Source: Alphaproteobacteria bacterium (lineage in GTDB: Bacteria; Pseudomonadota; Alphaproteobacteria; Rs-D84). From it: a stretch of DNA of 64,000 nucleotides. A program made the position numbers and the translations under genes. The notes under the pieces are model-generated. The model saw only the letters and a program-made list of their open reading frames with translations. It had not been told where the DNA came from and made no database searches. Positions 1 to 64,000 of this stretch are shown here, one piece after another (within the stretch, counting starts at the first letter, position 1; each line of letters opens with the position of its first letter). The stretch lies in contig JAFTPS010000010.1 in NCBI GenBank assembly GCA_017463185.1, positions 1 through 64,000 on the forward strand, written 5' to 3'.

Positions 1-389
<389 letters not shown>

Positions 390-478
390 TATCGTTTGAC
401 TTTTATAAAGTTAAACGGTATGCTTGAAGAGAACGTTAAACATTGATTCTTGAAATCAAATTATGATGTTCGCTGGAT

Positions 479-600
479 TTATTCTGGTGATTATTGAGCG
501 GGAGCCACCCTCTGTTCCATCCCGAACCAGACAGGGAAACCCCGTATCGCCGATGGTACTTTGGCTTAAGCCACGGAAGAGTAGGTCGTCGCCAGAATAA
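479..600 (+). rRNA. 5S ribosomal RNA
   Basis: Conserved 5S elements are visible, including CCCGAACCAG and GCCGATGGTACT in loop regions B, C and E. The 5' and 3' ends are complementary: CTGGATTTATTCTGG at 473-487 pairs with CCAGAATAAATCCAG at 592-606. The complementarity extends beyond the mature molecule and is probably the processing stem, so the mature ends are estimated. It is the last gene of the rRNA operon. Confidence 0.93.
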
Positions 601-630
601 ATCCAGTTCCGATATAAAAACCGAATTCCA

Positions 631-654
631 CCGCCCATCCGGGCGGTTTTTTAT
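631..654 (+). terminator. rRNA operon terminator
   Basis: CCGCCC-atcc-GGGCGG hairpin followed by TTTTTTATT, 30 bases after the 5S gene. The same hairpin and tail, base for base, occurs at 4831-4855. Confidence 0.9.
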
Positions 655-708
655 TGCGTTTCATCCATCTTTTGTTATTATCATGTACAGGATAAATAGG
701 GGGTTAAA

Positions 709-1086
709 ATGCCGTTCACACAATTGGGCAGATATTACAAGATATCAGACGTAATCAAACAGTATGATCACGAAAACGGCGTCGTATATATCACAAGTGG
801 CGATGAATTTTATGCGGTACACGTTATCAAATTAACAACCCCATGGATGGAAAAGTATAAATCGCGTGGTCGTCTGGATGCATTGGCGGCGGGCGAATTT
901 TTTGATACTGCGTGTCGTTATCTGAATGACGAAATCCAATGGACCGAACCTGTACGCAAATTCAGTTGCAAATATAATCCGAAAAAATCCTGTGGCTGTA
1001 CAGACAAGAATTGTCCGCGTGCCTTGGGTGGCATCGCATACAGGGAAATTTTTGGCAGCGCCTGTCCATTTCGCAAAACACGATAG
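709..1086 (+). CDS. Small hypothetical protein with Cys-rich C-terminus
   Basis: A 125-residue protein that I do not recognise. The N-terminal half looks like a small mixed alpha/beta fold. The C-terminal third is rich in Cys and basic residues (FSCKYNPKKSCGCTDKNCPR), which could bind a metal. There is no signal peptide or membrane segment. A GGGGGT tract upstream serves as the ribosome binding site for the ATG. It is the first gene after the rRNA operon terminator and starts a run of accessory genes. Function unknown. Confidence 0.7.
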   Translation: MPFTQLGRYYKISDVIKQYDHENGVVYITSGDEFYAVHVIKLTTPWMEKYKSRGRLDALAAGEFFDTACRYLNDEIQWTEPVRKFSCKYNPKKSCGCTDKNCPRALGGIAYREIFGSACPFRKTR

Positions 1087-1122
1087 TTATTATTTAGAAA
1101 CATTACCCTGTTGAACAACGCC

Positions 1123-1150
1123 TTGACAATTGTGTAATTTGTCTTATATT
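1123..1150 (+). promoter_or_regulatory. Sigma-70-type promoter for the 1177 gene
   Basis: TTGACA at 1123-1128 and TATATT at 1145-1150 with a 16-bp spacer, followed by an AAGGAGG ribosome binding site 7 bases before the ATG at 1177. Both hexamers are near consensus. Confidence 0.75.
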
Positions 1151-1176
1151 GTGTATAACCAAGCAAGGAGGTCCAT

Positions 1177-1635
1177 ATGTCAAGAAAAGTAAGTTCAATA
1201 ATCTTGTCAAAACCAGACAAAGGTACATATGAAGTTTCATATATTGATTATCGGTGGGTTCGGCCAGGCTATACAGGGACACGTAAACACAAAAGATTCA
1301 ACAGTATTGATGCTGCTAATGCGTTTCTGCGAGACTTGTATATGCGCATAGATGGTATGGCAAATGTTACCAACTATACATATAAACCACAGAATGAAAA
1401 CAGTATAGAAAGATATTCAGATTCTGGTTTAATACACATAAACACAGTTAACGAGTACGCAAACTTTATGTTCTTTTCCAAAGATTCTGATTTTAATCAA
1501 CCGAGTCCTTCCACGGCTTTTATTCCAGAACATGTTGTTGGGGCGGTTTTTAACTACATCGCTGGTGCAAAATATATGCAAACAAAGCGGGTGTTAAACA
1601 GTGCCACTTTGGTGGGTATGCAAAAGACCGCGTAA
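1177..1635 (+). CDS. Hypothetical protein, 152 aa
   Basis: A soluble protein that I do not recognise, with no signal peptide or membrane helix. The N-terminal 60 residues carry many Tyr, Arg and Lys (YRWVRPGYTGTRKHKRF) and resemble small nucleic-acid-binding or integrase arm-type folds only loosely. The start is firm: AAGGAGG lies just upstream, behind a good promoter. A decayed terminator-like hairpin follows at 1678-1700. It sits in the accessory stretch between the rRNA operon and the methyladenine glycosylase gene. Confidence 0.75.
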   Translation: MSRKVSSIILSKPDKGTYEVSYIDYRWVRPGYTGTRKHKRFNSIDAANAFLRDLYMRIDGMANVTNYTYKPQNENSIERYSDSGLIHINTVNEYANFMFFSKDSDFNQPSPSTAFIPEHVVGAVFNYIAGAKYMQTKRVLNSATLVGMQKTA

Positions 1636-1677
1636 CCCCCACCGCCTCGTATCCATCACAGAATTTTCATTTTTCTG

Positions 1678-1720
1678 GGCCACCCATTGGGCGTTTTTTT
1701 ATTCCCCTCCTGCGGAGGGG
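1678..1720 (+). repeat. Degenerate terminator plus GC palindrome
   Basis: GCCACCCATTGGGCG followed by T7ATT is a decayed version of the terminators at 631 and 4831. It is followed at 1704-1720 by the palindrome CCCCTCCTGCGGAGGGG. The same two-part arrangement occurs at 4831-4872, and the palindrome alone at 10761-10777. Confidence 0.65.
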
Positions 1721-1776
1721 AGAGCCAACGAATGTTGGCGGAGAAGGTTTTGAGTCTTTCAAGTATTTATATAAAC

Positions 1777-1996
1777 TTGTAACCGCCGTCGTTTTATGAT
1801 AAAATTCAAGCACTGGCGAAGTGCCGGTCGGTCGTAGAAAACCGCTGATAACGCTGTCCGTGGGGACAATAAAAACCTCCAACCTAAAAACTGGTTGGAG
1901 GGTGGCGATATACATAAATAAGCCCGCTATTTGCGTTATCAATAGTTTCTAACCTCCAACCACTTTCGCCGAAGGTGGTTTTTATATAGATAGGAG
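1777..1996 (+). promoter_or_regulatory. Candidate attenuator leader G, divergent copy
   Basis: Promoter TTGTAA (1777-1782), N17, TAAAAT (1800-1805). The predicted transcript opens with the hairpin GCACT-ggcga-AGTGC. Strand 1 AACCTCCAACC (1874-1884) and strand 3 AACCTCCAACC (1951-1961) are identical, and both can pair with strand 2 GGTTGGAGG (1893-1901). The last three bases of strand 3 are also the first bases of a 9-bp terminator stem, ACCACTTTC / GAAGGTGGT (1959-1979), followed by TTTTATAT. The TAGGAG ribosome binding site begins at 1991. A TATAC motif sits between strands 2 and 3, as in the other copies. The layout is that of a transcription attenuator; the signal sensed is unknown. Confidence 0.7.
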
Positions 1997-2001
1997 TTAA
2001 A

Positions 2002-2868
2002 ATGTTTAGACGTAACCTTGGGGAAGCAAGCACATCATACGCAGAGGGAAAAATCGCATCGTCTGTAATTGATGCTGTATTAGAGTTTTGCAAAACAAAT
2101 GGTCATCGTCCTGACCCAGAAAGCTTACTGGGAAAGTTGTATTCAGCTGTTTATGCCTATGACCACAACAGGCGATATTGGGAGCATAATGATAATGATG
2201 CAATGTATGCTAATAAAATACACAGGGTAAGAGCTTATCCATCATACGGCAGAGAGAAATTTCGTAATGCCAACCGAAAGATTAGCATACGCAAAGCAGC
2301 CGAAGACGCGGTTGGCGTTGAACGAGTATTTCCACGTGCTAAATTGATACGTGTAATATTTGGTGAACCAGAATATCAACGCATAATGGCACAAAAAAAC
2401 GATATAGCAGCCAAAATATTTGCAGAATATTTTGATAAAATACTTAATAAAAAACTTGATGAACGTGATATTCGTTTATTGGAAATGGGCGTTGGTATCG
2501 GCGTTACATCGGAAATGAAGTCTGCTGAAGAAAAGCCAGCAGTTACACATAAAACAGCATCCAATAAAATGGGATATTTTGCACAAGGTTTGCACCCGCG
2601 CGATATTGCACAATATCATAACATAACAGAAGCACGTGTACGCCAGTTGCAAAATAAGGCAATTGAAAAATTACAAAACAATAAAGAGTTGAGCCTATTC
2701 TTTAATCTTTACCAAAATGGCGATGTTGATGGTATGCTGGCACTGTTGCCAGAGCAAGAACAACGGGTGTATAAATTTCAGCAAAAGAATAAAATGGCAG
2801 AAATACCCACAGACGAGGCCAACAAAGTTGGCGAATGGCTAGCCGATAATATGCGCTTTCACCGTTAG
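2002..2868 (+). CDS. Sigma-70 region 4-like DNA-binding protein
   Basis: A 288-residue soluble protein. Residues about 150-230 resemble sigma-70 region 4: a leader helix (LDERDIRLLEMGVGIG) and, after an insertion, a helix-turn-helix (DIAQYHNITEARVRQLQNKA) close to the family pattern IA..L.VT..RVRQI...A. The N-terminal 140 residues match nothing I know and show no clear region 2. It may be a divergent sigma factor or a transcriptional regulator that borrowed the region 4 fold. The ATG follows TAGGAG. Candidate attenuator G lies directly upstream, so expression is probably controlled by premature termination. The metallopeptidase-like gene follows after 13 bases. Confidence 0.7.
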   Translation: MFRRNLGEASTSYAEGKIASSVIDAVLEFCKTNGHRPDPESLLGKLYSAVYAYDHNRRYWEHNDNDAMYANKIHRVRAYPSYGREKFRNANRKISIRKAAEDAVGVERVFPRAKLIRVIFGEPEYQRIMAQKNDIAAKIFAEYFDKILNKKLDERDIRLLEMGVGIGVTSEMKSAEEKPAVTHKTASNKMGYFAQGLHPRDIAQYHNITEARVRQLQNKAIEKLQNNKELSLFFNLYQNGDVDGMLALLPEQEQRVYKFQQKNKMAEIPTDEANKVGEWLADNMRFHR

Positions 2869-2881
2869 CAAAGGAAATGTT

Positions 2882-3595
2882 ATGCATATAAAACTACATC
2901 ATCTGAGTGCAGAAGAAGCGTGGAATGATATTCTGCGATTCCGCGAACGGTATCACAGCAGATTAAAGCATTTTAATTATAAATATCATACCTTTGTTCC
3001 AAAAGACAAAAGGATACACGATTTTATAGAAAAAGAAAAACCAACACTAGAACAAATTCAATATTATCATGATGTATTTGTAAACGATATTTACAACATG
3101 TCTGATTTATCGCGATTTGACTCGATAATAACGAATGATGTTTTGCCAAATTTTCAACGCGCCGTTGAAAAACAAATCGTTCCTTTACTGTCTACATGGA
3201 ACGCCACAATACCCAAAAGCTTAACCATAGAATGCATGTACGGCAACGGTGGCAGTTATGGATATGGAACGAATCCAAGAATTGTCTGGCGTATGTCCGA
3301 ATTTAATGGCAATAAGTATGAAATATTAAATTCGTTTTTGCATGAGTTTGTACATATTCTGATAGAAATACCAATAATTATACAATACAATGTCCCACAA
3401 GACTTGAAAGAATGCATTGTCGACATAATTTGTCTGGAATTGTTTGGGCGCAAGCCGCAGAATAAATTCGATAAATCATTTGCCAATTTGTACATAACTC
3501 CAACTGCTATCAAAACTGATTTAGCAGGTGCGGTCAAGAAAATGATGACGGATTATACAGCGATAAAACAAAGGCAGAACCAAGAAAGGAATTGA
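2882..3595 (+). CDS. Putative HExxH metallopeptidase-like protein
   Basis: A 237-residue protein with the zinc-binding motif HEFVH (His154, Glu155, His158) in a hydrophobic helix. An acidic helix (DLKECIVDIICLELFG) follows about 20 residues later and could supply the third ligand, as in gluzincin-type peptidases. No signal peptide is visible, so the action is probably cytoplasmic. The start follows AAGGAAATGTT after the sigma-like gene, and the next gene begins 1 base after the stop, so the three form an operon. Family assignment rests on the motif only; the substrate is unknown. Confidence 0.6.
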   Translation: MHIKLHHLSAEEAWNDILRFRERYHSRLKHFNYKYHTFVPKDKRIHDFIEKEKPTLEQIQYYHDVFVNDIYNMSDLSRFDSIITNDVLPNFQRAVEKQIVPLLSTWNATIPKSLTIECMYGNGGSYGYGTNPRIVWRMSEFNGNKYEILNSFLHEFVHILIEIPIIIQYNVPQDLKECIVDIICLELFGRKPQNKFDKSFANLYITPTAIKTDLAGAVKKMMTDYTAIKQRQNQERN

Positions 3596-3596
3596 T

Positions 3597-4124
3597 ATGA
3601 AATATGAACTTCAGCCACTGACTGTTGCGGATGCGGACAAATTGTATGATTTTTATCAAACAATACCCGCGGCGGAAAATGGCGCGGGCAACAAAGCGCA
3701 TGGTCTGACCAAGGAACAGTTCATAGACTGGATAAAGCAAGAAGAATATTGGTCGCGTGGGCTGAATCTGCGCGCGGATTGGGTTGCAGCTACAACATAT
3801 GTTCTGTATGTTGACGATGTGCCGGTCGGGCGCAGCAACCTGCGCCACTATTTGAATGCTGCATTGGAACAGGATGGCGGGCATATTGGCTTGTCAGTCG
3901 CACCACAACACCGCGGACACGGATACAGTAAAATTCTGTTGCGGGAAACATTGAAATGTGCCAAGGAAAAAGGAATCAATCCTGTGCTGGTATTTCATTT
4001 TGCAGATAACATCCCCGCATGCAAAATGTCCGAAAGTGTCGGTGGCAAATTAGTTGAAGAAACCTTTCACGAAAAGCATGGACGCCTCATTAGAAAGTAT
4101 GCTTTTGATACAGATAATTTGTAA
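3597..4124 (+). CDS. GNAT family N-acetyltransferase
   Basis: A 175-residue protein with the GNAT acetyl-CoA binding signature around residues 98-115 (GLSVAPQHRGHGYSKILL), matching V.P..RG.G. The N-terminal half provides the variable acceptor-binding part. The substrate cannot be predicted. The ribosome binding site AAAGG overlaps the end of the previous gene. A degraded copy of this gene's 3' end lies at 4878-4985, so a related gene was once present twice in this region. Confidence 0.88.
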   Translation: MKYELQPLTVADADKLYDFYQTIPAAENGAGNKAHGLTKEQFIDWIKQEEYWSRGLNLRADWVAATTYVLYVDDVPVGRSNLRHYLNAALEQDGGHIGLSVAPQHRGHGYSKILLRETLKCAKEKGINPVLVFHFADNIPACKMSESVGGKLVEETFHEKHGRLIRKYAFDTDNL

Positions 4125-4133
4125 GGAGTTAAG

Positions 4134-4820
4134 ATGCTAGATTCAGAAATTATCAAAAAAATCAATGAATGCCTGACTTTGGTTCATCGTCATTTTGATA
4201 CAGCGGACAGGGACGCGCGGCATAATGCCCCCGATGCCGCCATATCAGAAAAGTTTGGCATACGCGAATGGTGGCTGCACGAATACAGAAAAACATCGGG
4301 CAACCAATATGCAAATATGTTTTCTTTTAACGCTGATGATATTTTGCGCAATAATATACCGTCGTATGTTGTTGGTTGTTCTGGACGTGCAGACCTGTTT
4401 GCAAAATATGCGCGTGAATGCGGATTGGATGTGAGGGTTGTTGCAATGGTTGATACAGCCAGTAAAAAACAGTATCCAGACGGTCATCAAATTATCGCCG
4501 TTAAATTTCCAAATGGCTTGCACATGATTGACCCAGGGGGCGGTCGCACAACATACGAACGTGCGCAAATCACAGGACAATGTAAAGTCGGGGCCAAGGT
4601 CTATTACAATCGTCGCGATGGACAAACCGAATATAAAATTACCGCAATTTTAACACCAGACGAACATGCCCAGATTGACCGCATAGAAAAATTAGCAGAT
4701 GTGTACAAGCAAGGAACAATTCGTCCGTCGGTCAAACAGTGGCAATCAGGCGTAAAATCTGTTCTGAAAAAAATCATGAATTTAGATTTCGTGCGTTCAC
4801 AAAAACAATCTGAATATTAA
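4134..4820 (+). CDS. Transglutaminase-like protein
   Basis: A 228-residue protein with the transglutaminase / papain-like triad in order: Cys82 in VVGCSGRADL, His118 in DGHQIIAV and Asp133 in MIDPGG. Members act as peptidases or amidases, or cross-link protein; the substrate here is unknown. No signal peptide is present. AAGGAG sits 6 bases before the ATG and the gene follows the GNAT gene by 9 bases. A strong terminator follows at 4831. A paralogue at 5695-6237 has lost all three catalytic residues. Confidence 0.8.
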   Translation: MLDSEIIKKINECLTLVHRHFDTADRDARHNAPDAAISEKFGIREWWLHEYRKTSGNQYANMFSFNADDILRNNIPSYVVGCSGRADLFAKYARECGLDVRVVAMVDTASKKQYPDGHQIIAVKFPNGLHMIDPGGGRTTYERAQITGQCKVGAKVYYNRRDGQTEYKITAILTPDEHAQIDRIEKLADVYKQGTIRPSVKQWQSGVKSVLKKIMNLDFVRSQKQSEY

Positions 4821-4830
4821 GCCCACACCA

Positions 4831-4872
4831 CCGCCCATCCGGGCGGTTTTTTATTCCCCGCCTGTGGCGGGG
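4831..4872 (+). terminator. Terminator plus GC palindrome
   Basis: CCGCCC-atcc-GGGCGG plus TTTTTTATT at 4831-4855, identical to the rRNA operon terminator at 631. It ends the operon from 2002 to 4820. The palindrome CCCCGCCTGTGGCGGGG follows at 4856-4872, related to those at 1704-1720 and 10761-10777. Confidence 0.9.
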
Positions 4873-4877
4873 GCACA

Positions 4878-4985
4878 AGTGTCGGCGGTCGGTTAGTTCA
4901 AGAAATATTTCACGAAAAGCATGGGTGTTTCATTAGAAAATATACTTTTGATACATCGGATATTTTATCTGGTTCCTGTCAATAA
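4878..4985 (+). pseudogene. C-terminal remnant of a GNAT acetyltransferase
   Basis: Translated in frame from 4878, this gives SVGGRLVQEIFHEKHG, continues as IRKYTFDTSDIL and stops at 4983-4985. It parallels the last 30 residues of the intact GNAT at 3597-4124 (SVGGKLVEETFHEKHG) with about 80 percent identity at the DNA level. No upstream part remains. The copy is either a relic of tandem duplication or the trace of a deleted neighbour. Confidence 0.85.
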
Positions 4986-4994
4986 ATAAAGGTT

Positions 4995-5540
4995 TTATAC
5001 CCCCTTTGACACAAATGGGCTGGTGCGGATTAGAAAACGCCAGGGTAATTTTGCGTCGCCGCCGGCATAGTCTATGCCAATGCGTGTGGCCTGGACTATA
5101 TTGGGCGTGTCGTTTGTGTTGCGGGCCTCTATCCATATGTCCGCATTTTCCGCACACAGGTCGCATTTATTATCGCGTCGTGTGATGCCCAGCGTGCGTG
5201 TCAATCTGCCCGGGCCGTTGCCGCCATTTATTTCCACCGCGCGTATCAGTACCGCCGCCGCAAACCCATCCGCCCCCAGTACTATGTTCAGCATATCGTA
5301 CATTCCATAGCACAGGTAAACATACGCGTGCCCACCACATAAAAACATGGCATCGTTGCGTGCGGTCCGTCGTCCGGCATAGGCGTGGCAACCGCGTTCA
5401 TCCATGGTGTATAATTCCAGTTCGCAAATCCTCGCCCGCACGACGCGTCCATCACCCAATCGCCGGCACAGCCATGCCCCCACCAGCTCCCGCGCCACGG
5501 TTATGGGCGTGCGCATAAAAAATTCCCGCTTTAATTTCAT
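4995..5540 (-). CDS. DNA-3-methyladenine glycosylase (AAG/MPG family)
   Basis: A 181-residue protein of the alkyladenine glycosylase family, which removes alkylated purines in base excision repair. Recognisable blocks are ARELVGAWL, the acidic substrate-site segment CELELYTMDERGCHAY, RNDAMFLCGGHAYVYLCYG (DNA intercalation and lining residues), AVLIRAVE and GPGRLTRTLGI. Length is close to the bacterial norm of 180-200. A second in-frame ATG at 5516 is an alternative start. It is transcribed alone, convergent with the transglutaminase-like gene. Confidence 0.9.
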   Translation of the reverse strand: MKLKREFFMRTPITVARELVGAWLCRRLGDGRVVRARICELELYTMDERGCHAYAGRRTARNDAMFLCGGHAYVYLCYGMYDMLNIVLGADGFAAAVLIRAVEINGGNGPGRLTRTLGITRRDNKCDLCAENADIWIEARNTNDTPNIVQATRIGIDYAGGDAKLPWRFLIRTSPFVSKGV

Positions 5541-5632
5541 AATCCAATATTACCCACACACTACAAATTTTTCAACTGTGTTAGCTTTTTATAGAAATCT
5601 GTGATACAATATTTCTCACAGAGGAGAGTAAA

Positions 5633-5660
5633 ACACGCCCCCGCCGGGCGTGTTTTTTAT
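5633..5660 (+). terminator. Terminator with no gene in front of it
   Basis: ACACGCCC-ccgcc-GGGCGTGT hairpin followed by T6 on the plus strand. It lies between two divergent genes, so neither uses it. Just upstream are a TACAAT box (5604-5609) and a GAGGAG ribosome-binding-like sequence followed by a stop codon. It may end a very short transcript or be left over from a deleted gene. Confidence 0.65.
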
Positions 5661-5694
5661 TGCCTTTTGACAGGGGCGTGATACACTGACCACC

Positions 5695-6237
5695 ATGAAT
5701 GAAAATATAGTCCAGATAAAGTCAATATTGAATCAAATGCGCGATATTTTTCGTGATGCGCGTGGCCCGCGCCGTCGTCGCGATTACATGCGTGCGGTGG
5801 GTGTACGTGATGCCGATTGGATTTATCGCCTGGGGGCGTTGGATGTTATAGAGCAGCATATCCCCGCACGTGTTGCTGGGCCGTTTGCGCGGGCTAAGTT
5901 GTTTTGTAAGCTGGCGTCGCAAATTGGACTCAGTTGCGCGGTTGTGATTACCGCAAATGCCGATGATTTAGCCATGGTACATGATGGGGCGGATATTTTT
6001 ATAAATGGTTTTCCACTGATTGCGGTAAATATAGACGGTGTTTTGCGTGCTTTTAATCCTGCGCACAGTCCGTTGGTGTTTGTCCCAGGCACGGTTGCGG
6101 TGGGGCAAACAATCCGCAGTGTTCGTCATTGGATGCCGTGTCCAATCTGTGCAATTGTGCCATGTGATGAATTTGTAAAAATAGATTCCTGGGCAAAAAT
6201 GCGCGAATTGTACCTGGGGGATGGGATTATATCATAA
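5695..6237 (+). CDS. Transglutaminase-like protein lacking the catalytic triad
   Basis: A 180-residue protein that aligns with the transglutaminase-like protein at 4134-4820 through its middle: GPFARAKLFCKLASQIGLS against GCSGRADLFAKYARECGLD, then GFPLIAV against GHQIIAV, then FNPAH against IDPGG. The Cys, His and Asp are replaced by Pro63, Phe106 and Asn121. The fold is probably retained without activity, as in a binding protein. It ends 11 bases inside the convergent transporter gene. No clear ribosome binding site precedes the ATG. Confidence 0.65.
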   Translation: MNENIVQIKSILNQMRDIFRDARGPRRRRDYMRAVGVRDADWIYRLGALDVIEQHIPARVAGPFARAKLFCKLASQIGLSCAVVITANADDLAMVHDGADIFINGFPLIAVNIDGVLRAFNPAHSPLVFVPGTVAVGQTIRSVRHWMPCPICAIVPCDEFVKIDSWAKMRELYLGDGIIS

Positions 6238-6712
6238 GCCCCAGGAAATGGTTTGCAATCTCGCCTATGGCAAAGGCCACAACGGATACCCCCACACAAA
6301 TAATTAGCATTTCAAAAAAACGTCGCCCCAGTGTGCGCCCATCCCCGCGCCCTATACAGCAGTTAAACAGAAAAATTATAATCACGGCAATGATAAAGGA
6401 TACACCCATCGCGTCCCGTGTGTTTTGCATAAAACAAAATGGCATCAGCATCAATGCGCTGGTCCCCAGATATGCTGCCCCCGTACACAGCCCTGCCATC
6501 AAAGCGTTGTCGCGCCCGTTTGTGCGTTCGGCCAGATAGTTTGATGCGGCCATAGACAAGCCAGCGGACACGGCTGAAATAATCCCCGTCATTAAAATTA
6601 TCCGTCGGTCCGCCAACGCCACTGCCAGTCCAGCAATAATCCCGGTCTGGGATACCAACGCATCGTGCATCCCCAGCACCACCGCACCCGCAAAATTATT
6701 TTTATTTGCCAT
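6227..6712 (-). CDS. VIT1/CCC1-family transporter
   Basis: About 161 residues from the ATG at 6712, with four or five membrane helices. The first helix carries the family signature GMHDALVSQTGIIAGLAVAL and is followed by SAGLSMAASNYLAERT, both typical of VIT1/CCC1 iron and manganese transporters. The cytoplasmic metal-binding domain of eukaryotic members is absent, as in many bacterial homologues. The reading frame stays open to 6829, overlapping the divergent gene, but the family signature begins right after the ATG at 6712, so I prefer that start. Metal export from the cytosol is the family role; the metal is not known here. Confidence 0.8.
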   Translation of the reverse strand: MANKNNFAGAVVLGMHDALVSQTGIIAGLAVALADRRIILMTGIISAVSAGLSMAASNYLAERTNGRDNALMAGLCTGAAYLGTSALMLMPFCFMQNTRDAMGVSFIIAVIIIFLFNCCIGRGDGRTLGRRFFEMLIICVGVSVVAFAIGEIANHFLGLMI

Positions 6713-6822
6713 AAAAGAAAATCTATCATACACACAATGCTTCAACAATCGGGATAAAAACCTTGCCTGGGGTGGTAAAAATATTCTATTCTGTGCGTTG
6801 GTATAACTGGAAAGGAATTTTG

Positions 6823-7716
6823 ATGACACCCGAATTAGAAGCGTTTATTTTATCCTCCCGTCCTGCACATCCTCGTTGCATAGCCGTCGCCGCCGCTGGT
6901 GAAGTGTCCATCCTGAAATCATTATCGCGTGCGTATGAATTGGGATTTGCCACGGCGATTTTATGTGGCGTGGCCCACAAAATAAAGTCGGTTGCCACAC
7001 AACACAATATTGATATTTCAAATTTTGAAATTATTGATTGTGCCGACGAATTGGCGGCGGCAACCATGGCGGTGTCTTTGGTGCGTGATGGTCGCGCAGA
7101 TATTTTGATGAAGGGGTTGATTCACACGGCGGATATTTTGCGTGCCGTTCTGAACCGCGAAACGGGCATCCGTGGCGACGGTATTTTATCGCATGTTGCG
7201 GTTATGTATTCACCATCATATAAACGCAAATTGTTTTTAACAGATATTGCAATGGTTATGTACCCAGATTTGGATAAAAAGGTCGGTTTAATTCGCAACG
7301 CCGTATCGTTTGCGCGTCGTATGGGCGTGCCTGTGCCACGGGTTGCGCCACTGTGTGCGGTTGAAACATTAAATCCGGCGATGGCTGCAACTGTTGACGC
7401 GGTGGCTTTGCGTGATATGAATGCGCATGGTGAAATCGGGGATTGTATTGTTGGTGGTCCAATGGCATTTGATGTTGCGGTATCCCAATCCGCCGCTATG
7501 ACTAAGGGTATATCCGACCCCGTCGCGGGCCATGCGGACATTTTGCTGTTTCATAATATAGAAGCAGGCAACAACACCATCAAAGCCATGGTCCAGTTTG
7601 GTGATTGGATATTTGGTGGCGTTGTATTGGGGGCGCGTGCGCCAATTATTCTGAATTCTCGTTCGGATAATTCGGCGTCCCGCCTGTATTCAATTGCGTG
7701 TGCCTGTGCGATATAG
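6823..7716 (+). CDS. Phosphate acetyl/butyryltransferase family protein
   Basis: About 297 residues from the ATG at 6823, which follows GGAAAGGAA. The sequence fits the PTA_PTB family, which interconverts acyl-CoA and acyl phosphate: DILMKGLIHTADILRAVL, the loop VLNRETGIRG and the C-terminal block VAGHADILLFHNIEAGN. Length matches phosphotransbutyrylase-type enzymes rather than full Pta. No acetate or butyrate kinase lies nearby, so the partner must be elsewhere or the acyl group differs. An upstream in-frame ATG at 6763 lacks a ribosome binding site. A bidirectional terminator follows. Confidence 0.85.
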   Translation: MTPELEAFILSSRPAHPRCIAVAAAGEVSILKSLSRAYELGFATAILCGVAHKIKSVATQHNIDISNFEIIDCADELAAATMAVSLVRDGRADILMKGLIHTADILRAVLNRETGIRGDGILSHVAVMYSPSYKRKLFLTDIAMVMYPDLDKKVGLIRNAVSFARRMGVPVPRVAPLCAVETLNPAMAATVDAVALRDMNAHGEIGDCIVGGPMAFDVAVSQSAAMTKGISDPVAGHADILLFHNIEAGNNTIKAMVQFGDWIFGGVVLGARAPIILNSRSDNSASRLYSIACACAI

Positions 7717-7723
7717 ACAAAAC

Positions 7724-7755
7724 AAAACGCCGATTTTTTTGGCGTTTTATTTTTA
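7724..7755. terminator. Bidirectional terminator
   Basis: AAAACGCC at 7724-7731 and GGCGTTTT at 7741-7748 flank a T-rich loop, with A and T runs on the outside. It separates the convergent genes 6823-7716 and 7753-8349. Confidence 0.8.
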
Positions 7756-8349
7756 CAATGTTTTATCTATTGTATTTAAGACTTTTTGTTGGGCGGCCTT
7801 TAAATCATCCAGCGTTTTAATCTGGGGTATTGTGTGAACGGGGGTGGTTTGTTCACGGCGTTTGGATTCCGTATCCAGTAATTTATAGATTTGTTGTGCC
7901 GGGACAAACAGATATGGGTTTACATCATATAACATCTTGTTTGGGCGCATATCGTATTTGTCTGTAAAAAAATATCCAGAATCTGACGCCATTGTTGCTG
8001 TCATCATAATAACGTTACAATTTTTTGGTGCTGGAATTGGGGGCAGTGCGTCAATTCGTTTGTTTTGTCCGTTTTCCAATACATATATTTCATAGCGTTC
8101 AAAAACATCTGGTTGGAATTTCCAATCCCCAAAACCAAGCAGTTTTTGCAAAAATCCCTTGTGATAATAAACAGGTGTCTGGGTTATGTTCAGTTCAATA
8201 TTGTCAAACAGTGCGCTGTGTCGTTTAAAACTTTTCCCTTCGGTTTCAAGGTCCAATTTACTCAGGTCTTTGGTGCTTAAAATCTTGTGAATATTGCGCA
8301 GGAAATCCCGTTCTGCTCGTGCACTGTCCAAAGTATCAAAAATTGTCAT
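7753..8349 (-). CDS. Hypothetical protein, 198 aa
   Basis: A soluble protein that I do not recognise, with no signal peptide. The N-terminal 60 residues are helical and charged; the centre is mixed with a Pro-rich turn (DALPPIPAPKNCN); the C-terminus is again helical. Transcribed alone, convergent with the phosphotransacylase gene and sharing its terminator. Codon use resembles the neighbours. Function unknown. Confidence 0.75.
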   Translation of the reverse strand: MTIFDTLDSARAERDFLRNIHKILSTKDLSKLDLETEGKSFKRHSALFDNIELNITQTPVYYHKGFLQKLLGFGDWKFQPDVFERYEIYVLENGQNKRIDALPPIPAPKNCNVIMMTATMASDSGYFFTDKYDMRPNKMLYDVNPYLFVPAQQIYKLLDTESKRREQTTPVHTIPQIKTLDDLKAAQQKVLNTIDKTL

Positions 8350-8482
8350 AGTTTTTTATCCTTGTTTGTGTTTTGTTAAAATATTTATAGCATACCCGAT
8401 ATCAAACGCAATAAAAAACCGTGTTTTTAGCACAAAAGCACTATACCCACCGCAAAAATTATGATATAATTGACCCAAGAGA

Positions 8483-10735
8483 ATGAAAAAACTGCTGACC
8501 TGTTTTTTCGCTATTGCTTTGGTTGCGCCCGTCGCACTTGCGGCCGATGGCGCTATTTCGCGTGCAATTCCAACGGCATCAAATACGGACGGTGCGGCGG
8601 GAAAATCCGTATCATCCCGCACCACCCCCGCCACAACGGTGTCGCGCATGGCAACGCGTACGGTTTCCACGTCCAACGCGACCAATAAAACGGATGCCTC
8701 AACCGTGTCGCCCGCCCCAAACACCGCCCGCACGGCGGCGCGTGTGATAACGGTAAATCCGGCCACATCAAACGACACATCGCACTCAAATACCTTGTCG
8801 CGTTCGGTTGCGGTAAAAAATACCGATGACTCAACGCGTGGCAAATTGGATGCGGCGGTAAATACCGTTGGGCGCAATGCACGTGTATCCGCGGCCAGTA
8901 TAAATAACAACCCGGCCCTGCGTCGCGCTGGAATCACCCTGCGCCCCAGTACGGCAGAGGTTGGCGGTCGCGCCACCATATCCGAAACCGGGGCCCAGAC
9001 TGGCTCTAATGTGGACGAGGCTGTACGCGGCGTATCCACGCGTGCGGCATCCAACACCACCACCCGCGAAAGTTTGGCCGAGGCCAAAGAACGCCTGGAA
9101 CAAACGGCGGAATTAAACAAATCGTGCCAGGAACAGTATAACGAATGTATGGACCAATTCTGTGCGGTTATTGATTCAAATCAAAAGCGTTGTTCATGCT
9201 CGGCCAATTTGTCCCGTTATACCAAGGTGGAAGAGGCCGTCACCGCCGCCAATACCCAATTGAACGAGGTTGCCCAGCGTATCCGCTATGTGGGGCTGTC
9301 CGCGGATGAAATCCGTGCCATTATGACGGAAACTGAGGCCGAAGAAACCCTGAACAAAACAACCGATACATCTGAATCCCGCAGTTTATTGGAAGAGATA
9401 GAGGAAATGATAAAAGACCCAACCTCGTCCGCTTCCTATGCGGATACATCCACCAGTTTTGACATGGATTTGGATTTTTCATCCGACAGTGCGGATTTGT
9501 TCAGCCTGGACTTTTTAAGTCTGGATTCATCCAGCAGTTTTTCCAACCTGCGTGGTCGTGAATTGTATAATGCCGCGAAAAAGCGTTGCAAAACGGTCCT
9601 GAACCAGTGTAAATCCGCCGGGGCTACCGCTGACCAAATAACGGGCAATTATGACCTGGCCATTGACAAAGATTGCGTTGCCTATGAACAGGGTTTGGAA
9701 AAAATGAATGAAACCCTGACATCCAATGTGCGCAGCGCGAATTTAATGTTGCAAAAGGCTCGCTTGGCGGTGTTGCAAAATAAAAATCAATACGATGCTA
9801 AGGGCTGTATCGCAGCATTGGATACTTGTATGCGCGACGATATGGTGTGTGGCGATAATTATTATAAATGTGTTGACCCGACCAAGAAATATATTGATGA
9901 AAATGGTGCGGTCGTTCTGGGTCAGGATATTACCCAAATTCCAGACTTTATGGCAAGTTATAATAATGCAAATATCAATGATGCTTTCCTTCGTACGGCG
10001 TACAAGCAACCAATTACCGACACGGGGTGTTCAGCGGTCCACGGGGCTGGGGAAACGTCGGGCGGTAATGATGGTTCTTGCGTGGTAAGGTACCTGTTGC
10101 AAAAAATTGGGGTCGGACAAAAAAGTACCGACGGTGGGCTGTGTCGTGCCGTTTTGGATAAATGCCAGGCCTATACCTATAACGGTGATAAATACGACGA
10201 GTACAATGATATTGTTGTAAATTATATACAGCGCGCCATGGTCAATATCAAGGCCGCACAACAGTCTATTATTGCGGATTATGCGTCAACATGTATGTCT
10301 GAAATTTCCACCTGTTATAATCAACAGGTCACACAAATCAACGCATGGACCAGTACGGCCAATTTGGCAAATATTTTAAGTGTAATGCGTGGTGCGTGCC
10401 GTAATGTTGCACTGACCTGTGCCTATGCGGTATTTGCCAATGATGATGACAGTTGCCCAGAAAGCACCGTCACAGCCGACAATTCGGACGCCTGTATTGA
10501 TAATATATCCCAGGTATTTTACCAGTCCCTGTTATGCCCGGATAATTCAACGTATTTGGTTGGCGATGATAGTGACGATTGCAGCAGTTTTGGCAACGGT
10601 ACACAATGCGTCAATGAAATTTGTAAATGTAATGCTGGCTATGAAGCCTGGGGTAATGCGTGTTATGTTGAGTGTCACGGTGAACGTAATGCCTATGGTA
10701 CCTGCGTCGCCACCACTCCATCCAATGACTCATAA
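8483..10735 (+). CDS. Large secreted Cys-containing protein
   Basis: A 750-residue exported protein. Residues 1-20 form a clean signal peptide (ending ALA-AD). Residues 20-200 are a Ser/Thr/Ala/Asn-rich low-complexity region likely to be disordered. After about residue 210 the protein has many Cys in CxxxC-type pairs (CQEQYNECMDQFC, CIAALDTC, CMSEISTC), which suggests helical segments joined by disulfides. The last 60 residues form an EGF-like Cys cluster (CVNEICKCNAGYEAWGNAC). A TATAAT box lies at 8465-8470, only about 12 bases before the ATG, so the 5' UTR may be very short. A long antisense reading frame here is an artefact of composition. Probably a periplasmic or surface protein; function unknown. 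Confidence 0.85.
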   Translation: MKKLLTCFFAIALVAPVALAADGAISRAIPTASNTDGAAGKSVSSRTTPATTVSRMATRTVSTSNATNKTDASTVSPAPNTARTAARVITVNPATSNDTSHSNTLSRSVAVKNTDDSTRGKLDAAVNTVGRNARVSAASINNNPALRRAGITLRPSTAEVGGRATISETGAQTGSNVDEAVRGVSTRAASNTTTRESLAEAKERLEQTAELNKSCQEQYNECMDQFCAVIDSNQKRCSCSANLSRYTKVEEAVTAANTQLNEVAQRIRYVGLSADEIRAIMTETEAEETLNKTTDTSESRSLLEEIEEMIKDPTSSASYADTSTSFDMDLDFSSDSADLFSLDFLSLDSSSSFSNLRGRELYNAAKKRCKTVLNQCKSAGATADQITGNYDLAIDKDCVAYEQGLEKMNETLTSNVRSANLMLQKARLAVLQNKNQYDAKGCIAALDTCMRDDMVCGDNYYKCVDPTKKYIDENGAVVLGQDITQIPDFMASYNNANINDAFLRTAYKQPITDTGCSAVHGAGETSGGNDGSCVVRYLLQKIGVGQKSTDGGLCRAVLDKCQAYTYNGDKYDEYNDIVVNYIQRAMVNIKAAQQSIIADYASTCMSEISTCYNQQVTQINAWTSTANLANILSVMRGACRNVALTCAYAVFANDDDSCPESTVTADNSDACIDNISQVFYQSLLCPDNSTYLVGDDSDDCSSFGNGTQCVNEICKCNAGYEAWGNACYVECHGERNAYGTCVATTPSNDS

Positions 10736-11356
10736 TAAAAAATCCCGCAAATAAAAAGTTCCCCTCCTGTGGAGGGGTGTCGCATAGCGACGGGGTGGTC
10801 TTTGATAATAATCACGGAATTTATATATAAATAAAGACCACCTCCCGGCTACTTCACCCAAAAAATTCTGATGAATTTTTCGGGGCCCGAACGCCGTACT
10901 CCTCCACCGGGGGAGAACTTGCGACATTGATGAACTGGTGCCCAAAAACAACCGTCACCCCGGCGTAGGCCGGGGACCACTGTGTTCCTGATAATTTATA
11001 TTTTTGGTGGAACTCAATTAATTCTCACCGCCCTTGGCGGGGAGTGGCGAGCATATTGCGAGCCGAGGGGTGGCTATAACAAAGTTCGTATTTTAGCCAC
11101 CCCCAAGTTTTACTAGGCTATCGCCAAGTAAAACTATCCCCCGCCACTTCGGGCCCCGCGCAAACATTCGTTTGCGTGGGTGAACCTGGGCGGTGGACAT
11201 TATTAGATTTTATTTACTGGATTGCCACGCTGCGCTCGCAATGACAAAGGTACTAATAACTAATGACTAATAACTAATGCCCACCACCACTATCCACTAT
11301 CCACTAACCACTTACACTACCCACTATCTATGCCTTATGCTCTATTCTCTATGCCC
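10736..11356. repeat. Non-coding stretch of palindromes and short repeats
   Basis: No gene is visible. It contains the GC palindrome at 10761-10777, an inverted repeat GGTGGTCTTT / AAAGACCACC (10794-10803 and 10833-10842), a CCCCGGC-gta-GGCCGGGG hairpin near 10956-10974, a GGGGTGGCT / AGCCACCCCC pair near 11075-11110, and the short motif GCCACGCTGCGCTCGCAATG near 11223. It ends in AT-rich near-tandem repeats of CTAATAA and CTATCCA type (11250-11330). A 24-base segment at 11296-11319 recurs exactly at 21199-21222, and 11330-11355 recurs inverted at 21168-21193 with 24 of 26 bases matching. Confidence 0.7.
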
Positions 11357-11389
11357 TAAAAAAATCCCCCGAACGGGGGATTTTTTTAG
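11357..11389. terminator. Bidirectional terminator
   Basis: TAAAAAAATCCCCC-gaac-GGGGGATTTTTTTA, symmetric with A and T runs. It closes the repeat region before the PBP1A gene. Confidence 0.85.
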
Positions 11390-11427
11390 ATTTGCAAAAT
11401 GTGCATTTTTATCTTAAAATTCATTCT

Positions 11428-13467
11428 ATGAAATTCAAAAAAATTTTGCGCGTTTTACTAAATATAATCTTTTGGTGTTTTACGGCGGGGATTGCTGCGC
11501 TGGCGGCGTTGGTATTGATATATGGAAATGATTTGCCGGATTATAAAAAATTGGCCACATATGCGCCACCGGTTGCAACGCGCTTGTATGCGTCCGACGG
11601 TTCTTTGTTGATAGAGTATGCAGAGGAACGTCGTGTCTTTATTGACTATGCCGATATGCCCACCCAGTTGGTAAATGCATTTATCGCGGCCGAAGACCAG
11701 AATTTCTGGACTCATCCCGGGATTGATATCCAGGGTATAATTCGTGCCGCCACCAACAATGTTATGCGTATGCTGGGGTATAATACCAATTTTTCGGGGG
11801 CGTCCACAATTACGCAACAGGTGGCCAAGAATTTCTTTTTAACATCCGAGCGCACCATTTCCCGCAAAATAAAAGAAGCTATCCTGGCCCTGCGTCTGGA
11901 ACGCAGTTTTTCAAAACAACATATTTTGACCCTTTATCTGAACCAGATTTTCCTGGGGGCACGTGCATATGGTGTTGGTTCGGCTGCGTTGATGTATTTT
12001 AATAAGCCTGTATCGGAACTAAGTTTGGCCCAATGTGCGTTTTTGGCATCCCTGCCCAAGGTACCCAATAATCGTGATCGTGCGGTGGAAAGACGTAACT
12101 ATGTCCTGCGCCGTATGGTAGAAGAAGGTTTTATTACCCAGGCCCAGGCAGACACTGCCGCAGCCGAGGAATTAAATATCAACAGTGGTTTTACCGCCCA
12201 AATGCAGGATGATTTTCAATATTTTGCAGAGGATGTCCGCCGTCAATTACTGGGGACATTGGGGCGTGAAACTTTGTATAACCAGGGGCTATACATAAAA
12301 ACCACGATTGTGCCCGAATTACAGCGTGCCGCATCCGCTGCATTGAACCGGGAATTGGATGCATACAACGCTGGACGCACCGATAAATTACAGGGGGCAA
12401 TCATCGCGATGAACCCGCACACCGGTCGCATTGTCGCAATGGCGGGCGGGCGTTCCTTTGCGGAAAGTTCCTTTAACCGTGCAACCCAGGCATATCGTCA
12501 AATTGGCTCAACCATTAAACCGTTTGTGTACCTGGCGGCATTGGAACGCGGGCTTTCCCCCCAGACAATGATTCTGGATGCGCCAATTGTTGGGTGGCGT
12601 GAAAATGATACCCTGTGGAAACCTGAAAATTATGATAAAAAATTCTTGGGCGATGTGCCTTTGCGCCTGGCATTGGAAACATCGCGCAATGTGCCGGCGG
12701 TGCGCCTTGTGGAACAAATTGGTACGGCCAACGCGATTGAGGCCGCTCAACGTTTTGGTGTTTATCCGTCTGATATGCCAAATATGAACCTGTCAATGGC
12801 ATTGGGGTCTGGTGAAACAACATTGGAAAAACTGGTTTTGGGATATTCGGCGTTTATAAACGGTGGACGTGTCATAGAGCCTAAATTGGTTGACTATATA
12901 GAAGACCGCTATGGTCGTGTTATCGGTGGTGCGACCCAAAATATTATTGAATGGTCCGACGATTTATTGCCACCTGAAACCGTTGTTGAATCAGAACCGT
13001 TATCTGACCCGCACAGCCTGTATCAAATGGTATCTATTTTACAGGGCGCGGTTGAACGTGGCACCGGCAAACAGGCGCGTGTCCCTGGTCATACAATTGC
13101 GGGCAAAACCGGCACCACCAACGATGTCAAAGATGTCTGGTTTGTCGGATTTTCTAAAAATTTAATAGTTGGTGTTTATTTGGGCTATGACACACCAAAG
13201 CCGCTGGGCAAGGGTGCGGGTTCCCATATGGCGGCGCGTGTATTTGCTGACTTTATGAAAACGGCCCTGGCAAATGAAAAGAACCAGCCTTTTGCCGTAC
13301 CAAATGGTATGACATTTATGCGTGTCAACCGGCGCAGTGGTGCGGCCGCATCCGCCGACCCCGATGGTATTATTATATTAGAGGCCTTTAAGCCCGGGCA
13401 ATTCCCGAACCCAGCACCGAAAAAATCATCATCCGAATATAATCCGATTGTGGGTGGCGTATTCTAG
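11428..13467 (+). CDS. mrcA: Penicillin-binding protein 1A, bifunctional
   Basis: About 679 residues. One N-terminal membrane helix is followed by a GT51 glycosyltransferase domain (EDQNFWTHPGID with the catalytic Glu; GASTITQQVAKNFFL) and a transpeptidase domain with the active-site SxxK in STIKPFVYLAALERG and the KTG box in AGKTGTTNDVKDVW. It polymerises lipid II and cross-links peptidoglycan in the inner membrane. Shorter than enterobacterial PBP1A (about 850), with the OB-like insert reduced. The ATG at 11428 begins the membrane anchor; an upstream ATG at 11392 is possible, and neither has a strong ribosome binding site. The lysozyme-inhibitor lipoprotein follows. Confidence 0.93.
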   Translation: MKFKKILRVLLNIIFWCFTAGIAALAALVLIYGNDLPDYKKLATYAPPVATRLYASDGSLLIEYAEERRVFIDYADMPTQLVNAFIAAEDQNFWTHPGIDIQGIIRAATNNVMRMLGYNTNFSGASTITQQVAKNFFLTSERTISRKIKEAILALRLERSFSKQHILTLYLNQIFLGARAYGVGSAALMYFNKPVSELSLAQCAFLASLPKVPNNRDRAVERRNYVLRRMVEEGFITQAQADTAAAEELNINSGFTAQMQDDFQYFAEDVRRQLLGTLGRETLYNQGLYIKTTIVPELQRAASAALNRELDAYNAGRTDKLQGAIIAMNPHTGRIVAMAGGRSFAESSFNRATQAYRQIGSTIKPFVYLAALERGLSPQTMILDAPIVGWRENDTLWKPENYDKKFLGDVPLRLALETSRNVPAVRLVEQIGTANAIEAAQRFGVYPSDMPNMNLSMALGSGETTLEKLVLGYSAFINGGRVIEPKLVDYIEDRYGRVIGGATQNIIEWSDDLLPPETVVESEPLSDPHSLYQMVSILQGAVERGTGKQARVPGHTIAGKTGTTNDVKDVWFVGFSKNLIVGVYLGYDTPKPLGKGAGSHMAARVFADFMKTALANEKNQPFAVPNGMTFMRVNRRSGAAASADPDGIIILEAFKPGQFPNPAPKKSSSEYNPIVGGVF

Positions 13468-13494
13468 GGGCTATGATATAAAAGGACGAAAATC

Positions 13495-13785
13495 ATGAAA
13501 CGCTTATTTATAATTTTTGCTTTGATGACACTTGTTGCATGCGATAAAACGCCGGACAATGTGATTCATTGTGGTGACTATAATGTTGAAATGGCGTTTT
13601 CGGATGATGGCGAACATTTGAACGCCGTAATCAATGGCGACCCAGTGGCTTTGGATTTAGCCGTATCCGCATCGGGCGCAAAATACACTGGCATTTTGAA
13701 TGATATTGAAATCAGCCTGTGGGGCAAGGGCGATAATTGGACGCTGATTCTAGAACCTGATGAAACATTTTCCTGTACGGACTAA
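13495..13785 (+). CDS. MliC-like lysozyme inhibitor lipoprotein
   Basis: A 96-residue lipoprotein with lipobox LVAC at Cys16. The mature part matches the MliC / PliC pattern: a first Cys (HCGDYNVEMAF), the signature VSASGAKYTG, then SLWGKGDNWTLIL and a last Cys near the end. This family blocks c-type lysozyme by inserting the SASGxxY loop in the active site, protecting peptidoglycan from host lysozyme. GGACG lies before the ATG. It sits 27 bases after PBP1A, so the two may be co-transcribed. Confidence 0.85.
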   Translation: MKRLFIIFALMTLVACDKTPDNVIHCGDYNVEMAFSDDGEHLNAVINGDPVALDLAVSASGAKYTGILNDIEISLWGKGDNWTLILEPDETFSCTD

Positions 13786-13856
13786 ATAAGATTTATTTTC
13801 ATATTTTATTGTGATAAAATGTCAGCATAGCAAGGTTAAAGGTAAGGAGATTTTTT

Positions 13857-14945
13857 ATGCTGACTGATTATTTTTTGGCGCATTCTGCAACATTTTTTGC
13901 CAGTGGTTGGACCCAGTTTGCAGGCGGTTTCGCGGTTGCGTTTTTGATTATGCTGTTGTTTGGGCGTCCGTTTATCCGTGCAATGCATGCGTTCCAGAAA
14001 AAGGGCCAGCCAATCAGTGAAAATGTACCTGAATCCCACCTTAAAAAGGCAGGCACCCCAACAATGGGCGGTATTTTGGTAATAGTTGCAATTTTGGTGG
14101 GCAGTTTGTTGTTTATGCCACTGTCCAATCCGACGGGTTGGATTGCGATTGCGGCATTGACTATGTTTGGAGTGTTAGGTTTTGTTGATGATTATAAAAA
14201 GGTGACCAGTCAATCTAAAAAGGCATCAAACGGTCTGACGCCGTTGACCCGCCTGGTTATAGAGGGGATATTTGTCGTTATCCTGGCATATTTAATAAAT
14301 CGCACAATGCCGCCATATATTGCGGAAAATTCGTTGGCGATTGGATCTGGTATTATTTTGCCGCTGGGGATTTTCTATTATGTGTTTGCGTATTTTGTAA
14401 TCTGTGGTGGGGCAAACGCCACCAATATCACAGACGGTCTGGATGGAATGTTGGCAAAATTATATATGCCTGTGCTGGTTGTATTAGTTGTAGCGTTGTA
14501 TGGTGCGACGCGTATCGGATTTATGGATACGGTAATGTTTCTGCCGACGGCCAGTGGTCTGTACGCGGTACTGGGGGCGGCGTTTGGGGCGGTTCTGGGA
14601 TTTTTGTGGTATAATACAAAGCCTGCGTCAATATTTATGGGCGATGTGGGGTCGCTTGCGCTGGGTGGTTTTATGGGAACGGTTGCAATGCTGTTAAAGT
14701 CCGAAATTATTATGGGGATTGCGGCCGGAATGATGGTTCTGATTTTGCTGTCGTCGTTTATCCAGACAATGTATTTCAAGGCAACACGCAAAATCACGGG
14801 GACGGGCCGTCGCGTATTTCTGCGTGCACCCCTGCATCATCATTTTGAGGAACACGGCTGGCCTGAAACAAAAATCGTGGACCGTTTCTTTATCGTATCT
14901 ATCCTGTTTTCGGGTCTGGCCCTGGTTCTGTTAAAATTCGCATAA
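13857..14945 (+). CDS. mraY: Phospho-MurNAc-pentapeptide transferase MraY
   Basis: 362 residues, ten predicted membrane helices. Family motifs are present: KAGTPTMGG, FVDDYKKVT with the catalytic Asp pair, NATNITDGLDGM, FMGDVGSLALGG and the His-rich loop RAPLHHHFEEHGWPE. It attaches phospho-MurNAc-pentapeptide to undecaprenyl phosphate, making lipid I. AAGGAG precedes the ATG. It begins a cluster with ftsW and murG; murD, which commonly lies between mraY and ftsW, is absent. Confidence 0.97.
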   Translation: MLTDYFLAHSATFFASGWTQFAGGFAVAFLIMLLFGRPFIRAMHAFQKKGQPISENVPESHLKKAGTPTMGGILVIVAILVGSLLFMPLSNPTGWIAIAALTMFGVLGFVDDYKKVTSQSKKASNGLTPLTRLVIEGIFVVILAYLINRTMPPYIAENSLAIGSGIILPLGIFYYVFAYFVICGGANATNITDGLDGMLAKLYMPVLVVLVVALYGATRIGFMDTVMFLPTASGLYAVLGAAFGAVLGFLWYNTKPASIFMGDVGSLALGGFMGTVAMLLKSEIIMGIAAGMMVLILLSSFIQTMYFKATRKITGTGRRVFLRAPLHHHFEEHGWPETKIVDRFFIVSILFSGLALVLLKFA

Positions 14946-14958
14946 GGTGTATGCAGTT

Positions 14959-16101
14959 ATGTTTAAACGAACCGAAGAAAGCAAATTGACCAGTTGGTAT
15001 TTTGAAACAGACCGTCGTCTGTTGGGGGCGGTACTGGTTCTGATATTTATCGGCATGTTGTTTGCTGTATCGGCTGGTTCCGTCGCGGCCGAACGTATTG
15101 GTCAACCCTGGTACTTTTTTGTTGTAAAGGCGATTCCCTTTTACATTATGGGCCTGACATTATTGTTTGGTTTCAGTTTTTTGAATAAAAAATGGGTACT
15201 GATTTTTGCGGCGTTAAACCTGGCAGCGGGGTTGGCACTGTTGCCGGTCACGGTGATTGCGCCACATATTATTAAAAATTCCGCACGATTTGTGTCGTTT
15301 GGCGCATTTAATATTATGCCGTCGGACATTATGAAACCCGGATTTGTCATAATGACCGCCTGGTTTTTGTCTAAGATGAAGGAACGATATGGCACAAATA
15401 TATTTTTTAACAAAGATGCCTGGCAAGTAAAGACCTGGCTTAGTTGGATTTGGTATTTGATAGCGTTTTTAATTGTTGTTGCGATAATATTTAATCACCC
15501 AGATTTTGGTACTTCGGTACTGTATTTGTCTGTGTTCTGTGCGATGATTTTTATTGCGGGGTTGCCACTGGTGACGATTCCAGTGTTTATAGGTGGCGGT
15601 ATTTTAATGGGGGTGATTGCGTTCTTTACATTGGGGCATGTTCATCGTCGTGTTATATCGTGGTTGACGGGTACTGGTGACACATATCAGATACAACAGT
15701 CTATTGATTCAATTCGGCACGGTGGCCTGTTGGGCAGTGGCGATGACGCTTTTATTAAACAGTCTTTGCCAGATGCGCATACGGACTTTATCTTTGCGGC
15801 TATTGCCGAAGATCTGGGGGCAATAATGGCGTGTGGTGTTTTGTTGCTGTTATTTTATGTGTTAAAGCGTCTAATAACCAATGCGATGAATGCGCGTGAT
15901 TTATTTGTGTTTTATGCGGCGGGTGGCGCGGCGGCTCTTTATGGGGCCCAGGTTTGCATAAACCTGATGTCAACATTGCATATAATTCCGCCAAAAGGTA
16001 TGACACTGCCGTTTGTATCCTATGGTGGCAGTTCGCTTTTGGCGTATTGCATATTATTTGGAATGATTTTGGCAATCATCCGCGAAGATAAATGGAAATA
16101 A
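14959..16101 (+). CDS. ftsW: Peptidoglycan glycosyltransferase FtsW
   Basis: About 380 residues of the SEDS family with ten membrane helices. Diagnostic parts are FGTSVLYLSV, the segment around YQIQQSIDSIRHGGLLG, AEDLGAIMACGVLL, and the C-terminal PPKGMTLPFVSYGGSSLLA. It polymerises glycan strands at the division septum with a class B PBP. The ATG at 14959 has AAGGTG 9 bases upstream; a GTG at 14947, right after the mraY stop, is an alternative. Confidence 0.95.
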   Translation: MFKRTEESKLTSWYFETDRRLLGAVLVLIFIGMLFAVSAGSVAAERIGQPWYFFVVKAIPFYIMGLTLLFGFSFLNKKWVLIFAALNLAAGLALLPVTVIAPHIIKNSARFVSFGAFNIMPSDIMKPGFVIMTAWFLSKMKERYGTNIFFNKDAWQVKTWLSWIWYLIAFLIVVAIIFNHPDFGTSVLYLSVFCAMIFIAGLPLVTIPVFIGGGILMGVIAFFTLGHVHRRVISWLTGTGDTYQIQQSIDSIRHGGLLGSGDDAFIKQSLPDAHTDFIFAAIAEDLGAIMACGVLLLLFYVLKRLITNAMNARDLFVFYAAGGAAALYGAQVCINLMSTLHIIPPKGMTLPFVSYGGSSLLAYCILFGMILAIIREDKWK

Positions 16102-16117
16102 ATAAAAGGATGTATAA

Positions 16118-17161
16118 ATGAAAATTTGGATTGCAACAGGGGGGACGGGCGGACATGTGTTCCCAGCACTCAGTGTTGCCGATGAATTGGTGCGTCGGGG
16201 GCATCATATAACAATATCGTGCGATGGTCGTGTGCGTGAAATGGTGGCGAATGGCCGTCCCAGTGGCGCAAAAATGTCGCATGTATGGGCATCAGGTGTT
16301 GGTGCAAAAAGTCGCCTGAATCAAATATGGGCTTTGTTCAAAATAGGTGTGTCTGCGGTGGCGTTATCATTGCGGTTTATGGTGGCGCGCCCCGACCGAG
16401 TGGTGGCATTTGGTGGATATGCATCGGTTCCAGCGGTGTTTGCCGCGCACCTGTGGCATGTGCCGACATTCCTGCACGAACAGAACGCCGCAATCGGTCG
16501 CGCAAATAAATTTGCAATGCGTTGGGTTAAAACCCTGATGACCAGTTTTCCATCTGTGTCCGGGATTCCAAATTCCACAACACGTGTGGTTTATACGGGG
16601 CTGCCAGTGCGACGTGATTTTTTGAATGCGGCGGGGGCAGCTCTGCCGTCTGGAAATAAATTGTTGATAACTGGTGGGTCGCTGGGGGCACAAATCTTGG
16701 ACGATGTTGTACCAACTGCTGTTGCGGCAATGAAAAATAAAAAGATTTTCATAACCCATCAAACACGCCCAGAAAATGTGGCGCGTCTGCAAAAATTTTA
16801 TGCCGAAAATAAAATTCGTGCAAATGTATTGTCGTTTATTCACGATATGGCGGGTGCGATTGTGGGGTCAGACCTGGTAATTGGACGCAGTGGGGCCAGC
16901 ACAGTCGTGGAATTGCAAACAATCGGTCGTCCCGCGATATTTGTCCCACTGGGCATAAATCCGGACCAGGCGGCAAATGCGGCCAGTTTTGCCAAAAATG
17001 GCGGGGGCTTTGCGGTGGAACAATCTAAATTCACCACAAAATGGCTGACCGCAACATTAAGCGAGTTATTTGATAATCCGTTGCGTTTGGAAAAAATGGC
17101 GCAAAAGGCATTGGTGCCAAACAATGCCGTTCCACTAATCTGTGACGAGATAACAAAATAA
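16118..17161 (+). CDS. murG: MurG N-acetylglucosaminyl transferase
   Basis: 347 residues, GT-B fold. The N-terminal glycine loop GGTGGHVFPALSVADEL and the acceptor segment FLHEQNAAIGRANK are standard. The C-terminal UDP-GlcNAc site shows TGGSLGAQ, GRSGASTVVELQTIGRPAIF and DQAANAASF. It converts lipid I to lipid II on the inner face of the membrane. AAGGATG precedes the ATG. A terminator follows at 17209; murC and murB, the usual next genes, are not here. Confidence 0.96.
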   Translation: MKIWIATGGTGGHVFPALSVADELVRRGHHITISCDGRVREMVANGRPSGAKMSHVWASGVGAKSRLNQIWALFKIGVSAVALSLRFMVARPDRVVAFGGYASVPAVFAAHLWHVPTFLHEQNAAIGRANKFAMRWVKTLMTSFPSVSGIPNSTTRVVYTGLPVRRDFLNAAGAALPSGNKLLITGGSLGAQILDDVVPTAVAAMKNKKIFITHQTRPENVARLQKFYAENKIRANVLSFIHDMAGAIVGSDLVIGRSGASTVVELQTIGRPAIFVPLGINPDQAANAASFAKNGGGFAVEQSKFTTKWLTATLSELFDNPLRLEKMAQKALVPNNAVPLICDEITK

Positions 17162-17208
17162 ATATCTTTCACAATTTAACTTTGCTTTTTTAACATTGAA
17201 CTTTGATA

Positions 17209-17234
17209 AAAAATCCCGCGATGCGGGATTTTTC
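17209..17234 (+). terminator. Terminator after murG
   Basis: AAATCCCGC-gat-GCGGGATTTTT hairpin with a T tail, closing the mraY-ftsW-murG transcript. Confidence 0.85.
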
Positions 17235-17287
17235 ACTTGCGTGCGATTCGTCATTTGTTCTATGATTAAGATGTAAGGAAAGGGAAA

Positions 17288-18583
17288 ATGCGTCGGATAA
17301 CCATCTCTGCATTGTCGTTGTTTGTTGTTTTGCCGGCCGCGGGAAATGCGCGTCTGCCGGTTGTAAATATAGCTTCTGGGGCTGTTTCTGCCCGTGCCGC
17401 GTTTGGCGAAGATATAGTCGCCCCCACGCAAAAGACGACCAAAACAGCAAATACAAAATCAACCCGTAAAAAGACAGTTGTTGCACGTGGTGTGACGCCG
17501 GCTAAATCGGCTTCGGTTGATGCGGGTCAAACAATTGTTGCAACAAAAGATGTGCTGTCGCCGCGTCGCCCCAGTAATGATTTGTGGGCAAAAAATGATA
17601 CTACACTGCGTATGCCATTACCCAGTGAATTTTCCGTTGTTCGTAATGATAATATATTGCCAGAGGAAAGCATAGACGCCACTCCTGTGCGCGTTGCCAC
17701 CACAACAAAATCTGCCGCCACGCGCACGGTGGAAACAAAAAGTGCCACCCCGGCTTTAAGTGAAATTGATGCGCAAATCGCGCGTTTGACCGAATTACAA
17801 CGCAAGGCAGACGAAAGTGTTCGCGCCGTTGCGCCACGTGTAATCGCGGCCCCTATCGCAGAAACTAAAACTGTGGAAACTGTACCGGTCAAGTTGGCGG
17901 ATACTGCGCCTGTTGCAAAAAACGAATCTGTGGCTTTGCGTCGCTTGGTCGTGCCAATGGACGAACCGGATGTTATTGTTCGCAGTGTCCAGAAAAATGA
18001 ATCTCCGCGTATTGTCGCCGTCCGCGAAGATATGACAAAAATGTCCCCATCCGAATTGCGCAAGGCTTTTCGTAAAACGTTCTTGTCCGAAAATAAACAC
18101 CTTTCCACATTCCAGATTGACGACCGTTTTGATGTGGCCAGTGATATGTCTTCTTCTGTTGAGGGCTTTACCGCAAAACGCGATTTATCTGAGGGTTCTG
18201 GTATTCGCCCATTGGAAATCAAAATCAAATTCCGCAATGATGATTCGGCCCTGTCGCGTGAAAACTATAATCTGTTGACAGAATTTGCGGGTATAGTTGT
18301 AAATAAACCAACACGTGCGATTCAGGTTGCTATACCACAGCGTGCAACTACTAACAAAGATAATCGCAAAATGGCGGCGCGTCGCCTGGCCATTGTGGAA
18401 CAGGTTTTACGTGATAATGGTGTGTCCGAACAGCGTATTGTTCCCGTTTTGTCCCAGCGCGAGGAAGAAGGTTTTGTTCTGCGTATTATTTCCAGCGATC
18501 AATATGATACCTTGACGCAGAAAAAGCGTGATATATTTGGTGATACGGTTGGTAATAAAACATATAAAAGTATGTCGTGGTAG
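17288..18583 (+). CDS. Exported protein with OmpA-like C-terminal domain
   Basis: 431 residues with a signal peptide of about 21 residues (ending GNA-RL). A long Thr/Ala/Lys-rich linker spans roughly 60-290. Residues 300-420 resemble an OmpA-type peptidoglycan-binding fold: a beta strand IKIKFRNDDSALSRENYNLL, the helix LLTEFAGIVV, then RRLAIVEQVLRDNGVSEQRI with the characteristic R..V...L...G....I. The Asp/Arg pair that binds diaminopimelate is not clear, so binding is uncertain. AAGGAAAGG precedes the ATG. It overlaps or abuts the ComF-like gene. Confidence 0.7.
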   Translation: MRRITISALSLFVVLPAAGNARLPVVNIASGAVSARAAFGEDIVAPTQKTTKTANTKSTRKKTVVARGVTPAKSASVDAGQTIVATKDVLSPRRPSNDLWAKNDTTLRMPLPSEFSVVRNDNILPEESIDATPVRVATTTKSAATRTVETKSATPALSEIDAQIARLTELQRKADESVRAVAPRVIAAPIAETKTVETVPVKLADTAPVAKNESVALRRLVVPMDEPDVIVRSVQKNESPRIVAVREDMTKMSPSELRKAFRKTFLSENKHLSTFQIDDRFDVASDMSSSVEGFTAKRDLSEGSGIRPLEIKIKFRNDDSALSRENYNLLTEFAGIVVNKPTRAIQVAIPQRATTNKDNRKMAARRLAIVEQVLRDNGVSEQRIVPVLSQREEEGFVLRIISSDQYDTLTQKKRDIFGDTVGNKTYKSMSW

Positions 18584-18594
18584 CATTGCGTAAG

Positions 18595-19299
18595 ATGTTA
18601 GAGTTTCTGTTCCCACCGGCGTGTCCAGTTTGTGACACGCCGGTGTCCACTCAGGGTGAATTATGTGCCGATTGTTGGACATCAATAAATTGGATTGATG
18701 GTGCGCATTGTGTGCGTTGTGGGTATCCCTTTGCATTGGAAATTGATTTTGACGCACCTCTTTGTCCGGTATGTGCGGCGGACAGGTGTGAATTAGATTG
18801 GATACGTTGTGCTTGTGTTTATGACGAGGCTTCAAAACGTATAATGTTGCCATTTAAGCATTGCGGTAAAATAAATTATGCAAACTTTATGTCGCGTGCG
18901 ATGATTTGGGCGTTGCGTGATGTTGATGTGTCGGAATTAGACGTTGTTATGCCAGTCCCGCTGGCGGTGCGTCGCCTGCGTACGCGTGCCTATAACCAGG
19001 CCACGCTTCTGGCGCGGCCAATTGCACGGGCAATAGGGGTAAAGATGGATTTGGATTCCGTTCGTCGTAAATATCGCCGTGATATGGGACATTTAAATGC
19101 GCGTCAGCGTGCTGAAAATATTCACGGCGTGTTTGTTGTTAAAAATCCGGATGCCATTCGTGGAAAACGTATTTTATTGGTTGATGATGTAATGACAACT
19201 GGTGCTACATTTGCGGAATTGCGTCGTGTTCTAATCCGTGCGGGCGCACGGTCTGTGGCGGGGGTATCGTTTTGTCGTGTTGCGCGCATTGGGGTCTAG
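18595..19299 (+). CDS. ComF family phosphoribosyltransferase-like protein
   Basis: About 234 residues. The N-terminus has a double zinc ribbon (FPPACPVCDTPVS, CADCW, CVRCGYPF, CPVCAADRC). The C-terminal half is a PRTase fold with the PRPP loop ILLVDDVMTTGATF and the typical RAYNQATLLARPIA. ComF proteins help single-stranded DNA through the membrane in competence; ComEC is also in this window (49383). A GTG at 18577 overlapping the previous stop is an alternative start; neither start has a clear ribosome binding site, so translation may be coupled. Confidence 0.88.
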   Translation: MLEFLFPPACPVCDTPVSTQGELCADCWTSINWIDGAHCVRCGYPFALEIDFDAPLCPVCAADRCELDWIRCACVYDEASKRIMLPFKHCGKINYANFMSRAMIWALRDVDVSELDVVMPVPLAVRRLRTRAYNQATLLARPIARAIGVKMDLDSVRRKYRRDMGHLNARQRAENIHGVFVVKNPDAIRGKRILLVDDVMTTGATFAELRRVLIRAGARSVAGVSFCRVARIGV

Positions 19300-19649
19300 G
19301 CATTATAAGTCTTGGGATTTATCGTTGCCATTTCCTGGAATATAACTTTTTCTGACATTTGTTTGTAAATGCTCAGAATGTCTTGTTCTTGGGGACTGTA
19401 AAATTTTTTGTTTGTAGGGATTGTTGCCTCAGCTACAATGGTGTCGTCTATTGCAATTGTATAATCATAATATTGCGTAATTCCATCATCTTTCGCCAGG
19501 TATTTTTCTGCATTCAGCAACAAGTTCCCTGGTATTAGTGTTGTGTATTCTTTTATTTGGCCGCTGGGGTCATAATATACAGAAACCCACCCAGCATTGA
19601 TTGCATTCTGGATGAGTTTCAGTGTATCCTGGTCTAAATAAGTATTCAT
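19296..19649 (-). CDS. Small hypothetical protein, 117 aa
   Basis: A soluble protein of unknown function with no signal peptide. It shares size, layout (helix, beta-rich centre, C-terminal helix) and a few motifs (YYDYTIAIDDTIVAEATI against SLTINHKTIANIEW) with the upstream gene 19651-20022, so the two may be distant paralogues. The genes are 1 base apart and form an operon. Convergent with comF, overlapping its stop by 4 bases. Confidence 0.7.
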   Translation of the reverse strand: MNTYLDQDTLKLIQNAINAGWVSVYYDPSGQIKEYTTLIPGNLLLNAEKYLAKDDGITQYYDYTIAIDDTIVAEATIPTNKKFYSPQEQDILSIYKQMSEKVIFQEMATINPKTYNA

Positions 19650-19650
19650 A

Positions 19651-20022
19651 TTAAATAACTTTCTGGTCCTTGCCCGTCAAAAAGTTCACCAGGTTCTGTT
19701 CCTGGGCGGTCATAGCCTGTTGTGCGTGACGTAATTTTGCCAATTCTGTATAGCGATTGCACAGTGCGTTCAAAATCTCAAACATATCCGATTGTTCCTT
19801 GGTCATCGGTTTTTTAGCATTTTCATACCATTCTATGTTTGCAATGGTTTTGTGGTTTATGGTCAACGAATACATACCGCTATCATACCCATTTACGTAT
19901 TGCATCAACGGTTTGCCCGCCGCGTCCAGTACGAAATATGTATCCATACCCCAATCGCGTTTCAGTTCAATATTGCCCTTTTTAATAGTTTCAATAATTG
20001 TTTTTTTCAAAAAATCGTTCAT
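19651..20022 (-). CDS. Small hypothetical protein, 123 aa
   Basis: A soluble protein that I do not recognise. Helical ends flank a beta-rich centre (YFVLDAAGKPLMQYVNG). It is the first gene of a two-gene operon with the possible paralogue 19296-19649. AGGGAAAAAT lies upstream of the ATG. Divergent from the DUF2147 gene with about 140 bases between. Confidence 0.7.
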   Translation of the reverse strand: MNDFLKKTIIETIKKGNIELKRDWGMDTYFVLDAAGKPLMQYVNGYDSGMYSLTINHKTIANIEWYENAKKPMTKEQSDMFEILNALCNRYTELAKLRHAQQAMTAQEQNLVNFLTGKDQKVI

Positions 20023-20160
20023 ATTTTTCCCTCTTAGGTTATTGTTAGCCTAGCATACAATACAAAAGCGGCGTTTGTCAAGTCTTTTCTTGTTGTGATA
20101 TTTTTCATTTGTTTTTATACTAAAAACATTGTCCAGTATATTTAATAAAAGGAAATATAT

Positions 20161-20685
20161 ATGAATATCAAATTTTTATCGGTTTTAAGCGCGTTGGTAT
20201 TACCTTTATCTGCGAATGCGGCGTTGCCGTATGTCGGGCTGTATCAGACTATTGATGATGAAACAAATACCCCTAAATCAATTGTCGCATTATATGAATA
20301 TTCCGATGGCGATGACACAAATATTGCTGGGCGTATAGTTGCACTGTATGGCGCAGATGGTAAAATTTCAGAAACTTTGACAAATCCTGTTCGTGTTGCA
20401 GAAAATGTAAAAGGTGCGCCAAAAATGGTTGGCCTGGATATTATCTGGAATATGGAATGGGACGCGGATGATAAAGAATACAGTGATGGAAAAATTATGG
20501 ACCCTAAATCAGGAAAGATTTATTCCAGTATAATGTGGCAGGACGCACCAGATAAATTGAATGTGCGCGGTAAAATTGGACCATTTGGTCGTACCCAGCA
20601 TTGGAATGTGTTGGATGCGTCAACTTTGCCCACCGAATTACAAAGTGTTGATACATCTGCCTGGAAACCTGTTATCATAAAGTAA
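20161..20685 (+). CDS. Exported DUF2147 family protein
   Basis: 174 residues with a signal peptide (ending ANA-AL). The mature part fits DUF2147: an N-terminal GLYQTIDDETNTPKSIVAL, a central AGRIVALYG, then MVGLDIIWNM, IMDPKSGKIYSS, LNVRGKIGPFGRTQHW. The conserved Cys pair of many members is missing. The fold is a small lipocalin-like barrel in the periplasm; its role is not established. AAAGGAAAT precedes the ATG. Followed by another secreted protein gene 20 bases on. Confidence 0.85.
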   Translation: MNIKFLSVLSALVLPLSANAALPYVGLYQTIDDETNTPKSIVALYEYSDGDDTNIAGRIVALYGADGKISETLTNPVRVAENVKGAPKMVGLDIIWNMEWDADDKEYSDGKIMDPKSGKIYSSIMWQDAPDKLNVRGKIGPFGRTQHWNVLDASTLPTELQSVDTSAWKPVIIK

Positions 20686-20705
20686 TATAACGAAAAGGAA
20701 AAACT

Positions 20706-21140
20706 ATGAAAAAAGTATTATTGTTTGGCCTGGTTGGTGTTATATGTGCGACATCTGCCAATGCCGGCTGGTTTAGCGATTTGTTCAGCAAAAAAGAACA
20801 AGCACCCACTACCTTGGCCGAAGCTTGTAACCTAGACGAAGTGACCGCGGTGTGTCCTGAAATCATTCTGGGACAAAAGACATTGGTGGAATGTTTGACC
20901 GAAAATGTAAAAACTGTATCCCAGAAATGTGTGGACTATGTTAAAAAGGCCGTATCCGAAAACAGTTCGGAAATCACAGCTTTGACCGAACAGATAAAAT
21001 CCGCCGCCGCTGACAAAGCGGCTGCCGCCACGGACAGTGCCGCCACCACAACCGACACGGTAAAATCCGATTTAACCGAAAAAGTAAATGCGGCTAAACT
21101 AGAATTAGCCCAAAAATTGATAGACAGCACAAACAAATAA
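20706..21140 (+). CDS. Small secreted protein with Cys pattern and Ala-rich tail
   Basis: 144 residues with a signal peptide cut after ANA-GW. A short amphipathic segment (WFSDLFSKK) is followed by four Cys spaced as in Cys-rich repeat proteins (EACNLDEVTAVC, LVECLTEN, SQKCVDYV), then a Lys/Ala/Thr-rich helical tail. Periplasmic location is likely; function unknown. AAAGGAAAAACT precedes the ATG. Terminator at 21139. Confidence 0.75.
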   Translation: MKKVLLFGLVGVICATSANAGWFSDLFSKKEQAPTTLAEACNLDEVTAVCPEIILGQKTLVECLTENVKTVSQKCVDYVKKAVSENSSEITALTEQIKSAAADKAAAATDSAATTTDTVKSDLTEKVNAAKLELAQKLIDSTNK

Positions 21141-21167
21141 AAATCCCCCATTTGGGGGATTTTTTAA
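21139..21167 (+). terminator. Terminator
   Basis: AAAAATCCCCC-attt-GGGGGATTTTTT hairpin, overlapping the stop codon of the preceding gene. Confidence 0.85.
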
Positions 21168-21222
21168 GGCATAGATAATAGGGCATAAGGCATATATAAC
21201 TATCCACTAACCACTTACACTA
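21168..21222. repeat. Intergenic repeat shared with 11296-11355
   Basis: 21168-21193 is the inverse of 11330-11355 (24 of 26 bases). 21199-21222 is an exact direct copy of 11296-11319. Both copies lie next to a strong terminator. Confidence 0.75.
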
Positions 21223-21309
21223 ACGACTACTCACTAACTAAATATTGAATTTTGATTTTATTGTGCTAGGATTTTACCTGAATAATTTTTTTATTACAGG
21301 GTATTTAAA

Positions 21310-23718
21310 ATGAACATAGAACTTGGCAAAAATATCAATCCGCGTGAAATTGAAACACGAATTCAGGAATTTTGGGACAATAATACATTCTGGAATAATG
21401 ATGTTGCGTCCGATAAAGCATCGTTTTGCGTTATGATGCCTCCGCCAAATGTGACGGGTAATTTGCATATGGGACACGCGCTGGACAATGTTTTAACCGA
21501 TATTATGTGCCGGTATAAACGTATGTGCGGTTTTGATGTTTTGTGGCAGCCTGGCACCGACCACGCATCCATCGCAACCCAGTTATTGGTTGAACGTGAT
21601 TTATCAAAGCGTGGTATAAACCCGCACGCGTTATCGTTGGATGAAAAATTAAACGCAGCCTGGACGTGGAAAGCGGACAAGGGTGGTCAAATTATGCGTC
21701 AATTGCATATTTTGGGTGTAACACCTGTTTGGTCGCGCGAACGTTTTACAATGGATGACGGGCTGTCTGCTGCGGTGACAAAGCTGTTCGTAAAAATGTA
21801 TAACGAGGGCCTGATTTATCGTGAAAAACGTCTGGTCAACTGGTGCCCTAAACAGATGACATCCGTTTCAGATTTAGAGGTGGAAACCCGCGAAGAACAC
21901 GGTAAATTTTATTATTTTAATTACCCATTGGTTGATGGCGGCGAAATAGAGATTGCAACAACGCGTCCTGAAACATTGTTCGGCGACCAGGCGATTGCTG
22001 TCCATCCAGAAAACGAGCGATTAAAACACCTGATTGGTAAACGTGCAATTATTCCACTGACCGATATAGAAATCCCAATTATTGGCGATGTTCACGCTGA
22101 TCCAGAAAAGGGTACGGGTGCGGTAAAAATTACCCCCGCTCATGATTTTGACGACTGGGAGGTTGGCGTGCGTCATAACCTGACGCCGGTGTGTATTTTA
22201 ACGCCAGATGCAAAAATGAATGACAATCCTGTTGTTCCCGAACGGTATCGTGGTCTGGACCGATACAAGGCGCGTGATGCGATTGTTGCTGATATTGAAG
22301 CCGCCGGTTTGTTGGTTAAGATAGAAGATAAAATAATCCCAACGCCATATTCCGAACGTGGCCAGGTCCCAGTTGAACCATACCTGACCGACCAATGGTT
22401 TGTGGATGCTGAAAAATTGGCGATTCCCGCAATCAAAGCGGTGGAAGAAGGTCGGATAAAGTTCTTGCCGGATCACAGATATAATTTATTTATGTCCTGG
22501 ATGAAGAATATTCGTCCTTGGACCATTTCACGCCAGTTGTGGTGGGGGCATCATATACCTGCCTGGTATGATGCAGACGGCAAAGTCTATGTCGCCGAGA
22601 CCGAGGAAAAAGCCATTGAAATGTCTGGTGGCAAAACATTGACCCGTGATTCAGATGTGTTGGATACCTGGTTCTCGTCCGGGTTGTGGCCGTTTTCCAC
22701 ATTGGGTTGGCCGGATGATACATTGGAATTGAAAAAATATTATCCAACCGATTTGTTGTACACCGGCGCAGATATTATCTTTTTCTGGGTCGCGCGTATG
22801 ATTATGATGGGGATGTATGTTATGGGTGATGTTCCGTTCAAGACTGTGAATTTCCACGGTCTGGTTCGTGATTCTAAGGGACAGAAAATGTCCAAGACCA
22901 AGGGCAACGGTACGGACCCCCTGACCACGGTTGAAAAATTTGGTGCAGACGCATTGCGTTATTGGATTGCGACCGCCCCAATTGGTACGGATATTCGTTA
23001 CAGTGATGACGAGGTAAAACGTGGTTCAAAACTGCTGACCAAATTGTGGAATGCGTCAAAATATACATTGATGAACCTGTCGGATTTTGACCCAAAAACG
23101 GCACAGAAAATCCCCGTTGCAGACCGATTTATAGAAGATCGCTGGGCGCTATCCGAATTGAACAAAACAATTTCAGATGTACGTCGCAATTTGGATAAAT
23201 ATGACAATTACAATGCACGTGCTGCGATTGATTCTTTCTTTTGGGATATTTTCTGTGACCAGTATTTAGAGTTTATCAAAGATCGTTTCTGGGCTCCTGA
23301 AAAATACAGCGTGGAATCAAAATTGTCTGCCCAGTGGACATTGTACACGGTTTTGCGTGCGATTATTGGACTGTATGCACCAATTATACCATTTACAACC
23401 GAAGAACTGTGGCAGAAAATTTATAAAGATGCCGAAGGCGGTGAAACTTTACATTTGACAGCATATCCAATGGAATGTGCTGAATATGAAACGGATGTTT
23501 CGCAAATGGATATTGCGCTGGAAATATTAAAAAATATTCGCGGTCTGCGTACCGAGCGCAAGGTTGGTAATGGTGCCAAGTTGGAAATGTTGACTATACC
23601 GTCTGATACGCCAATGGTGTTGCACGGGGTGATAAAATCCGCCGCACGTGCGAATAATATCCAATTGGGCGACGCATTGGATTTTGTGGTTGCTGAACAA
23701 AATATTGCGGGGAAATAA
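21310..23718 (+). CDS. valS: Valyl-tRNA synthetase
   Basis: 802 residues, class Ia synthetase. The HIGH-type motif is PPNVTGNLHMGHAL near residue 45, the editing domain follows (TTRPETLFGDQAIAVHP), and the KMSKS-type motif is KMSKTKGNGTDPL near 530. It charges tRNA-Val and edits threonine. The C-terminal coiled-coil arm of the E. coli enzyme (951 residues) is largely missing. A weak promoter may be TTGAAT-N16-TAGGAT around 21246-21273. The thioesterase gene starts 1 base after the stop. Confidence 0.97.
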   Translation: MNIELGKNINPREIETRIQEFWDNNTFWNNDVASDKASFCVMMPPPNVTGNLHMGHALDNVLTDIMCRYKRMCGFDVLWQPGTDHASIATQLLVERDLSKRGINPHALSLDEKLNAAWTWKADKGGQIMRQLHILGVTPVWSRERFTMDDGLSAAVTKLFVKMYNEGLIYREKRLVNWCPKQMTSVSDLEVETREEHGKFYYFNYPLVDGGEIEIATTRPETLFGDQAIAVHPENERLKHLIGKRAIIPLTDIEIPIIGDVHADPEKGTGAVKITPAHDFDDWEVGVRHNLTPVCILTPDAKMNDNPVVPERYRGLDRYKARDAIVADIEAAGLLVKIEDKIIPTPYSERGQVPVEPYLTDQWFVDAEKLAIPAIKAVEEGRIKFLPDHRYNLFMSWMKNIRPWTISRQLWWGHHIPAWYDADGKVYVAETEEKAIEMSGGKTLTRDSDVLDTWFSSGLWPFSTLGWPDDTLELKKYYPTDLLYTGADIIFFWVARMIMMGMYVMGDVPFKTVNFHGLVRDSKGQKMSKTKGNGTDPLTTVEKFGADALRYWIATAPIGTDIRYSDDEVKRGSKLLTKLWNASKYTLMNLSDFDPKTAQKIPVADRFIEDRWALSELNKTISDVRRNLDKYDNYNARAAIDSFFWDIFCDQYLEFIKDRFWAPEKYSVESKLSAQWTLYTVLRAIIGLYAPIIPFTTEELWQKIYKDAEGGETLHLTAYPMECAEYETDVSQMDIALEILKNIRGLRTERKVGNGAKLEMLTIPSDTPMVLHGVIKSAARANNIQLGDALDFVVAEQNIAGK

Positions 23719-23719
23719 T

Positions 23720-24448
23720 ATGTCAAAAAAGCTGGTTGAAAAACGTACCTTACAGGCATATCAGTGCGACCGTTATGGCAATGTACGCCCACTGATTTTG
23801 ATGAATGAATTACAGTCTATTGCTGACCGTCACGCAGAACACCTGGGATGTGGTCGTACATATTGCCTGGAAAATAATGTTGGCTGGGTTGTAATGTATT
23901 ACTTGGTTGATATTATTGAATTGCCACGCGAAGGCGAAGAATTGACATTCGCCACATGGCCATCGTGCCAGGATGCTTTGCGTGCAACGCGTGATTTTGA
24001 AATTCATGGGGCTGATGGGCGTTTAATGGTACGTGCGTCATCCCAGTGGATTTTGATTGATATGGTGCGTCGTCGTCCATTGCCATTGGCAAACCATCTG
24101 TCCCCAGATGTTGTTGTGCCACAGCGTGCCTATGGGTGTGCGTTTGAAAAATTCCCAGACTTTGAAACGAATAAAACACATATTATGAAGTGTCGCTTTG
24201 ATGATATTGATGTAAATCAGCATATAAATAATGCTGTGTATGCTGTCTGGGCGACCGAGAGTGTTGGTTATGTTTATCGCAGTGCGCATAAACTGCGCAA
24301 AATTGATATTTGTTTCAAAAAGGAAATCAGTCCCGATACCCCCGAAATTTGCGTTGATGTTGCTATTGATGGTTTGGTGTCGCGTCACAAAATACGTGTT
24401 GGTGATACCGAACATGCCTGTGTAATCTGCCACTGGGAAAATATGTAA
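23720..24448 (+). CDS. Acyl-ACP thioesterase family protein
   Basis: About 242 residues with two hotdog folds, as in the FatA/FatB-like family (PF01643). The N-terminal part has RYGNVRPLILMNELQSIADRH and the C-terminal part has VNQHINNAVYAVWATE, matching the (D)VN.H.NN..Y..W signature; the Asn and His are the usual catalytic positions. It would release fatty acids from acyl carrier protein in the cytosol. GGGGAAAT precedes the ATG. Translated with valS. Confidence 0.85.
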   Translation: MSKKLVEKRTLQAYQCDRYGNVRPLILMNELQSIADRHAEHLGCGRTYCLENNVGWVVMYYLVDIIELPREGEELTFATWPSCQDALRATRDFEIHGADGRLMVRASSQWILIDMVRRRPLPLANHLSPDVVVPQRAYGCAFEKFPDFETNKTHIMKCRFDDIDVNQHINNAVYAVWATESVGYVYRSAHKLRKIDICFKKEISPDTPEICVDVAIDGLVSRHKIRVGDTEHACVICHWENM

Positions 24449-24472
24449 AATCCCCCGAATGGGGGATTTTTT
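24447..24472. terminator. Bidirectional terminator
   Basis: AAAATCCCCC-gaat-GGGGGATTTTTT. It serves the thioesterase gene and the convergent gene 24471-24983. Confidence 0.85.
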
Positions 24473-24983
24473 ACTTTGTCATCTGTCGCCAATTATTGTG
24501 TAAACGTGTTGTGATTGGCTGTTTCCGAATAGAATCCGCAGTTGCACGTGCGCGTACTATATTATTGTAATTTTCATGTGCTTGTTCCATAACTGTGCGC
24601 GCGTCAATAAATATTTTATTATTATTTATGTGTTTGGTGCGTAAATCCTGGGCGATTGAATCAGCCGTTGATTCCAGCATCATATATTTTATGATATCCG
24701 CATCATCGGTGCCATTTTCAATCTTGGTTTCCAAGTTTTCTAATTCTTGTGATAGTGTCACATATTTTGGATTCGTTTTTAATGTGTCATAACTTTGCTG
24801 GATTGCCCAATTATAAACGACTTCGTATTCATTTTCCGCATAAATAATTTTTTCTTTTGCGCTTTCCAGACATTCGTACGACAGTGGCGGAATATTATAA
24901 TTTAATACGGCGTTATAGGTCAGTGCCGCAACTGTGCCAGCAATACCCAGGGCATATAATGCGACTTTTGATTTTGTTTTCAT
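24471..24983 (-). CDS. Membrane-anchored helical protein, 170 aa
   Basis: One N-terminal hydrophobic helix (residues 7-25) followed by a mostly helical, charged domain with coiled-coil character. The phrase DTLKTNPKYVTLSQELENLE is echoed in the upstream gene 25048-25644 (ADSLARNPKYRYVMENQGRI), so the two are probably paralogues. No Cys pattern. Probably inner membrane with the coiled coil in the periplasm. Function unknown. Confidence 0.7.
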   Translation of the reverse strand: MKTKSKVALYALGIAGTVAALTYNAVLNYNIPPLSYECLESAKEKIIYAENEYEVVYNWAIQQSYDTLKTNPKYVTLSQELENLETKIENGTDDADIIKYMMLESTADSIAQDLRTKHINNNKIFIDARTVMEQAHENYNNIVRARATADSIRKQPITTRLHNNWRQMTK

Positions 24984-25047
24984 TATAAAAATCCTTTGTG
25001 TTATCAGATATTATAATATGACAAAAACCACGATTGTCAAATAAAAA

Positions 25048-25644
25048 CTATCGCACTTTTTGAACTATCAAACTGTCTTTGATATTCAGCAATGAATCTA
25101 TTTCGCCCTGCAATATTGCGACGGATGCCTGGGTCTGGTCTGTAATTGCACGATGCACATCACCGGCCAGATTCGCGGTTGTTGCTTTGCGCTGGTTAAA
25201 TTCATTTATCTGTTTGCGATTTTTATAGTATTTCCATGACGCGTTTTTTACCGCAGGTAAATGTGCAAAGTCCTGAAATACCGTCGCATTGCGTTGGACT
25301 GGTTGTATTATTGAACACCTGTATGCCGTCAAATATGCCGTATTTAGCAGACTGTCATTTACACGACTCAGACTGTCTATCCGCCCCTGGTTTTCCATGA
25401 CATAGCGATATTTCGGATTGCGTGCCAACGAATCCGCCACCCGCATATCAATGTTTTTTCGCAGGGCCCCTACGGTATTTTTTCGTTGTGCAATCTGGGT
25501 GTTGACGGTTTTGATAGCGGATTGTTTGTCTGAATCTGAACTTTCGCCCAGGCGATATAGCGAAATTATTGCCAACAACCCCAGCATACCGCCCAACAGC
25601 CACATCATAGCCAAATAATCATCGCGTCTTGAATGCTTTTTCAT
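25048..25644 (-). CDS. Membrane-anchored helical protein, 198 aa
   Basis: Start chosen at 25644, where AAGGG lies 6 bases upstream; the open frame continues to 25692. A basic N-terminus (KKHSRRDDY) and one membrane helix (MMWLLGGMLGLLAIISLY) precede a charged helical domain. It shares the Asn-Pro-Lys-Tyr segment with its downstream neighbour 24471-24983. Function unknown. The tRNA-Glu gene lies upstream on the other strand. Confidence 0.7.
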   Translation of the reverse strand: MKKHSRRDDYLAMMWLLGGMLGLLAIISLYRLGESSDSDKQSAIKTVNTQIAQRKNTVGALRKNIDMRVADSLARNPKYRYVMENQGRIDSLSRVNDSLLNTAYLTAYRCSIIQPVQRNATVFQDFAHLPAVKNASWKYYKNRKQINEFNQRKATTANLAGDVHRAITDQTQASVAILQGEIDSLLNIKDSLIVQKVR

Positions 25645-25748
25645 AATAACCCTTGTCTGTTTTTGAACGCATAATTGCATATAAATAAGCATTTATCAAA
25701 TTTTTGTTGCGTGAAATAAAAATATTTATATACTTTCAAAAAGAAGTT

Positions 25749-25823
25749 GCTCCCATCGTCTAGCGGTTAGGACATCAGATTCTCATTCTGGCAACACGGG
25801 TTCGATTCCCGTTGGGAGTGCCA
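25749..25823 (+). tRNA. tRNA-Glu (CTC)
   Basis: 75 bases folding as a full cloverleaf with encoded CCA. Acceptor GCTCCCA pairs with TGGGAGT (G-T at the first pair), the D-arm is TCTAGCGGTTAGGA, the anticodon loop is TTCTCAT with anticodon CTC, and the T-arm is ACGGG-TTCGATT-CCCGT. Confidence 0.95.
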
Positions 25824-25843
25824 ACATTTTTACAAGGCACATT

Positions 25844-26596
25844 ATGAGTCTAAAACGTTTTTGCATTGATTTAATATGTGGTTTTATCCCCAGTCGTAAA
25901 TTGCGTCGCAGGGTTCGTGTTATCCTGCGTTATCCGTCATCGCGTGCGTATATAAACTGGGTGCGTGATTGGGCACATCATAATGACGGTGGCGTTCGTA
26001 AAATGTCAATTGCATTTGGGGTTGGATGTAAAAATCTGGTTGTGATTGTGAATGATAAAAATGTGTTTAAGTTTTCTTTGACCGACGATGGTGCGGCCGC
26101 TGCCCGTCGTGAAATGCGTATAACGGATGCATTTACAAAAATTACACCAATTCGTATGCCACAAATGGAATTGATTGCTTGGCGTGGCGTCACCATCCGC
26201 CGCCAGGAATTTTTCAGTGGAAAATTGTTGGGTGATTTTGAACCGTCGTATGTTTTGGCGCATCGCGAAAAAATAGCAAAACAAATGGCGAATTTTTTAC
26301 ATGTTGTCGGCAAATCGGACCCGCGTGAATTGCGCGATTTAAAGCCCACGCCAGACGCCAACCCCGGATATTTATACGGTTGGTTTCATAATGACATAGG
26401 TCAGAATTTTATGATGGACGATGATTTAAATATTACCGGATTTATAGACTGGGAAAATGCAGCGTTTTGCGATTGGAAACCGACTTTATATGCTGCCGAA
26501 CGTCACTGGGATAAAAATGGATACAAAGGACTAATGGTTGATGTAATGGCGCATTATTCAAAATTGTTCTATGCCGATAAACAGAATCAGAAATAA
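25844..26596 (+). CDS. APH-like phosphotransferase / kinase
   Basis: 250 residues with a protein-kinase-like fold of the aminoglycoside phosphotransferase type. The Brenner loop is WFHNDIGQNFMMDDD (H-D....N) and the metal-binding Asp lies in ITGFIDWENA. A Lys in NVFKFSL probably contacts ATP. The basic N-terminus (KLRRRVRVILRY) may sit at the membrane, as in lipid A or sugar kinases, but the substrate is not clear. It begins 20 bases after the tRNA-Glu gene. Confidence 0.75.
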   Translation: MSLKRFCIDLICGFIPSRKLRRRVRVILRYPSSRAYINWVRDWAHHNDGGVRKMSIAFGVGCKNLVVIVNDKNVFKFSLTDDGAAAARREMRITDAFTKITPIRMPQMELIAWRGVTIRRQEFFSGKLLGDFEPSYVLAHREKIAKQMANFLHVVGKSDPRELRDLKPTPDANPGYLYGWFHNDIGQNFMMDDDLNITGFIDWENAAFCDWKPTLYAAERHWDKNGYKGLMVDVMAHYSKLFYADKQNQK

Positions 26597-26601
26597 AATT
26601 C

Positions 26602-26634
26602 ACCGCCAGAATATGGCGGGTTGATTTTTTTTTA
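26602..26634 (+). terminator. Terminator
   Basis: ACCGCCA-gaata-TGGCGGGT followed by a run of nine T, after the kinase gene. Confidence 0.8.
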
Positions 26635-26672
26635 AAGAGTATTATAGTATTCCCCATAAAGGAGAGAAAATT

Positions 26673-26900
26673 ATGAAATCTATTGAAAAATTATCTTGGT
26701 TCGTTGCACTGTTTGGTTTGATTGGGATAATCGGAATGTCATTGGCATTGTGGATTTTACCAATGTGGCTTATGGTTGATACGGGCATCAGCATTGGTAT
26801 TGGTGGCGGCGTTTTGATGATGTCTACATTCTTTGGAATGCTGTTGTTGGGAATGACAGGTTTAATTTCCCTGGAACGGAAACACTCAATTAAACACTAA
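26673..26900 (+). CDS. Small membrane protein, 75 aa
   Basis: Two predicted membrane helices (about 9-35 and 43-66) with a short loop and a basic C-terminus (ERKHSIKH). AAGGAG lies before the ATG. Flanked on both sides by terminators, so it forms its own transcript. Function unknown. Confidence 0.7.
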   Translation: MKSIEKLSWFVALFGLIGIIGMSLALWILPMWLMVDTGISIGIGGGVLMMSTFFGMLLLGMTGLISLERKHSIKH

Positions 26901-26902
26901 AA

Positions 26903-26926
26903 ATTCCGCCCCAAACGGGGCGGTAA
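26903..26926. terminator. Bidirectional terminator
   Basis: CCGCCCC-aaa-CGGGGCGG with flanking A and T tracts, between the convergent genes 26673-26900 and 26927-27502. Confidence 0.75.
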
Positions 26927-27502
26927 TTATTTTTCGTATGATTTTGCATTGGCAATCAGTGCCTGGCTTATGTCCTGCTTGGCCAGGAATTGGCACGCAT
27001 ACAGTGCCTGGGCCGTTCCACCGCCGTGCGGATTGCCACTGTTATAGAAATTGCGTTTTTCGGCCTCGCGATTTTTCTCGGGCATATTTTCTATGGTCAT
27101 CAGGTATGCTGTCTGTGCGATACCAACTGCTGCAAAATATAACCCGTGCTGACTTTCAAAATATCCTGCCCCGTCAAAGTACTCTAAATATTCCTGATTA
27201 TTATGTGACCAGCGTTTCTGTACCAATACGCCCGCCGCAACCAGGTGGTCGCGTACCAGTCTTTCTATTTGGTCGGGTGATTTTTCAAAAATTTGTACAC
27301 CTTGACTTTTTACCAGGTCCGCCACCGATGAATATATTTTTGTATTCAATGCCGTCATCCGGTTCACGATTTTCAGACTTTCTGGGAATTTTGTTGCAAT
27401 ATCTTGGGCGGAAGCACCCTTGTGCGCTTTGGCAATTTGCTCTATTTCAAAATCGGCTTTTTGCCTAACCAGTTTTTCTGACGCCTGCTTAAATTTGTTC
27501 AT
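26927..27502 (-). CDS. Hypothetical protein, 191 aa
   Basis: Start taken at 27502, with AAAGGA upstream; the open frame extends to 27574. A soluble, helical N-terminal half is followed by a segment rich in Tyr and Gly (QEYLEYFDGAGYFESQHGLY) and a short Gly-rich loop (NPHGGGTAQALYACQF). No signal peptide. I do not recognise the family. Confidence 0.65.
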   Translation of the reverse strand: MNKFKQASEKLVRQKADFEIEQIAKAHKGASAQDIATKFPESLKIVNRMTALNTKIYSSVADLVKSQGVQIFEKSPDQIERLVRDHLVAAGVLVQKRWSHNNQEYLEYFDGAGYFESQHGLYFAAVGIAQTAYLMTIENMPEKNREAEKRNFYNSGNPHGGGTAQALYACQFLAKQDISQALIANAKSYEK

Positions 27503-27562
27503 AATCAATCCTTTTAGATATAAACAAATCATATCATATTTTTGGTATGTTGTAAAATTATA

Positions 27563-27584
27563 AAACGCCCACAACGAGGCGTTT
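27563..27584 (-). terminator. Probable terminator of the 27620 gene
   Basis: AAACGCC-tcgttgt-GGGCGTTT (minus strand) followed by TATAATTTTAC. The T tail is weak. Confidence 0.55.
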
Positions 27585-27619
27585 GAATATCGGTTGTTCT
27601 ATTGGTGCAATTTGCGGTT

Positions 27620-28057
27620 TTAATCTGAAACCATAGTTCCACACAGTTCAACGGCATAAAAACCATCGCCTTTTATTTCTGTGCCACAAAATAAACGCCA
27701 TGAACAGTTGCTATTCTCGTTATCACCCACAATTTCTTTCATCGTTTTGTAATCAATGGTGTTTACCAAACATTTTCCGGGTTTGATATACTGCTGGGGA
27801 TTTTCAATGGACAAAAACTTTGCTGTTTTTTCTTTGTTGTTATATATCTGCAAAATTTCGGGTGTTTCATCAACATAAGTTAAAAAGTCCCCGCGTTTCC
27901 CTTCGCTAATGATAATCGCGTTTTCATCCCAGTTCTGACGCTGTTGATTTATAAAAGTGACAAAGTCAGCATCGCCTTCTGGATGTGATGTAAACTCTTG
28001 ATCTTGACCACAAGCAGCCAATGTAATAATTGGCAAAATTAAAAATATTTTTTTCAT
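27620..28057 (-). CDS. Small lipoprotein, 145 aa
   Basis: Signal peptide with lipobox LAAC at Cys16, so outer- or inner-membrane lipoprotein; the residue after Cys is Gly, with no Asp retention signal at +2. The mature part is about 130 residues with four further Cys, three in the C-terminal third (CSWRLFCGTE, VELCGT). I do not recognise the family. AAGGAG precedes the ATG. Candidate attenuator A lies directly upstream, ending in a terminator just before the ribosome binding site. Confidence 0.75.
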   Translation of the reverse strand: MKKIFLILPIITLAACGQDQEFTSHPEGDADFVTFINQQRQNWDENAIIISEGKRGDFLTYVDETPEILQIYNNKEKTAKFLSIENPQQYIKPGKCLVNTIDYKTMKEIVGDNENSNCSWRLFCGTEIKGDGFYAVELCGTMVSD

Positions 28058-28075
28058 TTTATCTCCTTTTTTAAT

Positions 28076-28285
28076 AAAAAAACAAGACCACCAAAAACAG
28101 TGGTCGGGGAGTTCTCAAATCACTTTATCATTGATTCTGTGACCTTCATATATACGTCAACAGCTCACCAACCATAAGTCAGGGCTAACGCAAAAAACAC
28201 CGATAACATCAATTTAACGATGCTTTCGCACCGGATAAAGTGGGCTTGAGAAATGCCCCGAACCCAATCTCTCAGGTTCCCAGAA
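28076..28285 (-). promoter_or_regulatory. Candidate attenuator leader A
   Basis: Minus-strand leader of the lipoprotein gene. Close to its predicted 5' end is an 8-bp hairpin, GAACCTGA-gaga-TTGGGTTC (28259-28280). It is followed by GGGGC-...-AAGCCC. Strand 2 GGTTGGTGAGC (28163-28173) can pair with strand 3 CTCCCCGACC (28102-28111) with one mismatch. Strand 3 runs into the terminator GACCAC...GTGGTC (28086-28105), which has a T7 tail (28076-28085). The ribosome binding site follows. In place of the ACAACAGGG...CCCGAAAGC module of copies B, C and D it has the shorter GAC-gtatatatgaag-GTC. The promoter is not clear. Confidence 0.72.
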
Positions 28286-28332
28286 GTTATGCTATAAAAA
28301 GTTTGAAAGTTTAAATGTCTTGCGACGTTGTT

Positions 28333-29010
28333 TTATGTGTGTTTTGCCAGTAAATCTTTCCATTTTTGTGGTGCGTTTACTTCATCAAAATAATCTTTCA
28401 AGAAATTGGCTATCGTTTTATGTTTCTTTTCGGCGTATTTACGACCGGGTTCAGTTAAACACATATCACGTAAATGAAATATTTTAACAAAAAAATGATT
28501 TACACAGGGGTCAACTTTTGATTTTCTGTATGTGTCAGCATCCATTTCTTCTGGAAAACAATCCGAATCAAAAAATGGCTCGTCACTGCCTGAACGATAT
28601 TCCATACAGCGCAACATACCAATCGCCCCAGATGCATCGCACATATCTGCATCGGATACAATTGCACCTTCAACTCCGTGTGCTTTGATTCCTTTTAGTC
28701 GTTTGCTGTATCCAATAGTTTTTACAATGTTGATGCATTTATCACAGAAATCGTCATCAAATCCAGAATTCGCCAATATGCGTCTGGTGTTGGTCATCAA
28801 GCGTTCTGATTCTTCGCCGAATAATTTATAGTCGTCGCAATCGTGCAACAGTGCCGCAGCGGCAACCAAATCACGATTGATGGACGGAATCTCGTCGCAA
28901 AATTTCATAGCTGTATTATAAACGCGAAAGACGTGTTTATCATCATGTCCATTAGAATTATCTTTAAGCAATTCAGAAACGGCTTTTTTTATATATTCAA
29001 TACCCGTCAT
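28333..29010 (-). CDS. HD-domain phosphohydrolase
   Basis: Start at 29010, where AAAAAGG lies 7 bases upstream; the open frame runs to 29094. About 225 residues with the HD metal-binding pattern: His in DDKHVFRVYNTA, His-Asp in ALLHDCDDYKLFG and Asp in VSDADMCDASG. Members hydrolyse nucleotides or phosphoesters in the cytosol. The substrate is unknown. A perfect 10-bp inverted repeat lies just upstream (29031-29052) and probably binds a regulator. A second HD protein is at 35208-35819. Confidence 0.82.
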   Translation of the reverse strand: MTGIEYIKKAVSELLKDNSNGHDDKHVFRVYNTAMKFCDEIPSINRDLVAAAALLHDCDDYKLFGEESERLMTNTRRILANSGFDDDFCDKCINIVKTIGYSKRLKGIKAHGVEGAIVSDADMCDASGAIGMLRCMEYRSGSDEPFFDSDCFPEEMDADTYRKSKVDPCVNHFFVKIFHLRDMCLTEPGRKYAEKKHKTIANFLKDYFDEVNAPQKWKDLLAKHT

Positions 29011-29030
29011 ACGCAAAACCTTTTTGTTGT

Positions 29031-29052
29031 TTGATACCAATTTTGGTATCAA
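29031..29052. promoter_or_regulatory. Inverted repeat, candidate operator
   Basis: TTGATACCAA-tt-TTGGTATCAA, two perfect 10-base arms, 21 bp upstream of the HD-domain gene start on the minus strand. No T run follows, so it is not a terminator. Confidence 0.6.
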
Positions 29053-29129
29053 TTTCTGTATGCAAAATTTATACCATAAATAATTCCAACACACAACATT
29101 TTTTCATGGGGCGCAGTTCTAATTATTGA

Positions 29130-29408
29130 AGCCACAGGAAACGCACAGGCGTATCTGAAAGTTTTGACAATATAGCAAATGCGTGCGCACAAGCAAACCA
29201 TGCATTCCGAACAGATTATAGCAGCAAAAAAGACGTAGAAATACACGTAAGTATGCTGGAAAATATTGACCAAACTGAAAAGGTCATAAATTATTGTCAA
29301 AAAGAACTGTGGCATGAGTATTGGGACAAAAGCAGTGTTATAAGAATGAAATTTTCAGACGACATCTTTTCGCTAAAAAAGCACAATGCTCAAGCCCCAG
29401 CCCTTTAG
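29130..29408 (+). pseudogene. Remnant of a coding region without start
   Basis: 93 in-frame codons ending in TAG at 29406, preceded by an in-frame TGA at 29127. The translation has protein-like composition: SESFDNIANACAQANHAF, then KDVEIHVSMLENIDQTEKV, then CQKELWHEYWDKSSVIRMKF. No ATG with a ribosome binding site exists before 29253. It looks like the C-terminal part of a helical protein whose 5' part has been lost. I do not recognise the family. Confidence 0.55.
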
Positions 29409-29465
29409 AGATTTTTACTGCCCCCCCAACATCTGTCTTTTCAATGCTAATACGGGGGACTGCCA

Positions 29466-29534
29466 AATCGTCTCAAAAAACATTGCAAATCGTCTCAAAA
29501 AATGATACGATTCTGACATAAAAGTGAGACGATT
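29466..29534. promoter_or_regulatory. Promoter and four-site operator of the Fic gene
   Basis: AATCGTCTCA occurs at 29466-29475 and 29488-29497. Its inverse occurs as TGATACGATT at 29503-29512 (one mismatch) and TGAGACGATT at 29525-29534. Starts within each pair are 22 bp apart, so the array is symmetric about 29500. A promoter TTGCAA (29483-29488), N17, TACGAT (29506-29511) lies inside it. The last site abuts the ATG. A bound repressor would cover both the promoter and the start. Confidence 0.8.
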
Positions 29535-30554
29535 ATGACAAAAAGACAAGATTTTATATTACAATTTATAAAACAGCACCCAAATACCAACAGCGCTGCA
29601 ATCGTTGAATATATGGCAAATGCGTGGGCAGAAAAAAGCTCTCGCGCCACTGTTTTACGTGATATTGATGCACTGATATCTGGTGGAATGGTCGTAAAAT
29701 CTGGCTCGGCACGTGCAACGACGTATGCGCCCGCAATTGATATAGAATCTTACTTTGCAATTGACCCAGACAATCGCACATTGAAACACGAATACTTCAA
29801 TTTTGACATTTGGGACATGATGCACGATTTGTTTAGTGCCAAGGAATTATCCGAACTGGACATGCAAAATAAGACATACAGACAAAACAAAGCAGAATTA
29901 TCCCCAACGGAATTGAAGAAAGAAATTGAACGTCTGACAATTGAATTTGCGTGGAAATCGTCCAAAATAGAAGGTAATACATACACCCTGTTGGATACAG
30001 AACGCCTGATAAAGGATAAAACCGAAGCAGCAGGCAAAAAGAAAGACGAAGCCATAATGATTTTGAATCACAAGGCGGCGCTGGATTTTATTTTTCAGCA
30101 GCCGGATTTCTTTGAACAAATCACAATCGCCAAAATAGAACATATTCACAGATTACTGACAGGGGAACTTGAGATAGAAAACGGTATCCGCCAAAGACGT
30201 GTCAGAATCATTGGTACAAACTATCGCCCACTGGATAACAGACAGCAGATAATGGAAGCGTTGGAAAAAATGGTTGAACTGATAAATGCCTTTACTCATC
30301 CATTGGAAAAGGCACTGGCCGCAGTATTGCTGATTTCGTATATTCAACCGTTTGAAGATGGAAACAAGCGCACAGCACGTACAGTAGGCAATGCGTTATT
30401 GTTGGCCGCCGACTATTGTCCATTGTCCTATCGCAGTGCAGACGAGATAGAGTATAAGAAAGGCATGATATTATTTTACGAGCAGAACGATTGGTCGTAC
30501 TTCAAAACAATATTCACCGACCAGTTCCGTCAAGGAATAGAAAAATATTTCTGA
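29535..30554 (+). CDS. Fic-family protein with N-terminal winged helix
   Basis: 339 residues. Residues 1-70 form a helix-turn-helix of winged type (NSAAIVEYMANAW, then SRATVLRDIDALISGGMV). Residues 135-150 carry the class II inhibitory motif SSKIEG (Ser142 to Gly147). The Fic core motif at 271-282 reads QPFEDGNKRTAR, against the usual HPF.DGN.R..R, so the catalytic His is Gln271. The protein may therefore not transfer AMP, or may act by another chemistry. It most likely represses its own promoter through the symmetric sites at 29466-29534. Terminator at 30559. Confidence 0.85.
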   Translation: MTKRQDFILQFIKQHPNTNSAAIVEYMANAWAEKSSRATVLRDIDALISGGMVVKSGSARATTYAPAIDIESYFAIDPDNRTLKHEYFNFDIWDMMHDLFSAKELSELDMQNKTYRQNKAELSPTELKKEIERLTIEFAWKSSKIEGNTYTLLDTERLIKDKTEAAGKKKDEAIMILNHKAALDFIFQQPDFFEQITIAKIEHIHRLLTGELEIENGIRQRRVRIIGTNYRPLDNRQQIMEALEKMVELINAFTHPLEKALAAVLLISYIQPFEDGNKRTARTVGNALLLAADYCPLSYRSADEIEYKKGMILFYEQNDWSYFKTIFTDQFRQGIEKYF

Positions 30555-30558
30555 CATA

Positions 30559-30583
30559 AAAATCCCCCATCCAAGGGGGATTT
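30559..30583. terminator. Bidirectional terminator
   Basis: AAATCCCCC-atccaag-GGGGATTT hairpin between the convergent fic-like gene and the lipoprotein gene 30605-32137. Confidence 0.75.
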
Positions 30584-30604
30584 GTGTATTGGTGCGAAAA
30601 TAAA

Positions 30605-32137
30605 CTACTTCGCGGCCCCAAAAGCTACGTTCATACGTATTTCGCCTTCTGGAACAGTTTCAACATACTGTGTCACACCGTTGACCTCGTTTGGATTAGC
30701 GTTCACACCATAGTATGAAATTTCCAATTTACCATTTACTGTACTGTTTTCGTCATAACCGCCACCATTATAATTGCCGGTAATATAGTTATCTACAGTT
30801 TTTTCAGATGCGGCAACACCATCTACAAACACACGATAGTTGTTATCAACATTTTCCCCATTAGAAAAAGATATGCTGGCTGTGCTATCGCTTGTTTTTA
30901 CAATTTCTACATCATACCAATTATTTTCAGAAAAATTCATATTGATAGTTTCTGTACCATCTGCAAACACCAAGGTAGCATCTGCCCCCAAGGAAAGTTC
31001 ATCGCCAGAGTCGTCGCTTCCTGCCACCGCTCCAACGGCATATCCAGCAAATTCGTGACGACCACTAAGCTCTGACCTTGCTATCTTCTTGTCTGCATAA
31101 CCACCTGCAAATGGGGTGATAGAATTTTCCGTTCCCTGAACGGCGCCAGACGATAATTCAGATTCTATCAGGGCGATTTTCATTCCACCAAAATCAGAAT
31201 ATCTCAAACCGTATTCAGCCCCATAAGTTTGAACGGTGACAGTTCCTTCAAGTTTTCTATCCTTTAACACAGCCTCTTGAACCAATTCAAAAACCTTGTC
31301 TTCTTTGCGCGTAAAAGTTGTTGTGCTGTCTGGGTTGACACTAACACCTTCGCCATTATCAGACACATACGACACCATATCTGCCGCTATGATACTGCCA
31401 TCTTCCCCAAGTCCGAACGTCAAAACATCTAACGTACCTTCACCGTCATTTGCACTTGAAGCCAAGGTCATTTCTACACCACTCAGGTCAAATTCCTTGT
31501 ATTGCATATCTTCTTTGGTCTGCTCAAAATCGTCTTTCAAGTCACCACCAATAATACCTGTGATAAACCCTGCCAGACCTGCACAATCGTCAGAGTCTAA
31601 AAAGCTATCAAAATCCCCCGCGCTGCCGCCAATAAGTGTAAAGGCATCTTTCAGGTCATTGATAAATTTGTTGTATGCTTCTTCACCTTGTTTCTTGTAT
31701 TCATTCATTTTAGCCAACAAATCTTCGTCCGATTTATCAAACCATCCCATGTGATTTATCTTGCCCTTGGCCCATTCCCAACGTTTATCATTATCCATAC
31801 CATGACCTGTACGCAAAGAATATGTGGCGGCTGATGTTTCTTCGTCTTGGTATGTTTTGCCCAATGTCTGTTCAACCATATCAATCAATTCTGCACGATT
31901 ATCCAATGCAATGCCTGTCACAGATGCATTTGATGCCCGAACAGTATCGCTAATCGTTTCCGTAATCAATACTGGTGCTTCTATGGTTGGTACATCTGGG
32001 ACGATTGGCGTATCTGGGGTGTTTGGTGTTTCTGGGATACTTGGCACATCACCAATGCCGGCACCACCACCTGAACCGCCACTGCCACCACATGCGGCCA
32101 GTGCTAAAACAGATGTCAATAATACAAGTTTTTTCAT
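30605..32137 (-). CDS. Putative Slam-dependent surface lipoprotein 2
   Basis: 510 residues with lipobox LAAC at Cys16, followed by a Gly/Ser linker (GGSGGSGGGAGIG) and a Pro-rich spacer. The C-terminal 130 residues are beta-rich and end in ISYYGVNANPNEVNG...NVAFGAAK, which resembles the last strands of the TbpB-type eight-stranded barrel (FYG..A.E..G...FG) that Slam recognises. The central part (about 100-330) is partly helical and acidic, and I do not recognise it. AAAGGAGC precedes the ATG, 26 bases after the Slam gene. Likely displayed on the outer face of the outer membrane; ligand unknown. Confidence 0.75.
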   Translation of the reverse strand: MKKLVLLTSVLALAACGGSGGSGGGAGIGDVPSIPETPNTPDTPIVPDVPTIEAPVLITETISDTVRASNASVTGIALDNRAELIDMVEQTLGKTYQDEETSAATYSLRTGHGMDNDKRWEWAKGKINHMGWFDKSDEDLLAKMNEYKKQGEEAYNKFINDLKDAFTLIGGSAGDFDSFLDSDDCAGLAGFITGIIGGDLKDDFEQTKEDMQYKEFDLSGVEMTLASSANDGEGTLDVLTFGLGEDGSIIAADMVSYVSDNGEGVSVNPDSTTTFTRKEDKVFELVQEAVLKDRKLEGTVTVQTYGAEYGLRYSDFGGMKIALIESELSSGAVQGTENSITPFAGGYADKKIARSELSGRHEFAGYAVGAVAGSDDSGDELSLGADATLVFADGTETINMNFSENNWYDVEIVKTSDSTASISFSNGENVDNNYRVFVDGVAASEKTVDNYITGNYNGGGYDENSTVNGKLEISYYGVNANPNEVNGVTQYVETVPEGEIRMNVAFGAAK

Positions 32138-32163
32138 GTTTTGCTCCTTTTGTTATGTTGTTA

Positions 32164-33522
32164 TCAGAATCTTTGTTGCATGGTAAATTCAATCGCCGTC
32201 TTGTTATATTCACGTTGCCATATATTTGAATCCCGTTGTGTATAGCTGAATGTAATTGTCGGCACAAAGCCCCATATATCCAATTTGTTGTTTGATAGTG
32301 ACAGAGCATAACGATGTGTAAAGTCCCGCTCGGTTATTTCCTTGAATTGATTGTTATCCACCGTCCAACGCGCATCATCATACAGCGACCAATATACTGA
32401 CGGCTCAAAATATGCGTGAAATCCCCATGGCAATTCTGCACCCAACCCCACAGATAAACTTGGTTGCCAGTATGCGTATATTGGACTGGCGGTATCTTCG
32501 CGGGTAATACCGGCACGCAGATTCATATAAACACTTGCGCTAAATGAATATGTCAGGCGCATGTTTGCTGAGTATGTCTGACCGCTCAAAAAATCCCCAT
32601 ACAGGTCATATTCGTTATTCATGGCGCGCAGATATAATCCACCCGACAATCTGCGTGTAAAGTCATAATTTGTATCCAATCGTGCGCCCACAGACCAGTT
32701 GTATCTTTCCCATCCATACCAACGCCGCGCCGCGATACCTGCCAACCAAATATCCCCACGATTCCAAACAAAGCGTGGCCCCGTAGATGCACCGATATAC
32801 AGGTCATCAAATTCGTGTTTGTCGTATATATTGCTGTAAAGATTGATGTCTGATTTCCATCGCCACTGGTCAGACAATTTGAATTCATAAGACCCGCCCA
32901 ATGTCAGATTTGTCCCGATTGCAGATTCCGGTTCATTCAAATCACGACACATCAGCCCGAACATAGTCGCCACACATTCTTGACCGCCGGCGGCATTATT
33001 TACATTGTTATCTGGCGCGGCCCCAATATTGAACCATACATTCCAATTTTTGTTCTTGCGTACGATGTACCGATAATAATTCATAAGTCCGCGTGCATTT
33101 TCCGGCAAATCTTTCCCCGCCATGGCCAAACGCAGGTGATAGTCGGCACGTGACCATTGTTCGGTGTGTATATAACACGTTGCCAGTTCAAAGCGTATAC
33201 GCGCCAGGTTCGGTTGGTCATCCAGTATCTTGCGATATATCTTGATTGCGGATTCATAATCACCACGTTTTTGGGCAATCTGTGCCAGTAAAAACCAGCG
33301 TTCTATTTCCAGTGCCACATTATTCATTTTCGGTGTCTGGGTCAGGATTTGCAACGCATGGTCATAATCCCCATGGTCAACCATTGTTCCGGCCAGTTGC
33401 ATCGCCTGTGTCGTGGTCATGGTGATTTCTTTTGGGGTGTTTTTTGTTTTGGTATCAGGTTTTGCCCAGGCGACCCCAGGCAAAACCATAACCAACGCAA
33501 AGATTAAACAATACAGACGCAT
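32164..33522 (-). CDS. Surface lipoprotein assembly modifier (Slam, DUF560 / SlipAM)
   Basis: 452 residues. Signal peptide of 20 residues ending in AWA. Residues about 35-150 are TPR-like repeats (GDYDHALQILTQ, GDYESAIKIYRKIL, ARIRFELATCYIH). A linker NYYRYIVRKNKNWNVWF and the segment GAAPDNNVNNA match the start of the Slam barrel, and the remainder is a beta barrel with many alternating aromatic strands ending in a C-terminal Phe (TMQQRF). Slam moves lipoproteins such as TbpB and HpuA across the outer membrane (type XI secretion). It lies between two lipoprotein genes, with no gap after the first and 26 bases before the second. Confidence 0.85.
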   Translation of the reverse strand: MRLYCLIFALVMVLPGVAWAKPDTKTKNTPKEITMTTTQAMQLAGTMVDHGDYDHALQILTQTPKMNNVALEIERWFLLAQIAQKRGDYESAIKIYRKILDDQPNLARIRFELATCYIHTEQWSRADYHLRLAMAGKDLPENARGLMNYYRYIVRKNKNWNVWFNIGAAPDNNVNNAAGGQECVATMFGLMCRDLNEPESAIGTNLTLGGSYEFKLSDQWRWKSDINLYSNIYDKHEFDDLYIGASTGPRFVWNRGDIWLAGIAARRWYGWERYNWSVGARLDTNYDFTRRLSGGLYLRAMNNEYDLYGDFLSGQTYSANMRLTYSFSASVYMNLRAGITREDTASPIYAYWQPSLSVGLGAELPWGFHAYFEPSVYWSLYDDARWTVDNNQFKEITERDFTHRYALSLSNNKLDIWGFVPTITFSYTQRDSNIWQREYNKTAIEFTMQQRF

Positions 33523-34461
33523 TTACTGGGCCACTTTCCCACCAAACGTAGAATGGAAATGAACAGTATTGCCAATCGCACCTTCCAGGTCATACACCCC
33601 AAGTTCAGCAGTCGCTTCACTGGCTGTGGCATCTTCACCATAAAAATTCACCGAAACAGACGCGTAACCCATATCGTCCATAGAAATAGGTTCTGACACG
33701 TTCGCCAGTGCAAATGTATTATCTATGTCTACATTATCTGGATTGGAAAATGCAATATTCTGTCCTGTAGTATCTGTGGCACTATTATATCTAACTTTGT
33801 ACCATTTGTCTGCATCCGATTTTGTAAAATCCATTACCAATGTATACGCACCTGTTGTGCCATTGAAAACCAGATTTGCATCATCTGTATTTGTTATCAT
33901 AACATCCGAACCATCCGTAATGTCGGACCCAATCACAGCCACCGCGCTTCCTGTAAAAGAATTTGTACCGTTGACGGTTTGAATCTCTTTATCTGAATTT
34001 CCTGCCAAAAGAGGCGCCCATGTTGCTTCTGTTTCATATCCTGACACCATCGTTTTTACATACATCATACCAAAGTCGGCAAATTTCAGACCGGCACGTC
34101 TGCCATACAGTTGAACCGCACCGTCTTCTAATACTCCTTTATTTTCGCCATCAGGATATTCTATACTTGAAATCTTGCCCGTTTCTGGAACAACATGATA
34201 TGTGACACCGTTTGTTTCGCCTTCTGGCGTTTCCCAAGTTTCTGCTAATGCAATAATTTGTCCTTTGTCATTTGTGCTTACAACATAGTCCCCGTCAAAG
34301 GCAACGTTTTCTACTGCGGTAGCTCCACCGATTTCGGGTATGATTGGTGTAGTGTTTCCTGTAGGTGCCCCGCCAATACCGGCACCACCACCCGAACCGC
34401 CACTGCCACCACCACATGCAGTCAATGCTAAAATAGATGTCAAAATCGCAAGTTTTTTCAT
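33523..34461 (-). CDS. Putative Slam-dependent surface lipoprotein 1
   Basis: 312 residues with lipobox LTAC at Cys16 and a long Gly/Ser linker (GGGSGGSGGGAGIGG). The mature part is all beta. The last 60 residues, with SVSVNFYGEDATASEATAEL and HFHSTFGGKVAQ, match the FYG..A.E..G...FGG end of TbpB-type barrels. First gene of the Slam operon, preceded by candidate attenuator B and a good promoter. GGGAG lies before the ATG. It is probably a surface binding protein; ligand unknown. No TonB-dependent receptor lies beside it, unlike tbp or hpu loci. Confidence 0.75.
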   Translation of the reverse strand: MKKLAILTSILALTACGGGSGGSGGGAGIGGAPTGNTTPIIPEIGGATAVENVAFDGDYVVSTNDKGQIIALAETWETPEGETNGVTYHVVPETGKISSIEYPDGENKGVLEDGAVQLYGRRAGLKFADFGMMYVKTMVSGYETEATWAPLLAGNSDKEIQTVNGTNSFTGSAVAVIGSDITDGSDVMITNTDDANLVFNGTTGAYTLVMDFTKSDADKWYKVRYNSATDTTGQNIAFSNPDNVDIDNTFALANVSEPISMDDMGYASVSVNFYGEDATASEATAELGVYDLEGAIGNTVHFHSTFGGKVAQ

Positions 34462-34478
34462 ATATAACTCCCATGTAT

Positions 34479-34749
34479 AAAATTAGACCGCCATGGGATA
34501 TCAGGCGGTCGGGGAGTTCACAAATCATTCTGTTATTGATTCTGCTGCTTTCGGGCTGCCCCTGTTGTATAGCAAACAGCTCCCCGACTTATGCAAGTCA
34601 GGGATAAATAACGACACAAAACCACAGGAATGACATCGGATAACGATGCCATTAGCATTTTGCACCGAACAGAATAGGCTTGTGACAGCCCCGAACCCAT
34701 ATCCCTATGGATTCATTCATAGTGTATCAATTAGATTAATCAATTTCAA
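34479..34749 (-). promoter_or_regulatory. Candidate attenuator leader B with promoter
   Basis: Promoter on the minus strand: TTGAAA (34744-34749), N17, TACACT (34721-34726). Predicted start about 34714, exactly at the hairpin GAATCCAT-agggat-ATGGGTTC. Next is GGGGCTGTCACAAGCC. Strand 1 CCCTGACTT (34595-34603), strand 2 AAGTCGGGGAGC (34579-34590), strand 3 CTCCCCGACC (34507-34516). Strand 2 can pair with either. Terminator GACCGCC...GGCGGTC plus TAATTTT (34479-34510) overlaps strand 3 and ends just before the GGGAG ribosome binding site. The hairpin loop AGGGATA (34700-34706) is also complementary to TATCCCT (34600-34606), a possible pseudoknot overlapping strand 1. Confidence 0.78.
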
Positions 34750-34787
34750 GCCCAAACCAATTTCTCAATTATTCGTAATTTTCAAAG

Positions 34788-35039
34788 CTAATAAATAAAA
34801 ATTTTTTTATTTTTTTGTGCTGTGCCAATATTGTGCTCTGCATTCAGTATCTGCCTAACTAAATATCGTGCCAAGTCGGGGTCGCTGGTGTGTAGTGAGC
34901 GCAGGTATCTTTTTCCCTTTACCATGCGGCGCAGATAAAAAATTCCATTGCGCACACACAGGTTTTTTGCATAAGTGGATGCCAATTCATTTGATGTAAA
35001 ATTGGTATCAAAATCAGATAAAAAAAGAGCTGTCTTCAT
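34788..35039 (-). CDS. N-terminal fragment of a tyrosine recombinase (probable)
   Basis: 83 residues. The segment LCVRNGIFYLRRMVKGKRYL, then SLHTSDPDLARYLVRQIL, resembles the N-terminal arm of phage-type integrases, with a strand pair and the L.T.d...A..... helix. The core-binding and catalytic domains are absent. It lies 47 bp from tRNA-Gln, a common integration target, which supports a relic of an integrated element. It might instead be an intact small DNA-binding protein. Confidence 0.55.
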   Translation of the reverse strand: MKTALFLSDFDTNFTSNELASTYAKNLCVRNGIFYLRRMVKGKRYLRSLHTSDPDLARYLVRQILNAEHNIGTAQKNKKIFIY

Positions 35040-35085
35040 TGGTTTTCTGCTAAAAACCTAGAATTCAGCCCCGAACATAAATATG

Positions 35086-35159
35086 TGGTTGGGGCGCACG
35101 GATTCGAACCATGATAAAGAGAACCAAAATCTCTTGTCCTACCATTAGACGACACCCCA
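35086..35159 (-). tRNA. tRNA-Gln (TTG)
   Basis: 74 bases on the minus strand with encoded CCA. Acceptor TGGGGTG pairs with CGCCCCA, the D-arm contains TCTAATGGTAGGA, the anticodon loop is TTTTGGT (anticodon TTG), and the T-arm is ATGG-TTCGAAT-CCGT. An integrase-like fragment lies next to its 3' end. Confidence 0.95.
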
Positions 35160-35207
35160 ATTGCGACATTGATTATAATTATCTTTCAAAGTTTTGCAAT
35201 AATAAAA

Positions 35208-35819
35208 TTATCGCACTTTATTACTGTATACGGTTGTATTTTGTATCCGGTCCTGTTCACGGTCAAATTCAATTTGTGCGCGTGTCAGGATATTGTTCTT
35301 TATCAAAAAATCATCTTGGGCTGCGATATATTGCGCCTGTCGTGGTGGCGTCATTCCCGCGATATAGCGACCAATATTTGTTGAAAACAGGTGTGGCAAA
35401 TATTCCATTTCCCACGACAAACGTATTCTGTCTGCATCCCACAGACAGGCCGAAACGGTATCTGGTGCGTGGCGACCAGTTGTATGATGTTCTATGGCGT
35501 ACAGAATCTTTTGTACTGTTGTGGTCGATAAATTGGCGTAATTCTTTGCCAAAAATTCGCGTCCGATTGGTACGGCGCGTGGACCGTGTTCCGTACACCA
35601 TGCGTCATTTGTACGCGCACAATCGTGCAGGCCCGCCGCCAACAGTACCGGTAATGGGTCTGTGTTTATTCCATCGCTCAAATCCAGACCAAACATTGCC
35701 ACCTGATTCGTATGCGACAGGCCGTGATACCCATATCTGGATTGATTTGTTATTTCTGCGATTTGAGGCAAGATTTGATTAAAATACAATTTTGCATAAT
35801 AAACTTTATCTTTATTCAT
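35208..35819 (-). CDS. HD-domain protein
   Basis: Start at 35819 behind AAGGAAAG; the open frame runs to 35861. About 203 residues with HD-type ligands: His in YGYHGLSHTNQV, His-Asp in AAGLHDCARTND, a His pair in AIEHHTTGRH and Asp in ACLWDADRIRL. It is likely a cytosolic metal-dependent phosphohydrolase acting on nucleotides or similar compounds. Distinct from the HD protein at 28333-29010. Located between tRNA-Gln and candidate attenuator C. Confidence 0.82.
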   Translation of the reverse strand: MNKDKVYYAKLYFNQILPQIAEITNQSRYGYHGLSHTNQVAMFGLDLSDGINTDPLPVLLAAGLHDCARTNDAWCTEHGPRAVPIGREFLAKNYANLSTTTVQKILYAIEHHTTGRHAPDTVSACLWDADRIRLSWEMEYLPHLFSTNIGRYIAGMTPPRQAQYIAAQDDFLIKNNILTRAQIEFDREQDRIQNTTVYSNKVR

Positions 35820-35892
35820 AACATACTTTCCTTGTAAAACACACCGCGGTAACTGTGTCACACAAAACGCACCCCGTCAAATAAAAAGAAAA

Positions 35893-36180
35893 TTGATTTC
35901 CGGGGATTTTAATAGTAAAATGCATTTGAATTCACAGGGATAGTGAGTTCGGGCTGTCGTAAGCCTTACAGTAAAGCGGTACGAAAAAACGTACTGAATC
36001 CGCACGAATATAAGATGCGGTGCATTTTTGCACCTTTTCTTATGTCGCACCCCGCACTGCCTGTTTGGTCGGGGGGCCGCCTGCATATACAACAGGGTTC
36101 TTCCCGAAAGCAGTGCGGAATCATTCTTTACTGTGATTTACGAACCTCCCGACCGCCAAACCTGTGGCGGTTTAATTTTG
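35893..36180 (+). promoter_or_regulatory. Candidate attenuator leader C with promoter
   Basis: Promoter TTGATT (35893-35898), N17, TAAAAT (35916-35921). Predicted start about 35928, exactly at the hairpin GAATTCAC-agggata-GTGAGTTC (35928-35950), followed by GGGCTGTCGTAAGCC. Strand 2 GGTCGGGGGG (36067-36076) pairs without mismatch to strand 3 CCTCCCGACC (36145-36154); upstream CCCCG (36050-36054) can compete. Between them lie ATATACAACAGGG and CCCGAAAGCAG. Terminator GACCGCC...GGCGGT plus TTAATTTTG ends at 36180, right before GGGGGCG and the ATG. The only plus-strand member of the four close copies. Confidence 0.78.
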
Positions 36181-36196
36181 TTTTATGGGGGCGAAA

Positions 36197-38626
36197 ATGT
36201 CGGTAAAGTTCAAAGATTTTATATTAGCCTGGTATCGGGCGTATCACCTTTATAACATGGATGACCCGCGCAAACAGCGTTGGATGGACCTGCGGGGCAA
36301 GGCGTTTGAAATAAACGCGCGTGGTGAATATGTTTTTTTGGATGATAAACGCACCGCCACGCAAAAGGGCTGGACCAACCCGAAAACGGGATTGTTGGCC
36401 ACGGATTTGCCAGCCCCCGATTTATCGGACGAGGATTGGCGATATTTTTACGCCTTGTGTCGTACTGCAATCCGCAGTATCAATGACCGCCGGGAAGATT
36501 TGATGCGTAATGACCCAGATAAAAATCCATTACCGATTGATAAATGGTTTGGGGATAAAAATCTGAAAGCCTTTTCCGCGCAAGAGGTATCGCCCGCCAT
36601 CAAAGATAAGTTTCGTTCATTTGCCCTGTTGGTTCGGAACGAGGCGCGTCTGAAAAACAAATTGTTGGACAGTTTTTCTGCGGATTATTCATTGGAAACA
36701 TTTCTGGCGGATTTAATAGACCAGGATTATTCCCGTAATTCCCAGTTCACAATACAAAAAATTCAATCCCTTATTCGTATATTGCCCGGTATGCTGTCGC
36801 CGACATACGATTTCAAAACCGGTGAAAACAAATATCCATTAGAGGATTCAACCCGCACCCAGATTTATAAAATTTTTGCCCCTGCGGCCACGGTTGATGA
36901 CGCCGACGCATTGTATGGCGAATTTGATTCTTTGTCAGCAGCGTTGGACCCCGCGAACGAGCAAATCAACCCTGCCCAATTGCGCCAGTTCCAGGACCCC
37001 AGTGTTTATCGTGAAATATTAAAAGCACTGTATGCGGCCGATAAACCGGAAAAAAAATCGTCTTTTTATTCCCAGTTTGCGTCCGCCGGCGGTGACGAAA
37101 TTACAAACTATATGAGCCAGGTTATAACCGGCAATAATTATGAATCCGGCGCAAATGAACTGATACCAAAACTTAGCAAACAGCAAAATACCCTGGAAAA
37201 AATCAAAGAAAAAATTGATGATTTCACGGACGAGCATTTTAAACGATTGACCGACCGTGCGGCACGCCATATTTACATAGACGTCAACGCGCAACCAATT
37301 GTAAACGCTATTGTCAAAGAAAAGATTTTGCCCACGGACGGCATTTCAAAAATTCTTGAAAAAAAAGAGGATATCAAAAAACGCGTTCAGTCCAAACAGC
37401 CGTCTGCTAAAAAAGGCTGCGACTTTTTGTTTGAAGCCCTGGAATACATCAAATCATCTGGCGATATGGACGCGGCATTGGACGGTGCTTTTCGTAATGG
37501 TCGCAAGGCAGAATCTATCGCGTTTGAGGTAATAAAATACGCTATTTCAAAACACAAAGTAGCCGAGGCAAAAACTGCATTAGAGGTCTTGTCCGTAATG
37601 CGATATGATACATTTTCATCTGCGCACTGGACCGAATTTCACAAATCCCAGACTCCAATTTTTGGGGATGATAAATTATCTTTTAACAAAGATAGTGAAT
37701 CTGTATCCTTTATAACGCGTGCGCTGGATAAAGCGTTTTATTTGGGTGTAAATGGAATGTTTTGGCTGGGGGTAATGGGGCGTAATATCATCCAGCATCG
37801 TCGCGGTAAAATGGATATGAACGATATGTCGCGAATGGAAAGTGCGTTGGACAAAATAAACACAGACAGTGCGTCTTTTACCGATTTGTCGCGTGCGCAA
37901 CGGGAATATACGGAAATTCACGGGCGACTGAATACGGCCCGTGATGGCTTTGGTTATGCCATGTTGCGCCGTGCCGAGCGCGATGATTTGAACAATCGTC
38001 TGACTGAATTGAACGCGCGTCGTGCGGTGGCACGCCTGGATGCGGGGGCGGATTTGGGGGCGATTGACGATGAAATAGCCCGAATTCAGGATGAGTTGGC
38101 CCAAATTGCCGCATTGGAAACACGACATTCTGCGGATTTTGCACGCCTTGACAACCTAGACCGCGATATTACGGATTTAGAAAATCAAATAGAAGCTGAA
38201 AAATCTGTTTTGGCCACTATGGCGACTGCGCCCGACATGACCGTCAATGCCCAACGCGCAAAAATAAAAAATCTGAATTTGCGATTGGGGGCGTTGCGTG
38301 TGTCCAAGAAATCATACCAGGCTGATTGTGATAATTATTTGGAATTGGAACGCGAAGACCGTGTCGCCCAGGAATTATACCAACGCCTGCAATCGGCTGC
38401 CGACCGTGGCGCGGCACGAGCAACGGAATCCAAACCATATAATGCCCCAAAATCAGATATTCAAAATATGCAAATGCTGATGGCATTTTGGAACGCGGTC
38501 AATGGATACACCCGCGGTCTGGATGTAAATTCGTATAATATATTCAAAAATATCAAAGATGTCCGAAAATCGTCCAATTTACAGAAAACTTTTAACGATA
38601 TGTTTGACTCGGGGCGCATCGTATAA
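36197..38626 (+). CDS. Large coiled-coil protein, 809 aa
   Basis: I do not recognise this protein. No signal peptide or membrane helix is convincing, though one hydrophobic patch (AFYLGVNGMFWLGVMG) lies near residue 520. The N-terminal 500 residues are mostly helical and charged. Residues about 555-745 are strongly coiled-coil, rich in Glu, Arg, Leu and Asp (RDDLNNRLTELNARRAVARL and following). The start at 36197 has GGGGGCG 4 bases upstream; ATG 36185 is the alternative. It may be structural or secreted by an unknown route. Preceded by candidate attenuator C; no operon partner. Confidence 0.75.
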   Translation: MSVKFKDFILAWYRAYHLYNMDDPRKQRWMDLRGKAFEINARGEYVFLDDKRTATQKGWTNPKTGLLATDLPAPDLSDEDWRYFYALCRTAIRSINDRREDLMRNDPDKNPLPIDKWFGDKNLKAFSAQEVSPAIKDKFRSFALLVRNEARLKNKLLDSFSADYSLETFLADLIDQDYSRNSQFTIQKIQSLIRILPGMLSPTYDFKTGENKYPLEDSTRTQIYKIFAPAATVDDADALYGEFDSLSAALDPANEQINPAQLRQFQDPSVYREILKALYAADKPEKKSSFYSQFASAGGDEITNYMSQVITGNNYESGANELIPKLSKQQNTLEKIKEKIDDFTDEHFKRLTDRAARHIYIDVNAQPIVNAIVKEKILPTDGISKILEKKEDIKKRVQSKQPSAKKGCDFLFEALEYIKSSGDMDAALDGAFRNGRKAESIAFEVIKYAISKHKVAEAKTALEVLSVMRYDTFSSAHWTEFHKSQTPIFGDDKLSFNKDSESVSFITRALDKAFYLGVNGMFWLGVMGRNIIQHRRGKMDMNDMSRMESALDKINTDSASFTDLSRAQREYTEIHGRLNTARDGFGYAMLRRAERDDLNNRLTELNARRAVARLDAGADLGAIDDEIARIQDELAQIAALETRHSADFARLDNLDRDITDLENQIEAEKSVLATMATAPDMTVNAQRAKIKNLNLRLGALRVSKKSYQADCDNYLELEREDRVAQELYQRLQSAADRGAARATESKPYNAPKSDIQNMQMLMAFWNAVNGYTRGLDVNSYNIFKNIKDVRKSSNLQKTFNDMFDSGRIV

Positions 38627-38673
38627 AAAAACGCCTGTGTGGTGAATTTTTTTATAAAAATGCAAATAAACAC

Positions 38674-38701
38674 TTGAAATAAAATTATTAAAATATATAA
38701 T
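38674..38701 (+). promoter_or_regulatory. Promoter for the marR-tolC-RND operon
   Basis: TTGAAA (38674-38679), 16-bp spacer, TATAAT (38696-38701), about 50 bases before the TTG start of the MarR gene. The A/T-rich surroundings make the spacing less certain. Confidence 0.6.
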
Positions 38702-38754
38702 TATTCAGATTTTTAACGAATTTTCTAGCCAAACCTATTATACAGGAGATTGAA

Positions 38755-39204
38755 TTGTCACGCAAGGAATTTGTAGAACTGATTGAACAAAACGCCTGGA
38801 CGTTGGACCGTTTGGCGGACAAATTACGTCTGGCTCGTGCTGAATCAATCGGATATCCTCGCCAGTTGATGTCAATATTGGTGCGTCTGCACCAAGGGGG
38901 GCGTGCGCGTCTAAAAGACATTGCACGTCGTGAACATCTATCGGCGTCGAATCTGTGTGCGGCATTTCGCAGACTGGAACGCGACGGCTTGGTGGTTCGT
39001 TTTATTGACGAAGAAGACCGCCGCAACACATGGTATTCCGTGTCAGAAGCCGGTGCAACCAAGGCGGTTTTTGCGATGGATTTGTTTCGTGCGGGTGTTG
39101 AAAGGGTTTTTGCCCACGTCTCTCGCGAAGACGAAGTACGCCTGACAGACGCAATGCGTGTTATGAAGGAAATTTTACAAAAGGTGGAGTTGAATAATGC
39201 CTAA
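38755..39204 (+). CDS. MarR-family regulator
   Basis: 149 residues with a TTG start behind CAGGAG (spacing 6). The winged helix-turn-helix is clear: ARLKDIARREHLSASNLCAA, then FRRLERDGLVVRFIDEEDRR, which is the MarR wing with its D..D.R motif. It heads an operon with an outer-membrane channel, an adaptor and an RND permease, overlapping the TolC gene by 8 bases, so it very likely controls that pump in response to a small ligand. The TTG start may keep its level low. Confidence 0.9.
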   Translation: MSRKEFVELIEQNAWTLDRLADKLRLARAESIGYPRQLMSILVRLHQGGRARLKDIARREHLSASNLCAAFRRLERDGLVVRFIDEEDRRNTWYSVSEAGATKAVFAMDLFRAGVERVFAHVSREDEVRLTDAMRVMKEILQKVELNNA

Positions 39205-40528
39205 CAGCAAGATAATGTATGCGCTCGCAGTTTTGTGTGCGGGATGTTTTTTGTCGCCTGCAATGGCGATTGATTTATCGTTGTCTGATGCGGTTGAAAA
39301 AATTACCGCTGAATCGCACGATTTGAAAAAAGCCCAGGCAAATCTGGCCCGTGCCGAAGCGTCCTTGGACGCGGCCAATGCCAATCGTTGGTTTTCCTTA
39401 AACGGTTCGGTTTCTTATATGAATATGGTAAATGTTGAAAACCCGTCTAAGTCCCAGACTTTTGACCTGCCGCCGGAATTGGGCGGATTGATTTCAGAAA
39501 GCCTAAAAGGCCAATCCATATCATTTGAAATTCCGGATAATATCTTTATGGCTGGCCTGGAACTGACCCAGCCGATTTACACATTTGGTAAAATTGGCAA
39601 TGCGGTAAAGGCGGTTAAATCGGCAATAAAAATGTCCGAAGCGTCCCTGGAACTAACCCAGCGAGAGGTCCGCTATGCTGCCGCTGACCTGTACTGGACG
39701 GCCAAGATGACGGATGAAATTGTAAAACTGTCCGAAAATGATTTAAATAATGCTCGTGCTGCGAAAAAGAAATTGACATCGGCTGGTCGTGCTAATCGCA
39801 GTAATCTGTTAAAAATTGAATCCGATATTGCGACCAAGGAAATCAACCTGTCCGATGCTGAATTCAATCGTGATACAGCACACAGAATGTTGAAAATTAT
39901 GGCGGGAATTGATGTAAACGAACCTTTGGTCTTGACCGACAATTTCCCAACTTCTTTTGCCACATTGGATGCGGGTGAATTAAAGTCCACCCCCGAATGG
40001 GAAATCCTGGATGAACAGGTAAAAATGTATGAATCCCAGGCTAAATCCAAACGTGCGGGTGCATACCCAACATTGGCGGCAACCGCGTCATACAGTTATA
40101 CCAGTATGGCTGGCGATATCGGGCATATGTTTGATCAAAAGGGTGGCCAGTCTGCATATTGGGGATTGGCTTTACAGGTCCCGATTTTCAGTGGCGGTAT
40201 CAATCGTGCCAACGCAACAGTTGAAGCAATGAATGCCGAAGCGGCTCGTCAAGACCTGGACAAGTCCCGGAAACTGACAACCGAAAAGTATGACAATGCA
40301 ATAAAACAATACAATCACTTGCGCGGCAATCTGAAAACATTAGAGAATGCGCGTGACCTGGCGGCAAAAACTTATACTTTGTCCCAGGACCGTTTTGGTG
40401 CGGGTCAAACATCAGCCGTTGAATTGGCGGATGTTGCGGCGGGGCTGTATCAATTGGATGTGGCTTTGCTGAATACAAAATACAAGATTTTAATGTCGGC
40501 AGAATCTGTGAAAAAGTTAGGTGAATAA
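39197..40528 (+). CDS. TolC-family outer membrane channel
   Basis: 443 residues with a signal peptide (ending AMA-ID). Two tandem OEP repeats, each with long helices and barrel strands: LSLSDAVEKITAESHDLKKA at the start of the first, SKRAGAYPTLAATASYSYT opening the second. It forms the trimeric exit duct of tripartite pumps. Overlaps marR and is followed 2 bases later by the adaptor. Length is normal for the family, in contrast to the truncated adaptor. Confidence 0.9.
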   Translation: MPNSKIMYALAVLCAGCFLSPAMAIDLSLSDAVEKITAESHDLKKAQANLARAEASLDAANANRWFSLNGSVSYMNMVNVENPSKSQTFDLPPELGGLISESLKGQSISFEIPDNIFMAGLELTQPIYTFGKIGNAVKAVKSAIKMSEASLELTQREVRYAAADLYWTAKMTDEIVKLSENDLNNARAAKKKLTSAGRANRSNLLKIESDIATKEINLSDAEFNRDTAHRMLKIMAGIDVNEPLVLTDNFPTSFATLDAGELKSTPEWEILDEQVKMYESQAKSKRAGAYPTLAATASYSYTSMAGDIGHMFDQKGGQSAYWGLALQVPIFSGGINRANATVEAMNAEAARQDLDKSRKLTTEKYDNAIKQYNHLRGNLKTLENARDLAAKTYTLSQDRFGAGQTSAVELADVAAGLYQLDVALLNTKYKILMSAESVKKLGE

Positions 40529-40530
40529 AA

Positions 40531-41130
40531 ATGGAAAAAATACAAAAAACTTTAAGTACAAAAAAATTCAAACGAATCCTGTACACGGCAATAGTTTTGC
40601 TGTTGGTGGGGTGGGTTGTTTTTCGCTTTGCGGCGATTGGTTCTGAAAATGCGCGCTATGTATTTAATGCATCACGCATAGCTGCCGATATTGGCGCGCC
40701 GATTGAATATATTGAAATGAAAAATACAGATGGCGTTTTATACGAACCTGTGGCGGTCAATAACAATCGTGCGTATGTCACCGAAAGCCTGGCACACAAA
40801 TTGCACGTCGGCCAAAAAATTGGCGATGGTGTAATTACCTATGTGTCAAGCAACCTAGATTTAGATTCTGGGATGTTTGTTGTTCGTACTCGTGGTGTTG
40901 CCGATGGTTTGCAATATGCCGAATATAACGCCAATGGTTTTTTTGTGCCATTGTATGCGATTGAAAACGGAACAGTCTTGGTGGCTGAAAACGGTGTCGC
41001 CACCGCGCGTACTGTTAAAATCGGTCGCCAGGATTCAGAAAATGCCCACATCATATCGGGGCTGAAAAATGGCGATATTGTTATCCTGTCCCAGGTTGAA
41101 TCCGGCGACAAAGTACAAATCAAAAAATAA
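40531..41130 (+). CDS. Short membrane fusion-like adaptor of an RND pump
   Basis: 199 residues, about half the usual 350-400. One N-terminal membrane helix (ILYTAIVLLLVGWVVFRFAA) is followed by a segment matching only the beta-barrel and membrane-proximal parts of HlyD/AcrA-type adaptors: LHVGQKIGDGVITYVSSNLD, then GFFVPLYAIENGTVLVAENG, TVKIGRQDSENAHIISGLKN and a final GDKVQI. The lipoyl and alpha-hairpin domains that reach TolC are missing. It overlaps neither neighbour but is tightly spaced between tolC and the RND gene. Confidence 0.75.
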   Translation: MEKIQKTLSTKKFKRILYTAIVLLLVGWVVFRFAAIGSENARYVFNASRIAADIGAPIEYIEMKNTDGVLYEPVAVNNNRAYVTESLAHKLHVGQKIGDGVITYVSSNLDLDSGMFVVRTRGVADGLQYAEYNANGFFVPLYAIENGTVLVAENGVATARTVKIGRQDSENAHIISGLKNGDIVILSQVESGDKVQIKK

Positions 41131-41151
41131 TTAGCACAGGGGGATATAAAA

Positions 41152-44100
41152 ATGCTGAAATTTTTTGTTCGCAGACCAATAACCACATTGATGTTCGTTT
41201 TATTCTGGTGTGTGTTGGGGTTGGTTTCTTTTCCAAAAATGAATATAGAACGCACGCCAGCCGTTGATTTTCCAATGGTGACCGCGACATTTGTGTATCC
41301 TGGGGCATCGCCAAATGAAATAGAATCCCAAATTATAAAACGTGCCGAGGATGCAGTATCAGAGGTTTCAGAACTGAAAAAGATTACTTCATACGTGTAT
41401 GAAAATATGGGTATGGTAATGGCGGAATTTAACCTGGGGGTAAATGTAAACGATAAATCAACAGAGGTAAAAACAAAATTAGATTCATTGATTTCTGAAT
41501 TTCCAGCCGATATGGATCAACCTGTTGTTGAAAAATTAAATCCTTTACAAGAAGCCGTTCTGGATATCGCTTTGCGCGGTGCAGACTCCCGTGAATTACA
41601 GGAATACGTTGATGATATTCTGTCTAATAAAATTACGGCGGTAAATGGTGTTGCGTCGGTTGATATTTTTGGTGGTCGCGAACGTGCGATTCGTATTGAA
41701 ATGAATCCAGACCAGATGGCGGCACGTGGTGTTACCGTTATGGATGTTGTATCTGCATTAGCGGCACACAACTTAAATGTTCCTGGGGGTAAAATTGAAA
41801 CATCACAAAATTCGTCAAACGTTCGTTTTATTGGTGAATTTGCATCTGTTGATGAAATTGCGAATCTGCAATTGACAACGGTAGAAGGGCAAAAATTCAA
41901 AGTCTCGGATATTGCAACTGTTATTGATGACGCCCGTGATGTTGAAAATGGTGCGCGCTATAATGGCGAAGATGTTGTAATTGCCTCTGTTGTTAAATCA
42001 TCCGACGGTAATGCTATTAAAATATCAAAAAATATTCGTGAAAATCTGCATTTATTACAGGCTGATTTGCAGTCACGTTTTCCAAACGCAGAAATGCAAA
42101 TTGTATATGATTCATCAATAAATGTATCTGATGAAACTAACAGTACAATTGATGGTATTATTTTGGGGGTTGTATTTACGGTTTTAGTATTATTAGCCTT
42201 TACACGCAACTGGCGTTCAACCGTTATTGCAGGTGTTGTTATTCCTGCCTCTTTGATTGCCGGATTTTTCTTTATGGACGGTTCCGGGTTTACAATCAAC
42301 GCAATGACATTATTGGCTTATTCATCTGCGCTGGGTACATTGGTGTCAAACGCAATTATTTTAATAGAGGCCGCACTGCAAGAACTGCGCAGCGGTAAAA
42401 ATCCTGAGGATGCCGCTATTGATGGCACTAAAAAGGTTGCAGTGTCCGTTTTGGCTGGGGTTGGAACAAATGTTGTGGTGTTCCTGCCGCTGGCGTTTAT
42501 GAGTGGTATCGTTGGCCAGTTTATGTATCAGTTTGGTATGACGGTTGTATATCTGACATTGTTATCATTGTTGTTTTCATTTACATTGACACCAATGATG
42601 ATTGCAAAATTCTTGCGATTGACGGATAACAAACAAAAGGATACGCCGAAATTAGTTAAAAAATCGCAAAACGAATCCAAACAAACTTGGTTGCATAAAT
42701 GGTTTGATATACAATTTGCACATCCGTGGCGTGTTATTGGTTTGGTGGCGGTAATATTCTTTGTTTGTGTGAAATTGATGGGGTTTGTTGGTAATGAATT
42801 CCAACCATCAACCGATGCAAATGAAATCACAATTACCGCGCGTGCACCGGTTGGCGCAACATATGAAAAATCTGAATCCATCGCCAAACAGATAGAACAG
42901 CGTCTGGCACAATTTGACGAAGTTGTTGCCACGACCGTTAAAATTGGCGACCAGGGATTGCAGAATATTGACATCAAGGTTGAAATAGTTGATGTCGCAG
43001 ACCGTAATATATCGGACAAAATGCTAGCCCAGAAAATGTTGCCAGTATTGTCGGATATTTCTGATGCAGAAATTCAAATTCGTGCAGGTGCATCTTCATC
43101 TGCTGGTATTTCTGCTGACTTGGTGCTGAATGTATTTGGCGAAGATGACGCAAAACGCGAAGCATATGCAGAACAAATCATTGACCTGGTCAACACTATA
43201 CCAGAGGTTCAATCCGCCGTACGCGCACAACAGAAACCGGGTCTGGAAACCCAGTTTGTTCCGAACCAGGATAAAATGAATTTCTGGGGCGTGAATAATT
43301 CATATGCTGGTGCGACATTGCGTACGGCATTGTACGGAAACGATGATTATAAGTACAAGGAAAACAACGAAGAATATCCAATTATTTTGGAATTTGCGCG
43401 TCCATTCAAAAACGCATCTTTGTTTGACAATGTCTATGTCAATTCGCAAAAGGGTATGGTGCCTTTGTCCGAATTGGGTGAAATCAAACGTGTCACCGCA
43501 ACACCTGACATTCGTCGTGAAAATAAAAATCGTCTGACTGAGGTTGACATCAACATCGGTAAATCCACGATGGGCGTCGTGCAAATGAAAATCCAGGCAG
43601 AAATTGATAAAATGGATTTGGAGCCCGGATATTATGTTGAATTCGGCGGTATGTCTGAATACAGTGCCGAAGCTTCATCTGAAATCGGCCAAGCCTTCCT
43701 GTTGGCGACAATTCTGACATATATGTTGCTGGCGGCGATTATGAATTCTCTGGCACATCCGTTCACGATTGCAACATCAATTTTGACCAGTTTTGCCGGT
43801 GTATTTGTTCTGATGTTCTTATCTGGCGCGACAATGAATATCGGTGCTATGTTGGCATTCGTTATGTTGGTGGGATTGGTGGTAAATAACAATATTTTGG
43901 TGTTGGAACCGACAATTGGTCGTATCCGCAATGGCGAAAAAGTCTATGATGCATTGTGGACCGAATTGAATGATAAAAAGAATATGGTTCTGATGACATC
44001 TATTGCGGTTGTTATGGGTATGCTGCCCCAGTTATGGTCCACCGACGGTATGAAACTGGGTATGGGTGCGGTTATGATTGGTGGTATGTTGGCCAGTTTA

Positions 44101-44181
44101 ATATTTACATTCACACTGACGCCTGCATTGTTCTTCCTGATTGAACGTGCCCGCAATTGGAAACCTAAATTCCGTAAATAA
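41152..44181 (+). CDS. RND-family permease lacking proton-relay residues
   Basis: 1009 residues with twelve membrane helices and two large periplasmic loops, in the HAE1-like branch. Transmembrane helix 4 reads LGTLVSNAIILIEA where AcrB has GLLVDDAIVVVEN, so the two relay Asp are Ser399 and Asn400. Helix 10 reads GLVVNNNILVLE where AcrB has GLAAKNAILIVE, so the relay Lys is Asn912. Standard proton-driven export is therefore doubtful. The porter domain segments (DIFGGRERAIRIEMNPDQMA) are otherwise normal. GGGGGAT lies upstream of the ATG. Last gene of the marR operon. Confidence 0.88.
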   Translation: MLKFFVRRPITTLMFVLFWCVLGLVSFPKMNIERTPAVDFPMVTATFVYPGASPNEIESQIIKRAEDAVSEVSELKKITSYVYENMGMVMAEFNLGVNVNDKSTEVKTKLDSLISEFPADMDQPVVEKLNPLQEAVLDIALRGADSRELQEYVDDILSNKITAVNGVASVDIFGGRERAIRIEMNPDQMAARGVTVMDVVSALAAHNLNVPGGKIETSQNSSNVRFIGEFASVDEIANLQLTTVEGQKFKVSDIATVIDDARDVENGARYNGEDVVIASVVKSSDGNAIKISKNIRENLHLLQADLQSRFPNAEMQIVYDSSINVSDETNSTIDGIILGVVFTVLVLLAFTRNWRSTVIAGVVIPASLIAGFFFMDGSGFTINAMTLLAYSSALGTLVSNAIILIEAALQELRSGKNPEDAAIDGTKKVAVSVLAGVGTNVVVFLPLAFMSGIVGQFMYQFGMTVVYLTLLSLLFSFTLTPMMIAKFLRLTDNKQKDTPKLVKKSQNESKQTWLHKWFDIQFAHPWRVIGLVAVIFFVCVKLMGFVGNEFQPSTDANEITITARAPVGATYEKSESIAKQIEQRLAQFDEVVATTVKIGDQGLQNIDIKVEIVDVADRNISDKMLAQKMLPVLSDISDAEIQIRAGASSSAGISADLVLNVFGEDDAKREAYAEQIIDLVNTIPEVQSAVRAQQKPGLETQFVPNQDKMNFWGVNNSYAGATLRTALYGNDDYKYKENNEEYPIILEFARPFKNASLFDNVYVNSQKGMVPLSELGEIKRVTATPDIRRENKNRLTEVDINIGKSTMGVVQMKIQAEIDKMDLEPGYYVEFGGMSEYSAEASSEIGQAFLLATILTYMLLAAIMNSLAHPFTIATSILTSFAGVFVLMFLSGATMNIGAMLAFVMLVGLVVNNNILVLEPTIGRIRNGEKVYDALWTELNDKKNMVLMTSIAVVMGMLPQLWSTDGMKLGMGAVMIGGMLASLIFTFTLTPALFFLIERARNWKPKFRK

Positions 44182-44206
44182 AAAATGCCCCATTGGGGCA
44201 TTTTTA
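44180..44206 (+). terminator. Terminator of the pump operon
   Basis: AAAAATGCCCC-att-GGGGCATTTTT hairpin starting at the stop codon of the RND gene. Confidence 0.85.
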
Positions 44207-44214
44207 ATTGAACA

Positions 44215-44243
44215 TTGAACTTTGAATAAATCCTTGTTATAAT
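44215..44243 (+). promoter_or_regulatory. Promoter of the HAD gene
   Basis: TTGAAC (44215-44220), N17, TATAAT (44238-44243). The gene starts at 44274 after AAAAAGG. Confidence 0.75.
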
Positions 44244-44273
44244 CCGCGCGAATAACAAAAAGGTAAAAATAAT

Positions 44274-44870
44274 ATGTTGCAAAAAACAGATGTTGTTTTA
44301 TTTGATTTTGACGGAACTTTATCTGGTCGTGATTCTAATGTTGAATTTGCGAAATACTGTTTCCGTCGCAGTATTCGTCCCTGGTTCTATTTGCCATTGA
44401 TGGGTATTTGTGGTATTGCGCGTTGGGTGCACCCAGATGGCGTTTGGTGGCGTGAAAACATTCGTCGCTTTATGACACCAGACTTGGTAAAAAAACATGC
44501 GCCTGGTTTTATTAAACAACATAAACGTGAACGTTTTGGTTGGGCCAAGGAACGTGTGCAATCCGAACGTGATGCGGGGCGTAAAGTAATAATGGTTTCC
44601 GCCAGTCCAGATTACCTGCTGCCACATTTGGTGCGAGATATGAAATTTGATGCGGTATTCTGTTCCAAAATGGATAAAAAATTACCTTGGAAATATGAAT
44701 TCTTGTGCTGGGGCGTGAACAAAGTTTATGTGATGGATGAATGGGCGAAAAAGAATAAATTTATCCCGAATGTTGTTCGCGCCTATTCGGACAGTAAATC
44801 CGATATGCCTATGATGGAAATCGCCGCTGAACAGGTCTGGATTGATAAAAAAACAGGGCTAAGAAAATAA
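44274..44870 (+). CDS. HAD-superfamily phosphatase (HAD-IB)
   Basis: 198 residues with all HAD motifs: motif I DFDGTLSGRDS, motif II MVSASPDYLLPHL, motif III Lys in SKMDKKLPWKYE and motif IV AYSDSKSDMPMM. The cap is short and helical with a Trp-rich segment. The family includes phosphoserine phosphatase and lipid phosphate phosphatases; the substrate is not clear. Expressed from its own promoter. Confidence 0.88.
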   Translation: MLQKTDVVLFDFDGTLSGRDSNVEFAKYCFRRSIRPWFYLPLMGICGIARWVHPDGVWWRENIRRFMTPDLVKKHAPGFIKQHKRERFGWAKERVQSERDAGRKVIMVSASPDYLLPHLVRDMKFDAVFCSKMDKKLPWKYEFLCWGVNKVYVMDEWAKKNKFIPNVVRAYSDSKSDMPMMEIAAEQVWIDKKTGLRK

Positions 44871-44910
44871 ACCCAGTGTTTTGTTTTGCATAAATTGTTA
44901 AAGTGTTTCT

Positions 44911-45198
44911 ATGGTTCTTGTAGAAACACTTTTTGATTTTATCAGTGCCTCGGTTGGTGCGATTGCTGGCGCGGTTGTGACGCACCTGATGACACGCAGC
45001 AAAAGTCGTAATATGTCCAATCAATTGGTGGTCAGTCGCCAGGCCCTGGAAAAAATAAAATTAGAAAACGAAAATTTATTAAAATCCATTCATGAAAAAG
45101 AAAACTTGATATTAAAGATGCAGGTTGAAATCCTGGGTGATAAAGCAAATGACGATAAACCCGTCCGACCCAGAAAAAAGACCAAAAAGAAAAAATAA
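44911..45198 (+). CDS. Small membrane protein with coiled coil
   Basis: 95 residues. One N-terminal hydrophobic helix (FDFISASVGAIAGAVVTHLM), then a helical segment with heptad character (SRQALEKIKLENENLLKSIH) and a Lys-rich C-terminus. No ribosome binding site is visible, which lowers confidence in the start. A terminator follows at 45240. Function unknown. Confidence 0.6.
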   Translation: MVLVETLFDFISASVGAIAGAVVTHLMTRSKSRNMSNQLVVSRQALEKIKLENENLLKSIHEKENLILKMQVEILGDKANDDKPVRPRKKTKKKK

Positions 45199-45239
45199 AT
45201 ATCTTTTTTTGCCCTGGTCCCTGGCTGTGGATTGTGATG

Positions 45240-45266
45240 AAAATCCCGCTGTTGCGGGATTTTTTA
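45240..45266. terminator. Bidirectional terminator
   Basis: AAATCCCGC-tgtt-GCGGGATTTTTT, between the convergent small membrane protein and rmuC genes. Confidence 0.85.
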
Positions 45267-46142
45267 TTCTTCTCCGAAATCCATTGCACGAATTTTTTCG
45301 GCACGTGGCGCAATTTTTCCAACAGATGTTTGCAGTTGTTCTATATCTGTTTGTGCTAATGCAAAATGTTGATTTACTTTGCCTGCGCGTTCGCTTAATC
45401 GCGTCAGGTCCACCAGCAACATATCCAATTCTTTTTTTATTTTTGCCGCGGCCCGTTTTATTTTTATGTCCGATAATACCGCACGAATTGTGTTCAATGT
45501 TGCCCATAATGTAGTTGGTGATACAATAAACACTTTCTTTCGTGCTGCGTATTCTATTGTTGCCGGAAATTCACGGTGCAGTGTTTCAAATATAGATTCC
45601 GATGCGATAAACATCATTGCGGATTCCGCGGTTTTTCCCGAAATAATGTATTTTTCACCAATTGCATCAATGTGTTTGCGTACATCCAATTCAAATTGTT
45701 TTTGTGCCAATCCGTCCTTTTTGTCGGCAATCATACGATTATAGCTTTCCAGTGGGAATTTGCTGTCTATAATCATATCCCCCGGCGGATAGGGCAGACG
45801 GATAATACAGTCCGGTCGCACCCCGGTTTCCAGTACACTTTGAAACGCATAACTTTCCGGTGGCATAATATCTGCAACTAAATCTTCCAGTTGGCGTTCG
45901 CCAAATGTCCCGCGTGCTTGTTTGTTTCCCATCAGAATGTTTTTAAAATTCGCAATGTCTCCGCTGATGTTTTTCAATTCAATTGCATTTTGGCTCAATG
46001 CGCCCAAACGTTCTGCCAAGCGTTCGCGCAGGCGGGCATTGTCCTCGCGCAGGGCGGAAATATCCACAGTCGGCCGTCGCATTAAAATTGCTAGCAATAA
46101 TATAATAATTATGAACAATAACACAAAAATATAAGTTGTCAT
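45264..46142 (-). CDS. rmuC: DNA recombination protein RmuC
   Basis: 292 residues. An N-terminal membrane helix (FVLLFIIIILLLAILM) and short coiled coil are followed by the RmuC nuclease-like domain: ARGTFGERQLEDLVADIM, GVRPDCIIRLPYPPGDMIID, SKFPLESYNRM and AMMFIASESIFETLH. The GERQLE and DSKFPL blocks fit the PD-(D/E)xK-related fold. Shorter than the E. coli protein (475) because the coiled-coil region is reduced. Linked to suppression of inverted-repeat rearrangements. Confidence 0.9.
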   Translation of the reverse strand: MTTYIFVLLFIIIILLLAILMRRPTVDISALREDNARLRERLAERLGALSQNAIELKNISGDIANFKNILMGNKQARGTFGERQLEDLVADIMPPESYAFQSVLETGVRPDCIIRLPYPPGDMIIDSKFPLESYNRMIADKKDGLAQKQFELDVRKHIDAIGEKYIISGKTAESAMMFIASESIFETLHREFPATIEYAARKKVFIVSPTTLWATLNTIRAVLSDIKIKRAAAKIKKELDMLLVDLTRLSERAGKVNQHFALAQTDIEQLQTSVGKIAPRAEKIRAMDFGEE

Positions 46143-46183
46143 TTTCCAATCCTTTGATATGATTATTATAAGAGGATTTAATT

Positions 46184-46687
46184 ATGTTGCAAATGAAACT
46201 TTGTGGTGATTTGGTTCTACGCACCGAATGTGCGCCGGTGGACAAAATCACACCCGAAATTTTGGATGTCTTGGACCAAATGGTTGATATGATGGTGGCC
46301 CAGAATGGTGTTGGCTTAGCCGCACCCCAGGTTGGCATTTTGTCGCGTTTTTTGGTAATGATGGACCCAGATACAGAAATTATTTATAAAATGATAAATC
46401 CAAAAATCTTGTCGCGCAGTACCGATACCACGAATATGGAAGAGGGCTGTTTGTCCGTCTTGGGTTCTGATAATCTGCCGGTGTATGCACACGTATCGCG
46501 TCCATCTTCTGTTGTTGTGGAATGGACTGATGAAAATGGCACGGTTCAGACCGCTCAAATGTCTGGTGTGCCGGCACGTATTGTCCAACACGAAACAGAT
46601 CATTTGGACGGGAAATTATTTATAGATTACTTATCACCGGTGCGTCGCGAAATGCTGATGCGCAAGGTGCGGAGACGCAAGTTATGA
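46184..46687 (+). CDS. def: Peptide deformylase
   Basis: 167 residues with the three motifs: GVGLAAPQVG, EEGCLSV (metal-binding Cys) and QHETDHLDG (HExxH). It removes the formyl group from nascent proteins. Its last 4 bases overlap the formyltransferase gene, a common def-fmt operon. AGAGGA lies before the ATG. Confidence 0.96.
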   Translation: MLQMKLCGDLVLRTECAPVDKITPEILDVLDQMVDMMVAQNGVGLAAPQVGILSRFLVMMDPDTEIIYKMINPKILSRSTDTTNMEEGCLSVLGSDNLPVYAHVSRPSSVVVEWTDENGTVQTAQMSGVPARIVQHETDHLDGKLFIDYLSPVRREMLMRKVRRRKL

Positions 46688-47490
46688 AACTGGTTTTAAT
46701 GGGAACAAACGCATTTGTTGTTCCGATATTTCAGGCAATAAAAAACAGTGGCCACGAAATTTTAGCCGTGTTTACGCGTGCACCAAAACCCGTTGGACGC
46801 AAGAAAATTTTGACCCCATCTCCGGTACATATTTGGGCAAACGAAAATAACTTGCCCGTTCATACAAATATCAATGAATATAATTATACACCTGATATGA
46901 ATATAGTAATTTCATATGGTGTGATATTGCGTGATAATGTACTGGGGGCTGCGCCGACAATAAATATTCACCCCAGTTTTCTGCCAAAATACCGCGGTCC
47001 ATCACCAATTCGTACGGCTATTTATAATGGTGATACAAAATCGGCGGTATGTTTGATGGATGTGACGGCTGAACTGGATGCGGGCGGCATTCATATGTGT
47101 CGCGAATTTGATATTGATGAAAATGATACAAATGAAATTATTGAAAACCGTGTATCCGACATTGCAATACAAATACTGACTGACTATTTAAAAAATCCAT
47201 CTGCATATCCTGCGATACCACAAAATGGCACACCAACATTTACACATAAATGGACAGGTACGGACGAGATAATAGATTGGTCGCGTAATGCCCGCGAAAT
47301 CCATAACCAGATTCGTGCGCTGGGTTGCGGTCGTACAAAAATCAATGGTATTGATGTAAAAGTATTACAAACGCGTCTGAACGGCGACAATCTGGATTTT
47401 TTGCGGATTCAACCCGCAGGAAAAAAACCGATGGATTGGCAGAGTTTTGTAAATGGTCAACACGGTTTGGAAATAAAAATTGGACAATAA
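46684..47490 (+). CDS. fmt: Methionyl-tRNA formyltransferase
   Basis: 268 residues. The hydrolase-like N-terminal domain shows VISYGVILRDNVL, INIHPSFLPKYRGPSPIRTA and VTAELDAGGI with the catalytic Asn-His-Asp set. The C-terminal tRNA-binding domain is present but short (THKWTGTDEIIDWSRNAREI and LRIQPAGKKPM), so the protein is about 45 residues shorter than the E. coli enzyme. It formylates initiator Met-tRNA. Overlaps def by 4 bases and truA by 1. Confidence 0.93.
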   Translation: MKLVLMGTNAFVVPIFQAIKNSGHEILAVFTRAPKPVGRKKILTPSPVHIWANENNLPVHTNINEYNYTPDMNIVISYGVILRDNVLGAAPTINIHPSFLPKYRGPSPIRTAIYNGDTKSAVCLMDVTAELDAGGIHMCREFDIDENDTNEIIENRVSDIAIQILTDYLKNPSAYPAIPQNGTPTFTHKWTGTDEIIDWSRNAREIHNQIRALGCGRTKINGIDVKVLQTRLNGDNLDFLRIQPAGKKPMDWQSFVNGQHGLEIKIGQ

Positions 47491-48221
47491 TGACACGATA
47501 CAAAGTAATCTTGGAATATGATGGTACGGATTTAATCGGCTGGCAGGAAAATCGCCAAGGCCCATCTGTGCAGTCTATAATGAAAGACGCGATTGAACAA
47601 TTTTGTGCCACGCGTCCCGATGTGATTGCAGCCGGTCGTACCGATGCGGGGGTTCACGCGGTGGCAATGACGGCGCACTTTGATATTGCTGGTGACCACA
47701 GTGCCGAAACGGTAATGCGTGCATTAAATTTTTATTTAACCCAAAAACCTGTGTCTGTATTGGGGTGTGAAATAGTATCGGATGATTTTTCCGCACGTTT
47801 TGATTGTGTGGCGCGCCATTATAAATATGTCGTGCTAAATCGTGCTGCTGCCCCCGTATTACAACAGAATCGGGTGTATTGGGTGCCACGTAAATTAGAT
47901 GTTGACGCAATGCGTCGTGCGGCAAAAAAATTATTGGGCAATCACGATTTTACCAGTTTTCGCGCCACCCAATGCCAGGCAAAATCCCCAATTAAAACAT
48001 TGGATAAAATTGAGATTACACAAAACGGTGATGAAATAGTTTTTGAATTTTCCGCACGCTCGTTTTTACACCATATGGTACGCAATATAGTTGGCACATT
48101 GATTGAAATCGGTCTGGGCAAACCATATGACATAGATGAAATTTTTGCCGCACATAATCGTGCCGCCGCTGGTCCTACTGCCCCCGCCGCCGGCCTTTAC
48201 TTTATCCACGCAGAATATTAG
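47490..48221 (+). CDS. truA: tRNA pseudouridine synthase TruA
   Basis: 243 residues. Catalytic Asp lies in AAGRTDAGVHA. Other blocks are EYDGTDLIGWQ, ALNFYLTQKPVSV, the segment FDCVARHYKYVVLNR, GNHDFTSFRA and SFLHHMVRNIVGTLIEIG. It makes pseudouridine at positions 38-40 of tRNA. ATG at 47490 overlaps the fmt stop in TAATG. Last gene of def-fmt-truA. Confidence 0.95.
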   Translation: MTRYKVILEYDGTDLIGWQENRQGPSVQSIMKDAIEQFCATRPDVIAAGRTDAGVHAVAMTAHFDIAGDHSAETVMRALNFYLTQKPVSVLGCEIVSDDFSARFDCVARHYKYVVLNRAAAPVLQQNRVYWVPRKLDVDAMRRAAKKLLGNHDFTSFRATQCQAKSPIKTLDKIEITQNGDEIVFEFSARSFLHHMVRNIVGTLIEIGLGKPYDIDEIFAAHNRAAAGPTAPAAGLYFIHAEY

Positions 48222-48252
48222 AATCCGTTTCGTTGGCGACGGGGCTGTAAAT

Positions 48253-49080
48253 TTAATCTTCTATCCATTGTGGACTGGAACATAATTTGTTCATTTTCAG
48301 ATGTTTTTTCAGGTCTTTTATTTTTCCATCCGTACCTTTTGAGCCGTCGTACATTGCAACCTCGCCATTGTTAAACAGTTTACAACAAAACCACCATGTC
48401 GTGGGGGATTCTGAATCAGCCTCTTGTGCGATTAAACATTTCCTGGATTCTACATCACAATCAAAATACAGGTCTTTTTCGCCGCCTAGTGCTTGGATTA
48501 ATTGATGGTTTACGCATCTTAAATATAAATTTTCTTGCAGTTCTTGCAGATTGATTTTACGTATTGTATGGGAATCTTTTTCCATTTTTTGCCATGTTCC
48601 GTTTTTGCAAATTATTTTTTCTGTTGATACTTCAATTTCATATTTTTCCCCAGTATACGCATTTTTATGTTCAACAATGTGAAAAGCACCGTCTGGCGTA
48701 CAACTTTCACCAATAACTGGTGCACAGACAGTGTATTCTGGATTTGTTTTACATAAATCTAAATATTTTTCTTGTTCCTTGATAAGGCGAACGGATAACT
48801 CTGCGCATCTGTTATATATACTTTCTTCATCCATTGACAGATTGCATTGCAATAAAGCGTACATGCAATTATATCCGAATTCGTACGCAGAATATCCAGC
48901 GGCGGGTTTCCATACATTTTCTCTGTATTTATAAAAACAGTCTTTTGCCTCTGATGGTAAAATGTCGCTTCTTAAAACATCACCCACGACCCCCGGATAC
49001 CAATAGGTAAAATCATCCATTTCAATTGCATAGCCATTGATTGTAAATAAACACAGACAAACAGATAAAAATATTTTCAT
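48253..49080 (-). CDS. Secreted Cys-rich protein, 275 aa
   Basis: Signal peptide of about 18 residues (ending GYA-IE); start at 49080, behind GGAG. The mature protein has about 14 Cys scattered as pairs, indicating disulfides, including NCMYALLQCNLS, SCTPDGAF and WWFCCKLF. No known domain. Periplasmic or surface location is likely. Its mRNA begins with candidate attenuator D, whose terminator ends just before the ribosome binding site. Convergent with truA. Confidence 0.75.
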   Translation of the reverse strand: MKIFLSVCLCLFTINGYAIEMDDFTYWYPGVVGDVLRSDILPSEAKDCFYKYRENVWKPAAGYSAYEFGYNCMYALLQCNLSMDEESIYNRCAELSVRLIKEQEKYLDLCKTNPEYTVCAPVIGESCTPDGAFHIVEHKNAYTGEKYEIEVSTEKIICKNGTWQKMEKDSHTIRKINLQELQENLYLRCVNHQLIQALGGEKDLYFDCDVESRKCLIAQEADSESPTTWWFCCKLFNNGEVAMYDGSKGTDGKIKDLKKHLKMNKLCSSPQWIED

Positions 49081-49096
49081 TTCCACTCCAATTATA

Positions 49097-49344
49097 AAAT
49101 TAAACCGCCGTGGAATTTGGCGGTCGGGGAGTTGGTAAATCATTATCGTACTGATTCTGTTGCTTTCGGGTCAGCCCTGTTGTATAGCGAACAGCCCCCC
49201 GACTGCTTTTACAGTCAGGGATAAATAACGATGCAAAACCACAGGAACATTATCGGATTTACGACGCGCCTTTATTTTGCACCGACGATAACAGGCTTAC
49301 CACAGCCCCGAATCCAATTCCCATCAGATTCAATTTGAATTCTA
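49097..49344 (-). promoter_or_regulatory. Candidate attenuator leader D
   Basis: Weak promoter on the minus strand with -10 TAGAAT (49339-49344). The predicted start is near the hairpin GAATCTGA-tgggaa-TTGGATTC (49310-49331), followed by GGGGCTGTGGTAAGCC. Strand 1 CCCTGACTG (49212-49220), strand 2 CAGTCGGGGGGC (49194-49205), strand 3 CTCCCCGACC (49122-49131). The module GCTATACAACAGGGC...CCCGAAAGC lies between strands 2 and 3. Terminator ACCGCC...GGCGGT plus TTAATTTT (49097-49124) overlaps strand 3. The stretch CCTGTGGTTTTG...TCGTTATTTATCCC is nearly identical to copy B. Confidence 0.78.
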
Positions 49345-49382
49345 TCACAAATATATGAAAAAACAAATAATATTATCAGTTG

Positions 49383-51263
49383 CTAATTCCACCGTCGCGT
49401 GTGCGATATATACTTTACGCGGTCATCGGGATAAATCACAAATCCACCGCGGATAATTTTATGTGCGCAACTGGGTGAATTGATTTCAAAGTATGACACA
49501 ATATACCGCACACTGTCGTCATCGCACAGTGATTTTATGTTTTTCATTGTCGGTACAAATTTTTGCATATATACAATATTGCCAAAACGGTAAATGCCAT
49601 TTTCGTGTTTAAGGCGTGGGTTTGATGTCTCCGTCCCTTCGCCATTTATTTGTTTCCATGTATCAAATGCAAAATAATGGTTTGATGCCCTTGATTTGTT
49701 GAAATATAATTTACCGTCCGCACCACGCGCTGCAATCAGTTCATTGTCGTATGTCGCATAGAATATCGGTCGCGGCGTATTGTACACATGTATTACGCCC
49801 AGCAAAATAAACAATACACACAACATATAATTTATGAACCGTCCCCGCACCAGAATCAGAAACATCAACCCCAACACAAAGCATATCATAGCCGTGTTTG
49901 GAATATATGGTACGGTTGCATTTGCAGCGGGCAGGGCGGCAATCCATTCTGCAATTTCAAATGTAAAATTATATACGGCGTGTGCTGCATCCACCGCTAT
50001 ATTTATTCCAACAGCACCCACAATAACCAGTGGCATAATCACAACCGAAAATATGGGCAGTAAAATTAAATTGCCAATCAGACTATAAATCGGAATCGCG
50101 CCAAAGTGTGCTGCAACAAACGGGGCGGTAAATACAGTTGCAACCACAGATGTCAAAACCATACCGTATATTATTTTCAGGATTTTATTTTTGGGCATTT
50201 TTGGTTGCACCTCGCTATATAACCATACCAGCCCAAATACCGCGGCAAAAGACAACTGAAATCCCGCCTGCATAACATAGTGTGGATTTATCAGTAATAT
50301 AATGCAAAATGCCAATGCAACATTACGCACAGATATTGCGTTGCGACCAAATATGAACGCTGTGAAAACTAATGTCGTCATCAAAAAAGCGCGCACTGTT
50401 GCGACATCTGCGCCTGACAGAAACAGATATCCAACCAGTCCCACCCACGCCACAATCATTGCTGGAATTTTGGCCGGTATGCGTCGCACAATATATGGAA
50501 TGCGTCGGAATATAAAATAAAACATTGCAAAAAGCCATCCGCCAACTAATGCCATATGAAAGCCGCTGATTGACCAAATATGTCCCACCCCAGTTGCGGT
50601 CCAGATTTTATTATCGCTTTTCGGTACTGCATTTTTATAGCCCAGAATCAAACTGTCCACCAGGAAAGATTCTGTTTGTCGGTGCAGAAAGTCGCGCATT
50701 GCATTTATGCCACCCGTGCCACTTTCCACAACCGATAATTCTGTTGCGTATCCTGTTGCGGATAAATTGTTAAAATACGCCCAACGCGCATAGTCAAATG
50801 TCCCGGGTGCATATGCACTGGCTGGTTGAAACAGGCCGACCGTTGTACGCACCGTATCGCCCACGCGTACCATTGCGGTATCATTTGCTGATACACGAAT
50901 GCGCATTTCCACTCCCTTTATTGGTGCGGTCAAATAAATTCGTACTTTGTCGGGCGTATAGTCAATTGCGTCCACCCGACCGACTATTTCCATATTGTGG
51001 ATATTGTGTTTTAAATCAGGTGTATTTTTAAAATCTGTGAATACGGCCGCATAGTAAAAACCAAACAGGAATAACAGTAATCCGCGTAATAAAATCGGCA
51101 CTTGTTTTATAAATACGGATGCTAACAATACGGCGGTAATTATTGGTGCAAAAATCAGATGTGGTTCACGTGATAGCGAAAAATACAACGCCGCACCACC
51201 CGCCATTAAAAAAGGCGTATAAATAAACAGATTGCATTGCTGATTTTTTATAAATTCCTGCAT
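49383..51263 (-). CDS. comEC: ComEC/Rec2-type DNA uptake channel
   Basis: About 626 residues with ten or more membrane helices. The N-terminus has an OB-like soluble part after two helices (residues about 70-160). The competence core is marked by WSISGFHMALVGGW and SGADVATVRAFLMTTLVF. The C-terminal metallo-beta-lactamase domain of Bacillus ComEC is missing; only about 130 soluble residues follow the last helix. The channel passes single-stranded DNA into the cell; ComF is at 18595. The ATG at 51263 is preferred over a TTG at 51269. It follows the glycan cluster by 18 bases. Confidence 0.88.
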   Translation of the reverse strand: MQEFIKNQQCNLFIYTPFLMAGGAALYFSLSREPHLIFAPIITAVLLASVFIKQVPILLRGLLLFLFGFYYAAVFTDFKNTPDLKHNIHNMEIVGRVDAIDYTPDKVRIYLTAPIKGVEMRIRVSANDTAMVRVGDTVRTTVGLFQPASAYAPGTFDYARWAYFNNLSATGYATELSVVESGTGGINAMRDFLHRQTESFLVDSLILGYKNAVPKSDNKIWTATGVGHIWSISGFHMALVGGWLFAMFYFIFRRIPYIVRRIPAKIPAMIVAWVGLVGYLFLSGADVATVRAFLMTTLVFTAFIFGRNAISVRNVALAFCIILLINPHYVMQAGFQLSFAAVFGLVWLYSEVQPKMPKNKILKIIYGMVLTSVVATVFTAPFVAAHFGAIPIYSLIGNLILLPIFSVVIMPLVIVGAVGINIAVDAAHAVYNFTFEIAEWIAALPAANATVPYIPNTAMICFVLGLMFLILVRGRFINYMLCVLFILLGVIHVYNTPRPIFYATYDNELIAARGADGKLYFNKSRASNHYFAFDTWKQINGEGTETSNPRLKHENGIYRFGNIVYMQKFVPTMKNIKSLCDDDSVRYIVSYFEINSPSCAHKIIRGGFVIYPDDRVKYISHTRRWN

Positions 51264-51281
51264 GCCCAAAAGTATAGGAAT

Positions 51282-52322
51282 TTATTCGTTATAAACACAA
51301 GCCAAAGATTTTAAAGCGAATGAATGTTGTAAACCTGTTTTTAAATCAAAAACTGGACGCCAACCCAGTGCAAGCAGTTTGTCTGCGTTTAATATTGAAT
51401 CTGATTTTTTTGCACGATTGTGTGTTGCGCCTGGTGCAAAATTCACCTCCACCCCTGCTATATTCGCCAGTATAGACGCATATTCATATATAGATGCCAC
51501 AGATTCTGGATTCGCAATATTATATGTTTCGCCTGATATACCGTTGCATAAAACATAAAGTATTGCCGACACAGTATCTGCCACATAGCACCAGGAACGA
51601 ACCTGATTGCCTGCCGATTTTAAAAGAATATTCTGGCCCGATATAACTTGCCGTTGAAATTGTGCGTTTACGCGTGAACTGGTATCGGATATTGTATGAC
51701 CGTATATAAAGCACGGTCGTACAATATTTATATCCAGATTATGCATCTGTGCCGCGGATATACAGGCCGCTTCGCACGCTATTTTGGCTGCTGGATAACA
51801 AAGCCGTGATGTTTGTGTGCTTATAATTGCAGGATCGGATTCTGTAAATGATTTACCAGTGTTATGACCATATACTTCGCCACTGGAAATAAATAGAAAA
51901 CGTGCGTTTGATTTTATTGCGTTCCCCAGTATTTGCATTGTGCCGATAATATTAGTATTGATTACCCCTATTGGATTTGTGGCAAATATTGCAGGGTCTG
52001 TGGGGGACGCACCGTGTATAATAAAATCAAATTGTTCTTGTGTTGTAAATGTTTCTGGCAAGCTTAAATCACATTCCAAAAAAATAAGATTTTGTTTTTG
52101 GTTTCCAAATCGTTTATTTAATTTTTCCAGTGATTGTGCTGCTGCGTATATTTTCAAATCCATATCGTATTGTTGGTTTAGCCATATCAGAAAATCTATC
52201 ATATATAATCCAATCAAACCGGTTGCGCCGGTAATTAAAATCCGTCGCCCACGCAAAGATTCTGTTCCTTCCCCCAGAATGTAGCGAATATCGTCCATTT
52301 CAGATGTCAAAATTGTATTCAT
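51282..52322 (-). CDS. NAD-dependent epimerase/dehydratase
   Basis: 346 residues, extended short-chain dehydrogenase. Glycine motif GATGLIG near residue 32, ISSGEVYGHN with the catalytic Ser, and CYPAAKIACE as the YxxxK motif. The C-terminal part has RSWCYVADTVSAILYVL. It acts on a nucleotide sugar or polyol, probably in the same pathway as the cytidylyltransferase with which it overlaps by 23 bases. The exact substrate is unknown. Confidence 0.88.
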   Translation of the reverse strand: MNTILTSEMDDIRYILGEGTESLRGRRILITGATGLIGLYMIDFLIWLNQQYDMDLKIYAAAQSLEKLNKRFGNQKQNLIFLECDLSLPETFTTQEQFDFIIHGASPTDPAIFATNPIGVINTNIIGTMQILGNAIKSNARFLFISSGEVYGHNTGKSFTESDPAIISTQTSRLCYPAAKIACEAACISAAQMHNLDINIVRPCFIYGHTISDTSSRVNAQFQRQVISGQNILLKSAGNQVRSWCYVADTVSAILYVLCNGISGETYNIANPESVASIYEYASILANIAGVEVNFAPGATHNRAKKSDSILNADKLLALGWRPVFDLKTGLQHSFALKSLACVYNE

Positions 52323-53004
52323 TTTTTGATGTCTCTAATATTGCCTGAAATATTGTAAAGTCTGCGGACGTGGTCAGTTTAATATTCTGGTTTGTGCCAC
52401 GCGAAAAAAATACAGGTTGTCCCATTTCAATCATCAATGTTGCACTGGTTGTTGAATTTGTAATTCCGCGTGATTTTGCCAATGTGTGTATTTGGGTTAT
52501 GTGCCCCAAACGGAAACATTGTGGTGCTTGTGCACGATATAACATACCGTGCGGCGTGAATGTTTTTCCAGATTTATGTACCAGGGCCTCAAATACAGGC
52601 AATCCAGATACTGCATTGCCATATTTTTGTGCTGTGACGATTGCATCATCAATAATATCATCTGGAATAATTGGGCGTACTGCATCGTGAATCAGTACAA
52701 AATCATTGGTATTATAATGTTTGTTCAGTTCAATCAGTCCATTATAAATAGAATCTTGCCCCGTTTTACCACCGGTTGTTATATGTTTTAATTTTGTGAT
52801 TTTATATAGTTGTGCTTGGTTATAAACATATTGTTCCCATCCATTTAATGATACTACACAAATAGCATCTATCAATGGGTGGTTTTGATATTTTTTAAGT
52901 GTGTATACAATAACGGGAATATTATCCACTTGGATAAATTGTTTGGGAATACAAAATCCGGTTCGATTTCCCGTTCCCCCTGCAATAATCAGTGCCAAAT
53001 TCAT
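52300..53004 (-). CDS. IspD/TarI-like cytidylyltransferase
   Basis: 234 residues. N-terminal nucleotide-binding loop AGGTGNRTGFCIPKQF, central LIHDAVRPIIPDD and C-terminal NIKLTTSADFTIFQ all match the IspD family. That family includes 2-C-methylerythritol 4-phosphate cytidylyltransferase and the ribitol 5-phosphate enzymes TarI/Bcs1. Because it sits between licD and an epimerase gene, with overlaps on both sides, a CDP-polyol for surface glycan is more likely than isoprenoid synthesis. Sequence alone does not separate the two. Confidence 0.85.
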   Translation of the reverse strand: MNLALIIAGGTGNRTGFCIPKQFIQVDNIPVIVYTLKKYQNHPLIDAICVVSLNGWEQYVYNQAQLYKITKLKHITTGGKTGQDSIYNGLIELNKHYNTNDFVLIHDAVRPIIPDDIIDDAIVTAQKYGNAVSGLPVFEALVHKSGKTFTPHGMLYRAQAPQCFRLGHITQIHTLAKSRGITNSTTSATLMIEMGQPVFFSRGTNQNIKLTTSADFTIFQAILETSKNEYNFDI

Positions 53005-53912
53005 TTTATTTTACCGTCCAGGAAATCATTGATTATTTGCAATTCTTCATATGAAAATTTAGGCGTTTTGTGTGTTGTGAAGTCGGGATTAAACGCACGC
53101 CAGTCCCCATATCGTTGTGTCAACCATGCATCTGGGTTATTTGGTGCCATAAATTTATGTCCTTCAAATTCAATTTCACCCAATGGAAATATATATTCGT
53201 GTCGCCATATGTATGTGTGATAGTTTCTTGTAATACGGTCTGGAAATGTTTGATAGTCTATCCCGTCAATGATATCACCACGCGGGTCCTGTGGACGATT
53301 TTTAAATACCATATCGCGCATAATATCCGCATAGTCTGTGTATTGGGATTGCCCGTCCTCCATGCGACGCGCTTCTTCCATGGCGGCGATATAGTTTGTT
53401 TGAAATTCCGTCATATCGTCGCGCGTTGTTATGCGTTTCGTATAAAAATCACACGGGAACAAATCCACACACATTTTATCCAGAAAAAATATTTTGAATA
53501 TATGCCCCGATTTTGCCCAGTCCGTACGAAATGGTCCATAATTATATTTTTTGGTCAATAAATCTGTGGCACGTTCAAAGTCGGGTCGCATTAAATCCAT
53601 ATCTATATCGTCATCCCACGGAATAAAATCACCTGTTCGCATTGCCCCCAGCAAATTTCCTGCACACAAAAAATAATTAATACCTGCATCACGAAAATCT
53701 GTATCAATCATAGTGGCCAGTTTCACCAACGCCCGCTGTTGTAATCGCAAATGTCCCGTCGCCGGTGGAATATGTTTTACATCGTGTGTTATTTCGCATA
53801 AGCGACTGCAATGCAGGACAATTTTATCCAACTTTTGGACAATCAGATTTTGCCGCCAGGTAATCTTGTTGATTTCATCTATGACAAAATTTTGAAAATC
53901 TTGTGCTGTCAA
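53001..53912 (-). CDS. LicD-family phosphotransferase
   Basis: 303 residues. The LicD domain is marked by NYFLCAGNLLGAMRTGDF and IPWDDDIDMDLMRPDF, with the metal-binding Asp cluster, then DLFPCDFY and a C-terminal YIFPLGEIEFEGHKF. LicD and fukutin-like proteins transfer phosphocholine or phosphoribitol to glycans. A helical N-terminal extension of about 65 residues precedes the domain. First gene of a tight operon that continues into the cytidylyltransferase (4-base overlap), the epimerase and comEC. Confidence 0.9.
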   Translation of the reverse strand: MTAQDFQNFVIDEINKITWRQNLIVQKLDKIVLHCSRLCEITHDVKHIPPATGHLRLQQRALVKLATMIDTDFRDAGINYFLCAGNLLGAMRTGDFIPWDDDIDMDLMRPDFERATDLLTKKYNYGPFRTDWAKSGHIFKIFFLDKMCVDLFPCDFYTKRITTRDDMTEFQTNYIAAMEEARRMEDGQSQYTDYADIMRDMVFKNRPQDPRGDIIDGIDYQTFPDRITRNYHTYIWRHEYIFPLGEIEFEGHKFMAPNNPDAWLTQRYGDWRAFNPDFTTHKTPKFSYEELQIINDFLDGKIK

Positions 53913-53928
53913 TGGTAATGGCCTTGTT

Positions 53929-54627
53929 TTAATAAGTGCCTGCTACCGCCAGCACACCATCATAAAAACAATCCTGGGTTCCATCTCCAAAAAATATTCC
54001 TCCTTTCCCTGATGTGTCTGAAAAACTCCATGCTGCTCCTGAAGCAATATAGCAATCGTTTATTGTTTCAGCACCATTTATACTGCTTGGATATTTTGTT
54101 GTCCCGTCCGAGGCTGAATATGTTGGACAACTTGCACAATATTCTCCGTACATCTGTCCGTCTTCTCCATAAAAATATCCAAGTGACTGATATGTACCAT
54201 CTGCACATAGTTCACAATATTTTTCACTGTCGTTCCATCCGCGACCATCTATACAAGATACTGCGCCGCATCCCCAACCCATTGCATAGCTACATTGTAA
54301 CAAATCGTAATTATTTTCTATACACTCTGATATTTCCAGGCCATCATTTTCCCAAACTTCAGATATCCATGCCCTATTGCCAAAGTCGTCAACTATCTCA
54401 TCTTGATTGCCCATCCAAGTTACCAAACCCATCTCTGACCAAGATGTATTTATCACAGCTGTACCACCATACCCTTGATCATAAATATAATCCATCAGTG
54501 TTTCGGTCGCTATACATTCTGCATCCGTTTTGGTGTAATTAGTCGTCGCATATGCATCTGTAATCATATAAGATTTTGAATAAATCAATGCAGCAATCAA
54601 TAAATAAAAACGTTTAATTTTTGCCAT
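53929..54627 (-). CDS. Secreted Cys-rich protein, 232 aa
   Basis: Signal peptide of about 27 residues (ending AYA-TT). The mature protein holds many Cys; the C-terminal pattern YCELCADGTYQSLGYF, then YCASCPTYS, CYIASGAAWSFSDTSGKG and DCFYDG is shared with the protein at 56520-57179 (CSLCPDDGIS, CFIMSG, FNFGGNRCFYSE). This suggests a common EGF-like or adhesin-type domain. AATGGAGG precedes the ATG. Preceded by leader E. The licD gene follows 16 bases after the stop. Function unknown. Confidence 0.75.
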   Translation of the reverse strand: MAKIKRFYLLIAALIYSKSYMITDAYATTNYTKTDAECIATETLMDYIYDQGYGGTAVINTSWSEMGLVTWMGNQDEIVDDFGNRAWISEVWENDGLEISECIENNYDLLQCSYAMGWGCGAVSCIDGRGWNDSEKYCELCADGTYQSLGYFYGEDGQMYGEYCASCPTYSASDGTTKYPSSINGAETINDCYIASGAAWSFSDTSGKGGIFFGDGTQDCFYDGVLAVAGTY

Positions 54628-54658
54628 TTGGTCTGTTTTCCTCCATTGGAATTTTGGG

Positions 54659-54834
54659 GGACCGTTAGGAATAAAAACGGTGGTTTAGATTCGGCATAAA
54701 ATCCGATTGACAAATGGCTAAAAATCGCGATAAAATATAAAACATAAATGCCTAACCCAAAGGACCGTTTGGATTAGGCATATTTTTTTATCGTGTGTGC
54801 CCCATATTATAAGGCATCCCGAGATTTTATGCAA
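54659..54834 (-). promoter_or_regulatory. Promoter and long leader E of the 53929 gene
   Basis: Promoter TTGCAT (54829-54834), N17, TATAAT (54806-54811). The leader is about 170 bases. It starts with a strong hairpin, ATGCCTAATCCAAA / TTTGGGTTAGGCAT (54748-54781), whose loop contains AACGGTCC. ACCGTT (54676-54681) follows, and a second AACGGTCC lies at 54659-54666, so again a middle strand can pair upstream or downstream. There is no terminator before the gene. It is not clearly related to leaders A-D. Confidence 0.6.
54707..54791 (+). ncRNA. Candidate small RNA upstream of pyrG
   Basis: TTGACA (54707-54712), N18, TAAAAT (54731-54736), then the hairpin ATGCCTAACCCAAA / TTTGGATTAGGCAT (54748-54781) with a T7 tail. 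The transcript would be about 50 bases and end before the separate pyrG promoter at 54867. The hairpin may also serve the opposite strand. No coding capacity. Confidence 0.5.
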
Positions 54835-54866
54835 TTTAAAAAAATGTCTTTTTTTCATATATTAGA

Positions 54867-54895
54867 TTGCCAGATTTTTAATAGTTTCATATGAT
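54867..54895 (+). promoter_or_regulatory. pyrG promoter
   Basis: TTGCCA (54867-54872), N17, TATGAT (54890-54895), with an AAGGAGG ribosome binding site and ATG at 54920. The 5' UTR would be about 18 bases, too short for an attenuator. Confidence 0.75.
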
Positions 54896-54919
54896 AAAGT
54901 TACATAAGGAGGCATTCTT

Positions 54920-56494
54920 ATGGCAAAATACATATTTATTACTGGTGGTGTTGTATCAAGTCTTGGCAAGGGCGTCGCAGCGGCAGGGTGTGGCGCCCTT
55001 CTTCAATCGCGTGGGTATACGGTTCACGCACGGAAATTTGACCCGTATTTAAATATTGACCCCGGCACTATGTCACCATTTCAACATGGCGAAGTCTATG
55101 TGACGAACGACGGTTATGAAACAGACCTTGATTTGGGATATTATGAACGTTTCTTGGGCGCGCACCTGACCCGCAACGATTCTGTGTCTGGTGGACGTAT
55201 TTATTGGGATGTGTTGAATGCTGAACGGCACGGTGATTATCTGGGGGCGACGGTCCAGATGATTCCGCACGTATCTAATAAAATCAAAGAATATATTTCC
55301 GCACCCACGGATACAGATTTTGTCGTCTGTGAAATCGGTGGCACTGTCGGTGATATAGAAGGTAAAATATTCCTGGAATCTATTCGTCAGTTTGCAAATG
55401 ATGTCGGGCGTCGCAATGTAATGTTTATTCATTTGACCTTGGCGCCATATCTGGAAAAATCTGGGGAATTAAAAACCAAACCAACCCAGATGTCCGTACG
55501 TCAATTGTTGGAAAATGGGATTCAGGCGGATATGCTGATTGTGCGCACGCCACGAATGTTGACGGTGGATGAAAAAAATAAAATTGGAATGTTCTGCAAC
55601 TTGCCTGCTAAAAGTGTAATCAGTGGCATTGATGTTGACAATATTTATAAAATACCACTAGCGTACGAGGGTCAGCACGTATTTGACAATATTGCTGAAC
55701 ATTTTGGTCTGTCCAATGCACGCGGTGACATGACACGATTTGAACGTATTGAAAATTATCTGGCGGCACATTTGCCCACAACCACAATTGGGATTGTGGG
55801 CAAATACTTTAACGTGCCCGATGCATACAAATCACTGAACGAAGCTTTGTTCCACGCAGGTATTCAAAACAATGTTCATGTGCGTCTAAAAAAGATAGAT
55901 GCGGAAAATTTTACCCCCGATGATTGTGTGGATGTTGATGGAATTTTGGTGCCGGGTGGTTTTGGTGCGCGTGGTGTATCCGGCAAGATTGCTGCCGCAA
56001 AGTATGCCCGTGAAAATAATATTCCATATATGGGAATTTGTCTGGGGATGCAGGTTGCTGTTATAGAATTTGCCCGAAATGTCCTGGGGATAAAAGATGC
56101 AGACTCTGGCGAGTTTTCCAAAGCTTGTACCCCAGTAATAGATATTATCGCAGACTGTGATGCAGAAGATTATGGTGGCACATTGCGTCTGGGGGCATAT
56201 CCGTGTGAAATCACGCCTAATACATTGGCGCATAAAGTCTATGGCGCAACAACTATCAGTGAACGTCATCGCCATCGTTATGAAATGAACATAGAAATGG
56301 AACAAAAATTTGCGGATGCTGGTATGATAATATCTGGTCGCAGTCCAGATGGTCGTCTGCCAGAAATGGTTGAATTAAAAAATCATCCGTTTTTTATTGC
56401 GGGTCAATTTCATCCCGAATTTCAATCCAGTCCCTATACCGGTCACCCGATGTTTAATGCATTCATCGCCGCCACAATCAAGGACCATAAATAA
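54920..56494 (+). CDS. pyrG: CTP synthase
   Basis: 524 residues. The N-terminal synthetase domain starts FITGGVVSSLGKGVAAAG and includes EIGGTVGDIEG and HLTLAPYLEKSGELKTKPTQ. The C-terminal class I glutaminase domain has Cys in YMGICLGMQ and His-Glu in QFHPEF. It aminates UTP to CTP using glutamine. Strong AAGGAGG before the ATG. A bidirectional terminator follows. Confidence 0.98.
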   Translation: MAKYIFITGGVVSSLGKGVAAAGCGALLQSRGYTVHARKFDPYLNIDPGTMSPFQHGEVYVTNDGYETDLDLGYYERFLGAHLTRNDSVSGGRIYWDVLNAERHGDYLGATVQMIPHVSNKIKEYISAPTDTDFVVCEIGGTVGDIEGKIFLESIRQFANDVGRRNVMFIHLTLAPYLEKSGELKTKPTQMSVRQLLENGIQADMLIVRTPRMLTVDEKNKIGMFCNLPAKSVISGIDVDNIYKIPLAYEGQHVFDNIAEHFGLSNARGDMTRFERIENYLAAHLPTTTIGIVGKYFNVPDAYKSLNEALFHAGIQNNVHVRLKKIDAENFTPDDCVDVDGILVPGGFGARGVSGKIAAAKYARENNIPYMGICLGMQVAVIEFARNVLGIKDADSGEFSKACTPVIDIIADCDAEDYGGTLRLGAYPCEITPNTLAHKVYGATTISERHRHRYEMNIEMEQKFADAGMIISGRSPDGRLPEMVELKNHPFFIAGQFHPEFQSSPYTGHPMFNAFIAATIKDHK

Positions 56495-56521
56495 AAAAAT
56501 CCCCAAACGGGGATTTTTTTT
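56494..56521. terminator. Bidirectional terminator
   Basis: AAAAAAATCCCC-aaac-GGGGATTTTTTTT between the convergent pyrG gene and the secreted protein gene 56520-57179. Confidence 0.85.
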
Positions 56522-57179
56522 ATTCACTATAGAAACAGCGATTACCGCCAAAATTAAAAGTCCCTTTTTCATCACTGCCAGACATAATGAAACAAGTTGT
56601 AATTTTGTCGTTGCTGCCTGGGATTGATATACCATCATCGGGACACAAGGAACAGCCCGACATGCTGGAACTACCGGTGCTACTGATGCCATAATAACCA
56701 TTGGCACAACGATAAATACGTGCAACATCCTTGCAGGTGGTTGAATTACCACATGCCCGCACGATTCGCATTTGATACCCTATGGCATAGTCCGTCCATG
56801 CAGAATTGGTGCATGTGCTGGTGGTACAGGTTGTTGCATCAGATTCTGGATTTGATGCGGTTGTTTTGACACAGGTATAGTATGGAACAGATGTGCAATT
56901 GCCACCTGTATAATTTTTTTGAACAAGACTGTATCCTGTCGCACATGTATCACATGAAATCACCATCTGTTGTTTTTCGTTTTCGTCAGTGTGGCATCTG
57001 AATTTCTTGGTGGCACAATTTTCCCCAACGTTATCAGCAACACCATTTGGTTTTGGACAGTCGCCCGCGCCATTATATGTGGCTTCATAGACCCATCCGC
57101 TGGTGCACGTATATGCCAATGCATTTGTGTCAACAAATCCAACAGCAAGCAGTGTTGAAATTAATAGTTTTTGTTTCAT
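56520..57179 (-). CDS. Secreted Cys-rich protein, 219 aa
   Basis: Start at 57179 behind AAGGAGG; the frame stays open to 57224. Signal peptide of about 22 residues (ending ALA-YT). About 19 Cys in the mature protein. N-terminal ratios such as CPKPNG...NCATKKFRC and a middle SCDTCATGYS suggest small disulfide modules. The C-terminus has CSLCPDDGISIPGSNDKIT, then CFIMSG and FNFGGNRCFYSE, as in 53929-54627. Preceded by candidate attenuator F. Surface or periplasmic protein of unknown function. Confidence 0.75.
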   Translation of the reverse strand: MKQKLLISTLLAVGFVDTNALAYTCTSGWVYEATYNGAGDCPKPNGVADNVGENCATKKFRCHTDENEKQQMVISCDTCATGYSLVQKNYTGGNCTSVPYYTCVKTTASNPESDATTCTTSTCTNSAWTDYAIGYQMRIVRACGNSTTCKDVARIYRCANGYYGISSTGSSSMSGCSLCPDDGISIPGSNDKITTCFIMSGSDEKGTFNFGGNRCFYSE

Positions 57180-57210
57180 TCTTTGACCTCCTTGATTTTT
57201 TTCGCGAATG

Positions 57211-57461
57211 AAAAAACCACCCAAAACATTCGAGTGGTCAGGAGGTTGATAGCAATCGTTAGAATTGTGTGCTTATTCAGTATATTCGCAACCCTCCTGA
57301 CCCAATGGGGACAGGAGTTTGTTTTTCGTCGTAATAATAAAAAAGACGCATCTGCTGCGTCATTGAGTATATATTCCGACGCTAACGAGCGGGCTATCAC
57401 ACCCCATCGTCAGAATTTCTGACGACATGCAGATTATACCCGATAAAATGGCGTGTTGCAA
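57211..57461 (-). promoter_or_regulatory. Candidate attenuator leader F, divergent copy, with promoter
   Basis: Promoter TTGCAA (57456-57461), N17, TATAAT (57433-57438), start about 57426, followed by the hairpin CGTCAGAA-a-TTCTGACG, then GGGGTGTGATAGCCC. A first terminator, GACGCA-gcaga-TGCGTC plus T6, lies at 57330-57361. Strand 1 is CTCCTG (57312-57317), strand 2 GGGTCAGGAGGGTT (57290-57303), strand 3 AACCTCCTGACCAC (57233-57246). Strand 3 enters the second terminator ACCACTC...GGGTGGT plus T6 (57211-57238), just before the ribosome binding site. Confidence 0.75.
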
Positions 57462-57472
57462 TATTTAGATAT

Positions 57473-57501
57473 AAAAAATCCCCATTTGGGGATTTTTTTT
57501 A
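57473..57501. terminator. Terminator of the pyk gene
   Basis: AAAAAATCCCC-attt-GGGGATTTTTTTT; in the minus direction it ends the pyruvate kinase transcript. Confidence 0.85.
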
Positions 57502-57513
57502 AACGCATTTTTA

Positions 57514-58884
57514 TTAGTCCAGTGTTCTTAAACTGATTTTATCTTCGTCCACTATAACTAATTTGCCTATGTTTATATGAAAGCGACGTGCGGCATTAAA
57601 CGCATCACGTTGGCCAAACAATTGGTTGTCAAAGATTGGAAATACACCGCGTGCCAAACATAATTGGTTCGCAATAGCCGATTCATTACATACCGCGATA
57701 ACCGGAATGTCTGGTTTGCGACAGGATATCTGGGTTGTGGCAATGGTGTCTCGCGCAAATACAACAATGGCTGATGCTTTGTTCAAATATGCCATAGATG
57801 CCACACTGCGTGACCAATCATTTTCTGGAATGTTTTCAACACGCGACCAATCATATGGATTAGCAATCGCATCAGCATCTGCATACGCCAGAATTTTATA
57901 CATTGTTTCAATCGCGTTTACAGGGTTGATGCCGATTGTTGTCTCTTCGGATGTCATTGTGGAATCTGCGCGCAGGTATGCCGCATTTGCCACATCGGTA
58001 ATTTCGGCACGTGTTGGGAATTCACTGCTGACCATAGACCCCAACATTTGGGTTGCAACAATAACTGGTTTATTCATTTTGCGGCATTCACGAATGATAT
58101 GACGGGAAATAGCGGGAACTTCTTCAAATGGTACTTCTACGGCCAAGTCTCCGCGTGCAATCATAATCGCATCGGCTGCGGCGGCAATATCGGTAATGCG
58201 TTCAACAGCGTTTGGTCGTTCAATTTTTGCAACAATCTTTATTGGGTGTGAAGTGCGCGCGGTTATAAAATCACGAACTTCGGCAACATCTTCTGGTTTT
58301 TGTACAAAAGAAATCGCAACTAAATCTGGATTCTTTGTTATTGCGTATTCCAGGTCTGTACGGTCCTTGGGGGTCAGAACTGATGTCGCTATTTCTGTGT
58401 CTGGTAAATTAAATCCGCGACGTGACCATATTTCTGTTCCGCGAACAACAGTTGTTTCTACTTTGTTCGGGCTTACACAATCAACGCGCATTTCAATTTT
58501 TCCATCGTTTAATAAAACACGGTCGCCTGCCTTTAAAGAACCCAAAACATCGCTGTCTGGCAATTGAACACGCGTGCTGTCACCCGGGGTTGCATCAGAA
58601 TCAAATGTGAATTTTTGTCCAATGGTCAATGGATATTTATCCTCGGTTGCAAAGTTCCCTATACGATGCTTGGGGCCTTGCAGGTCAATCATAACCGCCA
58701 CTGGTGTATTCAACTCGGCCGAGATTTCACGAATCATATCAATTTTGCGTCCCTGAACATCCCCTGTGTCGTGGCTAAAATTCAAACGACATACATTTAC
58801 GCCCGCGCTTATCATTCGGGTCAGGGTGGCTCTGTCCTCGCACTTTGGACCAATAGAAGCAGTGATTTTTGTATATTTATTCAT
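57514..58884 (-). CDS. pyk: Pyruvate kinase
   Basis: 456 residues. Barrel motifs are ITASIGPKCEDRATL, CRLNFSHDTGDVQ, VMIDLQGPKHRIGNF, the signature IKIVAKIERPNAVERI, then MIARGDLAVEVPFEEVP and the nucleotide site KPVIVATQMLGSM, with the final ATPase-like C-terminal domain containing AIVVFARDT. It forms pyruvate and ATP from phosphoenolpyruvate. Length is at the lower end for the family. Own transcript. Confidence 0.97.
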   Translation of the reverse strand: MNKYTKITASIGPKCEDRATLTRMISAGVNVCRLNFSHDTGDVQGRKIDMIREISAELNTPVAVMIDLQGPKHRIGNFATEDKYPLTIGQKFTFDSDATPGDSTRVQLPDSDVLGSLKAGDRVLLNDGKIEMRVDCVSPNKVETTVVRGTEIWSRRGFNLPDTEIATSVLTPKDRTDLEYAITKNPDLVAISFVQKPEDVAEVRDFITARTSHPIKIVAKIERPNAVERITDIAAAADAIMIARGDLAVEVPFEEVPAISRHIIRECRKMNKPVIVATQMLGSMVSSEFPTRAEITDVANAAYLRADSTMTSEETTIGINPVNAIETMYKILAYADADAIANPYDWSRVENIPENDWSRSVASMAYLNKASAIVVFARDTIATTQISCRKPDIPVIAVCNESAIANQLCLARGVFPIFDNQLFGQRDAFNAARRFHINIGKLVIVDEDKISLRTLD

Positions 58885-58976
58885 ATCTTATTTTCCTGAT
58901 TTAGTTTTTTTGTTTTCTTGATTTTTGCGTTTTATGGTATATCATAAAGTTATCAATTTAACAAGGGGAAAACAGA

Positions 58977-59225
58977 ATGAAACAAGCAAATCACGGTGCT
59001 ATTGACAATGCTCAGTTGGTCAGCATCATTGAACGTATTGAAAAATTAAACGAAGATACCGCCGCCATTGCCGCCGATATCAAAGAGATTTATAGCGAAG
59101 CGAAATCTGCGGGTTTTGACCCAAAATATATTCGTCAGATGATTCGTCTGCGTAAAATGGACCCAGATGAAATTGACGAAGCAGATGAGTTGACCCAAAT
59201 GTACCGCAACGCATTGGGACTGTAA
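58977..59225 (+). CDS. gapR: GapR family nucleoid protein (DUF2312)
   Basis: 82 residues. Matches the alphaproteobacterial GapR signature: SIIERIEKLNEDTAAIAADI, KEIYSEAKSAGFD and IRQMIRLRKMDPDEIDE. GapR binds overtwisted DNA ahead of replication and transcription forks. The start follows AAGGGGAAAAC. It ends in ATGA-type overlap with the RNHCP gene, an arrangement that suggests one transcript. It is also the main evidence for the class of this organism. Confidence 0.93.
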   Translation: MKQANHGAIDNAQLVSIIERIEKLNEDTAAIAADIKEIYSEAKSAGFDPKYIRQMIRLRKMDPDEIDEADELTQMYRNALGL

Positions 59226-59539
59226 TGAAATCTTTCACTAAAAAGATAGAAGATTTTAACTGCGCCCATTGTGGCGCAGTTGTTCGTGGCAATGGGTATA
59301 CAAATCATTGTCCGGAATGTTTATGGTCGCGTCACGTTGATAATAATCCGGGTGATCGTGCGGCGACTTGTGGTGGGATGATGCGTCCAATATCGGTTGT
59401 GCCAGATGGTACGCGATTTATAATTACACATAAATGTGAAATATGTGGCAAGGAAAAGCGTCAGCGTACATCAGACAATGATAATATGGATTCAATTATT
59501 GATTTGTCACGTAATGTTTCATTTATATTTGGTAAATGA
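59225..59539 (+). CDS. RNHCP domain protein
   Basis: 104 residues with two zinc-ribbon-type pairs: FNCAHCGAVVRGNGYTNHCP, then a CLWSRHVDNNPGDRAATCGG segment, and a second CEICGK knuckle. It matches the RNHCP domain, with Thr in place of Arg in the name-giving motif. Likely a small nucleic-acid-binding protein of unknown role. It starts on the last base of gapR, so translation is coupled. Confidence 0.85.
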   Translation: MKSFTKKIEDFNCAHCGAVVRGNGYTNHCPECLWSRHVDNNPGDRAATCGGMMRPISVVPDGTRFIITHKCEICGKEKRQRTSDNDNMDSIIDLSRNVSFIFGK

Positions 59540-59665
59540 TGCCAAAGATTATTGCGCAAATATGTGCCTTGGCCTGCAATAATAATTGTGATTTGATAAC
59601 AACTGGGTCGTCTGGTTTTTTTATCTGTTGACCACACATAATATTTTTTACTAATATTTAATTCA

Positions 59666-60850
59666 ATGAGAAGAATGTTGTTCCCTTTCATTGCGTTGTT
59701 ATTTTGTGCAACCGCGCACGCGGCCCAGTATCGTGCGGCTTTGGTTGCGGATATGGATACGGGGCGTGTCTTGTACCAGGAAAACGCAAATGAATTAAAT
59801 TACCCGGCCAGTCTTACAAAAATTATGACTTTGTATTTGACTTTTGATGCATTGGAACACGGTCGCTTGCATTTGGATGATTATTTAATAGTGTCCCAAT
59901 CCGCCGCCAATGCCGAGCCTGTAAAACTTGGACTGTCCGCCGGTTCTAAAATTCGGGTTGATGATGCAATAAAAGCGGTTGCGGTCCACAGTGCAAATGA
60001 TGTAGCGCGCGTGCTGGCCGAAAATTTAAAAGGTGGTCAAGAAGAATCTTTCGCGGACCTGATGACGCGCGTTGCACGTGAAATTGGATTGACGCGTACC
60101 CAGTTTGAAAATGCTTCTGGCTTACCTAATGATGATCATATGTCAACTGCGCGCGATATTGCATTATTGTCTATGGCGGTGTATAAACATTTTCCACAGT
60201 ATTGGCATTATTTTGGAATTAAATCTTGGACTTATAATGGAAAAACATATACTAATGGAAACCGTTTATTGACATCATTTAATGGATGCGATGGTATGAA
60301 AACGGGATATACTAAAAAATCAAAGTATTCACTTGTGGCAACCGCGCATCGCGGTGATAAGCACTTGATGTCGGTGGTTTTGGGTGCGGAAAACAAGGAT
60401 GTCCGTGCCAATGTTGCGGCCCAAATGTTGAACAAGGGGTTTTCTATGCTGACCACTGGTGCAGCCCCTGTTGCTGTTTCAACGCCGACCAAACCAATTG
60501 AATATTCTGCACCTCAACCTGTTTATCAGCCCCAGGCAATTACACCCCAGCCAACAACATTTGCAAATGCGTATAATGCTGCCACTGCCCAGGCAATGCC
60601 AAAATATACCGGTGCCGCTGTTACAGTTGGTGCGTCTGGTACGGGGGTTCAGTTTGGTGCTTTTTCGTCAGAGTCTGCCGCCACCACCCAGGTGGCAAAT
60701 GTTAAAAACAAATTGGGGGTCAGCGCGGTTGTTGAACCAACGGGCACGGGGTTGTATCGTGTGCGCACATATGGTTTAACGGAAAGCGCAGCCCAGCAAA
60801 TAAAATCATCCGCTGTCGCTAATGGCATTGACAGTTATGTTTTTCATTAG
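59666..60850 (+). CDS. D-alanyl-D-alanine carboxypeptidase with SPOR domain
   Basis: 394 residues with a signal peptide (ending AHA-AQ). Penicillin-binding motifs: SxxK in PASLTKIMT, SxN in HSANDVARVL and KTG in MKTGYTKKS. A Pro/Gln-rich linker leads to a C-terminal SPOR domain (VQFGAFSSESAATTQVANVK, GLYRVRTYG) that would bring it to denuded glycan at the septum. It trims pentapeptides in the periplasm. The usual amphipathic C-terminal anchor of DacA is replaced by SPOR. No strong ribosome binding site precedes the ATG. Confidence 0.92.
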   Translation: MRRMLFPFIALLFCATAHAAQYRAALVADMDTGRVLYQENANELNYPASLTKIMTLYLTFDALEHGRLHLDDYLIVSQSAANAEPVKLGLSAGSKIRVDDAIKAVAVHSANDVARVLAENLKGGQEESFADLMTRVAREIGLTRTQFENASGLPNDDHMSTARDIALLSMAVYKHFPQYWHYFGIKSWTYNGKTYTNGNRLLTSFNGCDGMKTGYTKKSKYSLVATAHRGDKHLMSVVLGAENKDVRANVAAQMLNKGFSMLTTGAAPVAVSTPTKPIEYSAPQPVYQPQAITPQPTTFANAYNAATAQAMPKYTGAAVTVGASGTGVQFGAFSSESAATTQVANVKNKLGVSAVVEPTGTGLYRVRTYGLTESAAQQIKSSAVANGIDSYVFH

Positions 60851-60866
60851 TATTTTATAAGTTATA

Positions 60867-61460
60867 ATGAATTCAAAAATTGAAAAGTTGATAAAATTAT
60901 TTGCAAAATTGCCGCGTGTTGGTTCACGCGGGGGGCAACGTATTGCCTTGGCTTTATTACAGGATAAAACTGGACGGGCGGCGAATCTGGCGACGGCACT
61001 GTTGGATGCGGCCGAAAATATTGCGCCGTGTTCGTGCTGTGGTGTTTTGACCGATCGTGGAACGATATGTGAATTTTGTCGTGATGCAACGCGGGCTAAT
61101 GGGCAACTGTGTGTTGTGCGTGACCTGTCCGATGTTTGGACGCTGGAAAAATCATCTGTGTTTCACGGGCGGTATCATATCATTGGTGGGTTGTTATCGG
61201 GTGCAAATGGGTGTTTGCCCCAGGATTTGAATATCGCAAATTTATCAGAACGCATCACAAATGAAAATATTACAGAAATAATTTTTGCCCTGCCCAATAC
61301 GGTAGAGGGTAAAACCACCCAACATTATATTATTTCTGCAATTGGTGCTGATAATGTTACATATTCTGAACTTGCCTCTGGTGTGCCTTTGGGTGGGGAA
61401 CTGGATTATATAGATGATGGAACTTTAACTCTTGCTTTTGGGGGGCGCAAGTCGTTATGA
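60867..61460 (+). CDS. recR: Recombination protein RecR
   Basis: 197 residues. N-terminal helix-hairpin-helix LIKLFAKLPRVGSRGGQRIA, Cys4 zinc finger CSCCGVLTDRGTICEFC, Toprim domain with VVRDLSDVWTLEKS and YHIIGGLLS, then a C-terminal VPLGGELDYIDDGTL. Works with RecO/RecF in gap repair. 4-base overlap with rsmA. Confidence 0.97.
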   Translation: MNSKIEKLIKLFAKLPRVGSRGGQRIALALLQDKTGRAANLATALLDAAENIAPCSCCGVLTDRGTICEFCRDATRANGQLCVVRDLSDVWTLEKSSVFHGRYHIIGGLLSGANGCLPQDLNIANLSERITNENITEIIFALPNTVEGKTTQHYIISAIGADNVTYSELASGVPLGGELDYIDDGTLTLAFGGRKSL

Positions 61461-62281
61461 CTGATTTAATTTCATCTTTGCCGCCTGTGTCTGAAATGAT
61501 GCGTGAATGTGGGTTAGAGCCCAAGAAACAGTTTGGTCAAAATTTCCTGTTTGATCTGAATTTAACTGGGCGTATCGCACGCAGTGTGCCAAATATTGAA
61601 TCCACCCCTGTCATAGAGGTTGGACCGGGCCCTGCGGGGTTGACACGTGCAATTTTAATGGCGGGTGCTCCGCGTGTTATAGCGATTGAAAAAGATAAAA
61701 CCACCGAACCGATTTTATCACGTATTGTGAATGCATCCGCTGGACGGTTGACCGTAATTTATGATGATGCATTACGGGTTGATTTTTCCACATTTGGGTT
61801 GGATGAATATGCGGTGTGTGCAAATCTGCCGTATAATGTTGGAACAGAATTATTGATTGGTTGGATTCATAAAATCGCATATGGCGAGCATATAAAATCA
61901 CTGACACTAATGTTCCAGCGCGAGGTTGCATATCGTATCACCGCGCGTCCTGGCGATAAGCATTATGGACGTCTGGCGGTATTGACTTCTTTGATTGCGG
62001 ACAGTCGAGTTTTATTTGATGTTCCAAACACTGCGTTTGTGCCGCGACCTAAGGTGCAAAGTGCAGTTGTTCAGATTATTCCAAATATGGCCAAAATTGC
62101 ACGTATTGTTGATTTAGACAAGATAGAACAAATAACCGCAAAATTGTTCGGACAACGGCGAAAAATGATACGCGGTATAATTCCAAATGTTGATTGGTCG
62201 CAATTTGGGTTGACTGGTACAGAACGCGCGGAAAATTTAACGCCGGAAATGTTTGCGTTGCTAGCAAAAAGTTTGTTATAA
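61457..62281 (+). CDS. rsmA: 16S rRNA dimethyladenosine transferase RsmA (KsgA)
   Basis: 274 residues. Start motif KKQFGQNFLFDLNLTGRIA, SAM-binding EVGPGPAGLTRAIL, acidic loop AIEKDK, catalytic ANLPYNVGTELLIG (N-L-P-Y) and FVPRPKVQSAVVQI. It dimethylates two adjacent adenines near the 3' end of 16S rRNA during ribosome assembly. Overlaps recR by 4 bases. Confidence 0.96.
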   Translation: MTDLISSLPPVSEMMRECGLEPKKQFGQNFLFDLNLTGRIARSVPNIESTPVIEVGPGPAGLTRAILMAGAPRVIAIEKDKTTEPILSRIVNASAGRLTVIYDDALRVDFSTFGLDEYAVCANLPYNVGTELLIGWIHKIAYGEHIKSLTLMFQREVAYRITARPGDKHYGRLAVLTSLIADSRVLFDVPNTAFVPRPKVQSAVVQIIPNMAKIARIVDLDKIEQITAKLFGQRRKMIRGIIPNVDWSQFGLTGTERAENLTPEMFALLAKSLL

Positions 62282-62306
62282 TCTTTTTACAGGACAGGGG
62301 GGGGAA

Positions 62307-64000
62307 ATGTCATTATCTTTATTAGCCTTTTTTGCAATAGTGTTCGTGCTGGTTTATTTATTGCGTATGGCCAAGATTGGTGCATTAGTTGCCTTTTTGT
62401 TTGCGGGTGTATTGTCCGGTCCATATATTTTTAATTTGTTTGAATTGACAACGGCTTGGACTTTCCTGGGTGATTTGGGAATCCTGTTTTTATGGTTTAC
62501 AATAGGTTTGGAAATCAATATGCGTCGCCTGTGGCAATTGCGTCGCACGATATTTGGATTTGGTGCGACCCAGGTTTTAATGGTTGCGATTATGTTATTC
62601 CCAATGTTGTTTGGTTTGACCAGTTGGTCTGTTATGGGGTGTGTAATGGTTGCTTTGATGTTGGCGATGTCCAGTACGTCCGAGGATTTGCAAATTCTGA
62701 CCGACCGCAATCAGCTAAACACCAATATGGGACGTCAAACTTTTTCAATTTTACTGTTCCAGGATTTATTATCTATTCCGTTGTTGGCAATGTTGCCAAT
62801 TTTTGCGGGCAAATCGTTTAATCTGGGCGCGTCGGCTATTGATGTTGCCGTTATTTCTGTTGCACTGGTAATATCTGTTATTGTTATTGGACGATTTGTA
62901 ATGACTCCATTATTACGTCAGGTTGCCAAATTAAAATCCAAAGAGGCTTTTTTACTGGCTGTAATGTTGAACATAGTGCTGTGGGCGGTGATAATGGAAT
63001 GGATGGGTATGCCCGCAGGATTGGGGGCATTTCTGGCTGGTATGTTGATGTCAGAAACACTTTACCGTCATCAAATCACGGTCCAGGTTTCGCCCTATGC
63101 AATGTTGTTCCTGGCGTTTTTCTTTATATCATTGGGAATGGGATTGAACCTGCCGCTGTTGGGACATAATTGGTATATAGTATTGGGCGGTCTGGTTGGG
63201 TTGGTTGCTGTAAAATTTATGGCGATGTTCATGGTCGCGCGTGTGCGTGGTGTATCAATGCCAGATGCAACAATGATTGCACTTATTCTGGCCCAGGGTG
63301 GTGAATTTGGCCTGTTGATGTTGCAAACTATGAAAAACAGTAATATTACCGCAATTCCATCCGCGCATGCCGAAATTTTAACAGCAATAATTATTTTATC
63401 CATTATGACAACGCCTGTGTTGTTGTGCCTGTATGATTATTTACAGCGTCGTGGTAAATTATTCCCCCAGCGTCATCCGCGCACATTGGATGATGCGGAT
63501 GCCACAATAAAACCAGATGTTATTGTGTGTGGCTTTGGACGTGTGGGGCAAATTATCTGTCAAATGCTTGATGCTCAATCTGTTCCATATGTGGCATTAG
63601 ACCTGGATATCAGTTCGGTTATGATGGGGCGCGAGCGTGGTTTTAATGTTGTTTATGGCGATGCGACAAACACAGATGTTTTGCGAGAGTTTGGTCTGTC
63701 CCCGCGTCGGATTCGTGCGGTGGTGGTTGCGCTGGATAATGCAACAACGGCGCGTGATACGATTTTGTCGGTTAAATCAATTGCACCGCGTATGAAAATT
63801 TTTGCCCGTGCGCGCAACCTGGCCGATTCTCAGATTTTACTGCGCGAAGGTGTCGCCACCGCAATGCCAGAAACCATAGAATCTTCTTTCTTTTTGGGCG
63901 TCAGTCTTTTGGACCATCTGGGCTGTTCCGAACGCGAATTAGAAAAATTGTTATGTGATATGCGTGCCGATAATTATGCCGCACTGGGCACGCCAATATC
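62307..64000 (+). CDS. KefB-type monovalent cation:proton antiporter (partial)
   Basis: Runs off the right edge; 564 codons visible from the ATG at 62307 behind GGGGGGG. The first 390 residues form a CPA2 membrane domain with about 12 helices (GDLGILFLWFTIGLEINMRR, LAMSSTSEDLQ, LAQGGEFGLLML). A TrkA-N domain follows (IVCGFGRVGQIICQMLD, VVYGDATNTDVLREFGL) that would bind NAD or glutathione adducts and gate transport. Likely potassium or sodium export in the inner membrane; the substrate is not certain. Confidence 0.9.
   Translation, partial: MSLSLLAFFAIVFVLVYLLRMAKIGALVAFLFAGVLSGPYIFNLFELTTAWTFLGDLGILFLWFTIGLEINMRRLWQLRRTIFGFGATQVLMVAIMLFPMLFGLTSWSVMGCVMVALMLAMSSTSEDLQILTDRNQLNTNMGRQTFSILLFQDLLSIPLLAMLPIFAGKSFNLGASAIDVAVISVALVISVIVIGRFVMTPLLRQVAKLKSKEAFLLAVMLNIVLWAVIMEWMGMPAGLGAFLAGMLMSETLYRHQITVQVSPYAMLFLAFFFISLGMGLNLPLLGHNWYIVLGGLVGLVAVKFMAMFMVARVRGVSMPDATMIALILAQGGEFGLLMLQTMKNSNITAIPSAHAEILTAIIILSIMTTPVLLCLYDYLQRRGKLFPQRHPRTLDDADATIKPDVIVCGFGRVGQIICQMLDAQSVPYVALDLDISSVMMGRERGFNVVYGDATNTDVLREFGLSPRRIRAVVVALDNATTARDTILSVKSIAPRMKIFARARNLADSQILLREGVATAMPETIESSFFLGVSLLDHLGCSERELEKLLCDMRADNYAALGTPI

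What the first reader, a model, noticed from the sequence alone, without database searches (positions are those of the whole stretch)
29466..30554. Fic protein with Gln in the catalytic position and a symmetric four-site operator
The motif reads QPFEDGNKRTAR instead of HPF..., while the inhibitory SSKIEG motif is kept. The promoter is covered by four 10-bp sites, two in each orientation, spaced 22 bp and symmetric around 29500. The winged helix at the N-terminus is the likely binder. The Fic domain may act as the sensor of a repressor rather than as an enzyme.
Basis: partly seen in the sequence, partly recalled or inferred. Interest (0 to 1): 0.7.

Follow-up and report, generated by a model that had tools for sequence, protein, structure and literature searches.

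The report
Self-repressing Fic gene with catalytic glutamine
This gene makes a two-part protein, a DNA-binding head on a Fic enzyme body whose catalytic histidine is a glutamine; it very probably switches off its own gene through four sites in its promoter, and it belongs to an old, widespread and untested branch of the Fic family that follows the same plan.

Summary
ORF 29535-30554 (339 aa) is a winged-helix + class II Fic protein with Q271-PFEDGNKRTAR, SSKIEGN and four 10-bp sites (22 bp apart in each pair) symmetric about 29500; no match in 3000 shuffles. The array is kept, with the same 22/13-14/22 geometry, in relatives down to about 47% identity, while the site letters drift and unrelated flanks begin right outside it.

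The finding is broader than reported. In my sample all 55 members of this Fic subfamily carry Gln (always with NKR) and all 30 other Fic proteins His; the Gln proteins form one clade (support 100/99). Of 43 Gln-Fic genes with the winged helix, 35 have their own promoter array; 0 of 6 without it do; 6% of control genes do. In the window's genome the site occurs in no other promoter checked.

Best reading: a self-contained, autorepressed single-gene module. The winged helix governs dosage; the Fic domain is under strong purifying selection (dN/dS about 0.03) and is more likely the output than a mere sensor. The chemistry is unknown. Known parts: Gln clade 'D2' (2015) and the autorepressing His-Fic CccR (2022). 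Their linkage as a family-wide rule appears new.

The parts
29466..29475 (-). operator site 1, TGAGACGATT on - strand
   Evidence: kept in L004, L005, L007, L017, weak in L018, lost in L006
29483..29488 (+). probable -35 element TTGCAA
   Evidence: TTGCWW-N16/17-TANNAT kept in 6 of 7 orthologues; below the consensus scanner's threshold; inference
29488..29497 (-). operator site 2
29503..29512 (+). operator site 3, TGATACGATT (one mismatch)
29506..29511 (+). probable -10 element TACGAT inside site 3; would explain the G-to-T mismatch of that site
   Evidence: inference
29525..29534 (+). operator site 4, ends at the start codon, overlaps the expected ribosome-binding region
29535..30554 (+). winged-helix Fic gene, 339 aa
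29538..29732 (+). winged helix, residues 2-66 (third helix 37-49, wing 53-66)
   Evidence: AlphaFold2 model; weak Pfam HTH hits
29958..29978 (+). inhibitory-helix motif SSKIEGN, residues 142-148
   Evidence: S142, E146, G147, N148 invariant in 18 diverse Gln-Fics
30345..30380 (+). FIC motif QPFEDGNKRTAR, residues 271-282, Gln in place of His
30563..30579 (+). terminator-like hairpin just after the stop; weak T tract

Best explanation
It is a self-contained, horizontally moving single gene: operator and promoter, winged-helix Gln-Fic protein, terminator. Inferred mechanism: the winged helix binds the four half-sites, which overlie the -35, the -10 and the ribosome-binding region, so the protein represses its own transcription and is kept at a low level. 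The Fic body is folded like class II Fic proteins, keeps the nucleotide-site residues and the inhibitory glutamate, and is under purifying selection, so it is a working domain and probably the output of the module, not just a sensor. With Gln in place of the general base it is unlikely to be an ordinary AMPylase. It may bind a nucleotide or a modified protein, act as a slow or hydrolytic (deAMPylase-like) enzyme, or do another transfer reaction. Whether its ligand also changes DNA binding is open. Shown here: the array, its conservation, its link to the winged helix, the Gln clade, selection, mobility. Inferred: binding, repression, the role of the Fic domain. My estimates: autorepression about 0.85; Fic as output rather than mere sensor about 0.6.
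For: Array beyond chance. Same 22/13-14/22-23 spacing upstream of orthologues at 96 to about 47% identity (three of the four sites in one of them), while letters drift from TGAGACGAT to TGATACGAA to TGATAGGAT. 35 of 43 winged-helix Gln-Fic genes have a significant array against 0 of 6 without the winged helix and 6% of 80 control genes. L014 joins a 46%-identical winged helix to NUDIX and hydrolase domains and has related inverted sites (2 of 3000 shuffles as good). Paired sites occur only at the Fic promoter in five genomes, and eight of nine single sites elsewhere lie inside ORFs (one not fetched). Homology to relatives starts at the operator (29454 or 29466) and stops at the stop codon or terminator (30554 or 30567) with different flanks. 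dN/dS about 0.03 for the Fic part. 22 invariant columns, including Q271, D275, N277, K278, R279, R282, S142 and E146, in 18 diverse members. One Gln clade, 100/99. Model matches FICD at Z 27. Precedent: CccR autorepresses through 10-bp inverted sites 26 bp apart (PMC9755527); here sites 1-3 and 2-4 are inverted and 27 bp apart.
Against: No binding, expression or activity data. A consensus promoter scan does not report the proposed promoter. The 43 loci are not independent and start codons were chosen mechanically. 8 of 43 show no significant array. That the Fic domain is the output rests on selection and on the lack of other target promoters, not on any substrate.
Confidence: 0.62

Rival explanations
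1. Pure ligand-sensing repressor: the Fic fold is a pseudoenzyme that binds a nucleotide or modified protein and thereby controls DNA binding; there is no catalysis.
For: His, the general base, is absent in the whole clade; the winged helix is fused and the array present in most members; active-site residues kept, as a binding site would need.
Against: No second target promoter in the window's genome, so nothing to regulate except itself. Gln-Fics without a winged helix share the same site. The inhibitory Glu is invariant.
Confidence: 0.25
2. An active toxin or phage-defence effector held in check by autorepression and by the inhibitory helix, like CccR or SoFic, with Gln still supporting some transfer reaction.
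For: PADLOC SoFic model 1e-19 and PDC-S04 1e-15; members on plasmids and viral contigs; patchy single-gene distribution, 5 full-length copies in 183 genomes of the family; CccR and Sofic are toxic autorepressed or autoinhibited Fics (PMC9755527, PMC12249575).
Against: His-to-Ala mutants of CccR and Sofic lose toxicity; the PADLOC hits reflect the shared Fic domain; no defence island seen around the gene; no toxicity data.
Confidence: 0.3
3. A hydrolytic or antagonist Fic (deAMPylase-like), in which the invariant inhibitory Glu positions water and Gln is not needed as a base; it may undo the action of ordinary Fics.
For: Invariant Glu; in FICD and CbFic2 the inhibitory Glu supports deAMPylation (PMC6408439, PMC10628234); one viral contig has a Gln-Fic overlapping a His-Fic (L066); the window's genome also holds a His-Fic, L001.
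Against: Only one tandem pair among the loci checked; the catalytic His matters in known Fics.
Confidence: 0.2
4. The repeats are a chance or unrelated feature.
For: Two-copy short repeats are common in AT-rich DNA.
Against: 0 of 3000 shuffles; conserved geometry in diverged relatives; family-wide association.
Confidence: 0.02

Closest known systems
Fic clade D2 of Khater and Mohanty 2015 (PMC4454073)
   Same: His replaced by Gln; consensus Qx[FY]x[DE][GV]NKR matches this protein and its relatives
   Different: described as usually single-domain Doc-like proteins with no regulation; here most members carry an N-terminal winged helix, an inhibitory helix and a promoter array. That D2 and this clade are the same set is inferred from the motif
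CccR of Yersinia pseudotuberculosis (PMC9755527)
   Same: class II Fic fused to a DNA-binding domain; autorepressor on inverted 10-bp sites over its promoter
   Different: His kept (HPFGNGNGRTVR), DNA-binding domain C-terminal, two sites 26 bp apart, secreted, AMPylates FtsZ
SoFic / Sofic and CbFic2 (PDB 3eqx, 3zcn, 8cil; PMC12249575, PMC10628234)
   Same: class II Fic with inhibitory helix; CbFic2 has a DNA-binding winged helix
   Different: His kept, C-terminal regulatory domain, no operator array described in the passages read
FICD/HYPE (PDB 6i7k)
   Same: closest solved fold and sequence (Z 26.9; phmmer 3e-15)
   Different: eukaryotic, TPR not winged helix, His kept

Membership tests
Fic/DOC fold family (PF02661) | Fic domain above the curated cut-off | tested here: met
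   50.8 bits against cut-off 24; fold match FICD Z 26.9
Canonical AMPylating Fic | HxFx[DE]GN[GK]R with catalytic His | tested here: not met
   QPFEDGNKR
Canonical AMPylating Fic | AMP transfer to a target | not testable with these tools
   needs protein
Class II Fic | inhibitory helix [ST]xxxE[GN] N-terminal to the FIC motif in the same chain | tested here: met
   SSKIEG, residues 142-147; invariant Ser and Glu
Gln-Fic clade D2 | consensus Qx[FY]x[DE][GV]NKR | tested here: met
   QPFEDGNKR; one clade with 48 other Gln rows, 100/99
Gln-Fic clade D2 | usually single-domain | tested here: not met
   N-terminal winged helix in this protein and a matching N-terminal part in 43 of 49 genes tested
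CccR-like autorepressed HTH-Fic | DNA-binding domain fused to Fic and inverted sites in own promoter | tested here: met
CccR-like autorepressed HTH-Fic | measured binding and repression | not testable with these tools
   needs EMSA and reporter
FicTA toxin-antitoxin (class I) | adjacent antitoxin gene supplying the inhibitory helix | tested here: not met
   helix is in the same chain; homologous cassette holds one gene
SoFic phage-defence system | SoFic model match together with catalytic His and C-terminal domain | tested here: not met
   domain-level match 1e-19 over residues 104-323, but Gln not His and the protein ends with the Fic body

The most novel reading that the evidence does not exclude
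The Gln-Fic clade is a distinct enzyme or switch class: Gln plus Lys in the FIC motif and an invariant inhibitory Glu create a new reaction or nucleotide-gated transcription switch, packaged as autorepressed single-gene cassettes that spread among bacteria, plasmids and prophages.
Probability: 0.35. Interest if true: 0.85.

Novelty: new variant of a known kind. Interest (0 to 1): 0.6.

Why it matters
Fic proteins are read as His-dependent AMPylases. Here a whole clade in several phyla has a fixed Gln, keeps the other active-site residues, and is mostly wired as its own repressor with a readable operator. That gives an immediate handle (promoter fusions, EMSA on a known site) on a group whose function has been an open question since it was noticed in 2015.

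Tried and rejected
A wider regulon: paired sites were found only at the gene's own promoter; single sites elsewhere sat inside ORFs. Partner gene or antitoxin: none in the conserved cassette. Conserved neighbourhood: the flanking HD gene is itself patchy and lies elsewhere in relatives. Sigma-70 consensus scan did not report the promoter. Single-protein scan of viral contigs found nothing; the alignment-based scan found 18 loci. A Bacteroidota-centred genome search was not possible. Paper searches gave no experimental study of a Gln-Fic; only openly licensed papers are held. Tandem Gln/His Fic pairs: one case only.

Full report
What is there. The window holds a 339-residue ORF at 29535-30554 on the + strand. 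Pfam finds a Fic domain at residues 196-289. An AlphaFold2 model made with 16 relatives has mean pLDDT 91.7. It shows a winged helix at residues 2-66 and a Fic body; the closest solved folds are FICD (Z 26.9) and other class II Fic proteins such as 3cuc, 4rgl and SoFic. The FIC motif is QPFEDGNKRTAR, residues 271-282, and the inhibitory motif SSKIEGN, residues 142-148.

The array. Four 10-bp sites lie at 29466-29475, 29488-29497, 29503-29512 and 29525-29534, the first two in one orientation and the last two in the other, 22 bp apart within each pair and symmetric about 29500. Shuffles of the region never gave four sites (0 of 3000). TTGCAA (29483-29488) and TACGAT (29506-29511), 17 nt apart, are a probable promoter. 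The -10 would lie inside site 3 and would explain why that site alone has T for G. Site 4 ends at the start codon. The promoter is an inference from conservation; a consensus scan does not list it.

Conservation. Full-length copies were found in 5 of 183 genomes of the same family, and more distant ones in other families of the class. All keep Gln. Their upstream regions keep the four sites with spacings 22, 13-14, 22-23 in L004, L005, L007, L017 and L018 (site 1 of L018 is weak), and three sites in L006, while the letters change from TGAGACGAT through TGATACGAA to TGATAGGAT. Against two relatives, DNA similarity starts at 29454 or 29466 and ends at 30567 or 30554, with unrelated flanks on both sides. 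By eye the neighbours are metG-like and dnaA-like genes in L015 and accC-like and recF-like genes in L016. The operator and gene therefore travel as one unit of about 1.1 kb.

The array belongs to the winged helix. L014, a 548-residue protein of the same bacterial family, joins a winged helix 46% identical to this one to NUDIX and alpha/beta-hydrolase domains, and its promoter has related inverted sites (2 of 3000 shuffles as good). I then tested 130 nt upstream of 43 Gln-Fic genes with an N-terminal winged-helix part: 35 have a significant array, 33 with at least four sites, and the motif differs from gene to gene. None of six Gln-Fic genes without that part do, and 6% of 80 control genes from the same loci do. 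The loci are not independent and start codons were picked mechanically, so the percentages are rough. Some His-type Fic genes with C-terminal DNA-binding domains also show repeats upstream (L001, L011-L013), and CccR is a proven case (PMC9755527), so arrays go with the DNA-binding domain, not with Gln.

Gln is clade-wide. Of 85 Fic proteins examined, 55 have Gln and all of these have NKR; 30 have His, 27 with NGR and 3 with NKR. This sample was built around the window protein and is not a census. The 49 Gln rows in the tree form one clade with support 100/99; members with the winged helix form one subclade (95/87) and those without another (97/88). In 18 diverse members Q271, F273, D275, N277, K278, R279, R282, S142, E146, G147 and N148 are invariant. 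dN/dS of the Fic part is about 0.03 against either close relative; synonymous sites are near saturation for L016.

Targets. In the window's genome the paired site occurs only at this promoter. Four relatives likewise have it only at their own Fic gene. Nine single sites occur elsewhere; eight were checked and lie inside ORFs.

How it probably works. The winged helix binds its four sites and represses its own promoter. Sites 1-3 and 2-4 are inverted with 27 bp between them, close to the 26 bp of CccR, but which sites one dimer joins is unknown. Because nothing else seems to be regulated, and because Gln-Fic domains occur without the winged helix, I favour the Fic domain as the output whose dose is controlled. 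What the Fic domain does without the catalytic His is unknown. The Gln clade was noted by sequence in 2015 as clade D2, motif Qx[FY]x[DE][GV]NKR, said to be usually single-domain and of unknown function (PMC4454073). I found no experiment on such a protein in the openly licensed papers searched.

Verdict. Observation confirmed; autorepression strongly supported by comparison; sensor-not-enzyme unproven. The combination of fixed Gln, kept inhibitory helix and family-wide self-operator is a new variant of a known kind.

Noticed in passing
L066 1911-2651 and 2648-3415: On a viral contig a Gln-Fic without a winged helix overlaps the start of an ordinary His-Fic, a possible Gln/His pair.
   Followed up: partly
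L014 1486-3129: A winged helix like that of the window protein is fused to NUDIX and alpha/beta-hydrolase domains, with a related operator: a portable autorepressor head on different bodies.
   Followed up: partly
L001 (own genome, contig 1) 2335-3163: Just downstream of the genome's other Fic gene (His type, C-terminal winged helix) lies an array of 12 units of 66 nt, probably CRISPR.
   Followed up: no
window 30605-34461, - strand: A Slam-type surface-lipoprotein exporter (SlipAM, E 6e-34) sits between two lipoprotein genes with near-identical GGSGGSGGGAGIG leaders and no Pfam match: likely exporter with two substrates.
   Followed up: partly
window 28333-29094: The HD-domain neighbour is also patchy in the genus (6 of 59 genomes) and lies in different surroundings, so this region collects mobile single genes.
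   Followed up: partly
L011, L012, L013 upstream of start: His-type Fic genes, one of them shown to have a C-terminal MerR-like domain, have repeated CTTTATAGTT / AACTATAAAG upstream, so autoregulation is likely there too.
   Followed up: no

Follow-up and report, generated by a model that had tools for sequence, protein, structure and literature searches.

Does a three-gene locus in the small genome of an alphaproteobacterium encode a working type XI (Slam) secretion system, and what could its lipoproteins do there if no TonB receptor accompanies them? The window analysed here, 64,000 nucleotides, comes from a genome of 1.04 Mb (94% complete). An earlier note, made from the letters of the window alone, had read the locus as a Slam gene between two candidate substrates, under a candidate attenuator. 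We favour, with a probability of roughly 0.8, the whole explanation that this is a working type XI secretion operon for surface lipoproteins, which have a role other than partnership with TbpA, that it is gated by an RNA leader, and that it belongs to a surface regulon.

The operon

All three genes were found on the minus strand where the earlier note had placed them (Table 1). By its domain matches the middle gene is that of a Slam (type XI) outer membrane protein: in the HMM search that the note had proposed for its DUF560 claim, PF04575 (SlipAM) matched over positions 1-288 of 288 (118.4 bits against a cut-off of 22, E = 5.8e-34; 119.8 bits in the whole-genome scan). PF24575 (TPR_Slam) is just over its cut-off on the N-terminal periplasmic TPR portion (37.3 bits against 35.2), where generic TPR models match too. 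The gene is intact and full length, and its protein ends in QRF.

Table 1. Coordinates of the operon and its RNA elements in the window
Feature	Position	Strand	Description
Lipoprotein 1	33523..34461	minus	312 aa; candidate Slam cargo, TbpB-lobe-like
Slam / type XI outer membrane protein	32164..33522	minus	452 aa; TPR + DUF560 barrel, C-terminal Phe
Lipoprotein 2	30605..32137	minus	510 aa; candidate Slam cargo, N-terminal part longer, partly helical
Bidirectional terminator-like hairpin	30563..30580		Operon end, after lipoprotein 2
Leader RNA	34465..34591	minus	P1/P2/P2b/P3 junction + terminator; R2 97.6 bits, E 1.2e-17; RF02221 38 bits
P0 hairpin	34581..34604	minus	10-pair stem; 3' strand is the P1 5' strand, mutually exclusive with P1
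Terminator-like hairpin	34486..34510	minus	GACCGCC...GGCGGUC, then UAAUUUUAUA; 3 nt common with P1

Because the intergenic gaps are 0 nt (lipoprotein 1 to Slam) and 26 nt (Slam to lipoprotein 2) and a hairpin follows lipoprotein 2, a single operon, as the note had it, is plausible. Both lipoproteins have, by sequence, a lipobox signal peptide and a linker: MKKLAILTSILALTAC followed by GGGSGGSGGG in lipoprotein 1 (lipobox LALTAC, then G) and LALAAC followed by GGSGGSGGG in lipoprotein 2. The nearest named records are MAGs of uncultured rumen and gut Alphaproteobacteria, in keeping with the note's 'probable alphaproteobacterium'. The note is also fair in naming Neisseria as the best-known home of Slam; reports of Slams in Alphaproteobacteria already existed (PMC5449769, PMC8406197).

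Fold and family of the lipoproteins

Lipoprotein 1 was modelled with AlphaFold2 from an alignment of eight relatives, giving a model chiefly of beta strands and of moderate confidence (mean pLDDT 57, pTM 0.56). TbpB took the top three places in a Foldseek search of the PDB (best 4o4x, E 1.2e-4; range to 8e-4) and the first place in VIA-align (3pqs, Z 14.5, rmsd 3.6 Å, 210 residues), where rows 1-47 were TbpB, LbpB, HpuA, NHBA, fHbp, PmSLP and hemophilins only, unrelated folds beginning at Z 7.6. All of these proteins are known Slam substrates. Since a moderate model, with no sequences of the substrates in its alignment, retrieves exactly that group, there is strong support for a predicted TbpB-type lobe (handle plus eight-stranded barrel) in lipoprotein 1.

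The model of lipoprotein 2 is poor (pLDDT 40), and its TbpB-like character is supported only by homology of the C-terminal domain that it has in common with lipoprotein 1 (37% identity over 139 aa, E 9e-14; 158 bits with profile A6). The claim that both lipoproteins are TbpB-like therefore stands on a predicted structure for the first and on homology alone for the second. The earlier note would have been refuted by the lack of a DUF560 match or of the barrel in the predicted structures; for lipoprotein 1 neither occurred.

The C-terminal motifs noticed in the note, YYG-x-PxEA and FGxK, align with the rest of the domain across 14 cargo proteins. TbpB_B_D (PF01298) occurs in many, not all, known Slam cargo. 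It matched none of these 14 family members. No model in Pfam or NCBIfam matches the cargo domain, and a search of solved structures with its sequence profile returned nothing relevant. Domain-based surveys of cargo would therefore miss such lipoproteins, which add a new family to the known cargo.

Slam and cargo in the genome and its order

The source genome holds two Slams and four cargo-like lipoproteins; the second Slam has its own cargo gene and the fourth lipoprotein is an orphan. Of 40 Slam loci fetched, 23 have a cargo-like barrel lipoprotein beside Slam on the same strand, usually 0-125 nt off and usually immediately upstream. This adjacency was first noticed by a lipobox scan, and 22 of the 23 adjacent proteins trained the profile. 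Slam loci of about 15 relatives have no recognisable cargo nearby, some of them at contig ends.

These data also bear on the possibility that the lipoproteins are ordinary and face the periplasm, the DUF560 barrel having decayed or been re-purposed, with no surface display at all. Such a history would suit the patchy occurrence of Slam (28 of the 53 genomes of the order), the Slam of relative L065, which is broken by a stop, and the orphan cargo-like gene. Against this, the Slam gene of the window shows no damage, and many species retain both the adjacency and the C-terminal domain; we regard absence of display as improbable.

Slam loci of several relatives adjoin tRNA genes, repeatedly tRNA-Lys(CTT), and upstream of the operon described here lie a tRNA-Gln gene and an 83-aa DUF6538-like fragment (19 bits, under the cut-off). 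A genomic island was considered and rejected: there is no second copy of at least 10 nt of the tRNA-Gln 3' end in the window, and the ORF in the corresponding position of L034 does not encode an integrase.

TonB-dependent receptors and possible ligands

The note had remarked that no TonB receptor lies beside the locus, which is true and understated. Neither of two models, for the TonB-dependent receptor Plug (PF07715) and barrel (PF00593), matched in any of the 53 genomes of the order, and no partner TonB-dependent transporter for a co-receptor of TbpB, LbpB or HpuA type was found in the whole source genome. Controls with both models were positive in E. coli, Caulobacter and other Alphaproteobacteria. 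Absence from a MAG is no proof for any one genome; absence from 53 of 53 is hard to put down to gaps.

A TbpA-style hand-over of metal by either lipoprotein is very unlikely, because TonB-dependent receptors are missing across these 53 genomes. The lipoproteins might still serve metal or haem uptake, as TbpB and HpuA do, by a route that needs no TonB or with receptors of a family outside PF07715 and PF00593. Their closest folds (TbpB, LbpB, HpuA and hemophilins), the metal or haem roles of most known cluster-1 cargo (PMC12282271) and the TonB receptor in 120 of 185 Slam clusters (PMC5449769) all point that way, and cluster-1 T11SS have TonB as one of their most frequent neighbours (PMC12282271). 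Yet no Plug or barrel was matched in the order, and fHbp, NHBA and PmSLP have the same fold without such a role, so we think uptake unlikely. The absence of TonB-dependent receptors in the order strengthens the note's suggestion of ligands other than metal carriers; no ligand is identified. From these comparisons we infer that the lipoproteins more likely bind molecules of the host, of mucus or of neighbours, in a role of adhesion or immune/complement type. TbpB-shaped Slam cargo in an order apparently without TonB receptors would mean that the metal-uptake role of the fold is separable from the secretion route.

Structure and copies of the leader RNA

The candidate attenuator of the earlier note proved to be a real structured element, since no shuffle of the window leader folds as well (z -3.5). 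It consists of a 10-bp P1, P2 with an internal loop (AUACAACA/AAAG), P2b, P3 and a terminator-like hairpin directly after P1, whose region (34476-34516) folds at -14.9 kcal/mol (z -4.8). The first alignment comprised 16 copies from the source genome; its RNAalifold consensus (model R1) misplaced P1, and a hand-set structure (model R2) was used instead. The window leader is a training member of R2. In an alignment not fitted to the structure, both partners change in 15 of 28 pairs, compared with 7.3 in shuffles (0 of 500 shuffles), and in a fitted alignment of 50 distinct copies, which leans towards the structure, 26 of 27 pairs covary. The leader is thus a covarying three-way-junction RNA with a terminator. 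P0 was tried as a general feature of the leader and rejected, all eight of its eight pairs being present in 14 of 50 copies against 3 expected, a modest excess over shuffles.

R2 finds 52 copies in the genome at E<1e-3, of which 25 score at least 68 bits and are mostly full-length, the remainder forming a shorter, weaker class. The leader occurs in 49 of 59 related genomes; elsewhere in the Alphaproteobacteria it is sparser (30 of 385 genomes). It also precedes the Slam operons in L032, L034, L045 and L066 but is lacking from the majority of other Slam operons, among them the second one of the source genome.

Signal-peptide-like N-termini are found in 38 of 47 scorable genes downstream of leaders and in 19 of 57 genes of the window (Fisher p 1.4e-6), by a simple, home-made rule and with background rates that rest on the window and related loci, not on the whole genome. 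Assigned mostly by eye, other downstream genes include those of glycosyltransferases and an HTH regulator and, in members of other families of this class, those of proteins resembling DNA methyltransferases and adhesins. The leader could be used as it stands to recognise an exported-protein regulon in gut bacteria that have not been cultured.

The multiplicity of copies could also be that of a mobile or recombinogenic repeat (attC- or REP-like) with no regulatory function, the more so as the Rfam family sRNA-Xcc1 (RF02221) is known from integron cassettes, upstream of symE (PMC12444791). Such a repeat would not be expected to keep a fixed orientation and a tight spacing from the start codon (40 of 47 at 26-48 nt after the reference point), to end with a terminator and SD, to show compensatory changes in all helices or to conserve the unpaired AUACAA and AAAG; we consider it very improbable. 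A literature search found no described leader of this kind, nor such a regulon-scale copy number in a 1-Mb genome. The first reading of the locus is supported; the leader is more surprising still.

Relation to sRNA-Xcc1 and C4 RNA

Upstream of lipoprotein 1 and at two further places in the window, RF02221 matches below its gathering score of 53 (38.3 bits for the window copy), and the best copy of the genome, at 47.3 bits, does not reach it either. Alignment and covariation place the P1-P2-P3 architecture of RF02221, with its AUACAA and GAAA segments, in the leader, which on this resemblance is a distant relative of sRNA-Xcc1. C4 antisense RNA (RF01695) gave no match on the leaders (E up to 1-3).

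Above threshold, RF02221 occurs in 39 of 398 genomes of the phylum. In the best 30 the element lies mostly 20-50 nt ahead of an SD and ATG, and nine of ten downstream genes tested match SymE, Bro-N (four, one just below the cut-off), KilA-N, P22_AR_N or Rha (two); true sRNA-Xcc1 copies precede SymE and phage antirepressor-type genes. In 26 copies the P3 loop pairs with the RBS of its own downstream gene far better than with those of other copies (0 of 2000 permutations), at least six perfect pairs being formed with 65% of own genes against 22% of others. In a scan along the element the strongest RBS-pairing signal falls at the P3 loop (z -9.3). It is by such loop-RBS pairing that the C4 RNA of phages regulates antirepressor synthesis (PMC12197685, PMC5320573). 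Since sRNA-Xcc1, described as an 88-nt sRNA (PMC2996969), precedes genes and pairs its P3 loop with its own RBS as C4 RNA does, we infer that it is probably a leader acting in cis, the short form arising by processing or termination.

The leaders of the source genome might likewise act by antisense pairing of the P3 loop with the RBS, not by attenuation. The 26 RF02221 copies speak for this, as do single copies of the source genome with a perfect loop-RBS match of at least 11 nt (L089). Over the genome's own leaders, however, pairing is not significant (z about -1.3 to -1.7), and a covarying terminator helix is present instead, so we hold antisense action to be the less likely mode. As these copies lack significant pairing and have terminators, kinship in mechanism with RF02221 is not established.

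A broader history can be put forward only tentatively, at somewhat below even odds. In a streamlined lineage of gut Alphaproteobacteria, a phage-antirepressor-type leader, like sRNA-Xcc1 and C4, would have been co-opted to switch the exported and surface proteome in cis, its number rising about fifty-fold and the Slam operon being one member; and the whole sRNA-Xcc1 family would be cis-acting, not trans-acting. That would turn a virulence-linked family of 'trans-acting sRNAs' into probable leaders, in cis, of phage-type and surface genes, a view open to direct test.

Proposed mechanism

In the favoured reading, both lipoproteins would be exported by Sec and then lipidated, and Slam, recognising the C-terminal barrel, would carry them over the outer membrane. 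They would end anchored at the surface, handle and N-terminal parts outward, where they would pass no metals to a TbpA-like partner and might bind host, mucus or neighbour molecules as fHbp, NHBA, PmSLP and NilC do. Translocation to the surface and exposure there are inferred, without experiment, as is the class of ligand.

Expression of the operon would be gated by the leader. While P0 (CCCUGACUU:AAGUCGGGG) is kept, the downstream GACCGCC:GGCGGUC terminator could form fully; when P1 forms instead, by pairing of the 3' strand CUCCCCGAC with the 5' strand, the terminator would lose three pairs. This switching is likewise an inference with no experiment behind it, and it may be weak, P1 and terminator overlapping by just 3 nt. 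With about 50 mostly exported-protein genes under the same leader, the Slam operon would form part of a surface regulon.

Comparison with known systems

The leader has in common with RF02221 sRNA-Xcc1 the P1-P2-P3 junction, the AUACAA and GAAAG-type segments and a site just before a gene. It differs in scoring 38 bits (<53) in the window copy, in its terminator, in the exported-protein genes downstream and in its approximately 50 copies. The C4 antisense RNA of phages P1 and P7 (RF01695), reported to form an enlarged family in Acinetobacter (PMC5320573), is also a three-helix RNA and acts on antirepressor genes by loop-RBS pairing. Its model does not match the leaders, kinship is by analogy, and loop-RBS pairing is significant only for RF02221 copies outside the source genome.

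With the type XI systems Neisseria Slam1-TbpB, Pasteurella PmSLP and Xenorhabdus NilB-NilC the locus shares a TPR plus DUF560 protein, an adjacent lipoprotein with a C-terminal barrel and an operon-like order. Unlike theirs, its cargo lies outside Pfam and NCBIfam models, lipoprotein 1 being a predicted single TbpB-like lobe; no TonB receptors were found in the order, and an RNA leader stands in front. The marine alphaproteobacterial T11SS of cluster 3 (Rhodobacteraceae; PMC12282271) are likewise from Alphaproteobacteria, with TonB genes rare beside them. There, barrel cargo is rare and DUF1194 neighbours occur, whereas here barrel cargo is the rule.

Slam loci and their surroundings

Genes for two HD-domain proteins and one Fic-domain protein flank the operon. 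Nearby, after a tRNA-Gln gene, comes a fragment of 83 aa that matches DUF6538 only weakly. This fragment is possibly an integrase remnant; no att repeat was found in the window. Elsewhere in this genome another Slam is encoded, which has a cargo lipoprotein of its own; a further lipoprotein resembles the cargo but is an orphan. Relatives repeatedly have tRNA-Lys(CTT) near the Slam locus, with conserved downstream genes (L050, L053, L057, L059, L066-L068, L070). Another relative's Slam gene is split by a stop (387 + 74 aa), and no cargo was recognised beside it.

Leader RNA copies

Other copies of the leader RNA lie within the window; the 813-aa ORF behind one of them has no Pfam match.

Coordinates of leader RNA copies and of genes at or near Slam loci
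Feature	Location	Adjoining gene
Leader RNA	window 28065-28175 (-)	precedes small lipoprotein gene, 27620-28057
Leader RNA	window 36065-36193 (+)	precedes 813-aa ORF
Leader RNA	window 49082-49206 (-)	precedes secreted 275-aa protein gene
Leader RNA	window 57194-57304 (-)	precedes exported protein gene
Two HD-domain, one Fic-domain	window 28333-29007 (-), 35208-35816 (-), 29535-30554 (+)	
tRNA-Gln, 83-aa fragment	window 34788-35159 (-)	
Second Slam and cargo	G000:C1:68900-69745 (L051)	
Orphan cargo-like lipoprotein	G000:C6:48342-48761 (L229)	DNA ligase-like gene
Split Slam gene	L065:5932-7320	

Across Pseudomonadota, copies of the distantly related sRNA-Xcc1 (RF02221; L196-L225) stand immediately 5′ of genes for SymE, Bro-N, KilA-N, P22_AR_N and Rha, and their P3 loop is complementary to the ribosome-binding site of their own downstream gene. 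These copies are probably cis leaders rather than trans-acting sRNAs.

Follow-up and report, generated by a model that had tools for sequence, protein, structure and literature searches.

The leaders described here look like a new version of the A-B-C antisense control of phages, turned into an attenuator and amplified for surface genes. Each consists of a core that resembles the RNA sRNA-Xcc1 (RF02221) and of an upstream segment (A) complementary to a segment inside that core (B), and the pairing is kept although its sequence differs from copy to copy. We analysed a window (i.e., the whole stretch of 64,000 nucleotides of an Alphaproteobacteria bacterium), the 1.04-Mb genome to which it belongs, and related genomes.

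Leader copies in the window

Four leaders with a shared order of parts had been described in an earlier note on this window, and all four were found as described. Using a covariance model built from relatives, we located them at 28071-28173 (-), 34471-34589 (-), 36067-36187 (+) and 49088-49204 (-), together with two copies that had gone unnoticed, at 1893-1995 (+) and 57200-57302 (-), meaning that the window holds six leader copies. The exact 12-mer TATACAACAGGG occurs nine times genome-wide and not once in a reversed-letter control. The parts of the leader at 34471 and the five other copies are given below, with bit scores from our own covariance model.

34721..34749 (-): promoter-like site of the 34471 leader, TTGAAA-17-TACACT with extended -10
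34693..34714 (-): 5' hairpin GAATCC..AGGGAT..GGGTTC, located where the transcript is predicted to start and present in the minimum-energy prediction
34668..34692 (-): segment A of the 34471 leader, comprising H1 GGGGCTG, box b TCACAA (34680-34685), GCCT and box a ATTCTGTT (34668-34675)
34595..34604 (-): strand 1 of the 34471 leader, TCCCTGACTT, a competitor of strand 3 for pairing with strand 2
34580..34588 (-): strand 2, the 5' side of P1 of the sRNA-Xcc1-like core, GTCGGGGAG
34500..34588 (-): sRNA-Xcc1-like core (RF02221 match) made up of P1, P2 (whose internal loop, TATACAACA..GAAAG, is conserved), P2b and P3
34527..34534 (-): box a', AACAGAAT, within the loop of P3, complement of box a
34518..34523 (-): box b', TTGTGA, at the P3/P1 junction, complement of box b
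34486..34516 (-): strand 3 (34508-34516) and the overlapping intrinsic terminator GACCGCC..GGCGGTC (34486-34510)
33523..34461 (-): lipoprotein gene downstream of the 34471 leader
32164-33522: Slam (SlipAM) gene, next after that lipoprotein gene
28234..28252 (-): segment A of the 28071 copy, TTCTCAA gcc CACTTTATC
28071..28173 (-): copy 2, core and terminator, with reduced P2 (54 bits); lipoprotein gene 27620-28057 downstream
35957..35976 (+): segment A of the 36067 copy, TCGTAA gcctt ACAGTAAAG
36067..36187 (+): copy 3, core and terminator (95.5 bits); 809-aa gene 36197-38626 downstream
49285..49302 (-): segment A of the 49088 copy, TGGTAA gcctg TTATCGT
49088..49204 (-): copy 4, core and terminator (109.4 bits); secreted-protein gene 48253-49080 downstream
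57382..57399 (-): segment A of the 57200 copy, TGATAGC ccgc TCGTTAG
57200..57302 (-): copy 5, core and terminator, short class without P2b (32.4 bits); secreted-protein gene 56520-57179 downstream
1835..1854 (+): segment A of the 1893 copy, TAGAAA accgc TGATAACGC
1893..1995 (+): copy 6, core and terminator, short class (31 bits); gene 2002-2868 downstream

A TANNNT hexamer lies 20-60 nt 5' of box b in 49/50 own-genome copies (a raw count, taken without a shuffled control). The fourth leader is situated between the secreted-protein gene and a ComEC/Rec2-like competence gene (49383-51269; the whole region spans 48253-51269). By eye, no conserved short open reading frame was found in the leader: in one copy (L001) the frame ends after a few codons, whereas in another (L005) it runs on without a stop. 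The AGGGAU loop of the 5' hairpin resembles the CsrA consensus; control by CsrA was considered and dismissed, as the genome is without CsrA (PF02599 was absent, and positive controls were detected).

The core is a distant homologue of sRNA-Xcc1

At gathering thresholds, Rfam gave no match at the leaders. With open thresholds, the core of the 34471 leader matched positions 1-87 of 87 of RF02221 (38.3 bits, E 1.1e-4) and a second window leader matched over the whole length (29.5 bits, E 0.014). The scores of the window copies (38.3, 29.5 and 36.1 bits) fall below the gathering score of 53, and positions 1-87 are spanned by two window copies and by all listed matches from the genus. P1, P2, P2b, P3 and the AUACAA motif of RF02221 are all present, P2b being absent from short-class copies. 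Matches to RF02221 were found in 24/29 genomes of the genus, in 98/190 at the order level (three of them above the curated cut-off, at 57.8, 56.4 and 55.5 bits) and in 55/398 genomes at the phylum level, and in gut and phage-type copies alike no part is conserved as strongly as the internal loop of P2. By sequence comparison, the window copies are distant homologues of RF02221, not members by the Rfam cut-off. The earlier note knew of no riboswitch class with these motifs, and indeed no Rfam riboswitch family matched, but the core does resemble a described RNA; as to identity with such a family, which the note had raised, the likeness is full-length, with an E of 1e-4, yet below the cut-off.

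Chen reportedly named sRNA-Xcc1 an integron-encoded trans-acting sRNA in 2011. It is reported as a stable 88-nt transcript in Xanthomonas (PMC2996969) and lies upstream of symE within integron cassettes (PMC12444791). Our copies share with it the full-length core, i.e., P1, the three-way junction, the AUACAA internal loop, P2b and P3, and they share A:B pairing with its phage-type members (see below). They differ in their scores (29-38 bits against a cut-off of 53), in the terminator overlapping P1, in lacking a third segment, C, and in preceding exported-protein genes rather than symE or antirepressors; moreover, sRNA-Xcc1 in the literature that we found is a trans-acting sRNA and not part of a self-pairing leader.

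Each leader carries its own key pair

Side-by-side reading of the copies brought out a feature that the earlier note did not contain: the 5' domain holds a segment A, made up of boxes b and a, whose complement, segment B, lies in the core, with a' as the P3 loop and b' as the P3/P1 junction. Box b lies in the loop of a GGGGC..GCC hairpin and box a follows directly behind that hairpin. Because a duplex-energy search of the whole upstream region was weakly specific (own A ranked first in 13/19), we adopted a bipartite box test. A combined A:B run of at least 12 was present in 77/90 parsed genus copies compared with 105/8002 (1.3%) swapped pairs and, with wider search segments, A:B was found in 50/52 fetched own-genome copies compared with 16.6% of swapped ones.

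Among 22 gap-free copies, 98.7% of A:B cells pair, against 64.0% in shuffled and 29-48% in slid controls; shuffles of related sequences can inflate covariation, while the slid control, which retains relatedness, collapses. Changes on both sides were seen in 12/14 pairs, and the covariation score was 0.946 vs 0.224. Covariation is thus strong, a point on which the earlier note's reading is supported. The note's own example also stands, in that stem 2:3 is kept while its bases change, but the strongest covariation lies elsewhere, in the long-range pairing between 5' domain and core.

The 50 own-genome copies with a clear pair have 50 different (b,a) combinations. Since every copy has its own key pair, we infer private pairing of the phage-immunity type, not a classical riboswitch regulon. 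That one shared ligand or protein could switch on a surface regulon, as had been proposed, is thus not borne out: with 50 distinct key pairs among 50 copies, nothing shows a shared ligand. Even so, a common factor might act on the conserved internal loop of P2.

A putative terminator overlaps one of two competing stems

The terminator that had been reported to overlap strand 3 proved to be general. An intrinsic-terminator-like hairpin lies directly behind P1 in 122/128 genus copies, against 14/128 shuffled ones, and overlaps the 3' strand of P1 by a median of 3 nt; it was kept in 19/19 own-genome copies scanned and was found behind P1 in 3/30 copies from other Proteobacteria. Of the genus copies, 95% have a strand 1 capable of pairing with strand 2, and the three strands change together, with both stem 2:3 and the competing stem 1:2 retained despite base changes (e.g., GGTCGGGG/CCCCGACC, GGTCAGGAGG/CCTCCTGACC and GGTTGGAGG/CCTCCAACC). 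The strand 1:2 hairpin is also visible in several drawn structures.

The fold that combines A:B with the terminator lay at most 5 kcal/mol from the minimum in 76/77 folded leaders. Under the same energy model, which does not include P1 and A:B together as a pseudoknot, this state was lower than the P1 fold in 77/77 leaders, and forcing P1 cost about 13 kcal/mol. As P1 crosses A:B, the two are at least partly exclusive; and given that the minimum-energy fold pairs A with B in cis, action in trans may not be needed. By sequence and folding, the leaders thus have what characterises a transcription attenuator, namely a terminator before the gene that is exclusive with an alternative stem. The earlier description of a dispersed family of structured leaders with attenuator architecture is supported.

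Leaders are numerous and precede exported-protein genes

A covariance model (R1) trained on 35 genus cores plus terminator found 55 leader copies in the 1.04-Mb genome (E <= 0.01; the E-values are rough, and the training set includes some own-genome copies). The A:B test uses sequence outside R1 and is independent support for these copies. Across 40 genomes of the family, from 13 genera, R1 found 2-67 copies per genome, compared with matches in just 5/40 genomes of other Alphaproteobacteria. For the Slam gene of the window, the closest named relatives come from uncultured Alphaproteobacteria of gut and rumen. The search of related genomes by covariance model, which the earlier note had advised, thus returned many matches, and these are tied to gene starts rather than scattered without relation to them: start codons follow the core at a median of 42 nt, 101/125 of them within 28-60 nt.

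Using a strict signal-peptide heuristic, we called 77/117 distinct downstream proteins (66%) exported, compared with 40/282 background genes (14%; odds ratio 11.6), which agrees with the claim that the leaders stand mainly before surface-protein genes. A laxer heuristic gave 84/117 (72%) compared with 49/100 (49%) in the background, and was judged too lax and replaced by the stricter one. Within the genome itself, 35/52 downstream proteins were called exported. Among the remaining downstream genes are some for glycosyltransferases and for small helix-turn-helix proteins, and one for a type I methylase. Short-class cores without P2b (L064, L122, L133, L137, L141, L158 and L159; genomes G003 and G023) precede genes for small proteins of 70-92 aa that resemble helix-turn-helix regulators.

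Phage-type relatives often contain a third segment

Copies from other Proteobacteria show A:B pairing in 63/67 cases (27.8% swapped) and a third segment, C, in 37/67 (11.7% swapped), with 35 carrying both. In these phage-type copies C lies next to the Shine-Dalgarno sequence of the following gene or overlaps it; as B also matches C at the ribosome binding site, B would be an antisense element. The genes behind them include ones for Bro-N, Rha, KilA-N, P22_AR and SymE proteins, and there are matches to many anti-repressor PHROGs. In phage Aaphi23 the RNA (86.1 bits) stands immediately before ant, and reading by eye shows A, then a hairpin resembling a terminator, then B and C. Shiga-toxin phage records are also among the matches to the related RNA. 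Location in phage or satellite immunity or antirepressor loci is therefore a property of these relatives and not of the window lineage, where the leaders mostly precede exported-protein genes. No description of A-B-C pairing of sRNA-Xcc1 was found in the papers examined, a minority of those that mention the RNA.

Some sub-threshold or neighbouring RNA matches were seen at single loci. Near phage-type sRNA-Xcc1 copies in other Proteobacteria we found a sub-threshold c4-2 RNA match (L074, 2890-2958, -) and two TwoAYGGAY RNA matches (L080, 2372-2494 and 2791-2857), and a relative's contig has sub-threshold matches to Phe and Leu operon leaders (L177, 2401-2525, -).

With an upstream A complementary to B in one transcript, the leaders have one part of the arrangement of P4 CI, IsrK and C4, and the putative pairing segments of the phage-type copies have the layout of these three systems. 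The CI RNA of P4 immunity has seqA and seqC (PMC4825925, PMC10111431). Shared with it are a leader RNA B that would be processed here too, complementary segments on both sides and a putative control of premature termination; by contrast, our leaders have no detectable C, their terminator lies after B and not between A and B, and they exist as dozens of chromosomal copies, each with its own key, the comparison being one of layout. IsrK / STnc1160 of Gifsy-1 (PMC4825925) is alike in that the RNA acts on its own mRNA, read-through of a terminator yields mRNA, an antirepressor lies downstream and a complementary RNA is its neighbour, but here the target is not a phage gene; Rfam isrK gave no match in the phage-type loci scanned. 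C4 of P1 and P7 (RF01695; PMC12197685) shares with the phage-type copies loop-presented antisense boxes against the antirepressor ribosome-binding region, a target that the window copies are without, and the C4 Rfam family gave no match to the core.

Segment C was not detectable in the window lineage: matches of at least 7 nt between L3 and the ribosome-binding region occurred in 8% of own and 7% of swapped genus pairs. Phage-style action of the core as antisense to the ribosome binding site was accordingly rejected for the window genome, there being no excess over swapped controls. Traces of C do persist in single copies of the lineage. One own-genome copy (L059, G000:C15:9184-9274) has a P3 loop that matches the region of the start codon over 12 nt (AATTGAAAATGA), perhaps what is left of C, and in the same genus one copy (L035, G020:C7:80229-80314) is of the phage type, exceeds the RF02221 cut-off and has A, B and C before a Rha-like regulator. 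The latter is likely a link between the phage form and the leader form.

The leaders might also be decaying prophage immunity loci that stand before surface genes by chance. The family is phage-derived in other Proteobacteria, and the phage-type copy at G020:C7:80229 persists in the genus, both of which fit; yet A:B is kept in 50/52 copies, the terminator is kept in every own-genome copy scanned and mostly missing in phage-type copies, and a genome can have up to 67 copies. A:B and the terminator are also conserved in copies that have no phage gene close by. Decay would neither preserve nor add such features, which makes this explanation highly improbable.

Keys change in blocks on both sides

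Where homologous genes have near-identical leaders, most of the differences between these leaders fall in the four boxes and affect both sides; the proteins behind them are 84% to 97-100% identical where shown. Specifically, whole blocks of 6-9 nt change on both sides together in otherwise near-identical leaders, as in a relative (G014) where b goes from TGGAAA to TCACAA and a from ATAACAAC to AGTTCACT. Such rapid change of both sides suggests pressure for specificity. The same relative has 33 RF02221 matches, many of them before a multigene family of exported proteins that start ...SIVSRGF(F/L)(D/E)E... (e.g., L014, L025, L030, L033, L143, L161 and L169), and members of up to 97% identity have different RNA keys.

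Joint replacement of 6-9 nt blocks is also what template switching between A and B during replication would produce, and on that account homogenisation of inverted repeats, with little selection on pairing, could have shaped the keys of leaders that spread by duplication as regulatory baggage. However, pairing, terminator overlap and start-codon distance are kept over a family of 13 genera, A:B pairing is kept phylum-wide, and sequence copying does not explain the bias towards exported proteins; we consider this scenario improbable.

A two-fold switch and what it may mean

Putting these features together, we think it probable that the leaders are transcription attenuators built on a phage-type antisense-control RNA, with a switch between two folds. 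In the closed fold, the predicted default, A:B, strand 1:2 and the terminator would form and the gene would be off. In the open fold, P1, P2 and P3 would form as in sRNA-Xcc1, the terminator would be shortened and the gene would be on. The choice would fall during transcription, when newly made A would either find its own B or be captured elsewhere. Because the keys are private, the first choice for the captor of A, and the most likely one, would be the locus's own B-bearing RNA acting in trans; alternatively, the agent may be a factor that binds the conserved P2 internal loop. Private keys would also prevent cross-pairing among dozens of copies.

The second of these agents is central to a different explanation, in which the leader is riboswitch-like or protein-responsive: the P2 loop (AUACAAnA / GAAA) would bind a shared ligand or protein and stabilise P1, and A:B would be a closing stem in cis. 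The conservation of that loop above all other parts is in its favour, as is the competition of P1 with a terminator, which is a standard expression platform. On the other hand, none of the riboswitch families in Rfam matches, near-total change of boxes a and b between near-identical leaders is not something that a passive closing stem would require, and the match of phage-type B to C at the ribosome binding site marks B as antisense. We regard the riboswitch-like explanation as rather unlikely.

The attenuator model with a self-B trigger can be taken further, if only tentatively and with more doubt than belief: a domesticated phage-immunity RNA may serve as about 50 orthogonal, self-recognising switches that determine which surface proteins one bacterium displays. 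A locus's own processed B would bind in trans to A of the following transcript, which would leave the cis copy of B free for the anti-terminating P1 fold; the gene would thereby stay on, heritably and without DNA change, and new keys would arise via duplication.

For sRNA-Xcc1, filed as trans-acting, these results offer a concrete role as the antisense part of self-pairing leaders of antirepressor-type and symE genes, and they present an RNA of its type as a regulatory device used across the genome of gut or rumen bacteria, where the leaders precede about 5% of the genes of one bacterium (a rough estimate). With its dozens of mutually distinct natural RNA key pairs, a single cell offers a ready means of testing how the specificity of antisense RNAs evolves, and the leaders are a possible route to surface variation without DNA rearrangement.

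Follow-up and report, generated by a model that had tools for sequence, protein, structure and literature searches.

The C4 antisense RNA keeps phage P1 dormant; it covers a ribosome-binding site, and in P1 the released RNA represses. Terminator-controlled riboswitches and attenuators are 5' leaders that form or disrupt an intrinsic terminator by folding in alternative ways. The published picture of a further RNA, sRNA-Xcc1 (Rfam RF02221), is that of a trans-acting sRNA placed under virulence regulators and having many predicted targets, and the title of the main paper on it, by Chen in 2011, reportedly calls it a trans-acting sRNA. In the P1 record the elements of the C4 system lie in the order a1, b1, c4 RNA, a2, b2, icd and ant. 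The C4 RNA of phages P1 and P7 is processed by RNase P (Hartmann 1995, as cited in the available text of PMC5320573), and the same text describes multi-copy C4-derived sRNAs in Acinetobacter baumannii that have a variable a', are apparently cut from longer transcripts and have unknown targets. Northern blot and RACE detected Xanthomonas sRNA-Xcc1 as an RNA of 88 nt (PMC2996969, in the sections available), and in Xanthomonas integrons it lies upstream of symE (PMC12444791, likewise in part); the available portions of PMC6557892, PMC12189769, PMC2864571 and PMC12197685 were also consulted. Within the searched literature, which did not include Chen 2011, the terms 'sRNA-Xcc1' and 'C4 antisense' occur together only in a Xylella vesicle paper that tabulates both families.

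The 64,000-nucleotide stretch of alphaproteobacterial DNA analysed here (the window) carries four related leaders. They probably represent a C4-like self-antisense system related to sRNA-Xcc1 that has been turned into transcription attenuators for surface genes, a reading drawn from sequence comparison.

Four structured leaders in the window

The first-pass annotation of the window described four covarying 8-bp hairpins (here P0) located exactly at predicted transcript starts. All four stems are present in the sequence, and they form the 5' ends of four copies, A to D, of one ~210–260 nt sequence (Table 1). The 8-bp length holds for copies A and D, while the stems of copies B and C have 9 bp; the loops AGGGATA (A) and GAGA (D) stand as given, whereas those recorded as AGGGAT and TGGGAA for copies B and C are corrected to GGGA, a GNRA loop, and the start of copy D moves from 28280 to 28279. 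Across leaders P0 has 8–9 bp and usually a GNRA loop. After it, the layout read from the sequence consists of a1 in a hairpin loop, b1, a ~90-nt core with complementary b' and a', and a terminator-like hairpin ~27 nt before the start codon.

Table 1. Positions of the four leader copies in the window and of the genes that follow them.
Feature	Position	Strand	Remarks
Copy A, P0	35928..35950	+	8 bp, loop AGGGATA; predicted transcript 5' end
Copy A, address segments	35957..35976	+	a1 TCGTAA (hairpin loop), b1 CAGTAAAG; exactly complementary to core strand
Copy A, sRNA-Xcc1-like core	36067..36154	+	RF02221 29.5 bits, E 0.23 (loci scanned); pattern match; outer stem GGTCGGGGGG/CCTCCCGACC
Copy A, variable core strand b' a'	36126–36143	+	
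Copy A, terminator-like hairpin	36152..36178	+	ACCGCC/GGCGGT + T-rich tract; overlaps core 3' strand
Gene after copy A	36197..38626	+	813 aa if start is 36185; no Pfam match; no signal peptide (crude rule)
Copy B, whole leader	34481..34714	-	
Copy B, P0	34693–34714	-	
Copy B, a1/b1	34668–34685	-	
Copy B, core	about 34588 to 34507	-	
Copy B, terminator-like hairpin	34486–34510	-	
Gene after copy B	33523..34461	-	Lipoprotein-like, 312 aa; no Pfam match
Copy C, whole leader	49095..49331	-	
Copy C, P0	49310–49331	-	
Copy C, a1/b1	49285–49302	-	
Copy C, core	49114–49204	-	Covariance model, 36.1 bits, genome E 5e-5; terminator-like hairpin after it
Gene after copy C	48253..49080	-	Secreted-like, 275 aa from ATG at 49080; mechanical ORF begins within the leader
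Copy D, whole leader	28073..28279	-	Shorter centre
Copy D, P0	28260–28279	-	
Copy D, a1/b1	28235–28251	-	
Copy D, core end	28102	-	Terminator-like hairpin after it
Gene after copy D	27620..28057	-	Lipoprotein-like, 145 aa; no Pfam match

The stretch between copies A and B (34788–35159) contains a tRNA gene (35089–35159, minus strand) and a short ORF with a weak, below-cut-off match to DUF6538, a domain of phage integrases, and is a possible integration remnant. Elsewhere in the window, the ORF at 29535–30554 has a Fic domain and a weak Penicillinase_R match below the cut-off.

Copies A to D each fold far better than shuffled sequences (z -4.7 to -6.5, with 0/200 shuffles doing as well). Covariation was examined in an alignment (A3) for which 118 unique loci were reduced to the 74 with a hairpin score of at least 8 and, after thinning to <80% identity, to 53 diverse leaders. 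An 8-helix structure of 53 pairs is paired in 94.0% of the cells of A3, and 31/53 pairs have changes on both sides. On none of five measures do any of 500 shuffles match the observed value, and pairing falls to 35–53% when partner columns are shifted by one to three. The AATCA/TGATT stem is invariant by construction under strict 3' motif selection and hence uninformative.

P0 itself is paired in 92.6% of A3 cells, and 5/9 of its pairs are changed on both sides. The loci were picked by the 3' motif, which does not contain the hairpin, but also for a good P0, which biases the paired percentage upwards and affects the double changes less. For 57 of the 74 leaders, the distance from the end of the best TATAAT-like hexamer to P0 is 6 or 7 nt, compared with about 7 expected per shuffled set, and a TTKACA-like box lies at -36 to -31, about 17 nt upstream of the TATAAT-like box; this count covers motif-found leaders and leaves out model-found loci, where the hairpin finder takes unrelated hairpins in many rows. 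Upstream of the RNA, these promoter-like boxes alone stand out. The spacing that the first-pass annotation gave for the promoters of copies B and C is, by eye, good in B and about 16–17 nt in C; it is good in copy A and weak in copy D. A start of transcription at the hairpin is a prediction from these boxes. The earlier proposal of selection on the RNA itself is supported, in that the hairpin and most of seven further helices covary and the promoter-like boxes are placed for a start at the hairpin. These observations support a transcript that would begin at P0 as a leader of several covarying helices and be under selection as RNA.

P0 is nevertheless the least telling part of the leader, because it changes slowly between close relatives (24/462 sites) compared with the fast-changing internal segments and their pairing strands. 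The functional reading, which goes beyond the first-pass annotation, rests on these internal segments together with the terminator-like hairpin and the core that resembles sRNA-Xcc1.

An sRNA-Xcc1-like core

At the gathering score, Rfam identifies only rRNA and tRNA in the whole window, with neither RF02221 nor the C4 model RF01695 among the matches. The 3' ~90 nt of the leader resembles sRNA-Xcc1 below the curated gathering cut-off of the 87-position model (53 bits), which copies A and C do not reach (Table 1). At a permissive threshold, sRNA-Xcc1 matches were obtained in 6/8 loci scanned, the best at 51.5 bits. Genome-wide searches at E ≤0.1 gave full-length matches (positions 1–87) in 26/59 genomes and in 0/14 control genomes, and one relative among the 59 lies above the cut-off, at 57.8 bits. 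The genome of the window itself has eight RF02221 matches at E ≤0.1, which include copy C along the full model (1–87); copies A, B and D lie outside this set. In a sample of the phylum, 58/398 genomes have an sRNA-Xcc1 match at E ≤0.001, 39 above the cut-off.

In the window's genome and in relatives the core aligns along the full sRNA-Xcc1 model, and both kinds of RNA adjoin a gene start. The window copies differ in their 5' hairpin and terminator-like hairpin, in having no detected ribosome-binding-site target, and in preceding chromosomal genes with mostly secreted-like products. At one locus (L177), two sRNA-Xcc1 copies lie 1.3 kb apart, both above the cut-off, and the two proteins that follow them (L177, L255) appear SymE-like.

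Comparison with the C4 system

In sRNA-Xcc1 loci of other Pseudomonadota, the variable core strand is complementary to an upstream segment and to bases around the ribosome-binding site of the next gene. A donor-swap test scored exact two-part matches and counted a locus when its own partner was in the top 5%. The own upstream partner beats the swaps in 46/56 loci; at the ribosome-binding site the own partner is top in 23/56, compared with 2.8 expected and with 3 and 5 in two control regions. A duplex-energy test of the downstream partner gave 8/29, weaker than the exact-match result from the enlarged set, because swapped partners also share conserved complementarity. The 43 downstream proteins scanned in the phylum include antirepressor-type phage regulators (Bro-N 5, Rha 4, P22_AR_N 1, KilA-N 1) and members of the SymE toxin family (4).

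The window's genus retains the upstream complementarity, which is present in 46/57 model-found loci (a few of them of the same order outside the genus) and 96/110 motif-found loci; in all four window copies, a1 and b1 are complementary to a' and b'. At the ribosome-binding site, exact matches number 7/57 in the genus and order (2.9 expected), and two duplex-energy regions give 13/110 and 11/110 in the genus (5.5 expected). Complementarity to this site in the window's genus is little or none, at most slightly (≤ ~2.4x) above chance.

The arrangement of promoter, a1, b1, an RNA with b' followed by a', and a gene is that of C4 of phages P1 and P7 (RF01695, c4-a1b1 motif). The sRNA-Xcc1 loci outside the window's genus also share a2 and b2, which lie at the ribosome-binding site, and the antirepressor genes that follow. 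The core sequence is different, however, and the window's genus lacks a2 and b2 at that site, with a terminator-like hairpin in their place. The RF01695 model has no match in 8 leader loci (E ≤5) and, at E ≤1, none that overlaps a core in the 16 sRNA-Xcc1 loci scanned, so the same working layout does not imply common descent. In A. baumannii, too, a single genome carries numerous C4-like RNAs that vary in a', although the available text of PMC5320573 describes them without terminator leaders before envelope genes.

One locus of the window's genus (L145, 1440–1630) has a core segment GTGTTTAG that pairs with upstream CTAAACAC and a core segment CTTTGTCG that is complementary to CGACAAAG directly before the ATG. 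Its gene is Rha-like, the one Rha match among 41 downstream proteins. The locus likely represents the classical, ancestral sRNA-Xcc1 form, which fits descent of the leaders from a phage-type ancestor.

Divergence of the address segments

Comparisons of 21 non-overlapping pairs of close relatives reveal that a1/b1 and their partner strands differ at 157/514 sites (0.305), whereas the rest of the leader differs at 282/3757 (0.075). Pairing of a1 with a' and of b1 with b' is nearly exact. In A3, all seven pairs of the b1/b' helix have changes on both sides, and G-U is rare in the address helices, with 2/355 standard cells in b1/b' compared with 56/413 in P0. This scarcity may stem from strict selection that demands exact pairing, or from both strands being replaced as blocks.

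The combinations are also private to each copy tested. In a relative's genome all 15 copies examined have distinct a'/b' combinations, and each core there pairs best with its own 5' half (0/210 cross pairs equal the own score). All six copies tested in the window's own genome pair best with themselves; copy A scores 15 on its own segments and 0–5 and 12 with the five other tested copies, 12 being the nearest cross score. A search of the own genome with copies B, C and D for further exact targets in the searched order gave none for B and D besides their own leader 5' half, and ten matches for C, eight of them scattered and unordered.

The fast divergence of the paired segments is read as selection for specificity, because a helix with a structural role alone would not usually change faster in its paired segments. 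Replacement of blocks between the inverted segments could contribute to this divergence, and distinct address combinations alone could arise by drift.

Terminator-like hairpin and downstream genes

After the core, 110/115 motif loci (6–10 in shuffles) and 44/57 model-found loci (1–4 in shuffles) have a stem that contains GC and leads into a T-rich stretch, the remaining 13/57 having no recognisable one; only 4/56 loci from the rest of the phylum possess such a hairpin. The stem ends a median 27 nt before the start codon (quartiles 25–31; 97 loci), and because this gap hardly fits a separate promoter, the gene would depend on read-through. Interruptions in the T tracts of copies A, B and C may make for weak termination.

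Folding was examined in 68 leaders picked for a good P0 and terminator. In 68/68 of them the terminator is formed in the minimum-energy fold, whereas the outer stem of the core is absent from it. The terminator-like hairpin shares nucleotides with the 3' strand of this outer stem (median 3 nt, at least 2 nt in 64/68), and forcing the stem in the full-length leader has a median cost of 16.1 kcal/mol, such that the open state would need a strong helper or kinetic folding. The outer stem has been kept in evolution, with 9/9 pairs in 46/57 and 52/56 loci (swaps 0.298 and 0.191). The anatomy is thus that of a transcription attenuator, in which a terminator-like hairpin lies between leader and gene and overlaps an alternative helix.

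By a crude rule, 90/115 downstream proteins are signal-peptide-like, as are 24/56 control window ORFs, so the figure represents an enrichment rather than a clean class. The proteins include matches to OMP, porin, autotransporter and YadA-anchor families, with one member each, and have no common pathway; PADLOC and PHROG scans of them returned nothing useful. In one genome (G014; L009, L019, L023, L026, L028, L030 and others), leaders precede secreted proteins with a start like ASIISRGFFDE, which make up a family of paralogous surface proteins, every one of them behind a leader of its own.

Distribution

The strict 3' motif occurs in 6 copies in the window's own 1.04-Mb genome, and the sRNA-Xcc1 covariance model adds six places, for at least 12 copies. 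Among relatives the motif is present in 11/40, all of the same genus, with 18 copies in one genome. It occurs in at least 113 stretches of a species-level genome collection; among the matches listed, the titled records are for the most part uncultured Alphaproteobacteria, many of them from the herbivore gut, or bacteria labelled Rickettsiales. Three leaders (L036, L081 and L110) come from records that bear the labels Clostridia, Endomicrobiia and Gastranaerophilales; these contigs may be misbinned. Another (L144) lies upstream of a secreted-like protein gene in an IMG/VR contig and is either a prophage copy or part of a host contig classed as viral. A natural deletion variant (L017, 1300–1540) is a leader that lacks its middle, b1 and the greater part of the core 5' half included; the gene after it resembles the gene after L002.

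Proposed mechanism and alternatives

By default, a1 and b1 would clamp the variable strand, the outer stem would stay open, the terminator would form, and transcription would stop after a ~230-nt leader RNA. A clamp is proposed because evolution has kept the outer stem even though the minimum-energy fold is the terminator. It would most simply be relieved by core RNA from earlier transcripts of the same locus occupying a1/b1, which is the favoured candidate; alternatively, another RNA or a protein could bind a1/b1. With the clamp relieved, the outer stem of the core would close, the terminator would break, and RNA polymerase would enter the surface-protein gene. We infer this switching step from the modelled folds. 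Unlike the repression in P1, the released RNA might activate here. Elsewhere in the Pseudomonadota this RNA more likely works in the manner of C4 and covers the ribosome-binding site of a gene of the antirepressor or SymE type; the window's genus would have exchanged this target for a terminator and would use many differently addressed copies. The leaders share with terminator-controlled riboswitches and attenuators the alternative folds of a 5' leader around an intrinsic terminator, but the controlling role of a metabolite or tRNA seems to be taken by a private antisense address.

Other readings of the same features have to be weighed. The core may belong to a stand-alone trans-acting sRNA with its own terminator, the gene behind it being read by leakage only and not a target. 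The 88-nt species found for sRNA-Xcc1, the trans-acting label reportedly in Chen's title and the terminator-like hairpin in nearly all motif loci would suit such an RNA; we nevertheless hold it unlikely, as the tightly set gap to the start codon leaves little promoter room, copies B and D have no other exact genome target in the searched order, and signal-peptide-like proteins predominate downstream. It is quite improbable that the leaders are riboswitches in which the terminator is controlled by a conserved core loop through binding of a small molecule or protein, the a and b helices being merely structural. Structural helices would not be expected to diverge about four times faster than the rest or to avoid G-U as b1/b' does, and the downstream proteins lack a common pathway, even though the conserved TATACAACAGGG / GAAAGC stretch of the core and the anatomy of leader plus terminator would suit a riboswitch.

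A structured repeat that is mobile and brings a promoter to the genes before which it settles, with no regulatory switch, would account for the multiple copies and their patchy occurrence by the strict motif among relatives. Such an element is very improbable given that only promoter-like boxes stand out upstream, outside the RNA, that the distance to start codons is fixed, and that compensatory evolution takes place within the RNA. The C4-like attenuator is therefore preferred, and its layout gives sRNA-Xcc1 a specific target, namely its own neighbour gene.

It is possible, and suggested here only tentatively, that a domesticated phage immunity module has become a genome-wide set of mutually insulated attenuators, with private two-part addresses that recognise the own leader alone, trans action of the terminated RNA on later transcripts of the same locus, and diversifying selection that keeps the addresses apart; the copies compared are six in the own genome and 15 in a relative. 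If so, surface-protein genes would be tuned independently, and the Rfam family sRNA-Xcc1 would be, instead of a general trans-acting regulator, the half of a C4-type system that processing yields. The leaders likely exemplify phage-type antisense control that a small bacterial genome has multiplied into orthogonal surface-protein switches, and may offer natural sets of non-crossing RNA pairs useful for synthetic biology.
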